Assembly: GCA_016788465.1 (NCBI GenBank)
Contig: JAEURV010000244.1
Location: 1-33,364 of the forward strand
Source of the DNA: Nitrospira sp.
GTDB taxonomy: Bacteria > Nitrospirota > Nitrospiria > Nitrospirales > Nitrospiraceae
Length of the DNA: 33,364 nt
Reading direction: 5' to 3'
Positions 1 through 33,364 of this stretch are shown piece after piece. Position 1 is the first letter of the stretch; each line of letters starts with the position of its first letter. A program made the position numbers and the translations under genes. Under the pieces are notes generated by a model. That model did no database searches, was not told the DNA's origin, and saw only the letters and a program-made list of their open reading frames with translations.

Positions 1-545
1 GTTGGGGCATCACCAAGCTGATCACAGACTTCAAATGCGGCGGTTTTCTGCCCTTCAATTCTGAACGGGTTCACAGAGTTCACTAGCTCGATGCGAAGTG
101 AAGCCGATAAGTCTTTGACCAGCGTCAACGCCTGATCAAAATTCCCTTCGATCTGGATGACCGTCGCCTGATGCATCATCGCCTGCGACAACTTGCCCAT
201 TGCGATCTTGCCAGCTGGGATCAAGACGTAAACCGATAATCCGGCTCGAGCCCCATAGGCCGCGGCAGAGGCTGACGTATTGCCCGTTGACGCACACATG
301 ACAGCCCGTGCGCCGCTCTCCACGGCCTTCGAGATGGCAAAAGTCATACCGCGGTCTTTAAACGACCCGGTGGGATTGACGCCTTCGAACTTGAGATAGA
401 GTTCAATCCCTGGTGCAATGGCCTTGGCTAATCTCGCTGCACGGATCAATGGCGTATTCCCTTCACCCAAGCTGATGATGGGAGTCTTTTCAGTAACAGG
501 GAGGAATTTACGATATTCCTCTATGACGCCTCGCCAACGGTTCAT
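1..545 (-). CDS. thrC: Threonine synthase, 3' end cut by window edge
   Basis: PLP-dependent lyase that converts O-phosphohomoserine to threonine in the cytoplasm. The frame opens at an ATG at 545 and stays open to base 1, so about 181 N-terminal residues are visible and the C-terminal half lies outside the window. The translation begins [17 protein letters not shown] and contains GEGNTPL, the lysine motif [10 protein letters not shown] that holds PLP, and [19 protein letters not shown], which binds the cofactor phosphate; all three are hallmarks of threonine synthase. It begins three bases after the stop of hom, so it is very likely co-transcribed and translationally linked to it as the last step of threonine synthesis. 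Threonine dehydratase and cysteine synthase share the fold, but the hom neighbour and the N-terminal pattern favour ThrC. Confidence 0.93.
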
Positions 546-548
546 CGG

Positions 549-1862
549 TTATTCGTCTTTACCTTCTACGCGGATCAGTCTCGTCGGTTCGGCTACGAAA
601 GCTTGCCTATTGATTTCGCGAAGCGCGGTTTGCACATCACGCTCCATGGCCATGTGTGTCTTGATGACCACCGGCACGATCTGCCCCTCCCGACGCCCCT
701 GTTGAACCATCGAGGAAATGCTGATCCCGCAACGCCCTAATTCGCCGGCGATCTGGGCCAACACTCCAGGCCGGTCCACCACGGTAAACCGGAGATAGTA
801 GAGTGAGCTGATCTCTTCCATCGCCCGAAGCCGTAGCGGTCGCCGGTGGTCTTGTTGAAACGAGGCAACGGGCACTCGACCAATCGCACCTTTGAGAATA
901 TTCCGCCCAATGGTGATCACATCGCTGACCACTGCGCTCCCGGTCGGCATGGACCCGGCTCCACGCCCATAGAGCACGACATCGCCCACAGCATCCCCAA
1001 CGAGTTGAATGGCATTGTACACATCTTCGACTTGTGCAATAGGCGAAGTGGAAGGGAGCATCGTGGGATGCACCCGCGCCTCGATTTCTCCGTTCACAAA
1101 CTTCGCGATACCCAGCAACTTGATCGTACAGCCAAATTGTTTGGCATACGCGATATCAGTCGGCGTGATGTTTGTAATGCCTTCGGTATAAATTTCCTTG
1201 AAGTTGACCGGGGTGCCGTAAGCGAGATTCACGAGAATGGCGAGTTTATGAGCGGAATCGATTCCGGCGACATCAAACGTCGGGTCTGCCTCCGCATAAC
1301 CGGCACGCTGGGCGTCTTTGAGCACCTCCTGGAAGCCGTGACCTTCCTGAGTCATTCTCGACAAAATATAATTGGAGGTCCCATTGATGATCCCGTAAAT
1401 GGACTCGATTGTATTGCCGGCCAGCCCTTCCGTTAAAGCCCGCAGCACAGGGATTCCCCCGCCCACGCTGGCCTCAAACCCCAGCTCCACACCACGCCGT
1501 GTGGCGGCAGCAAAAATTTCTTCGCCGTGCAGGGCCAAGAGTGCTTTGTTCGCCGTGACAACATGCTTGCCCGCATCGATGGCTTCCAGGATGATCCGTT
1601 TCGCCGTATCATAGCCACCGATCAGTTCAATCACGATATCGATGTCGGGATCCGACAGGACTTGCTTGGTATCGGTCGTGAGGACCCCTGGGGCCATCGT
1701 GATCCCACGATCCTTGACAATATCCAGGTCTGCGACACGAAGCAGTTCGATCGGTACCCCGACCCGACGGCGAATGAGACCGGCGTTATTGAGGAGCGTC
1801 TTCGCTACGCCGGTTCCGACCGTCCCGAACCCGACGATGCCCACCCCGATCCGAGACTTCAT
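549..1862 (-). CDS. hom: Homoserine dehydrogenase with C-terminal ACT domain
   Basis: NAD(P)-dependent oxidoreductase that reduces aspartate semialdehyde to homoserine, the branch point to threonine and methionine. The 437-residue protein has the Rossmann signature GFGTVG at residues 11-16, the ANKALL motif with the conserved lysine near 106, and the family motif [18 protein letters not shown] in the catalytic domain. An ACT domain occupies roughly residues 358-435, starting with [15 protein letters not shown]; in this family ACT domains usually mediate feedback inhibition by threonine, which is inference here. Length is normal for the monofunctional ACT type, not fused to aspartokinase. Its ATG overlaps the stop of the upstream aminotransferase as ATGA, and a GGAGG-type ribosome binding site precedes it. 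thrC follows after three bases. Confidence 0.97.
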
Positions 1863-3055
1863 TCCTCCCCTCCGTTAAGCTTAAGGGCTTTACGGATCCC
1901 GCGCACAGCCTGGCGCGTGCGATGTTCGTTCTCCACGAGTCCAAACCGCACGTATTCATCTCCCCCTTCGCCGAATCCTATTCCCGGCGAAACCGCAACT
2001 TTGGCTTCCTTGAGCAGAAGTTTTGAAAATTCCAATGAGCCCATATGGCGATACGGTAAGGGAATGCGCGCCCAGACAAACATGGTCGCCAGCGGCTTGG
2101 CAACCTGCCACCCGATCCGGTTCAATCCGCCGACCAGAACATCGCGACGCTTTTGATATCGATGCACGGTTTCCTTGACACAGTCTTGCGGACCGTTCAG
2201 TGCGATCACGCTCGCGATTTGCAAAGGCTGGAAAATACCGTAATCGAGGTAGCTCTTGATCTTGGCCAACGCTCCGACGACTTCTCGATTCCCGACGCAG
2301 AAGCCGACGCGCCAACCCGGCATGTTATAGGCTTTGGAGAGGGTATAAAACTCGACCCCACAGTCTTTCGCTCCCGGCGCCTGGAGAAAACTTGGAGCCT
2401 TATAGCCGTCGAATACCAGATCGGCATAGGCCAGGTCATGAATGACGATGACGTTGTGTTCTTTGGCAAACGCCACGATCTTCTTGAAGAACTCAATATC
2501 AGCCACAGCCGTTGTCGGATTGTGCGGAAAATTGATAACGAGGATCTTGGGCCGCGGGAACGTTTGCCGGTACACCCGAGTGAGATCCTCAAAAAAATCG
2601 CTGTCCTGGCGAAGCTCTATGCCGCAGACTTCTCCACCGGCAATGATAAAGCTGTACATGTGAATAGGATAGGTGGGCGTAGGAGTCATCACCACGTCGC
2701 CGGGACCGATGATGGCCAGGGCGAGGTGCGCCAATCCTTCTTTCGAGCCGATGGTGACGATCGCTTCCGTCTCTGGATCGAGATCGACATCATAATTTCG
2801 CTTGTACCATCCACAAATCGCATGCCGAAGCTTGGTGATACCTCGCGACGCCGAGTAGCGATGATTTTTTCCTTTACGCGCGGCCTCGATCATCTTCTCG
2901 ACAATGTGAGAAGGGGTGGGTTGATCGGGATTCCCCATGCCGAAGTCGATAATATCCTCACCACGTTGCCGCGCCTCCAACTTCAGTGCTTGAACCTGCG
3001 CGAAGACATACGGAGGCAATCTCTTGATTCGATAAAACCCGTCGCCCAACCCCAT
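1859..3055 (-). CDS. alaC: AlaC-type class I aminotransferase
   Basis: PLP-dependent fold-type I aminotransferase of 398 residues. Visible features are NFPHNPTT at about 175-182, the aspartate and tyrosine of HDLAYAD near 207-210 that contact PLP, and the Schiff-base lysine K241 in [11 protein letters not shown]. The C-terminal arginine in [13 protein letters not shown] would bind the substrate carboxylate. The [15 protein letters not shown] and [13 protein letters not shown] segments resemble the AlaC glutamate-pyruvate transaminase group. It is the first gene of a three-gene operon with hom and thrC and overlaps hom by four bases. This position is compatible with an aspartate-supplying or general glutamate-linked role, so the substrate is less certain than the family. 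AAGGA lies upstream of the ATG. Confidence 0.85.
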
Positions 3056-3136
3056 GAAGTTCCTTTGACTATTCGTACGAGAGAATTCTCACCCGACGCG
3101 CCGAGGCAACCGAGCGTGGAGATTTAAGAGCTGCCT

Positions 3137-3165
3137 ATTTTAATGGAGCAGTCTAGCCCAGTCAA
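3137..3165 (-). promoter_or_regulatory. Sigma-70-like promoter for alaC-hom-thrC
   Basis: On the minus strand TTGACT (3160-3165) and TAAAAT (3137-3142) are separated by exactly 17 bases. Each box matches the consensus at five of six positions. Transcription would begin near 3130 and leave a leader of about 75 bases before the alaC ATG. The rest of the 289-base divergent spacer up to pdxJ shows no attenuator or leader peptide that I can recognise. The pdxJ side has only weak promoter candidates. Confidence 0.7.
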
Positions 3166-3344
3166 TTTCCTGATTTTTAAAGATTTCCTCTTAGTCCGAC
3201 CAGAATCAGCGAAACAAGCCCCTTGGTCACAACCGTTCTTGCCCCCTCTCACCCCTTTCTGTTACTAATAGCATCGGATTTCTCTCACTCGTCTGGTTCT
3301 TGTCTGTAATTTTATCCAGTCGCATAGTGGTGTAAGGAGGGTGA

Positions 3345-4058
3345 ATGGCTCGGCTCGGTGTGAATATCGACCATGTGGCGACCTTGAGGCAGGCTCGAGG
3401 TGGAACTGATCCCGATCCCTTGGCAGCTGCCGTTCTCGTTGAGCTGGCGGGGGCAGACGGTTTGGTCGTCCATCTGCGGGAAGACCGACGCCATATCCAA
3501 GATCGAGATCTTCATCTACTTCGCGAAATCTGCCGGACAAAACTCGACTTGGAGATGGCAGCTGACGTCGATATGGCAAAGATCGCCCTCAACATCAAGC
3601 CGGACCTGGTAACTCTAGTACCGGAAAAGCGACAAGAACTGACTACGGAAGGCGGCCTCGACATCATGGGTGAGCGAGAACGCATTCAACACATTGTGAG
3701 CTTACTCCGTAACGGCGGGATCCCGGTGTGTGTTTTCATTGACCCAGATTTGAACCAGATCAAGGCCGCACATAAAATTGCAGTGGATTTTATCGAGCTA
3801 CACACTGGCCGTTATGCCAACGCCACACGTTCGAAAGAAGCCGACACTGAATTTGAGGCCATCAGCCTGGCCGCGAAACTCGCATATAAACTTGGAATCG
3901 GGGTGAACGCAGGACATGGACTGAACTACCGCAATATCAAGCGGCTTACCCATATTCCTGAAATCGTGGAGTACAACATTGGTCATAGCATCATCGCACG
4001 CGCAGTTCTCGTCGGGCTTGTGCAAGCCGTCAAGGAAATGAAAGCGCTACTGAGTTAA
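3345..4058 (+). CDS. pdxJ: Pyridoxine 5'-phosphate synthase
   Basis: Closes the pyridine ring of vitamin B6 by condensing 1-deoxy-xylulose 5-phosphate with 3-amino-2-oxopropyl phosphate, the last ring-forming step of the DXP-dependent PLP route. The 237-residue protein has the usual family length. It shows the N-terminal motif LGVNIDHVATLRQARGG with H10, the phosphate-binding VHLREDRRHI near 42-51, the conserved glutamate in LDLEMA near 70, VPEKRQE, and the C-terminal VNAGHGLNY and EYNIGHSIIARA segments. A strong AAGGAGG at 3334-3340 fixes the ATG. In many genomes acpS follows pdxJ; here nnr follows directly after 53 bases. Confidence 0.98.
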   Translation: MARLGVNIDHVATLRQARGGTDPDPLAAAVLVELAGADGLVVHLREDRRHIQDRDLHLLREICRTKLDLEMAADVDMAKIALNIKPDLVTLVPEKRQELTTEGGLDIMGERERIQHIVSLLRNGGIPVCVFIDPDLNQIKAAHKIAVDFIELHTGRYANATRSKEADTEFEAISLAAKLAYKLGIGVNAGHGLNYRNIKRLTHIPEIVEYNIGHSIIARAVLVGLVQAVKEMKALLS

Positions 4059-4111
4059 GGGACGCCATCAAGCACCAGGATCCGTCTAAATTTGCTGACC
4101 ACCATGTTCAC

Positions 4112-5734
4112 ATGATCAAGATCATCACCGGCGCACAAATGCAGGAGCTCGACCGCCGAACTATTGGTGAAGCTCGCATCCCTGTGACCACATTGATGGA
4201 GCGAGCAGGATCGGGAGTCGCCTCATGTATTGAACACTGGGTGGGAACTGTCAGCGGCAAGACGATCACCTTGGTCTGCGGAAAAGGGAATAACGGCGGC
4301 GATGGGTTCGTCGCGGCTCGTCTGCTCAGACGACGCCACGCCAATGTCCGTGTCCTTGTGATGTCCCCCCTATCCGATTTGAGCCGGGAAGCCGCATCGA
4401 TGTGGCGACAATTTGTAAAGACGGCTGGCAAGTCCTCTATCTTTCCCTATAGATCCAAAGATACGGCGCGAGCCCTTTTAGAGGATAGCGATCTCCTGGT
4501 TGATGCGCTGCTTGGGACGGGACTGTCATCGACTGTCACTGGTCGTTACGCTGAGATCATTGAGAGCATGAACGAGGCGAACCGTCCCATCGTGGCAGTT
4601 GATCTGCCGTCCGGGCTACACGCTGATACGGGAACTGTGCTCGGCCACGCTGTTCGTGCCGCACTCACCGTCACTTTTGGCCTTCCTAAGCGAGGGCTGT
4701 ACCAAAATCAAGGGATCGACTTGTCGGGGGATATCGACCTTGTCGATATTGGAATACCACCGCCCTATGTCGACGCCTTAGAAAGTCACGTAACCCTGAT
4801 CACACCTCAATGGGTTCAAGGATGCCTCCCACGACGTGAACGATCTGGACACAAAGGCACATATGGTCATGCCGGTATTATTGCAGGATCCCTCGGAAAA
4901 ACCGGCGCGGCAGCAATGGCTGCACAAGCAGCACTGCGGGTGGGAACGGGTTTGGTCACAGTTGCGACCCCATCAAGCCTCAATGACATCTTGGAAGCCA
5001 AACTCTTGGAAGTCATGACGCTCCCAATGCCTGAGACTAAGGCCAGAACATTCTCACGTGCCGCGTTAGATCGTCTCCTCGCCTTTATGGCAACCAGAGA
5101 TGCCGTGGCGATCGGGCCAGGATTATCAACCCATCCCGAGACTGTCGAACTTGTCCGAGCTTTGACCACACGACTCGATCGACCAGCCGTACTTGATGCG
5201 GATGCGCTGAACGCATTGACTGGGCGTGCCGCCATACTCGCTTCATGCAAAACGCCCCCGATCATCACACCCCATCCTGGGGAAATGGCTCGGCTTGAGG
5301 CTGATGCCACTCCTCAGACTATCAATCGCGACCGCATCGGCACCGCCACTCGTTTTGCTCGAGAGCGCGGTTCATTCGTCGTCTTGAAGGGAGCGAGGAC
5401 CGTTATTGCACGACCGGATGGCGCCGTGGCGATTTGTCCAACCGGTAACCCAGGTATGGCTACCGCAGGAACCGGAGATGTACTGACAGGGATGGTCGCT
5501 GGTTTCTTGGCACAAGGCCTACCATCATGGGAAGCTGCCTGCACGGCCACGTACCTGCACGGCGCAGCAGGCGATCTGGCTGCAGCCGCGAAAGGGGAAA
5601 TCGGCATGATTGCGGGAGACCTGCTGGAACAGATTCCCACTGCACTGACCAAGGTCCTTGAGTATTCAATGGATCGAATCCGCTTGGCAGGAACGAGACC
5701 CGCACAACGGCATACCTATGGCTCCACCAGCTAG
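4112..5734 (+). CDS. nnr: Bifunctional NAD(P)H-hydrate epimerase / dehydratase
   Basis: Repairs hydrated NADH and NADPH: the N-terminal half epimerises R and S hydrates and the C-terminal half dehydrates the S form using ADP. The 540-residue protein carries the YjeF_N epimerase domain at about 1-215, with GKGNNGGDGF at 57-66, and the ribokinase-like dehydratase domain at about 225-525. The dehydratase motif GTGD is at 453-456, where D456 is the expected catalytic base, and it sits inside ATAGTGDVLTGMVAG. The ATG at 4112 has no strong Shine-Dalgarno, but the translated N-terminus (MIKIITGAQMQELDR) is typical. Its stop overlaps the tsaE start by 17 bases, so the two are probably translationally coupled. 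Confidence 0.96.
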   Translation: MIKIITGAQMQELDRRTIGEARIPVTTLMERAGSGVASCIEHWVGTVSGKTITLVCGKGNNGGDGFVAARLLRRRHANVRVLVMSPLSDLSREAASMWRQFVKTAGKSSIFPYRSKDTARALLEDSDLLVDALLGTGLSSTVTGRYAEIIESMNEANRPIVAVDLPSGLHADTGTVLGHAVRAALTVTFGLPKRGLYQNQGIDLSGDIDLVDIGIPPPYVDALESHVTLITPQWVQGCLPRRERSGHKGTYGHAGIIAGSLGKTGAAAMAAQAALRVGTGLVTVATPSSLNDILEAKLLEVMTLPMPETKARTFSRAALDRLLAFMATRDAVAIGPGLSTHPETVELVRALTTRLDRPAVLDADALNALTGRAAILASCKTPPIITPHPGEMARLEADATPQTINRDRIGTATRFARERGSFVVLKGARTVIARPDGAVAICPTGNPGMATAGTGDVLTGMVAGFLAQGLPSWEAACTATYLHGAAGDLAAAAKGEIGMIAGDLLEQIPTALTKVLEYSMDRIRLAGTRPAQRHTYGSTS

Positions 5735-6269
5735 CTCGCATGGTCTTGTCCTGACTTCTCGCCGTGAGACGGAGTCGATCGGAAAAGCCATCGGGCAGGT
5801 ACTTCGCGCAGGAAATGTGATCGCATTGATCGGTGATCTAGGGGCTGGCAAGACCGCGTTGGTCCACGGAATCGTCTCTGGTCTTGGGATATCCCCTACC
5901 ACGGTGACAAGTCCGACATTCATGCTGATGCACCAATACCACGGGAGACTGCCACTGATTCATATCGATTTATATCGATTGAGGACTCCCGAAGAAGCCG
6001 AAGCCATCGGCCTCACTGAAGTCTTGGCTGACGACGGCACGGCGGCCATTGAGTGGGCTGACCGTTTTCCACAGCTGCTTCCTTCTGACCGACTCGAAGT
6101 TCGATTGGACCACAGAACCTTCACAACGCGATCCATTCAATTCACGGCACAAGGAGCGCGTTCCCGTTCACTGTTGGCACGTCTCACAAGGATCTTGCCC
6201 GCGATACGGAAACAAGGCCCTCTGGCACGACCGGCACCCAGTGGAACGAGAAAGGCTTCGCATCGATGA
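5718..6269 (+). CDS. tsaE: tRNA t6A37 threonylcarbamoyladenosine biosynthesis ATPase TsaE
   Basis: P-loop ATPase that partners TsaB and TsaD in installing threonylcarbamoyl on A37 of ANN-decoding tRNAs. The Walker A motif GDLGAGKT is clear, followed by SPTFMLMHQY, HIDLYRL and the conserved IEWADRFPQLLP near the C-terminal third; this is the TsaE signature order. I chose the ATG at 5718, giving 183 residues, because the longer frame upstream only gains a TTG start inside nnr. The last 35 residues form a basic tail that is longer than in the typical family member of about 150 residues. The stop overlaps the next gene as ATGA. The nnr-tsaE neighbourhood is common in bacteria. Confidence 0.95.
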   Translation: MAPPASSHGLVLTSRRETESIGKAIGQVLRAGNVIALIGDLGAGKTALVHGIVSGLGISPTTVTSPTFMLMHQYHGRLPLIHIDLYRLRTPEEAEAIGLTEVLADDGTAAIEWADRFPQLLPSDRLEVRLDHRTFTTRSIQFTAQGARSRSLLARLTRILPAIRKQGPLARPAPSGTRKASHR

Positions 6270-6610
6270 CACGACTGATTCTCGTCGGTATCCTTTTGCT
6301 CCTTTCTCTGGCGTTTGTCCTGCAGAACCAGGAGCAGGAAGTCACGCTGCGCTATTTCTTCGGTTTACTGGAGGCCACCACACCAATTTATAAACCCATC
6401 ATGGCCGGGTTTGCGGTGGGGTTGCTGGTTTCTGCCATCCTATTGTGTCCTCCTTGGGTTCGCAGCCGTATTCAGCTGCGTCGAAAGACAAAAGCATTGC
6501 AACAGGCGGAGGTCGACTTGGAACGACTTCGACAGTCGCTTGAGAAGGTGTCGGGACGGAGTCCTGCCCCAACGGACTTGGAACCTGCGAGACATTTTGT
6601 TGATGAGTGA
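6266..6610 (+). CDS. LapA-family (DUF1049) small inner-membrane protein
   Basis: A 114-residue protein with two predicted membrane segments, residues about 4-20 (LILVGILLLLSLAFVLQ) and about 44-62 (IMAGFAVGLLVSAILLC). The connecting stretch QNQEQEVTLRYFF matches the conserved QN-x-xxVxLxF pattern of LapA/DUF1049 proteins. The remainder, about residues 66-98, is charged and rich in K, Q, E and L, suggesting a short cytoplasmic coiled coil. In enterobacteria LapA works with LapB in controlling lipopolysaccharide synthesis; whether that holds here is unknown, as no lapB is visible. It overlaps tsaE by four bases and mutS by eight. Confidence 0.8.
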   Translation: MTRLILVGILLLLSLAFVLQNQEQEVTLRYFFGLLEATTPIYKPIMAGFAVGLLVSAILLCPPWVRSRIQLRRKTKALQQAEVDLERLRQSLEKVSGRSPAPTDLEPARHFVDE

Positions 6611-9260
6611 CACAACCCTCAGTCCTCTCATGCGTCAGTTCAGGGATATCAAACAGGGATACCCCGATGCGATCTTATTTTTTCGTGTCGGAGATTTTTA
6701 CGAGATGTTCTACGAAGATGCCCTGGAGGCTTCCCGGCTGCTCTCCATCGCATTGACCTCCCGAGACAAGAACAGTCCTCATCCAATCCCACTGTGCGGC
6801 GTCCCATATCATTCGGCGACTGGTTACATTGCAAAGCTACTTAACGCGGGACGCTTGGTCGCCTTATGTGAGCAAGTCGAGGACCCTAAGTCTGCCAAAG
6901 GGCTTGTGCGGCGCGAGGTCGTCCGACTGTACACACCTGGAACTTTGGTAGACACAGAGTTCCTGATCCCTGGCGAACTCAACTATCTGGTCTCCCTCGC
7001 CGTCCATCCCGATTCTCATTGTGGTGAGCGGATCGGACTTGCCAGCCTCGAGGTGTCGACCGGAGAGTTCTGGGTGAGGGAGTTTAGGGGCTCGCAGGCG
7101 GTTGACCAGGCTCTGAACGAACTGTCTCGGCTCGATCCCAGGGAGCTGATCTTCCCGTCAGGGCCCCAAAGTCGACATTTGGGGTGGGCACGACAGATCA
7201 CGGGGCCGCGAGTATGCGAGCGTCCGGCGGCCTCATTTGAGCTGCAACAGGCTACACACATATTGATGAGTCATTTCCGCTGCGACTCGCTTGAAGGTCT
7301 GGGATGTCAGGGACTCACGGCTGCCTTAGGCGCAGCCGGTGCGGTGCTGGACTATTTCCGCACGACCCAACCCACCGTATCTTTGGACCACATTCGCCGT
7401 CTGTCCGTTCGTGGTGATAATGAAGTGATGCATCTCGATGGGACAACCATCCGGAATTTAGAACTCCTGAAACCGTTGGTTGCCAAGGAGCAGGTGGAGG
7501 CAACAGAAGCCTTAACGCTCTTGGCCGTGTTGGATCACACCGTCACCGCAATGGGATGTCGGCTGTTGCGTCAGTGGTTGGTCATGCCCCTGTTGCGCTG
7601 TGACCTCATCCAGGCAAGACTCGATGCCGTTGAAGAACTCAAGGAGTCCCTATTCATACGAACCTCTTTGCGTAGAGGCTTGCGGGAGGTCCAGGACATT
7701 GCGCGATTAGGCACACGTATCACACTTGGTTTAGCAAATCCTCGCGAATTGCTGGCGTTAAAGCAGTCGCTCGCGGTCTTGCCTGAGATATCCGCCCAAC
7801 TGGCGTCCCTGCACAGTCACCTGCTGGTCGATGCTATGGGGAGATGGGACTGCGCTGAGGATCTGCACGACCTAATTGAGCGAGCAATCCGTCCCGATGC
7901 CCCGCTTTCTCTACGTGACGGCAATATCATTCAAGATGGCTACGCTCCGGACATTGATGAACTTCGAAAGGCCAGCAAGGAAGGCAAGGAATGGATCGCC
8001 TCGTTGGAAGGCAGAGAACGTGAGCGAACCGGCATTGAGTCGTTGAAGGTTCGTTACAATCAAGTTTTTGGGTATTACATTGAGATTACGAAAGCCAACT
8101 TGAGCCGGGTACCACCGGACTACATTCGAAAACAAACGCTTGTGAACGCGGAGCGCTTTACTACTCCGGAGCTACAAGACCTGGAAGAGCGAGTGATCGG
8201 TGCCGACGTGAAGCTTCTCGCGTCAGAACAGGAGGCCTTCACAGCTCTTCGCTCCAGGCTGGCAACTGAGACTCATCGGTTGGATAGCCTGGCGTCACTG
8301 TTGGCTCTGGTGGATGTTCTAACTGGGTTAGCAGAGACGGCTGCACTTTATCGCTACTCGAAGCCGACGGTCTCAGACCGTGGAGCCATTACAATCAAGG
8401 AAGGCCGACATCCGGTTGTGGAACGAATCTGTCACGACTCGGTTTTTGTGCCAAACGACACCATGTTGGATCTTGGAACCGAGAGACTACTCATCATGAC
8501 AGGCCCCAATATGGCAGGAAAGAGTACCTACCTACGACAGGTGGCCTTGATTGTTCTCATGGCCCAGATAGGAAGTTTTGTTCCGGCAACAGAAGCTCAT
8601 ATCGGTTTGGTTGATCGCATTTTCACCAGGGTCGGTGCATCGGACAATCTGGCTGGTGGGCAAAGCACCTTCATGGTTGAAATGGTTGAAACGGCAAATA
8701 TTCTCAGGAATGCCACGCAACGAAGTTTGCTCCTACTGGACGAAATCGGTCGTGGGACCAGCACCTATGATGGTCTCAGCCTTGCGTGGGCCATTGCGGA
8801 GCATATTCATGACTGTACCAGGCTTGGTGCCCGTACACTCTTTGCCACCCATTATCATGAGATGACTCAATTGGAATCTCAACATAGTGGAATTAGAAAC
8901 TATCGAGTGGCCGTTCAGGAACGCGATGGAGATATTGTGTTCCTGAGAAAGATTGTCGCCGGTAAGGCCGATCGCAGTTATGGCATTCACGTGGCCAAAC
9001 TTGCAGGGTTGCCCCCGGAAGTAGTTGGTCGCGCGCAAGCAGTTCTGTCACAGTTGGAGCGACCGGAGTTGGCGCCTACCGTGTCGACTCCGGTCCCATC
9101 ACAACAACCTGCCCACACTCTCCCTCGACCCCATCCACTGATCGAAGAGGTTAAGCAGATCGATCTGTTTTCCATCACACCACTCGATGCCCTCAATCGC
9201 CTCGCTGAGCTGCAACAGTTAGCTACAATTGATTCGACCGAACCATCGGTCAGCCAATAA
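6603..9260 (+). CDS. mutS: DNA mismatch repair protein MutS
   Basis: Recognises mismatches and small loops and starts methyl-independent or MutL-dependent repair. The ATG at 6603 gives 885 residues, close to the family norm; an in-frame extension upstream runs through lapA-like sequence and was discarded. The mismatch-reading motif is in FFRVGDFYEMFYEDA near residues 21-35. The ATPase core follows with Walker A TGPNMAGKST at 633-642, Walker B LLLLDEIGRG with D713 and E714, and ATHYHEMTQLE. The C-terminus ends in the usual IDLFSITPLDALNRLAELQ block. It starts inside the end of the LapA-family gene (ATGAGTGA), so its translation probably depends on readthrough from the upstream chain. No convincing terminator follows it. 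Confidence 0.98.
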   Translation: MSDTTLSPLMRQFRDIKQGYPDAILFFRVGDFYEMFYEDALEASRLLSIALTSRDKNSPHPIPLCGVPYHSATGYIAKLLNAGRLVALCEQVEDPKSAKGLVRREVVRLYTPGTLVDTEFLIPGELNYLVSLAVHPDSHCGERIGLASLEVSTGEFWVREFRGSQAVDQALNELSRLDPRELIFPSGPQSRHLGWARQITGPRVCERPAASFELQQATHILMSHFRCDSLEGLGCQGLTAALGAAGAVLDYFRTTQPTVSLDHIRRLSVRGDNEVMHLDGTTIRNLELLKPLVAKEQVEATEALTLLAVLDHTVTAMGCRLLRQWLVMPLLRCDLIQARLDAVEELKESLFIRTSLRRGLREVQDIARLGTRITLGLANPRELLALKQSLAVLPEISAQLASLHSHLLVDAMGRWDCAEDLHDLIERAIRPDAPLSLRDGNIIQDGYAPDIDELRKASKEGKEWIASLEGRERERTGIESLKVRYNQVFGYYIEITKANLSRVPPDYIRKQTLVNAERFTTPELQDLEERVIGADVKLLASEQEAFTALRSRLATETHRLDSLASLLALVDVLTGLAETAALYRYSKPTVSDRGAITIKEGRHPVVERICHDSVFVPNDTMLDLGTERLLIMTGPNMAGKSTYLRQVALIVLMAQIGSFVPATEAHIGLVDRIFTRVGASDNLAGGQSTFMVEMVETANILRNATQRSLLLLDEIGRGTSTYDGLSLAWAIAEHIHDCTRLGARTLFATHYHEMTQLESQHSGIRNYRVAVQERDGDIVFLRKIVAGKADRSYGIHVAKLAGLPPEVVGRAQAVLSQLERPELAPTVSTPVPSQQPAHTLPRPHPLIEEVKQIDLFSITPLDALNRLAELQQLATIDSTEPSVSQ

Positions 9261-9470
9261 CTCCGCTACCTGCACATAGTCATGCTATTTTCCCCAGGAA
9301 GAGGGGTGACCCATAACTCGATTCTCACTAGGCCGTTGACCCGCCCATGCCTCACTCTCAGTTTCGACCCACTGCGATAGCCAAGCTGATGGTAGCTGCT
9401 CTATAGGAATTCTTTCATAGTGACTCAGTTTATGGACCAGGCTTTATGTAGAGAGATAGGGTCTAGCCCT

Positions 9471-9513
9471 AAAAATAAAGAGGGCGGGATTCCGAAGAAG
9501 GAATACCGCCCTC
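9471..9513 (-). terminator. Rho-independent terminator of the exported-protein pair
   Basis: Bases 9480-9493 and 9500-9513 form a 14-base stem with one mismatch around the loop gaagaa. Read on the minus strand, the hairpin is followed by a T-rich run (complement of aaaaataaa at 9471-9479). It lies just after the stop at 9535. The rest of the 274-base spacer back to mutS (9261-9470) shows no gene. Confidence 0.85.
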
Positions 9514-9534
9514 AGCTATGCTGATAACGAACTG

Positions 9535-10197
9535 TCAGTGTGCTTGGTTATAGGACGCCGTGGAGTGAACGAATCCTCCGATAGGCTTTCCACCGGGAAT
9601 CATCACATCATACTGCATGCCAACGTTGCTTCCATCTGGCGTCACAGGCGAACTGTTAAGCACCCCCATTGCTTTGGCACAGCCGGAATCAAATTCGTTT
9701 TTCCCCGTGCACTCCTTGAGGCGAAGTGCTGAAATACTGAGCGGCTTGCCAATGGCACCGGATACCTCGGGAATCCTCTTCACTGCAGAAATTACACGAT
9801 GGTTCTGCTCCGTTTCAGTGGCGACAAACTCAATGAGATCTGTGGTGCTACCGGGTGGAACTTCCTTGGCAGCAGCCGGCCCCGCATGGGGTCTCCCCAT
9901 TTTCTGCAGTTCTTGCCAAGCAGATTTCTCGGCATAGAACTTCAAAGTCTTACCCGGATGAACCTTCTGCCAGTACAAACCACTCTCGGCATTCCCGCCG
10001 AATACGGCCACGTTGATCCACACAGCTTCATCATAGGGATCAAGGACAATTACTCGTCCCTGTATCGTGGTGGGCTTGCTCATATCTCCCCATTCAAATC
10101 GCTCTTGAAACGATTCAATAGCCGAGGCACTCGACGCCATCCCCGCTACCAGGGCAACGGCTGCCAGAAGGGCTCCACCTTGCTTCTGAAACATCAT
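9535..10197 (-). CDS. Exported protein of unknown function (second gene of pair)
   Basis: I do not recognise this protein. The strong AAGGAGG at 10206-10212 lies eight bases before the ATG at 10197, so I place the start there and not at the GTG at 10215; this gives 220 residues. The N-terminus MMFQKQGGALLAAVALVAGM, followed by ASSASA, is a clear Sec signal peptide. The mature part has few cysteines (two, in KECTGK and DSGCAKAM), which could form one disulfide. It contains TTIQGRVIVLDPYDEAVWINVAVFGG, then a charged region with YWQKVHPGKTLKFYAEKS. It is the downstream gene of a two-gene unit, 41 bases after its partner, and both share a TxQGRV segment early in the mature protein. Likely periplasmic or outer-membrane associated. 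Confidence 0.8.
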   Translation of the reverse strand: MMFQKQGGALLAAVALVAGMASSASAIESFQERFEWGDMSKPTTIQGRVIVLDPYDEAVWINVAVFGGNAESGLYWQKVHPGKTLKFYAEKSAWQELQKMGRPHAGPAAAKEVPPGSTTDLIEFVATETEQNHRVISAVKRIPEVSGAIGKPLSISALRLKECTGKNEFDSGCAKAMGVLNSSPVTPDGSNVGMQYDVMIPGGKPIGGFVHSTASYNQAH

Positions 10198-10238
10198 GAT
10201 CACGTCCTCCTTCACAACAACTTGGGTACTAAGGGTGG

Positions 10239-10754
10239 CTAGTCTTTTAGTATTTTAAAGCCGGTGATGGTTCGGCCGTCGAGGGTGACCTCCATGGCGA
10301 CCAATTCCTGCGAGGCCTTGATGATTTTGTCCATCAGAGCCTTGTCCTTCACGGCAAGGCGAACTGTCGTGGCCGCATGATACCAACCGGAATATGCAGA
10401 GTTCTTTTCCGCCCCTCCGACAAAACCCCATGCACAACAGGTGAAGAGAGGATCCGGCGGTTTCACATCAAGCATCGTTGATGATCGGCCACCAGCATCT
10501 CCAGATCCTTGCTCTCCCGAATTCCAGTACTGAATTCCGAACAACAGTTCTCCATCGGGGTTATCCGCCCATTGAGACCAAACACGACCTTGCAGAGTCT
10601 TGACCGGTGGGGCAGCCTTTAGGGGCTTTCCCCCGACAACGTCATCAGCAAGACCAAGGTGCTCAATGGCTCCAGCAGCGAAGGAAAATTCGGCCGCTAG
10701 CAAGCCGAAACTGGCGCAGACTATGGCGGCAGCTAGAATGACAGCCCTTTTCAT
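10239..10754 (-). CDS. Exported protein of unknown function (first gene of pair)
   Basis: A 171-residue protein that I cannot assign to a named family. Residues 1-27 (MKRAVILAAAIVCASFGLLAAEFSFAA) form a signal peptide with a two-residue basic head. The mature protein contains VKTLQGRVWSQW near 52, a paired cysteine FTCCAWGF near 104-111, and ends in VTLDGRTITGFKILK, a strand-rich pattern reminiscent of OB-fold or other small beta-barrel proteins. That fold idea is inference. The start is supported by AAGGAGGG upstream of the ATG. It is transcribed with the following gene, whose mature part also carries a QGRV segment, and an own promoter candidate lies at 10825-10852. Confidence 0.8.
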   Translation of the reverse strand: MKRAVILAAAIVCASFGLLAAEFSFAAGAIEHLGLADDVVGGKPLKAAPPVKTLQGRVWSQWADNPDGELLFGIQYWNSGEQGSGDAGGRSSTMLDVKPPDPLFTCCAWGFVGGAEKNSAYSGWYHAATTVRLAVKDKALMDKIIKASQELVAMEVTLDGRTITGFKILKD

Positions 10755-10824
10755 ACCTCGTCCCTCCTTACATCAATTTGGTTTACCGTTTGTCTTCGTA
10801 AGCGGTTGATCAGTTTTGGTGATC

Positions 10825-10852
10825 ATTATCGGCAAAGAAAAATCATTTTGAA
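10825..10852 (-). promoter_or_regulatory. Candidate promoter of the exported-protein pair
   Basis: On the minus strand TTCAAA (10847-10852) and GATAAT (10825-10830) are 16 bases apart. The -10 box matches five of six and the -35 box four of six consensus positions. The start would be about 65 bases ahead of the ATG at 10754. The rest of the 296-base spacer to the M16 gene (10755-11050) holds no gene, and I see no terminator for the M16 gene in it. Confidence 0.4.
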
Positions 10853-11050
10853 CAAGCTTTTCACATCAGGGGTTGTCCCGTGCTCATGTCAAAAAGCTCA
10901 AACCTGAATAATTGAAGTGGAACGGTACTGAAACTCAGCTGTCCTGTCAAGGAAATGTTTCCTCATGCCTACCTCGCTCTCGAAAATACTACGAAGAGCA
11001 ATTGGAAAACAATAGCTTAGGGGGATACAGGCGCTGACACTTTCTCCTGA

Positions 11051-12328
11051 TCAGGTCCTCGATACAGGCAAGCGCCGCCGCAGGGTGTCTATCTGGCGAG
11101 ATGAAAGGGGTCCCAATCCCGTTAACGCCAGATTCTCGATCGTAAACAGGGTGCGTGCCACGCGGCTAACCTGTTGTTCCGTCACGGCATCAATCTCCGA
11201 GATCATCTCCTCCAAAGAGGTGTGATTGCCTGCAATAAGTTCATCCTTGGCAAGTTTGTTCATGCGGCTATGCGAACTCTCCAGACTCAACATCAGACCA
11301 CCTTTCATTTGCTCCTTCGTCCGTTTGAGTTCCTCACGAGTCATTCCCCGTCTAGCCATTTTTTGAATTTCTCGGCAGACCAAGTCCAGAACACGATCAA
11401 CCTCCTCGGTTCTGGTTCCGGCATACACAGTAACGGTGCCGGTATCGGAATATCCCGATAAGAATGAATAGATTGAATAGGATAACCCACGCTTCTCTCG
11501 GATCTCTTGGAAGAGCCTTGAACTGACACTCCCCCCCAAGACGCTATTGAGGGCGTAGATCACATAGCGGTCCCTATGACCGGCCGCCATCCCTGGGAGG
11601 CCAACGCAGAGATGGACCTGTTCCAAGGACTTTTGCTTCATACTCACACCGCCATGCAGCTCAGCCGGCCACCGTGTTTCTGAAAGAGTAGCCTTTGAGG
11701 TCTTATAGCGTCCAAACAGTCGGGTCATCGTTTTCTCAAGCTTCTGCTGATCAAAATTCCCTGCAACAGCAACCACGATGCCTTCCGGTCGATAATGTCG
11801 ATCCATGTACTCGAGGAGATTCTGACGACGAATTTGACCGATTGTGGATACTTTCCCAAGGATCGGCCGACTCAATGGATGCGTGCCCATCACCAACTCG
11901 GTGTGCAGCTCCTGAATAAGGTCCTCTGGATCATCTTGCACCATGCGAATTTCTTCGAGCACGACCTGCTTCTCTTTCTCAATCTCCTTCTGCGGCAAGC
12001 GAGAATGCAGGAACAGATCTGCAAGAAGGTCTAAAGCTTGAGAGAGATGCTGATCAAGAACTTTGACATAGAACGTCGTCGTCTCTCGAGTCGTAAACGC
12101 ATTCATTTCGCCGCCGAGTGCGTCAATTTCACGGGAGATGTCCGCCGCCGATCGTGACGCCGTTCCTTTGAACAGCATATGCTCGATGAAGTGAGAATAC
12201 CCGGCTTCTTGGGGACGTTCGTCCCGAGAGCCGGCATTCACCCAAAGACCTATGGTGACGGACTTGAGGGTCGGGATTCGCTCGGTGACCAAGCGAATCC
12301 CGTTGTTGAGGATGACCTTGCGGTACAA
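11051..12328 (-). CDS. M16 family zinc metallopeptidase
   Basis: Pitrilysin-type peptidase of 425 residues, the single-unit size that resembles mitochondrial processing peptidase beta subunits. The inverted zinc motif HFIEH is at 46-50, with the distal glutamate ligand in VVLEEIRMVQDDPED near 126. The glycine-rich and aromatic segment GLSYSIYSFLSGYSDTG and a C-terminal inactive M16 repeat are also present. It starts three bases after the pnp stop and is the last gene of the rimP-to-pnp cluster, a placement also seen in Gram-positive bacteria. Substrate is unknown; it has no signal peptide, so a cytoplasmic role is likely. Confidence 0.95.
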   Translation of the reverse strand: MYRKVILNNGIRLVTERIPTLKSVTIGLWVNAGSRDERPQEAGYSHFIEHMLFKGTASRSAADISREIDALGGEMNAFTTRETTTFYVKVLDQHLSQALDLLADLFLHSRLPQKEIEKEKQVVLEEIRMVQDDPEDLIQELHTELVMGTHPLSRPILGKVSTIGQIRRQNLLEYMDRHYRPEGIVVAVAGNFDQQKLEKTMTRLFGRYKTSKATLSETRWPAELHGGVSMKQKSLEQVHLCVGLPGMAAGHRDRYVIYALNSVLGGSVSSRLFQEIREKRGLSYSIYSFLSGYSDTGTVTVYAGTRTEEVDRVLDLVCREIQKMARRGMTREELKRTKEQMKGGLMLSLESSHSRMNKLAKDELIAGNHTSLEEMISEIDAVTEQQVSRVARTLFTIENLALTGLGPLSSRQIDTLRRRLPVSRT

Positions 12329-12331
12329 GTG

Positions 12332-14449
12332 TTACCCACCCGTTGAATCTGGTGCACCGCTGGTGGTCGGTGCTGGAATGGTTTCCTTTCGGCTGAGGCG
12401 GATTTTCCCCTGCTTATCGATTTCCAGTACTTTGACTAAAATTTGATCCCCTTCCGCCACCTCATCCGAAACCGCCTTCACACGATGATGGGCGAGCTGA
12501 GAGATGTGCACGAGTCCATCCGTACCCGGCAAGACCTCGACGAAAGCGCCAAAGTCCATGATCTTTCTTACCGTCCCCAAATACACCTTTCCGATTTCGA
12601 CTTCCTCCGTCAAACGATTGATAATGTCCTTAGCCTTTTGCAAGGACTCGCCGTCCGATGATGCGATCGTGACAATGCCGCTGTCTTCAACACTGATCTT
12701 GACGCCACAATCCGCTTGAATCCCACGGATCGTCTTCCCCCCCTGGCCGATAATATCCCGAATTTTGTCTTGCTTGACCTTCATCGTGTGGATGCGAGGG
12801 GCGAAGGGTGAGAGGTCAGTTCGTGGGCCTGGGAGCGCATTCGACATGCAGCTCAGAATGTGGAGACGCCCAGATCGGGCTTGTTCCAACGCTTGTTGCA
12901 TCAGGGTGGTGGTAATCCCGCCAATTTTTATGTCCATCTGCAAGGCGGTTACACCGTTCTTCGTCCCGCATACTTTGAAGTCCATGTCACCTAAGTGGTC
13001 TTCAAGGCCGAGAATGTCGGACAAGATAATGACATCGTTCCCTTCCTTGATGAGACCCATCGCAATTCCGGCAACCGGTTCTTTGATCGGGACACCTGCA
13101 TCCATCATCGCCAGCGTTCCCCCACAGACCGTGGCCATCGATGAGGACCCATTGGATTCAAGGATCTCCGAAACAATGCGCAGGGTGTACGGGAAGACAT
13201 CCTTATCGGGGATGACAGGCTTCAATGCCCGCTCCGCCAATGCGCCGTGCCCGACCTCACGTCTACCCGGCGAACGAAGCGGTCGTGCTTCACCGACACT
13301 GAAGGGTGGAAAGTTGTAATGCAGCATGAACGTGCGGGTATACTCCCCTTCTAACGCATCAATCCGCTGCTCATCGTCCGTCGTTCCCAATGTCACGACG
13401 GCTAGGCTCTGGGTTTCTCCGCGCGTAAAGATCGCTGAACCATGTGCGCGCGGCAACGCGCCGACTTGACAGGTGATCGGACGGATATCGGATGGTCCAC
13501 GTCCGTCCGCTCGTGACTGTTTCTCCAAAATCATTTTCCGGACTTCGGTGTATTCGAGCTGATGAAACACTATTTTGACATGCCGCTCACGCGAAGAATC
13601 TTCCGGTTTCTGGAGCTTCTGAATGGTCTCGGCTAGGATCTGGTCCAATCGCTCCTGCCGTGCGCTCTTATTGGAGATCATAATGGCGTCACGAATGGGC
13701 TGAGCCACTAGAGACTTAATCTCGGCCTGCAGGGTGGAATCAATCGATTCCTCTACGACGTCTCGCTTGACACGCCCCACTTTCTTAGCCAATTCATCGA
13801 TCTTCCGAACAATCTTCTTGATCTCGCTGTGGGCCAATTCCAGCGCCTGAAGCATAGTCTCTTCAGAAAGCTCATTGGCGCCCGCCTCAACCATCATGAC
13901 TGCATCAGCAGTCCCGGCCACCACAAGATGGAGGTCGCTCTGTTCCATGGCTTCAAGATCTGGATTTACAACCAGTTGCCTATTGATACAGCCGATCTTC
14001 ACTCCCGCGACTGGACCGTTGAATGGAATATTCGACACGGCCAATGCAGCCGAAGCAGCTGTGATTCCGATCACGTCGGACGAACCCGTCTTGTCGGCTG
14101 AAAGGACGGAGGCGATAACCTGAGTTTCGAAATAGAACCCTTCGGGGAAGAGGGGACGAAGAGGCCGATCGATCAGTCGGCTGGTCAAGACCTCCTTCTC
14201 AGCCGGTCGGCCTTCGCGCTTAAAGTAGCCACCGGGAATCTTGCCTGCAGCATAAGCTTTCTCCTGATAATCGACCGTCAACGGTAGGAAGTCGATCCCA
14301 GGCTTTGCGGTCTGCGCCGAAACTGCCGTGGCAAGAACGACCGTATCACCGTATGACGCCCAAATGGACCCATCAGCCTGCTTTGCGACCCGACCGGTTT
14401 CTAGTCGAAGCGTACGACCGGCAACTTCTAGCTCTACAACATGTATCAT
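12332..14449 (-). CDS. pnp: Polyribonucleotide nucleotidyltransferase (PNPase)
   Basis: Phosphorolytic 3'-5' exoribonuclease and degradosome component. The 705 residues contain two RNase PH domains (about 5-140 and 305-535) joined by an alpha-helical linker. A KH domain with the GxxG loop (IIGQGGKTI) follows near 570, and an S1 domain (GTVRKIMDFGAFVEV, DGLVHIS) near 625-690. The core motifs DRPLRPLFPEGF and GRREVGHGALAERAL are intact. The ATG is preceded by a GAGGAG ribosome binding site. It lies downstream of rpsO, separated by a 219-base leader with inverted repeats; in enterobacteria the equivalent leader is the target of RNase III and PNPase autoregulation. Confidence 0.98.
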   Translation of the reverse strand: MIHVVELEVAGRTLRLETGRVAKQADGSIWASYGDTVVLATAVSAQTAKPGIDFLPLTVDYQEKAYAAGKIPGGYFKREGRPAEKEVLTSRLIDRPLRPLFPEGFYFETQVIASVLSADKTGSSDVIGITAASAALAVSNIPFNGPVAGVKIGCINRQLVVNPDLEAMEQSDLHLVVAGTADAVMMVEAGANELSEETMLQALELAHSEIKKIVRKIDELAKKVGRVKRDVVEESIDSTLQAEIKSLVAQPIRDAIMISNKSARQERLDQILAETIQKLQKPEDSSRERHVKIVFHQLEYTEVRKMILEKQSRADGRGPSDIRPITCQVGALPRAHGSAIFTRGETQSLAVVTLGTTDDEQRIDALEGEYTRTFMLHYNFPPFSVGEARPLRSPGRREVGHGALAERALKPVIPDKDVFPYTLRIVSEILESNGSSSMATVCGGTLAMMDAGVPIKEPVAGIAMGLIKEGNDVIILSDILGLEDHLGDMDFKVCGTKNGVTALQMDIKIGGITTTLMQQALEQARSGRLHILSCMSNALPGPRTDLSPFAPRIHTMKVKQDKIRDIIGQGGKTIRGIQADCGVKISVEDSGIVTIASSDGESLQKAKDIINRLTEEVEIGKVYLGTVRKIMDFGAFVEVLPGTDGLVHISQLAHHRVKAVSDEVAEGDQILVKVLEIDKQGKIRLSRKETIPAPTTSGAPDSTGG

Positions 14450-14668
14450 CTATGGTCTCCTCTGGTTAGGTCCACAGATGCCCACTGAGATATGCTCTGG
14501 TCGACGACCTTCGCCGCTCAGTCGAGCATGCGAATGGGCGATGCGCCTGCCTCCGATAGCCTGACGCGTTCTCCGAACCTCGGAGGAGCAGAGCGCATGT
14601 CGGTGTTCATCTGTGGGACATGCGAGTAATACAATGGCGCCGGTCCACGCCGTTCTTGGAACGACCGG
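14450..14668 (-). promoter_or_regulatory. Structured rpsO-pnp leader
   Basis: The rpsO-pnp spacer holds nested inverted repeats. An outer 9-base pair joins 14472-14480 with 14608-14616 (CCACAGATG with CATCTGTGG on the RNA). Inside it a 6-base pair joins 14494-14499 with 14589-14594. An inner hairpin pairs 14571-14576 with 14580-14585 around a three-base loop. Bases 14580-14586 can instead pair with 14550-14556 over seven bases, so two folds compete. The closing arm of the outer stem ends about 22 bases before the pnp ATG. Regulation is inferred by analogy, not shown. Confidence 0.5.
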
Positions 14669-14938
14669 TTACTTGCGTATTCCCAGGCGATCGATTATTG
14701 CCCGATAACGAGCCTCATCCACGCCGCGAAGATAGTCCAGCAGACGCCGCCGTCGGCCGACCAATTGCAACAACCCACGCCGTGAGTGGTGATCCTTCTT
14801 GTGAGTTTTGAAATGTTCGGTCAGATAGGTGATGCGGTTCGTCAGGACGGCTATTTGGACCTCCGGAGAACCGGAATCCTTCTCATGCTGCTGATATTGC
14901 TGAATAAGTGCTGTCTTTGCTTCTTTCAATAATGCCAT
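14669..14938 (-). CDS. rpsO: 30S ribosomal protein S15
   Basis: Primary 16S rRNA binding protein of the small-subunit platform. The 89 residues have the exact family length, with the family motifs [14 protein letters not shown] and [22 protein letters not shown] in the rRNA-binding helices. The initiator ATG at 14938 follows an AAGGAG site that overlaps the truB end. It sits between truB and pnp, the arrangement conserved in most bacteria. No separate rpsO promoter or S15 autoregulatory pseudoknot is evident in the 16 bases before it. Confidence 0.98.
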
Positions 14939-14954
14939 GATAACTCCTTCTCTA

Positions 14955-15905
14955 TTAATGACTCGAGAGACTCAATACTTTGCGTACTTTAATCGTTCCC
15001 AGACCACTCCGGTCATGAGTTCCAATCGCCAACAGGTGCCCCGCCTCATTTTTTAGCCGCACTACGCCCCTTCCCGTTGAGGAGAGAGACTCTCTTCCCA
15101 CTACTGGAGACAAGGGTGCTCCGTGTACGACCCGTTGTGCCTGTTCTTCGTTCACGACCACCGTGGGAAGCTCAAAGAGAAGTTCGTCCAGCGAGAGAAA
15201 CCGTGATCCGAGAGTGCTCGTTTCGAGGTGAGAAGCAACCTGCTCGATCGTTAAGGCCTGCTCGATTGCGAGAGGCCCCACGCGGCGCCGTTCGAGCGCA
15301 AACAAATGCCCGCCGACACCTAGGGCCTGACCAATATCAGCACACAGCGTCCGTACATACGTACCCTTTGAGCAAATGATCCGCAAGATCGCATCCCTGC
15401 CATCAAATGAGACAAGCTCTAACGTGTGAATCACAATCGGGCGTTCCGCCCGGTCAATCGTCTTACCAGCCCTTGCGGCCTTGTACAGTCGTTGTCCTCC
15501 GATCTTCACCGCTGAGTACATCGGGGGTAACTGTCGCTGGGCGCCTCGGAAGCCCGATAGCACGGCGTGAAGATCGCTCTCGGTGATCCCTTTGGGATCA
15601 GTCCTTGCTAACACCTGACCGGTGGCATCTTGAGTATCAGTCGTTTCTCCGAGCCGTAACTGAGCTCGGTACTCCTTATCCCAATCAACCAAATATTCGG
15701 CGATTCTTGTCGCTCGCCCCACAAGAATCGGCAAGACCCCGGTGGCACTCGGATCTAATGTCCCGGCATGGCCCACTTTGCTTTCTTTCAACAAGGACCG
15801 AACCTTCGCAACGACATCGTGAGACGTCCAGCCAGCTTCTTTATGGAGAATAAGAACCCCGTCCTCGGACTTCCGTGGTTCAAGCACTATGGCTCCGCTG
15901 GTCAT
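14955..15905 (-). CDS. truB: tRNA pseudouridine-55 synthase TruB
   Basis: Converts U55 in the T-loop of tRNAs to pseudouridine. The 316 residues contain the N-terminal [18 protein letters not shown], the catalytic motif [16 protein letters not shown] with catalytic aspartate D51, and the RNA-binding [17 protein letters not shown]-terminal PUA-like part (about 240-310) reads [12 protein letters not shown] and AGHLLAIG. The ATG is preceded by AGGGG. It begins four bases after the rbfA stop and ends 16 bases before rpsO, so it is a middle gene of the cluster. Confidence 0.97.
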
Positions 15906-15909
15906 AGCT

Positions 15910-16320
15910 TCAAACCCCTGAAACGCTCGGCTCCTCAGTGGAGTCTTCCGGAGGTTGGGACGGCCCTACCTTCTCGTGCAATCCAGCCAACAGCTGGTCG
16001 ATTCGATTTCCCCGAATGCCACTCACATCCTTCTTGAAAATCACGTCCGGGAGGTAACGGAGCGACAGACGCCGCCCTAATTCCGCCCGTACAAATCCGC
16101 TCGCCTTTGACAGCCCTGCAAAGACTTCACGCTCAGCCGCGTCCCGCTCCATGGTCGTGACGAAAACATGGGCAATCCGCAAATCTCCTGTGAGTTCGAC
16201 ATCGGTTACCGTGACGCCATGCACTCGAGGGTCTTTGATTTTGCGCATGAGAATATCGGCCACTTCCATGCGAATTTGATCGGCGACTCGATCAGCCCGT
16301 TTGTATGCCGCCTTTGACAT
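15910..16320 (-). CDS. rbfA: 30S ribosome-binding factor A
   Basis: Assists late maturation of the 30S subunit and 16S 5' end processing and is linked to cold adaptation in enterobacteria. The 136 residues form the single KH-like domain, with RVADQIRMEVADILMRKIKDPR at the N-terminal helix (positions about 10-31), VTVTDVELTGDLRIAHVFV, and a conserved LSLRYLPDVIFKKD strand. The final 20 residues are an acidic, proline-rich tail without obvious motif. The ribosome binding site upstream of the ATG is weak. It lies between DUF503 and truB, as expected for this cluster. Confidence 0.95.
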   Translation of the reverse strand: MSKAAYKRADRVADQIRMEVADILMRKIKDPRVHGVTVTDVELTGDLRIAHVFVTTMERDAAEREVFAGLSKASGFVRAELGRRLSLRYLPDVIFKKDVSGIRGNRIDQLLAGLHEKVGPSQPPEDSTEEPSVSGV

Positions 16321-16362
16321 TGCGATAAGACCGTCCGGAGGAACAGTTGCCGGGAATGAGGG

Positions 16363-16644
16363 CTAGAGCAATTCCTGTTGAGTACGAGTAACCTCGACAA
16401 GAGGCATGCTCTTAATGACGTTCAGTGCTTGCTCCATGACTTGACTTACAAATCGCCCCTCACTTGCCACACAGACCATCGCAAGAACAGCTTTCTGCCA
16501 GAGATCTTGGCCATCCACTTCGGCTACAGAGAGGTTAAACTTATTTCGAAGCCGGTCTTTGAGCCCATGCAAGACCTGCCGCTTATCTTTCAGCGATTGG
16601 CTGTCCGCGATGAAGAGCTCGACCGTACAGAGACCGACCACCAT
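16363..16644 (-). CDS. DUF503 (YlxP-like) protein
   Basis: A 93-residue protein of the DUF503 family. It matches in length and in its motifs: an N-terminal beta strand VGLCTVELFIADSQSLKDKR, then LKDRLRNKFNLSVAEVD, and a C-terminal helix with VMEQALNVI. In Bacillus the homologue YlxP lies in the same place between infB and rbfA, and has been linked to ribosome assembly. The conserved position supports a role in ribosome biogenesis, but biochemical activity is not established. A 114-base spacer separates it from infB, and 42 bases lie before rbfA. Confidence 0.9.
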   Translation of the reverse strand: MVVGLCTVELFIADSQSLKDKRQVLHGLKDRLRNKFNLSVAEVDGQDLWQKAVLAMVCVASEGRFVSQVMEQALNVIKSMPLVEVTRTQQELL

Positions 16645-16758
16645 AATGACCGCCTACTAAAAGGCTACCCAGCTTGACCATTCCCAGGAAGGGCTTCCCG
16701 CGACTTGTTCTTTACGGACACAAAGACAGCGGCCGGTCATGACTCTGGTTGACATCTA

Positions 16759-19344
16759 CTAGAGCTTGGCGGCGATTTTGTCGATCGTAAACGCTTCGAC
16801 GATGTCCCCTGCTTTCACATCATTGAAGTTTTCGATGCTCAAACCACATTCGTACCCTTGCTGCACCTCGCGCACATCATCCTTGAATCGCTTCAATGAG
16901 CCAAGTTTTCCTTGATACACCACCACATTGTCGCGAATCACACGAACCCCGGCACTCGTTCGAGAGATCAGCCCATCAACCACATAGGCGCCTGCCACCG
17001 CACCAACCTTGGGGATCATAAAGACCTGACGGACCTCTGCACGTCCTAGAACACGTTCCTTCAATGTGGGTTCAAGTAAGCCTTCCATGGCGGCTTTGAT
17101 GTCAGCAATGGCGTCATAGATGATGGTGTAGAGTCGGATATCCACGCCCTGCTGTTCAGCCAAGGCCGTCGCCTTTGGCTCTGGTCTGATATTGAAACCG
17201 ATGATGATTGCCCGCGACGCCGCTGCAAGCAGAACATCGGACTCCATGATTCCTCCGACGGCGTTGTGAATGACCCGAAGTTTGACAGCGTCCGTCGATA
17301 ATTTCTCAACTGCACCGACCAATGCTTCAGACGAACCCTGCACATCAGCCTTGATGACGATGGCCAACTCCTTCACCGAGCCTTCTTGGATCTTCGCAAA
17401 GAGATCATCAAGCGAGACCTTCGTCGGACCGGTCAACTCCGCAGCTCGTCGCTGTTGCGCTCGCTCTTCAGCAATTTCCCGGGCGACGCGCTCATTCGAC
17501 ACGACATTGAAGACATCCCCCGCCGAAGGAACACCCGGCAACCCAATGACTTCGACAGGAATGGACGGCCCTGCCTGCTGTGTTTTTTCACCACGGTCAT
17601 TGATGAGCGCTCGCACACGCCCACTGAACGTACCTACGACATAGGCATCGCCGACCCGCAACGTCCCACTCTGCACCAATACCGTGGCGACCGGCCCTCT
17701 ACCCCGCTCAATCTTGGCTTCCACGACCGTACCCCTGGCGGGTCGCTGAGGATCCGCCTTTAGTTCAAGCACTTCAGCCTGCAAAAGAATCATTTCCAGG
17801 AGGGTATCCAGTCCCGTTTTCTGCTTGGCTGACACTTCCACCATGATCGTATCGCCGCCCCAGCCTTCAGAGATTAATCCGTGTTCCGAGAGCGCATTTT
17901 TGACGCGATCCGGATTCGCCGTGGGCTTATCAATCTTGTTTATTGCGACGATGAGGGGAACCCCGGCTGCCTTTGCATGATGAATGGCCTCAATGGTTTG
18001 AGGCATCACTCCATCGTCTGCCGCGACCACCAGAATAACAACATCTGTGACCTTGGCTCCACGGGCTCTCATCGCCGTGAAGGCCTCGTGTCCCGGTGTA
18101 TCCAAGAAGGTCACCTGCTTACCTCGCACCGAAACCGTATAGGCTCCGATGTGTTGCGTGATGCCTCCGGCTTCCCCCTCGGCAACATTGGTTTGACGAA
18201 TGGCGTCGAGTAACGATGTTTTCCCATGATCCACATGGCCCATGATCGTCACAACGGGCGGGCGAGGTTCGGGGCGTTCTTCTCCGCCGCTCTCCAGTAC
18301 ATCTTGCAACAAGTCGTCCCCTACTTTTTCAATGGCGATATCTATCTTCACGCCGCTCTCTTCAGCCAGCATCGATGCCGCATCCAGATTCATAGGTTGA
18401 TGAAAGGTCAGCATCTGACCCATGTCCATGAGCTTACGAACAATGTCGGCCGGACGCTGACCGATCAACTCGGCAAATTCTTTGACCGTCGTTCGCGGAC
18501 TGACCTTGACGCTCTTTCGACGCGGCTTGGTCACCTCAGAGGGCGCACTATGGTGGAGATGCTTGGATCGATCGTCACGACGCTGAACCGGAATGGCTCT
18601 GAGGTCCTGCCAGCGTGCGGCATCCTCTCTAAACTTTACATCCTGCTGATCATCTTTGGGGCGACCTGGTTTTCTGGCCTTCTTGAGTTTGTCCTTCTGC
18701 CCCTCGGCTTCAATGGCCTCAAAGGCCATGCTTTTCTTCTTACCGAGGACGGATTCAACCGTTGTGGTCGCGACAGGCGGTGGAGCGACAACCGCTTTAG
18801 GCTGAGCCGGCTCCGGCTTGGCAATCACCACCGGAGGTATCACTGTAGCCGGTGGTGGCGCCGCAACTTCTTCTCGAACATCCTCTACCCGTGGGCCGGG
18901 AGCAACGATCTCTTCAATGACAGGCTGCTCCGAAGGCACTGATGGGGCGGCGATCGTCTCGGCTGATTGTTCAGGCTGAGCCGCGCGTTCGATTTCCACG
19001 ACCGAGGATGACGAGACAACCTCCGCCGGCTCCTCTTCCTTCTTACGTTTGATCAGAATGCGCCGCTTGTCTGGCTTGGCCGACTCTTCGACCGGCTGGC
19101 TCTTGCTCGCCAGAGCCCTGCCCTGCCCTGCACCGGGGACCGACTTGGACGGAGAGGCACCCTCACCTCCGGCCGCCTGCCCTTTTGACTGCGGAGCGAG
19201 CTTGTCCAACACTTTCTCCACAATCCCATCGTCCAGCGCACTGCTATGGGAGGTTACCGGCACGCCCATTTTCTTGAGCTCCGGAATGAGCACGCGATTT
19301 TCTATGCCCAGCTTCTTTGCAAGTTCGTATACACGCATTGCCAT
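16759..19344 (-). CDS. infB: Translation initiation factor IF-2
   Basis: GTPase that places initiator tRNA on the 30S subunit and promotes subunit joining. The 861 residues begin with an IF2_N domain ([23 protein letters not shown]), followed by a long low-complexity linker rich in P, A, E, V and K (about 55-220). A second IF2_N domain lies near 280-335. The G domain follows with GHVDHGKTS at about 368-376, DTPGHE and NKID. Domains II to IV complete the C-terminus (IEDKIA-like ending [13 protein letters not shown]). The ATG at 19344 or the one six bases later could initiate; GGA lies eight bases ahead of the first. It begins 16 bases after nusA, with no ylxR or L7Ae-like gene between. Confidence 0.98.
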
Positions 19345-19360
19345 CGGACGATTCCGTATC

Positions 19361-20518
19361 CTACTCTGATCCGTTCATTGCCTCTTCCGCTCTCGCAGCT
19401 TGACGGGCTTCTTCCTGCAGACGCTGTGCTTCCGCCTCTTCCGCCAACGCCGCCTTGATTTCCTTATCGCGCTCGACTTTTTCCTTTTCGTATTCCGTAG
19501 CGCTGATGATGTCTATCTTCCATCCCGTCAAGCGCGCCGCAAGCCTGACGTTTTGGCCATTCTTACCGATCGCCAACGACAATTGAGAATCGGCAGCAAC
19601 CACCAGCGCCGATTTCTTTTCTTCGTCGATACCGACCTTCTCGATCGTAGCCGGATTGAGAGCTTCCGCGATGAACACCCGCGGATCTTGCGTCCACGTA
19701 ATGATGTCGATCTTCTCACCACGCAACTCGCGGACGACCGCCTGCACGCGCGACCCTTTAATGCCGACACATGCGCCTACGGGATCTACCGCCTTCTCCC
19801 GTGATGTTACGGCAATCTTTGTACGATCCCCGGGCTCTCGAACGACTGACTTGATTTCGATGATCTTTTCCATAATCTCAGGCACTTCGAGCTCAAAGAG
19901 CTTTGCGACGAATTGGGGATGGCTTCTCGACAAGATCACCTGAACATCCTTCGGAGTCCGACGAACCTCTAGAAGCATGGCTTTCACCCGATCCCCTCGC
20001 CGGTACGTTTCACGCGGGATCTGCTCCTGTATCGGAAGAACTGCCTCCGTTTTCCCGAGATCTACTAGATAATTGCGACGTTCCATACCAAGAATGATGC
20101 CGGTGACCAAATCGCCCTGCCTCGTGGAGTATTCCTTCTGAACCGCCTCCCACTCTGCCTCACGGACCTTCTGAAAAATGACTTGCTTGGCGGTTTGGGC
20201 GGCAATTCTGCCCAATTCATTCATTTCGATCAGGGACCCGATCTCGTCTCCCACCTCGGCTTCGCTGTCATACTGACGAGCTTCTCGCAATGAAATTTCG
20301 GCCTTAGGGTTACTGACAGTCTCGACAATCGTCTTTTTAGAGACAACGGAAATCTCTCCGGTTTTCGGATCAATCTCAACCTGAATATTCTCAGCCTGCC
20401 CAAAACGTTTTTTTGCGGCAGTCTGCAGAGCGGATTCGATGGCTCCGATCACGCGCGCCTTATCGATGCCTTTTTGGCGCCCGATTTCGTCAATCACTGA
20501 AATCAGTTCTCGGTTCAT
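19361..20518 (-). CDS. nusA: Transcription termination/antitermination factor NusA
   Basis: RNA-polymerase-binding elongation factor that modulates pausing, termination and antitermination. The 385 residues show the N-terminal polymerase-binding domain ([17 protein letters not shown], about 1-125), an S1 domain ([17 protein letters not shown] and following), KH1 with [17 protein letters not shown], and KH2 with [18 protein letters not shown]. There are no C-terminal acidic repeats as in enterobacterial NusA. The end is an alanine/glutamate-rich helix, about 345-385. The start ATG has GGAG upstream. The gene sits between rimP and infB in the standard order. Confidence 0.97.
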
Positions 20519-20568
20519 ACCTCACGCTCCTGCATCCGGTTTCCACCCACAGGGCCCCTAACCATTAC

Positions 20569-21063
20569 TTAGATTTTCACGACCAATCTTGCTTCCGCAA
20601 TGCTCTCGCGGCTGAGCTGAATCGTTTGCGGAGCTCGCTGCGTACCTATCGCCAGCACAACGAGAGCCTCGTCTGCTTGCACGAGCTCCCCGGCAATCCG
20701 CCACTGACCTTCGAGAGGCTGTCGAAGCTTGAGATTCACCTGTTTTCCAATCGCCCGCTGATAGTCTTGAGTTCTCTGGAACGGGCGATCCAAACCTGGA
20801 GATGAGACTTCAAGCGTATAGGCGTGAGGAAACGGATCGGCGACATCGAGTGCCGGCCCTAAAGCCTTATGTGCTTGCTCACAGTCGGTGATGGTAACGC
20901 CACCCGGTTTATCGATCAACACACGAACAACAGATCGCGGGCCGCGTCCAACACAGACGACATCGATCAATTCGAGCCCGAGCGTCCACAGAATCGGCGA
21001 AATAACTTCGTGCAATCGGTCGATAACCGGCTGCGAACTACTCCCCGGTATCCTCAACCTCAA
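20569..21063 (-). CDS. rimP: Ribosome maturation factor RimP
   Basis: Binds the 30S subunit during assembly and helps incorporation of S12 and its neighbours. The 164 residues contain GLELIDVVCVG and VVRVLIDKPGGVTITDCE in the N-terminal domain, and the family signature LEVSSPGLDRPFQ near 84-96. The C-terminal domain is a small SH3-like barrel. The frame has no ATG or GTG start; TTG codons at 21063 and 21057 are the candidates. An AAGGGGA site just ahead gives better spacing (about eight bases) to the TTG at 21057. It opens the large cluster, but sits only about 20 bases after a terminator. Confidence 0.95.
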   Translation of the reverse strand: MRLRIPGSSSQPVIDRLHEVISPILWTLGLELIDVVCVGRGPRSVVRVLIDKPGGVTITDCEQAHKALGPALDVADPFPHAYTLEVSSPGLDRPFQRTQDYQRAIGKQVNLKLRQPLEGQWRIAGELVQADEALVVLAIGTQRAPQTIQLSRESIAEARLVVKI

Positions 21064-21083
21064 TGTCCCCTTGACACGTGATC

Positions 21084-21111
21084 AAACAAAAAAGTGGGCC
21101 TGCGCCCACTT
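21084..21111 (-). terminator. Rho-independent terminator after dat, directly before rimP
   Basis: Bases 21092-21099 and 21104-21111 form a perfect 8-base stem (AAGTGGGC with GCCCACTT) around a four-base loop. On the minus strand it is followed by TTTTTTGTTT. It ends the dat unit. Only about 20 bases remain before the rimP start codon, leaving no room for a separate promoter downstream of it. Confidence 0.85.
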
Positions 21112-21156
21112 ACAGAGCCGGTACCATACCACGCACCCCTAAGCAATGCAAGGGGA

Positions 21157-21996
21157 CTAGCCTGTCAGTATCGCCCATCTCGCTGCCAACGACTGGGTGA
21201 CTGGACCGGGACGACCGGAACCGATGAGTTTCCCATCTATCTGGACGACGCCAAGCACTTCAAGCGTGGTGCCGGTAAGAAAAACCTCATCTGCTTGATA
21301 GAGGGAGGTACTCGGCATAAATCGTTCTTCGACGACGATCTCTTCCTCTCTGGCTAGTTGCAGCACGACCGTCCTGGTCACACCGGAGAGAATGCGTGGG
21401 CTTTCAGGAGCCGTTACAATCACCCCCCCCTGAACCACCATCACGTTGCTCACGGCACCTTCCATCACGAAACCATCGCGAACCAAAATAGCCTCAAACA
21501 CACCTGCCTTTCGCGCCTCCTCACGAGCTAACACGTTGGCCAGTAAGTTGACGCTCTTGATGTCGCATCGACCCCATCGCAGATCCTCGCATGTACAGGC
21601 CGTCACGCCCGTCCGACGGATTTCAGGACTGAGAGGGTGGAGCGCTCGAATCGTCATGACGACCGTTGGGCGACTTTCGGAAGGAAAGTTGTGATCGCGG
21701 GGTGCAACCCCTCGCGTAATCTGAATATAGATCTTGGCATCCTGATATCCGGCCAGACTCAGCCCATGATGAATCCACTGTGTCCATTGCCGTCTGGTAT
21801 ATGGTTGGGGAATGGAGAGTTGCGCTGCGCTTCGATCAAGCCGATCAAGGTGCGCACCCATTTCAAAGGGAGATCCTCGATACGTCCGAATCACCTCATA
21901 GACAGCGTCGCCGAATTGAAACCCACGGTCATCGATCGAGACGGTCGCGTCCTGCCATGGAAGAAAACGCCCATTGATAAAAGCAATATCCGGCAT
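21157..21996 (-). CDS. dat: Class IV aminotransferase, probably D-amino-acid transaminase
   Basis: PLP-dependent fold-type IV enzyme of 279 residues. The motif LRWGRCDIKSVNLLANVLA places the Schiff-base lysine at K147, and the pattern resembles Bacillus D-alanine transaminase (RCDIKSLNLL). FLTGTTLEVLGVVQIDG is the conserved C-terminal phosphate-binding region, and NGRFLPWQDATVSIDDRGFQFGD is the family N-terminus. Such an enzyme would interconvert D-alanine and D-glutamate for cell wall synthesis. Branched-chain aminotransferase and aminodeoxychorismate lyase share this fold, so D-specificity is a reasoned guess. It follows the I42-like gene after four bases. Confidence 0.75.
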   Translation of the reverse strand: MPDIAFINGRFLPWQDATVSIDDRGFQFGDAVYEVIRTYRGSPFEMGAHLDRLDRSAAQLSIPQPYTRRQWTQWIHHGLSLAGYQDAKIYIQITRGVAPRDHNFPSESRPTVVMTIRALHPLSPEIRRTGVTACTCEDLRWGRCDIKSVNLLANVLAREEARKAGVFEAILVRDGFVMEGAVSNVMVVQGGVIVTAPESPRILSGVTRTVVLQLAREEEIVVEERFMPSTSLYQADEVFLTGTTLEVLGVVQIDGKLIGSGRPGPVTQSLAARWAILTG

Positions 21997-22000
21997 GCAC

Positions 22001-22339
22001 TCAATTCCCGGGGAGTGACTGCGCCTCTACATTAAAAAGGCGTCGATCTTCAGCGGTGAATTTCCACCCCATGCGTTTCTCGAACAGAACCTGGTGCAAG
22101 CCTGGTCGCACGGCCTTAAACTCGAAGATCCGCTGCCCGTTTTCGACGGCGTTATTACTGGCGATGCGAAGAAATTCGTCACTGAGGAGAGCGAGGTCTT
22201 TAGGATCATAGGAGGGAACCCATTGCTCACCTCTCGTCCGATCCTCCCATAACTGAAGCACGAATGGTTGATCAACCACGACCTTCCGAGAATCCCCGGC
22301 ATCGCACATCGAGACAGGTTCGGCGCCGGCAGTATTCAC
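22001..22339 (-). CDS. Protease-inhibitor I42 (chagasin-like) family protein
   Basis: A 112-residue protein whose central and C-terminal parts resemble the chagasin-like I42 inhibitors of cysteine peptidases. I see the VVVDQPFVLQL strand, a loop DRTRGEQW in place of the NPTTGY motif, and GQRIFEFKAVRPGLHQVLFEKR followed by GW, the counterpart of the conserved Gx-RPW end. The frame has no ATG; GTG at 22339 is the only credible start, with GAGGG a few bases ahead. No signal peptide is visible, unlike many I42 proteins, so it may act in the cytoplasm or the start could be wrong. It lies between the Rieske gene and dat. The fold is recognised by pattern only, so confidence is moderate. Confidence 0.55.
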   Translation of the reverse strand: MNTAGAEPVSMCDAGDSRKVVVDQPFVLQLWEDRTRGEQWVPSYDPKDLALLSDEFLRIASNNAVENGQRIFEFKAVRPGLHQVLFEKRMGWKFTAEDRRLFNVEAQSLPGN

Positions 22340-22395
22340 ACCAGCACCCTCTTTGTGCGCATTAGCACAGTCTTTGTCCCCTTGAATCTCTTCAT
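22336..22395 (-). CDS. Possible 19-residue coupling ORF between Rieske and I42 genes
   Basis: An ATG at 22395 overlaps the Rieske stop as ATGA. The frame encodes MKRFKGTKTVLMRTKRVLV and its TGA overlaps the GTG start of the I42-like gene by four bases. The peptide is basic with no hydrophobic core. It might be a translational relay, a leader, or the frame-shifted remains of an N-terminus. It may also be chance. Confidence 0.25.
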   Translation of the reverse strand: MKRFKGTKTVLMRTKRVLV

Positions 22396-22709
22396 ACTTT
22401 CTTCCGAGGACCGATCAGGATCTCGCCCCCCTCCAGCCGAACTTCGTAACTTCCTACACAATAGCCACCCCCATCCGTCCCTTGTCCGTTTCGGATATCG
22501 AAGGCAAGATCGTGCCAGGGACAAGCAATCACGTAGCCCTTGAGCCGTCCCTCAATAAGAGGTCCTCCTTCATGAGGGCAGCTATTATGAATCGCATAAA
22601 ACTGCCCATCGATGTTGAACAGGGCGATTGGGCGATCATTGACTTTGACGATCTTCGACTGTCCTGGTGGCACATCTTCTACCTGACCGACCTTTTGAAA
22701 CCCATCCAT
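22392..22709 (-). CDS. Rieske [2Fe-2S] ferredoxin-like protein
   Basis: Small soluble Rieske protein of 105 residues from the ATG at 22709. The longer frame starts with TTG inside DUF192 and was not used, because MDGFQKVGQVEDVPPGQ is the normal N-terminus of this group. The cluster-binding pairs are C44-x-H46 (NSCPHEGGPL) and C63-x-x-H66 (ACPWHDLAFD). It has no membrane anchor. This is the type seen as nitrite-reductase small subunit NirD or dioxygenase ferredoxins, but no oxygenase or reductase partner lies beside it. The stop overlaps a possible small ORF leading to the I42-like gene. Confidence 0.9.
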   Translation of the reverse strand: MDGFQKVGQVEDVPPGQSKIVKVNDRPIALFNIDGQFYAIHNSCPHEGGPLIEGRLKGYVIACPWHDLAFDIRNGQGTDGGGYCVGSYEVRLEGGEILIGPRKKV

Positions 22710-22740
22710 CGTTATGTATCCCCTTGGGATGCCGCAAAGC

Positions 22741-23241
22741 CTATAGGCGAAGGGCATATTTGAGTTCGTCGTTTTTTGCAACCCCTGCTTTCTTAATGAA
22801 CCCAGATTCCGCTTGTATCACATAGCGAGCGGCTTCGGGTGGCGGTCCAAACAGCGGACAGGGATCTTTGGTACAGGGCTCCGCTTGCTCGAACAGATGC
22901 ACCACATGATGACTTTCATCGACCCAGAGAATGTCGATGGGAAATCGATACTCCCGCGTCGTCACACGATGAAGACCATTCTCTTCAAAGATATACAACA
23001 TGCCCCCGTTGGAGGGTAATGCTTCCCGAAAGGCAAGCCCAAATAAAAGTTTCTCGGGAGTATCGGCTACCTCGGCCTCTAGTTCGAAACCGCTGGGAAA
23101 CGTTACCACAATTACACTCGATTCTTTGCGTTCGACAAGAAACACGGAGGCGCTCATCAACAGGAGCGCCAGCAGGACCATCATGATGATCCGCTTCTTT
23201 TTCTGTTCTCGATCACTCGCTTGAATCTTATTACCGGACAT
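22741..23241 (-). CDS. DUF192 family membrane-anchored protein
   Basis: A 166-residue protein with a basic cytoplasmic head (QKKKR at 13-17) and a single membrane segment at about 18-36. The outer domain is DUF192, with strands TFPSGFELEAEVADTPEKLLFGLAFRE, GMLYIFEENG, and the signature FPIDILWVD near 104-112. Many DUF192 members are exported small beta proteins of unknown role; this one likely faces the periplasm. It precedes the Rieske gene, with the ATG of the latter 31 bases after its stop. Two cysteines (EPCTKDPCPLF) could form a disulfide or bind metal. The ribosome binding site is weak. Confidence 0.88.
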   Translation of the reverse strand: MSGNKIQASDREQKKKRIIMMVLLALLLMSASVFLVERKESSVIVVTFPSGFELEAEVADTPEKLLFGLAFREALPSNGGMLYIFEENGLHRVTTREYRFPIDILWVDESHHVVHLFEQAEPCTKDPCPLFGPPPEAARYVIQAESGFIKKAGVAKNDELKYALRL

Positions 23242-23334
23242 CGGAAGAAGAGTACTGACTACATTGTTTCACATGCTGGGCCCAACGACCCATGCGTAGA
23301 ACTGCGCTAGGTCTTCTGACCGGAACTCGTTCCG

Positions 23335-23364
23335 TTGACTTGGAAAAGAAGCACGGAATAGAAT
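23335..23364 (+). promoter_or_regulatory. Candidate sigma-70-like promoter of the ferredoxin gene
   Basis: TTGACT (23335-23340) and TAGAAT (23359-23364) are 18 bases apart, each matching five of six consensus positions. Transcription would start near 23371 and leave a leader of about 97 bases. The minus-strand side toward DUF192 shows only weak promoter matches. Confidence 0.55.
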
Positions 23365-23382
23365 GCCTTCTCACGCTGCAAA

Positions 23383-23395
23383 CCACAATTTGTGG
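23383..23395. promoter_or_regulatory. 13-base palindrome in the early transcribed region of the ferredoxin gene
   Basis: CCACAATTTGTGG is a perfect 6-1-6 inverted repeat, lying about 12-25 bases after the predicted ferredoxin transcription start. It could be an operator for a dimeric repressor, or a short RNA hairpin. Confidence 0.35.
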
Positions 23396-23434
23396 ACTAC
23401 TATGGTGGTGGACGTGGGAGCTTGTCAATATTGA

Positions 23435-23815
<381 letters not shown>

Positions 23816-23842
23816 TTCAAGCGCTATTCGTGCTGTTGAAGG

Positions 23843-23880
23843 AAGGCCTTGGTTCTGAAGAGAACCAAGGCCTTTTGCGT
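23843..23880 (+). terminator. Rho-independent terminator of the ferredoxin gene
   Basis: A perfect 14-base stem, 23843-23856 with 23861-23874, around the loop gaag, followed by ttgcgttt. It lies 28 bases after the ferredoxin stop. Confidence 0.9.
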
Positions 23881-23926
23881 TTCTATGAATCCCGGAGCTT
23901 CGCGTCTCCCTTTTCTAGACTGTCGG

Positions 23927-23965
23927 AAAAAACAACGGCCTCAAGGAACATCTCCTTGAGGCCGT
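23927..23965 (-). terminator. Rho-independent terminator of the cupredoxin gene
   Basis: A perfect 13-base stem, 23935-23947 with 23953-23965, around a five-base loop. On the minus strand it runs into TTGTTTTTT. It ends the cupredoxin transcript and faces the ferredoxin terminator about 50 bases away, so the two convergent genes are insulated. Confidence 0.9.
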
Positions 23966-24001
23966 CAATATACAGGGAAGCTTTCTGCTCGACGCCGGCA
24001 G

Positions 24002-24478
24002 CTATTTCAGCATGAGTAACTTGCCGCCGACATGTCCCGGATGCAGATGACACCGATACTCCAGTACGTTCCCTGCGGCATAAAACAAGTCACTGGTTGG
24101 AATACCGATATACTGCGTTTCGCCTGGTTTGAGCACGATCTTTGTATGTAAGACAGTCGGTGCCGATTGATTCACAGCCGCAGTGAGTTGGAATCCATGT
24201 TCAGCCGCTGCCTTGTTCGTCACCTTTAAGAGAACAGGGGCGCCCGGACGCGTCTTAAAATCGATGACGGTCACGGGAGGATACCAGACCTTCGTGTCTC
24301 CGATTTCGAGCGCAAAGAACGAGGCATCGACAGTGAGCTCTTTAAACGGCTGTCCGACGACGGAGCCGGTTTCCAGATCACCGGTTTCGACACCACCCGC
24401 CTGAAGCGCATATGAACCTGAAACCCCGGCCAACACCATCCCAAGGCCGAGAAAGACCACCAACAATGACTTGCCCAT
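24002..24478 (-). CDS. Exported cupredoxin
   Basis: A 158-residue protein with an N-terminal signal peptide (MGKSLLVVFLGLGMVLAGVS, then GSYA before a likely cleavage). The mature part ends in a cupredoxin domain. Candidate copper ligands are H94 in the AEHGFQL loop and C143 with H146 and H149 in YRCHLHPGH. The usual axial methionine is not seen at its standard place and H149 takes a similar position. The stretch resembles the Cys-x-Leu-His-Pro element of nitrosocyanin, though the nitrosocyanin glutamate is replaced by H94. It likely works in the periplasm as an electron carrier or copper-binding protein. It is monocistronic, with a GGGGGG-type ribosome binding site and its own terminator. Confidence 0.82.
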   Translation of the reverse strand: MGKSLLVVFLGLGMVLAGVSGSYALQAGGVETGDLETGSVVGQPFKELTVDASFFALEIGDTKVWYPPVTVIDFKTRPGAPVLLKVTNKAAAEHGFQLTAAVNQSAPTVLHTKIVLKPGETQYIGIPTSDLFYAAGNVLEYRCHLHPGHVGGKLLMLK

Positions 24479-24882
24479 GACTACCCCCCTTGCGAGAAAA
24501 GAAGAGATGAAATAGAAGCTCGTGAACTATTTTCTATGATGCCAAACTCTGGAGGACGTGCAGGCGTTTAGTACTGTACACCCTTCTTCCATGGCCGTTA
24601 AAAAGGATTATCAATACTCGTTAAATTCTGATTATGCGGAGATCCTTATAGCATAGGGCTCAAAACGGAAGCAACCAATATAGCGCCGCCATGAGGCCAG
24701 AGAACTTGTCGCCAAGAGGGCACAATGATCTCGCTCCCTTCTCAACTGCACTCATCGTCAACGACGGTATCGCACGTAGATCCGGTTCACATCAATCGTC
24801 GGCCTGGGATATCCAGCATACCTCCCCCTCCCCCCTTAAGTAATTCAATAACCTGCCGATACAACAGCCAGGGAGCTATAGC
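24479..24882. other. 404-base spacer without a recognisable gene
   Basis: This divergent spacer lies between the cupredoxin and CBS genes. It has only short overlapping frames without ribosome binding sites or family motifs. On the minus strand TTAACG and TACAGT, 17 bases apart in the first 120 bases, are a weak cupredoxin promoter candidate. A C-rich run sits near 24825-24836. I see no tRNA, repeat or riboswitch. Confidence 0.6.
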
Positions 24883-25497
24883 ATGCCCATTATCGTGGCA
24901 GTCAACGGGATTGCGGAAATCTATCCGGCAAAGCTCGTGACCCCACGGTACCACCGCACGGAGGCTGCGGCAGATCGTGAGCATCATGATCAACAGTCCT
25001 CGACACTGGATCACCCTGCCTTAGTCGCACAAACAGCATACCAACAACAGGGTGTCGATCGATCACATCCCACACCGGCAGTCCTGGCCCGAGACTTGAT
25101 GACGACACCGGTCCTCTCTCTTCCATCAGACAGTCCGCTGTTGGATGCATGGACGATCATGTCTCACAAAGGATTCCATCACCTGCCCATCACGTCATTC
25201 CATGGTACACTCGTGGGGATGCTCTCTTATCGAGATCTCCTGCATCATGTGCCGGAATTAATCACAGCGACCGATACCCGACAAGCTTCCCACAAGCACG
25301 CTGCCGAGATCATGACCCCGCGAGTGATTTCGGCAACCCCGACCACAGAGATTCGTGAAATTGCTCGAGTCATGCTGGAGGAGCGGATCCATGCGGTTCC
25401 AATCCTCGATCAAAGCCGTCGCCTCGTCGGTATCGTTGCCACACAAGACCTACTCCGTGGCATCGCCACCCACGGGCCGCTCGAACTGTGGACCTGA
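24883..25497 (+). CDS. CBS-domain pair protein
   Basis: A 204-residue soluble protein. Residues about 1-65 are hydrophilic, histidine- and glutamine-rich, and unassigned. Two CBS domains follow, at roughly 68-125 (ARDLMTTPVLSLPSDSPLLDAW, GMLSYRDLLHHV) and 138-197 (AAEIMTPRVISATPTTEIREIA, GIVATQDLLRGI). CBS pairs usually bind adenine nucleotides and sense energy state; the ligand here is not deducible. There is no catalytic domain attached. The ATG is preceded by AGGGAGC. No clear terminator follows, and the next gene (MEKHLA) is convergent. Confidence 0.9.
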   Translation: MPIIVAVNGIAEIYPAKLVTPRYHRTEAAADREHHDQQSSTLDHPALVAQTAYQQQGVDRSHPTPAVLARDLMTTPVLSLPSDSPLLDAWTIMSHKGFHHLPITSFHGTLVGMLSYRDLLHHVPELITATDTRQASHKHAAEIMTPRVISATPTTEIREIARVMLEERIHAVPILDQSRRLVGIVATQDLLRGIATHGPLELWT

Positions 25498-25613
25498 CCC
25501 TCCGGGCTTTTCGTCTATCGTTCAAAATCTATTGCAAAAACAACTCGTCGATTCCTGCAATGCCTAGCTTGCTGATTTCATTCCAACCGGATCGGTGGGA
25601 GGGAAATGGTTCG

Positions 25614-26090
25614 TCACGATCCCGCCGCGTGCTTCCATGATGAAAACGTCGCTGCTTGACCAACAGGGCTTCCGGCTATATCGATCACAGTCCAAATCAC
25701 AGCCTGCTCGACCATAAAACGACGGCCTGTTGCTGAAATCCGCACTCCTTTATAGCCGTCATAGAAACCTCGCGCTCGTGCCTGCGCCAACATTCGCTCC
25801 CGCTCCGGCCGATTGTCGGCTTCCGCGGTCAGCCGCGAGGGAGTCGTCGTGAATTGCTCCCAGGAGACCTCCCACAAATCGAGGGCGACTTGATTGCCAT
25901 AATTCAAGATCGGATCGGGCTCGGCACCATGCGACACCACCACAAATGGAACTTCAAACAATTTCCGAGCTTGCTCCGCGGCGCCTTCGGTCCGTTCGAT
26001 CAACTCGGCTCCTAGCCAATGGCGATAGCTGTCCAGCAGCAACTGACTCCACCCCACAATGCGTGGGTCTCTCCAAGGTGCATCCTTCAC
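25614..26090 (-). CDS. MEKHLA-domain (PAS-like) protein
   Basis: A 158-residue protein made almost entirely of a MEKHLA domain, a PAS-related fold first named from plant HD-ZIP III proteins and found alone in bacteria. Visible family features are [15 protein letters not shown], the [25 protein letters not shown] block, [20 protein letters not shown] and a C-terminal strand VWTVID-like with GQAATFSSW. Only a GTG at 26090 can start this frame, because an in-frame TGA lies just upstream, and no Shine-Dalgarno is apparent. It is divergent from leuC, with the leuC promoter about 50 bases away. Ligand and role are unknown; chance proximity to leuCD cannot be excluded. Confidence 0.85.
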
Positions 26091-26139
26091 GGGGTGGTGG
26101 TATCACGACATGCGGTGAAGGGCAAGCGCCAGAGACACC

Positions 26140-26170
26140 TTGTCAAGACCATGGGCCTTCTCTGTATAAT
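26140..26170 (+). promoter_or_regulatory. Promoter of leuC-leuD
   Basis: TTGTCA (26140-26145) and a perfect TATAAT (26165-26170) are 19 bases apart, one or two more than ideal. The start would fall near 26177, about 25 bases ahead of the leuC ATG at 26202, with AGGAG between. The short leader leaves no room for leucine attenuation. Confidence 0.65.
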
Positions 26171-26201
26171 GGGACCTCACTTTACAAAAGCAGGAGCACT
26201 G

Positions 26202-27605
26202 ATGGCCGGCAAGACACTGTTCGACAAAATTTGGGAGTCGCATATTGTTCGCGAAGAGCCTGACGGAACCACCCTTCTGTACATCGACCGACAACTGGTG
26301 CACGAAGTCACATCGCCGCAAGCCTTTGAGGGGTTGAAGCTAGCCGGTCGAAAGCCTCGCCGACCAGCCGCCACCTTGGCCGTGCCGGATCATAATGTTC
26401 CCACGACCGACCGGAAACTACCGATCGTCGATCAAGTCAGTGCCAAACAGATTCGAACTCTTGAAGAAAACTGCCGTGACTTTGGCATTACCTTCTTCGG
26501 CATGGATGACATCCGGCAAGGTGTCGTCCACGTCATCGGTCCCGAACAGGGATTCACGCTTCCAGGAACAACGATCGTGTGCGGAGATTCTCATACGTCC
26601 ACCCACGGAGCATTCGGCGCCTTGGCTTTCGGCATTGGAACCAGCGAGGTCGAGCATGTCTTGGCCACACAGTGCCTCGTCCAGAAACGACCCAAAACGA
26701 TGGAAGTCCGGGTGGAGGGAACTCTGTCTGATCGCTGCTCTGCGAAGGACATTATTCTGGCAATTATCGGAAAAATCGGCACGGCTGGCGGTACGGGTTA
26801 TGTCATCGAGTACACAGGGTCCGCAATTCGCGCTCTGAGCATGGAAGGGCGCATGACCCTCTGCAACATGTCGATCGAGGGAGGGGCCCGCGCTGGACTG
26901 GTAGCTCCCGATGAAAAGACGATCGCCTATGTCAAGGGACGTCCGCTGACCCCACAAGGAGAGTTGTTCGAACGAGCGATGAAGGCGTGGCAGTCGCTCA
27001 AGACAGATCCGGATGCCCGATACGATGTCGTCGTAACCCTGCGAGCGGAAGAGATTGCACCCCAGGTCAGTTGGGGAACGAGTCCCGGAATGGTGTTAGG
27101 CGTGGATCAAAAGGTCCCGGACCCTCAAACGATCACCGATACCAAGACCAAGAGTGCAACGGAACGGGCATTGACCTATATGGGACTGTCTCCCAATACA
27201 CCGATCACCGACATCAAAATCGACAAGGTCTTCATTGGTTCCTGCACCAACTCACGTATTGAAGACTTACGCTTGGCGGCCAGTCTGGCCAAAGGTCGGA
27301 AGGTCGCTGCAACGGTCCACGCCATGGTGGTCCCAGGGTCCGGACTCGTCAAACAACAGGCCGAGGCGGAGGGACTGGATCGCGTATTTCGTGATGCAGG
27401 ATTTGAATGGCGAGAGGCTGGATGCAGCATGTGCCTGGCGATGAATGCCGACGTCCTGCAACCAGGGGAACGGTGCGCCTCCACCAGTAACCGTAATTTT
27501 GAAGGACGCCAAGGCGCGGGTGGGAGAACTCACCTGGTCTCCCCTGCTATGGCGGTGGCGGCAGCCATCGAAGGACACTTCGTCGATATTCGGCATTGGA
27601 GCTGA
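26202..27605 (+). CDS. leuC: 3-isopropylmalate dehydratase large subunit
   Basis: Aconitase-family subunit that isomerises 2- to 3-isopropylmalate in leucine synthesis, holding a [4Fe-4S] cluster. The ATG at 26202 with AGGAG upstream gives 467 residues, the usual LeuC length; a longer frame upstream runs across the promoter and was discarded. The three cluster cysteines are C348 (FIGSCTNSR), C408 and C411 ([12 protein letters not shown]). Substrate-loop motifs include [24 protein letters not shown] and RNFEGRQG. It is followed seven bases later by leuD, with which it forms the heterodimer. Confidence 0.98.
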
Positions 27606-27612
27606 GGTCATT

Positions 27613-28236
27613 ATGGAACCGTTTACTATTCTCACTGGTCTCGTGGCCCCATTGGATCAAATCAATGTCGACACCGACCAAATTATCCCGAAGCAGTTTT
27701 TAAAGACGATCAAACGGACAGGGCTCCGCGAGGGCCTCTTTTTTGACTGGAGGAAGAAAAAGGATGGATCACCGGATCCTGACTTTTTCTTGAATCAGCC
27801 TCGTTATCAATCCGCCTCGATCTTATTGACGCGCGACAACTTCGGGTGCGGCTCATCCCGCGAACATGCTCCCTGGGCTCTGTTGGACCAAGGTTTCCGG
27901 TGCATCATTGCCCCAAGCTTTGCGGACATTTTTTATAACAACTGCTTTCAAAACGGTGTGCTGCCCGTTGTGCTGAAGGCAGACGAGGTGTTGGCCCTCA
28001 TGAAACATGCCCTTGCTACCGAGGGATACCGGCTTACAGTCGATCTGGCCAAGCAAACAGTGACCGCACCGGAAAACATCGTCTATCGGTTTGAGATCGA
28101 TCCCTTCCGCAAAGATTGTCTCTACCGTGGGCTTGATTCCATCGGCCTCACACTCCAACACGAGCAAGCCATTGCAGCCTATGAGGCTCGTCGAAAGACT
28201 GAGGCTCCCTGGCTCTTCGGCGACGTTCGCGCCTAA
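27613..28236 (+). CDS. leuD: 3-isopropylmalate dehydratase small subunit
   Basis: Swivel-domain partner of LeuC. The ATG at 27613 gives 207 residues, with GAGG five bases ahead; a longer in-frame extension lies inside leuC and was rejected. Family motifs are [20 protein letters not shown] near 20-39, the ligand-binding [21 protein letters not shown] (about 77-97), and [17 protein letters not shown]. The leuC-leuD order and spacing are standard. A small membrane-anchored protein gene follows 15 bases later and may share the transcript. The usual leuB partner is not in the window. Confidence 0.98.
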
Positions 28237-28251
28237 CGGGAGAGATATCTG

Positions 28252-28602
28252 GTGAAAGCAGTGAAGGTGTTGCTGACCATTCTTGTGTTTCTCGGCGGGG
28301 CCTATCTCATCGTCGTGTTCAACTGGACGTATTCCGATGGAAACCGAGCCGGATACATCCAGAAGTTCTCCACAAAGGGGTGGGTGTGCAAAACGCACGA
28401 AGGGGAACTGGCCATGACGACGGTACCGGGCACCGCACCGGTCCTGTGGCAGTTTACAATCTGGGACGACAAGGTCGCGGCTCAATTGAACGAAATAATG
28501 GGAAAGCGCGTAATCTTACATTACAAGGAATACCGCTATATCCCCACCACCTGCTTCGGGGACACGACCTATTTCGTCGACAAGGTGGAAGTGCAAGAGT
28601 AG
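28252..28602 (+). CDS. Small membrane-anchored conserved protein downstream of leuD
   Basis: A 116-residue protein with a single N-terminal hydrophobic segment at about 5-23 (KVLLTILVFLGGAYLIVVF). The rest is a strand-rich outer domain with KGWVCKTHEGELAM, VLWQFTIWDD, and GKRVILHYKEYRYIP-TTCFGDTTYFVDKVE. Similar short proteins occur in several phyla, where database names such as 6-phosphogluconate dehydrogenase appear to be mislabels; no catalytic motif of that enzyme is present. Two cysteines (near 46 and 102) could form a disulfide. The start is GTG at 28252 after GGGAGAG. It lies 15 bases after leuD, so may be co-expressed. Confidence 0.75.
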   Translation: MKAVKVLLTILVFLGGAYLIVVFNWTYSDGNRAGYIQKFSTKGWVCKTHEGELAMTTVPGTAPVLWQFTIWDDKVAAQLNEIMGKRVILHYKEYRYIPTTCFGDTTYFVDKVEVQE

Positions 28603-28618
28603 CACAGCCGTCACCCCC

Positions 28619-29674
28619 CTACAGCCAGTTCTTCCGTCGAAACCCGATCAACATGATGGCGGCGACGATGCCCATGATGCCGAGGGCCATAGGATAGCCC
28701 CAGGCCCACTTCAACTCCGGCATGTGCTCAAAATTCATCCCGTAGATGCCGGCGATGAAACTGAGCGGCATAAAGATCGTCGTGATGACCGTCAGTACCC
28801 GCATGACGGCATTTAGACGATAGCTCACGCTGGACAGATAGATATCCAGACTGGCAGACACCATTTCACGCAGTGTCTCGATCGTGTCCACGATCTGCAC
28901 CACATGGTCATAGACATCTCGGAAAAACAGCTTCGTCGGCTCATGAAGAAACGGGCACTCAGAACGCGAGAGATTGTTGATGGCTTCCCGTAAAGGCCAC
29001 ACAGCCCGGCGCACATAGAGCAGCTGCCGTTTCAGTGCATGGATGTCGTGGAGAGTCTCCGGTCTCGGATCGGCCATCACCCGTTCCTGAAGCGATTCAA
29101 TACGCTCACCGAGCAATTCGAGCACGGCAAAATACTGATCCACCACGGCATCGATCAACGCATAGATGAGATAGTCCGAGCCGTTGTGCCGCAGTCGTCC
29201 CTTGCCGCCTTTAAGGCGATCTCGAACGGCCCCGAATACATCCGTGCCGTTCTCCTGAAACGAGAGCACGTAATTCCGCCCAAGAACAAAACTGACCTGT
29301 TCAACCAGAATGTCTCCGCGGTCGGATGTCGTCATCATCTTCATCACAAGAAACAGATAGGTCTCGTAATCGTCTAACTTTGGACGCTGGTCGGTGTTGG
29401 CGATGTCTTCCAGCAGAAGCGGATGGAGGCCAAAGTGTTTACCGAATCTCTCCAGCACCTCAACCTTATGGACGCCGCCCACATTGACCCAGGTCACCGT
29501 CTCATCCGCCGGTGGTTGAAGGGCATCGATATCCGTCACAACCTGCTCATCGCAGTGCGTCCCCGCATAATTGAAGCGGGTCACGGTGACGGAGGCCGTG
29601 CGTGTCTCACCAATATGAATCAACGTTCCGGGAGAGAGGCCGGTCTTCTTCGAACGTTTTTGGACCAACTTCAT
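28619..29674 (-). CDS. corA: CorA family magnesium/cobalt transporter
   Basis: Pentameric divalent-cation channel of the CorA family. The ATG at 29674 gives 351 residues, the usual length, starting MKLVQKRSKKTGLSPGTLIHIGE-like. A 36-residue extension to a TTG would overlap the divergent cysQ start, so I reject it. The N-terminal cytoplasmic domain (to about 285) includes WVNVGGVHKVEVLERFG and LHPLLLEDIANTDQRPK. The end has two membrane segments with the selectivity motif YGMN (YGMNFEHMPEL) between them, and a basic tail FRRKNWL. It is convergent with the leuD-linked gene and divergent from cysQ, which share a spacer of 93 bases for promoters. Confidence 0.95.
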   Translation of the reverse strand: MKLVQKRSKKTGLSPGTLIHIGETRTASVTVTRFNYAGTHCDEQVVTDIDALQPPADETVTWVNVGGVHKVEVLERFGKHFGLHPLLLEDIANTDQRPKLDDYETYLFLVMKMMTTSDRGDILVEQVSFVLGRNYVLSFQENGTDVFGAVRDRLKGGKGRLRHNGSDYLIYALIDAVVDQYFAVLELLGERIESLQERVMADPRPETLHDIHALKRQLLYVRRAVWPLREAINNLSRSECPFLHEPTKLFFRDVYDHVVQIVDTIETLREMVSASLDIYLSSVSYRLNAVMRVLTVITTIFMPLSFIAGIYGMNFEHMPELKWAWGYPMALGIMGIVAAIMLIGFRRKNWL

Positions 29675-29767
29675 AACAGCGAGCTTGTACGCAGATTCTT
29701 GCGGAAGGTCAAGCCAAGAACCGGCACGTTCCTTTTCATTCAGCCCTAGGCCTGATACTCTGGTGTC

Positions 29768-30592
29768 ATGAGATGGGCTCAAGAACTTGAACGACTCGCA
29801 ACCGCAGTTCGAACGGCCGGTACGGAGGCTTTGCGGTTAGCCACCGACGGATTCGAGACGATCCAAAAGCCGGATCAATCTCCTGTCACATCAGTAGACC
29901 TCGCGGTCAACGATATTCTTCACACGCACCTCCTCTCAGCATTCCCCCAAGACGGATGGCTATCGGAAGAATCGCCCGATGATCCCGTCCGCCTTCAGAA
30001 AGATCGAGTCTGGGTGGTCGATCCGATCGATGGGACTAAGGCCTTTATCAAGAAAGTTCCGGAGTTTTGCATCTCCGTCGCCCTTATTGAGCATGGTCAT
30101 CCCATCGTCGCGGCTATTTATAACCCTTCGACCGACGAACTCTTCAGCGCGATCCGGGGAGAAGGACTTCAGCTGAACCGCAAACCGGTGGAGTCACGGC
30201 AAGTCAGCACGGGGCAACGTCCCATCATTGCACTGAGTTCATGGGAACGCCAGATCGGTCGTTTTACAGCACTCGATTCATCCACTCAGAATCGCCCAAT
30301 GCTGTCTATCGCCTGGTCTCTCGCTCTAATGGCATGCGGACGCATTGATGCGGTGGCCACGTTTGAGCCGGAAAATGAGTGGGACGTTGCAGCCGCAGTC
30401 TTACTGACCAACGAAGCGGGGGGCACCATCACTGATGGAAGCGGACAAGCTCTCACCTTCAACCAACCGACCCCACGCTACCGTGGAATTATCGCCACGA
30501 GCCCTTGCTGTCCTCCTTCACTCAGCCTGGCGTTGACGAGCCTGGATCCCACATCCGACTCACCTGCTTCCTCTGGACTGCTCACCACATGA
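29768..30592 (+). CDS. cysQ: CysQ-type 3'(2'),5'-bisphosphate nucleotidase
   Basis: Inositol-monophosphatase-superfamily phosphatase. Such enzymes hydrolyse 3'-phosphoadenosine 5'-phosphate, the by-product of sulfate assimilation. The 274 residues show the metal-binding motifs SEES (E67, E68), WVVDPIDGTKAF with D85 and D88, and the C-terminal WDVAAA with W205 and D206. Those match lithium-sensitive metal-dependent phosphatases. Residues about 255-274 form a Ser/Thr/Pro-rich tail without motif. CysQ is more likely than inositol monophosphatase SuhB by overall pattern, but no sulfate-assimilation gene lies nearby, so the substrate is not certain. The ribosome binding site is weak. Confidence 0.8.
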   Translation: MRWAQELERLATAVRTAGTEALRLATDGFETIQKPDQSPVTSVDLAVNDILHTHLLSAFPQDGWLSEESPDDPVRLQKDRVWVVDPIDGTKAFIKKVPEFCISVALIEHGHPIVAAIYNPSTDELFSAIRGEGLQLNRKPVESRQVSTGQRPIIALSSWERQIGRFTALDSSTQNRPMLSIAWSLALMACGRIDAVATFEPENEWDVAAAVLLTNEAGGTITDGSGQALTFNQPTPRYRGIIATSPCCPPSLSLALTSLDPTSDSPASSGLLTT

Positions 30593-30681
30593 AGCGTCGT
30601 GCGTATCTCGTGGGGAAGCACCATATTTAGTCCTTCCTGCTTTCGCTTCACGCTTCACGGACGACGAGCCACGGATACTTA
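30593..30681. repeat. Short direct repeat in a convergent spacer
   Basis: The spacer between convergent cysQ and the aminotransferase contains the tandem cgcttcacgcttcacg near 30644-30660, and cgtatctcgt near 30602. Such motif pairs may be a fragment of an intergenic repeat family; that is a guess from the local sequence. No terminator hairpin is obvious. Confidence 0.3.
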
Positions 30682-31839
30682 CTACAGACTGCCCTGTGTC
30701 AGCCTCCGACAGGCCTCCTCCAGGTCCTGATCCGTCTTGGCATAACTGAATCGGATAAAGTCAGCCCCAACCTTGCTCGTAAAAAAGGCCTCTCCCGGCA
30801 CGCCGGCGACCCCGGTCTTGTCTAAGAGAAACATCGCGCGGGCTTTCCCAGTCTGACCAGGAAGATGGGAGACATTCGCCAAGACGTAATAGGCGCCTTG
30901 AGGGATGGATGGGGTGATCCCGGCTTGAGACAATGCGCCGCAGAATTTCTCGCGCTTCCCCTGATACTCTTGCCGCAGTCCCTCATAGAAGCTGTCCGGC
31001 AATTCACGGATGCCTCGCGCCACACCCATCTGCAACGGCGCAGGAGCACACACATAGAGCAAATCGTTCATCGCCCCGATGGCTTGCGCCCAGCGTCGCG
31101 ATGCGACGCTGTACCCGATCCGCCACCCCGTCACACTGAACGTCTTGGAATATCCACCGATCGTGATGGTTCGCTCCGCCATGTCCGGCAACGATGCGAT
31201 GCTGACATGGCGTCGCCCGTCATAGAGGAAGTATTCATAAATTTCGTCCGTGAAGACGAAGAGGTCATGCCGACAGGCAAATTCAGCCAATGCCTCCATC
31301 TCGGACTGGCTGTAAACCTTGCCGGAGGGATTGCCTGGTGAATTGATGATGATAGCTCGCGTCTTGGCTGTCACGACCTCTTCCAGTTGAGCCATGGAAT
31401 AGGACCAGGTGGGAGGCTGCATCGAGACCGCCACCGGAACCGCTTCAACCGCGACAAGCGCGCTGATATGGTATTGGTAATAGGGTTCAAACAGGATGAC
31501 CTCATCGCCAGGATTCAGCAGAGCAGCACAGGCAGAATGAAAGGCTCCCGTCGCACCGGCACTGACGGTAATGTCGCTTTCAGGGTCAGCCTGCATTCGG
31601 TTATACCGTTCGAGCTTCTCGGCAATCGCCTGCCGTAACTCCGGCAAGCCATCGAAACGTGTATAAACGTTGTAGCCATCACGAATCGCCCGCTCAGCCC
31701 CTTCGAGCACGATCGGAGGGACCGGCGTATCGCAGACCCCCTGCGCCATATTGAGGCCCTTCGCGCTGACACAGGCCTGAGTCATTGCACGAATCTCTGA
31801 TTGAGCTAAATCCGTCATTCGCCGACTGACTGCACGCAT
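30682..31839 (-). CDS. Class I/II PLP aminotransferase
   Basis: Fold-type I aminotransferase of 385 residues. PLP-contacting motifs are SPGNPSGK (167-174), the aspartate in TDEIYEYF near 198, the Schiff-base lysine K232 in GGYSKTFSVTGWRIGY, and the carboxylate-binding arginine in FIRFSYAK. N-terminal MAQGVCDTPVPP replaces the common xxQGxPDF substrate loop, and GYNVYTRFDGLPELRQAIA follows. The layout fits aspartate/kynurenine/glutamine-type transaminases (subgroup I), and the substrate cannot be told from the sequence. AAGGAG lies seven bases ahead of the ATG. It is a third PLP aminotransferase in this window, unrelated in sequence to the class IV dat product. Confidence 0.9.
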   Translation of the reverse strand: MRAVSRRMTDLAQSEIRAMTQACVSAKGLNMAQGVCDTPVPPIVLEGAERAIRDGYNVYTRFDGLPELRQAIAEKLERYNRMQADPESDITVSAGATGAFHSACAALLNPGDEVILFEPYYQYHISALVAVEAVPVAVSMQPPTWSYSMAQLEEVVTAKTRAIIINSPGNPSGKVYSQSEMEALAEFACRHDLFVFTDEIYEYFLYDGRRHVSIASLPDMAERTITIGGYSKTFSVTGWRIGYSVASRRWAQAIGAMNDLLYVCAPAPLQMGVARGIRELPDSFYEGLRQEYQGKREKFCGALSQAGITPSIPQGAYYVLANVSHLPGQTGKARAMFLLDKTGVAGVPGEAFFTSKVGADFIRFSYAKTDQDLEEACRRLTQGSL

Positions 31840-31950
31840 TAGGATGCTCCTTCTGCTCTACTCAGCACCGAGGTCCTGTCCGGTAGGGAGATGGACCTCC
31901 CTGGTGCATCTTTCCAGAACAATTCCCACCTTCGCAGCACGGGTCACGGA

Positions 31951-31978
31951 CGGGACGGCACCGGCCGGTGCCGTCCCG
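31951..31978. other. 28-base perfect palindrome in a 298-base spacer
   Basis: Bases 31951-31964 are the exact reverse complement of 31965-31978 (arm CGGGACGGCACCGG). As RNA it gives a 12-base GC-rich hairpin with a four-base loop, but neither strand has a following T-run. It lies 159 bases downstream of the partial gene's stop and 111 bases upstream of the aminotransferase start. The rest of 31840-32137 shows no gene. Confidence 0.6.
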
Positions 31979-32137
31979 ATCCTATTGCCGACATAGATCG
32001 GGGCGTAGAGGTCACACTAAACACAGCATGTCGGATCCTCCGCTGGCGTGAGAGTCCAGGCTATGCTGGGTCAGCTCGTGGTCTACCGATCCCACTCGTG
32101 CGACGGCTGTAGCGTGATCACCGTGAACAACACCTCT

Positions 32138-33364
32138 CTAGTTTACGGATGTTTTCTTTCGCACAATCGCCGCATGCGGATCGCTCAAGTTCCGTGACTC
32201 ATCGGCGTTCAATACGGTCGTCTCCATCACCGCACTGAGACTTCCTGACCGACGATTCGAAGACAGATCGATAATGCCGAGTCCAGGACAACTCCCATCG
32301 GCGGCATGGCTGATGGTGAGAGGAAAGGGCCCCCGCAACGCCACATAGATACGCCCCCCGGTTTGACCAGTGCTCGGGGAGAGATCGCCCAAATCTGGAG
32401 TCGGATCATTGGTTCGGGTTGTCCCGACTGTCCCGCCGCAAGCACCACTCGTGGTCAAACTGTAGGTTCCTTCATATCGCTTGTTCAAATCATCCCAGGG
32501 TGGAGAAAGCTTGAAGACCTCCACGTTGTTTCGGATGCGATCCATCTGATGGAGATACCCAGCTGCGCCGGATTCTGGATTTCGCACAATGACGACTCCG
32601 TGTGCATCGCGATTACTTCCAGCTGGTATCTGATTCCCCCCGATCTTGCCGTTGTCCTTATCCTGCCACACCGCCACAGGCGCCGGTGTATTCGCCGTAT
32701 TGAACGCCGGAGCCGATGGATAATTCAGCGCAAACCGATAGAGTGAAAATTCGGATACATTCGGACCGGACGTGCCGGTATTGAGATGCATGAACCCATC
32801 ACCTTCTGCTCCACCACACCCGGCGGCACGTATCACTGAGAGATCATATTCTGCAACAATCGCCATGGGGCTTGCGGTGATATCCACCACAAACATTCCC
32901 CCTCCTCCAAGCGTTACAAAGGCATGTCGGCCGGTACTGGTTGGAACCGGACAGATAGGAGCATTGGTAACACGAAGACCTGGGGCCTGCTTGGCCGCGC
33001 CTGTCGGCGTCGTCGTGGGCTGTCCATCCGCAACAAGTCCGGTAACCTGGCATGCAATGCCGTCCGTTTCATCGGCATCCACCGCCACCGGCTGACCAAG
33101 AACCCGCCCCGGGCCTCCGACCAAATCCAGACTTGCTGCGCCATTGAAGGCAAACCGCTCGGGAACGCCTTCTTCATTGCGAACAACATCCACGCGTTCG
33201 AGGATACGCCCGTTCTGGTTGGCAACAATGATGTGGTGCCCATCCGGTGTCCAAAAACTCATATGGTTCTGACGTCCGGTCGAGGTGCCGGTGGTGCGGA
33301 AGAGACAGACTGGTTTCTTCGTCCGCCCATCGACAATGCCGAGATGTCCGCTTGCCACAAAGTT
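32138..33364 (-). CDS. Beta-propeller-like protein of unknown function, N-terminus cut by window edge
   Basis: The frame is open through base 33364 on the minus strand, so the 5' end is missing; about 408 C-terminal residues are visible. There are recurring strand-turn units such as HMSFWTPDGHHIIVANQNGRILERV, RHAFVTLGGGGMFVVDITASP and GGRIYVALRGPFPLTISH, the look of a WD/YVTN-type seven-bladed propeller. Six cysteines spread through the visible part, so the protein is probably exported and disulfide-bonded, although the signal peptide lies outside the window. Glycine-, asparagine- and proline-rich loops are common. I do not recognise an enzyme motif. The C-terminus is basic (VRKKTSVN). Confidence 0.7.
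   Translation of the reverse strand, partial: NFVASGHLGIVDGRTKKPVCLFRTTGTSTGRQNHMSFWTPDGHHIIVANQNGRILERVDVVRNEEGVPERFAFNGAASLDLVGGPGRVLGQPVAVDADETDGIACQVTGLVADGQPTTTPTGAAKQAPGLRVTNAPICPVPTSTGRHAFVTLGGGGMFVVDITASPMAIVAEYDLSVIRAAGCGGAEGDGFMHLNTGTSGPNVSEFSLYRFALNYPSAPAFNTANTPAPVAVWQDKDNGKIGGNQIPAGSNRDAHGVVIVRNPESGAAGYLHQMDRIRNNVEVFKLSPPWDDLNKRYEGTYSLTTSGACGGTVGTTRTNDPTPDLGDLSPSTGQTGGRIYVALRGPFPLTISHAADGSCPGLGIIDLSSNRRSGSLSAVMETTVLNADESRNLSDPHAAIVRKKTSVN

Follow-up and report, generated by a model that had tools for sequence, protein, structure and literature searches.

A conserved pair of exported proteins with predicted OB barrels in Nitrospiraceae and two related families

The closest described counterparts of the two proteins considered here, as judged by their predicted shape, are SilF and CusF, metallochaperones that handle Ag(I)/Cu(I) in the periplasm and consist of a small exported OB barrel. 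These carry a distinctive ligand pattern and belong to an RND efflux operon; in CusF, we take the metal ligands to be His36, Met47 and Met49, with Trp44 as the capping residue. With respect to distribution, the same kind of pattern is shown by 140 diagnostic genes of nitrite-oxidizing Nitrospirales (PMC12342949, Table S12), which according to the portions of that source used here are present in NS-4 and most other carriers of nitrite oxidoreductase (NXR), and not in NXR-negative relatives. The same portions report NXR in Nitrospiraceae, UBA8639 and NS-4, UBA2166 being alone in the order without it (PMC12342949, ISME J 2025). In what follows, family f1 is Nitrospiraceae and contains N. moscoviensis, f2 is probably NS-4 and f3 probably UBA8639, and f4 would correspond to UBA2166, all three by comparison with these parts of PMC12342949. 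Finally, NXR-T, the tubule-inducing NXR subunit of Kuenenia, provides a precedent for a small NXR accessory protein (PMC8387239, in the excerpts used). Nitrospira-type bacteria carry out nitrite oxidation in many habitats and, according to excerpts of the same literature, possess many lifestyle-specific proteins without a known role (PMC6606698, PMC12342949).

Here, we analyzed two adjacent genes, A and B, in a 33,364-nucleotide stretch of DNA from a Nitrospira sp. with a genome of 3.7 Mb (hereafter, the window). A sequence-only reading had described them as an exported pair of no nameable family, lying in one unit with its own promoter and a strong terminator. The features of the locus are collected in Table 1. 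By inspection, the N-termini of both proteins look the part of Sec signal peptides, as had been proposed, and in gene B the signal peptide is directly followed by a strongly conserved mature N-terminus, IESFQERFEWGD (alignment A2). A mechanical list of open reading frames gives gene B as 9535-10215 on the minus strand, 226 aa from GTG. We consider the ATG at 10197 as the most likely start, since the GTG lies immediately 5' of the Shine-Dalgarno sequence, this is found 8 nt before the ATG, and Met is present at this position in 23 of 24 aligned sequences; the ATG lies 41 nt beyond the stop codon of gene A. In two f3 sequences of gene B (L067 and L068), a lipobox-like VVGC is present inside the signal peptide and is found in no other sequence of alignment A2, so that membrane anchoring of the gene B product may differ between lineages.

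Table 1. Features of the gene pair and its surroundings, with positions as in the window.
Feature	Position	Strand	Description
Promoter	10922..10951	-	CTTGACA-N17-TACCGT; -35 TTGACA, -10 TACCGT
Shine-Dalgarno of gene A	10762..10769	-	AAGGAGGG, invariant in 25 aligned sequences
Gene A	10239..10754	-	exported, 171 aa; strands 2 and 3 of the predicted OB core separated by a W/G-rich insert of ~50 residues
Gene A predicted Sec signal peptide	10674..10754	-	residues 1-27, by inspection of sequence
Gene A predicted OB core	10251..10598	-	residues 53-168; AlphaFold, blocks of ten over these elements pLDDT 55-84
Gene A insert	10368..10523	-	residues 78-129, alignment A1; model pLDDT <50 at 78-128
Shine-Dalgarno of gene B	10206..10212	-	AAGGAGG, from sequence
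Gene B	9535..10197	-	220 aa from ATG; 226 aa if GTG 10215 used
Gene B predicted Sec signal peptide	10120..10197	-	alignment A2; cleavage site by inspection
Gene B predicted OB core	9775..10071	-	residues 49-147 of P0001; AlphaFold
Intrinsic terminator	9480..9513	-	21 nt after gene B stop codon

The idea that the pair has its own promoter held, at a position other than the one first put forward. The site originally proposed, around 10825-10852, is a scanner match of a kind that occurs 3 times versus 2.7 in shuffles, and it is not the site that is conserved. A footprint of 25 aligned sequences, including the window, reveals instead a conserved upstream block, CTTGAC-N-TTTnAGTACC[A/G]T, at 10922-10951, with TTTnAG ahead of the -10 element in most Nitrospira loci. 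The exact pattern TTGAC-N10-13-TTTnAGTACC is present upstream of gene A in 128 of 157 loci (a redundant set in which some genomes are repeated), and the remaining 29, among them all 15 f2 and f3 loci, match TTGACA-N17-TA[C/G][C/G]RT. We rejected a regulon joining the pair to nxr: the strict motif occurs only at this locus (a single site ahead of gene A in 6 genomes out of the 10), its reversed pattern has no site, and the loose motif is no commoner than its reversed control (1-3 versus 0-3 sites in 8 genomes). The promoter appears to be dedicated to the pair, with no regulon signature. The strong terminator proposed downstream of gene B was borne out: the region 9466-9530 has a folding energy of -25.3 kcal/mol (z -3.47, with 0 of 200 shuffles as stable), and its stem is followed by a U-rich stretch; a simple terminator scanner did not list this stem, which is supported by folding energy against shuffles.

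Purifying selection is strong on both genes: dN/dS is 0.027-0.068 in 6 comparisons of A and 0.020-0.071 in the 5 comparisons out of 6 that were usable for B, some of the dS values being near or above saturation. Ratios of 0.02-0.07 indicate that these are real genes. They are also ancient and consistently paired. When peptide patterns of A were run against a collection of 84,980 species genomes, they hit 209 stretches, of which 172 were confirmed; among the best 80 of these 172 loci, A and B lie side by side in 79, and the exception stops at a contig end. The titles of these best 80 are Nitrospira, Nitrospiraceae, Nitrospirae or Nitrospirota, except for one Nitrosospira, which is probably a mis-titled comammox bin. 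The neighbours in the window are housekeeping genes with no nxr among them, namely an M16 peptidase (by Pfam) and mutS and pnp (both named by reading). In 18 of 21 loci, window included, mutS lies beyond gene B, and in 16 of the 21 the M16 peptidase is found upstream of gene A; it is absent from this position in four f2 loci, indicating that the pair is kept together where the upstream neighbour differs.

The earlier statement that the two proteins belong to no nameable family stands: neither Pfam nor NCBIfam gave any convincing match for A and B, also when 24 members of each were searched against Pfam. CO_deh_flav_C was matched by 6 of the 24 members of A, at E 5.9e-4 in the best case; we discarded it, as in P0002 the matched part (residues 7-61) consists largely of the signal peptide and linker, and scores 13.5 bits versus a cut-off of 25.5. 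A sequence profile search of the PDB returned 0 matches for gene B at E up to 10; for A it returned two variants of Tet4 and three chains of the angiopoietin-1 receptor (TEK), none better than E 0.039, which we also rejected.

AlphaFold models were built from 24-sequence alignments and have a mean pLDDT of 54 (pTM 0.48) for A and 56.8 (pTM 0.47) for B, each with a better core. The core elements of A are strands 53-60, 69-77 and 130-135, a helix at 138-148, and strands 154-159 and 162-168; those of B are strands 49-59, 64-69 and 90-95, a helix at 97-106, and strands 127-136 and 139-147. In both models, this arrangement (strands 1-2-3, helix, strands 4-5) follows the OB order. Between strands 2 and 3, A carries a Trp/Gly-rich insert with CCAWGF and GWY motifs, and the product of gene B has a C-terminal tail beyond its predicted core. 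As to whether the two folds might be unrelated, a point raised with the sequence-only reading, these low-confidence models give OB-type barrels for both mature domains and, independently, the same top solved match, SilF (Z 9.6, rmsd 2.3, 75 aligned residues for A; Z 9.3, rmsd 2.4, 74 aligned for B). Such Z scores are only modestly above background, given that Z 7-8 is often attained by models that have no clear relatives, and other OB barrels come next in rank at Z ~7-8; further OB matches (SSB, IF-1, RecO and toxin B subunits) were set aside as generic OB barrels. Foldseek assigns the SilF match a probability of 0.99 for A (E 0.038) and 1.00 for B (E 3.8e-4), and the match of the A model to CusF a probability of 0.15 (E 1.5).

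That SilF ranks first for both models raises the alternative that one or both proteins chaperone metal in the periplasm as CusF/SilF do. Candidate ligands are mostly kept, with Met141 and Met154 of A present in 23 of 24 sequences, Cys106-Cys107 of A in 20 of 24, and His139 and Met200 of B in 18 and 19 of 24, respectively, and the conserved Met and Cys residues of A make this alternative slightly likelier. However, none of the His, Cys or Met residues (the start Met aside) is invariant in the 24 sequences of either protein, the Cys pair of A being Gly-Gly in the four f2 sequences, and the pattern H...W-P-x-M-T-M, which spans strands 2-3 in CusF/SilF, is absent from all 24 A and 24 B sequences. 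Moreover, Pfam searches up to E 10 gave no match to the CusF family, and neither did those with the 24+24 members up to E 1; hhalign of the A and B profiles against four CusF-like sequences (CusF/SilF) gave at most 0.2% probability; and no RND metal-efflux or cus/sil-type operon is present among the locus neighbours. CusF itself is a poor match for A, and OB barrels are common. We therefore regard a CusF/SilF-like metal chaperone as improbable. On the models, A and B may be SilF-shaped, yet they would fall outside CusF/SilF in ligand pattern, sequence profile and operon, with no detectable sequence homology, and differ from them also by the 50-residue insert of A and the C-terminal extension of B. 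Given the conserved Met and Cys residues of A, metal binding of another kind may take place.

The shared TxQGRV segment that had drawn attention to the pair is indeed present in both proteins (TIQGRV in B, TLQGRV in A), and coincides with strand 1 of both predicted barrels. However, across the 24+24 sequences only its Arg is invariant, together with Leu and Gly in A, while the Gln is conserved in the sequences of neither gene and the Gly is not invariant in B. Given these few invariant residues and a BLASTP E of 0.56 for that stretch (the best E values of A versus B being 0.40 and 0.56), the hexamer alone is not beyond chance. The suggestion that A and B are diverged paralogues found little favour in profile comparison, hhalign giving 7.4% probability, and 0.9% with 107 A sequences versus 135 B plus C sequences (family C is described below). 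A tandem duplication, with divergence after A gained its insert, would account for the adjacency, the common predicted strand order and the common top match, and the weak hhalign alignments do place strand 3-helix-strand 4-strand 5 of A in register with those of B; with such low probabilities, and with 0.5% and 0.2% for A versus family C, we look on it as conceivable and lean against it, and it would be compatible with the role that we propose below. In the 78 usable loci out of 100, distances of A and B remain correlated once M16 and mutS are accounted for (partial r 0.60), but within f1 (69 loci) A is tied as closely to the M16 peptidase (0.48) as to B (0.45).

Gene B has homologues of its own in family C, which includes exported proteins of ~125-165 aa (alignment A3; hhalign 98.8%, E 1.1e-16, and also 98.3%), with no convincing Pfam match in the 5 members tested. 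The B profile recovered such proteins in five genomes, five of them among 311 ORFs (E 4e-8 to 4e-7). No homology is detectable between family C and gene A by hhalign. Families B and C have in common a strand pair, T.IxGRV...D.YD.AxW, whereas family C proteins are shorter, lack a B-type tail, and have no A gene alongside in five loci (L200-L204). Strong matches to family C (E<1e-20) are present in 27 of 395 Nitrospirota genomes (3/3 of f2, 17/27 of f3 and 7/110 of f1), with none in the genus of the window and none outside f1-f3. In two f2 loci, a family C gene of 133 aa lies directly behind nuoN (L226:1492-1893, minus strand; L227:1480-1881, plus strand), nuoN being identified by TIGR01770 with E 4e-133 and 3e-137. 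A family C protein so placed may be an accessory of complex I, and the homology with B together with this adjacency gives a weak hint of a link between the pair and the respiratory chain.

Across 395 evenly sampled Nitrospirota genomes, gene B is present in 139 and gene A in 136 of the 140 belonging to f1-f3 (f1 110, f2 3 and f3 27, as counted from listed matches plus same-order misses), and neither gene was found in any of the 255 others. Within sampled Nitrospirota, the pair is thus confined to three families, one of which is Nitrospiraceae, and this distribution agrees with the adjacency described above in confirming that the two genes occur together. Among a set of 98 relatives, A and B are each found in 91. 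Where both are missing (G026), the M16 orthologue is missing too; where A is missing (G032, G379 and G087), the M16 gene is at a contig end and B, or a fragment of it, lies on another contig. The contig of G035 ends inside gene A, and in G094 and G414 the two genes are on different contigs, with no more than 113 bases between the beginning of the contig and the start of A. In f4, the pair is absent from all 4 genomes of the relatives set; three f4 stretches contain pnp and the M16 gene, but neither the pair nor mutS comes after them as far as each stretch extends; in the single case followed beyond this, the adjacent gene resembles uvrA.

A few draft genomes depart from the standard arrangement. 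In G002 (C98:7142-7643) and G020 (C20:1185-1858), gene B is broken into two frames, by assembly error or a recent break, while the adjoining gene A shows no stop. In addition to the pair on C422, G047 has a second A-like fragment (C79:3304-3621, 106 residues, 75% identity), which is possibly an extra copy or contamination.

Families f1-f3 are very probably NXR carriers. As a marker for NXR, PF14711 was abandoned, since its matches in 8 of 98 relatives (7 over cut-off) were taken as NarH-type; we used TIGR03478 (positions 120-260, E<1e-48), every match lying below the model's own cut-off. On this basis, an NxrB-type match is present in 55 of the 98 relatives (N. moscoviensis alone has five such matches), and these 55 genomes include gene A in all cases and gene B in 54 (the exception is G035). 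No f4 genome has such a match (0/4). Within f1-f3, the marker was not found in 39 of 94 relatives, the genome of the window included, yet A or B is present in 37 of them; NXR copies assemble badly according to the excerpts used (PMC12342949), and this may account for such genomes.

The match between the pair and NXR is an association only: it represents one evolutionary contrast, three related families against a sister and distant groups, with no repeated gain or loss, and therefore cannot separate function from shared descent. This contrast is equally what would be expected if the pair had an envelope function unrelated to nitrite oxidation and followed NXR by clade inheritance alone, after a single origin in the ancestor that f1-f3 share, or after a loss in f4. 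Such an envelope function also agrees with the housekeeping neighbours, with a promoter not common to nxr, and with ordinary codon bias: in N. moscoviensis, codon adaptation ranks A 104 and B 68 of 291 ORFs, against ranks 5, 6, 7, 10 and 16 of 290 for the nxrA/nxrB-like ORFs, in a mechanical set drawn from 300 kb plus the pair locus that includes wrong-frame ORFs. However, near-universal retention under high constraint, also in small f1 genomes of 1.7-2.0 Mb (G046, G242, G246 and G362), fits a core cell function, though one that need not be nitrite oxidation. A clade-specific envelope function is the main rival to the reading that we favour, and a real possibility, on balance doubtful.

Codon bias likewise gives no support to an expression of the pair as high as that of NXR. 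In N. moscoviensis, an exported gene without assigned function, NITMOv2_2496, was reported to reach a transcript level as high as nxr (PMC6606698, in the excerpts used). Judged by position, the pair is apparently not this gene: it lies at 4.216 Mb, and ~58 kb further on, at 4.274 Mb, there is an NxrB-type match that would fit tags near NITMOv2_4533. NITMOv2_2496 is a promising target of its own, apparently distinct from the pair.

That the two proteins make up a secreted two-component complex, as the sequence-only reading had suggested, is plausible. Our best guess, offered tentatively, is that A and B form a periplasmic OB-fold adaptor or chaperone complex that serves nitrite oxidation. The two genes would be co-transcribed as an operon from their own sigma-70-type promoter, and their products exported to the periplasm, where they would bind each other, probably through the conserved N-terminus of B and the conserved insert of A. 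The complex would then act as a non-catalytic adaptor, or as a folding or assembly factor, for a periplasmic part of the nitrite-oxidation chain, with periplasmic NXR as its most obvious client. A stronger version, in which A and B constitute a dedicated assembly or docking complex of Nitrospira-type NXR, obligatory and previously unrecognised in nitrite oxidation, seems to us unlikely; such a complex could keep soluble NXR docked to its electron acceptor, or protect NXR while it matures after export. The precedent of NXR-T is one of role and not of structure: NXR-T is a four-helix bundle that carries c-type haem, whereas beta barrels are predicted for A and B, their models showing beta strands and no helical bundle, and no CXXCH haem motif is present in their sequences.

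We found no earlier paper naming the pair in the open-licence literature, supplements aside. Conserved and exported, with its promoter defined and its fold predicted, it represents a concrete target among the lifestyle-specific proteins of these bacteria. If it works with NXR, it would partly explain how this soluble periplasmic enzyme is assembled or tethered to the respiratory chain.

Two further genes of the window, both on the minus strand, deserve mention. A 406-codon ORF near the contig end (32138-33358) has no Pfam match at E 0.001, and is possibly cut by the contig end. The other (24002-24478), for which no match was obtained in Pfam at E 0.001 or in NCBIfam at E 0.01, codes for an exported protein of 158 aa that by eye is cupredoxin-like, with an ending C-H-L-H-P-G-H then M.
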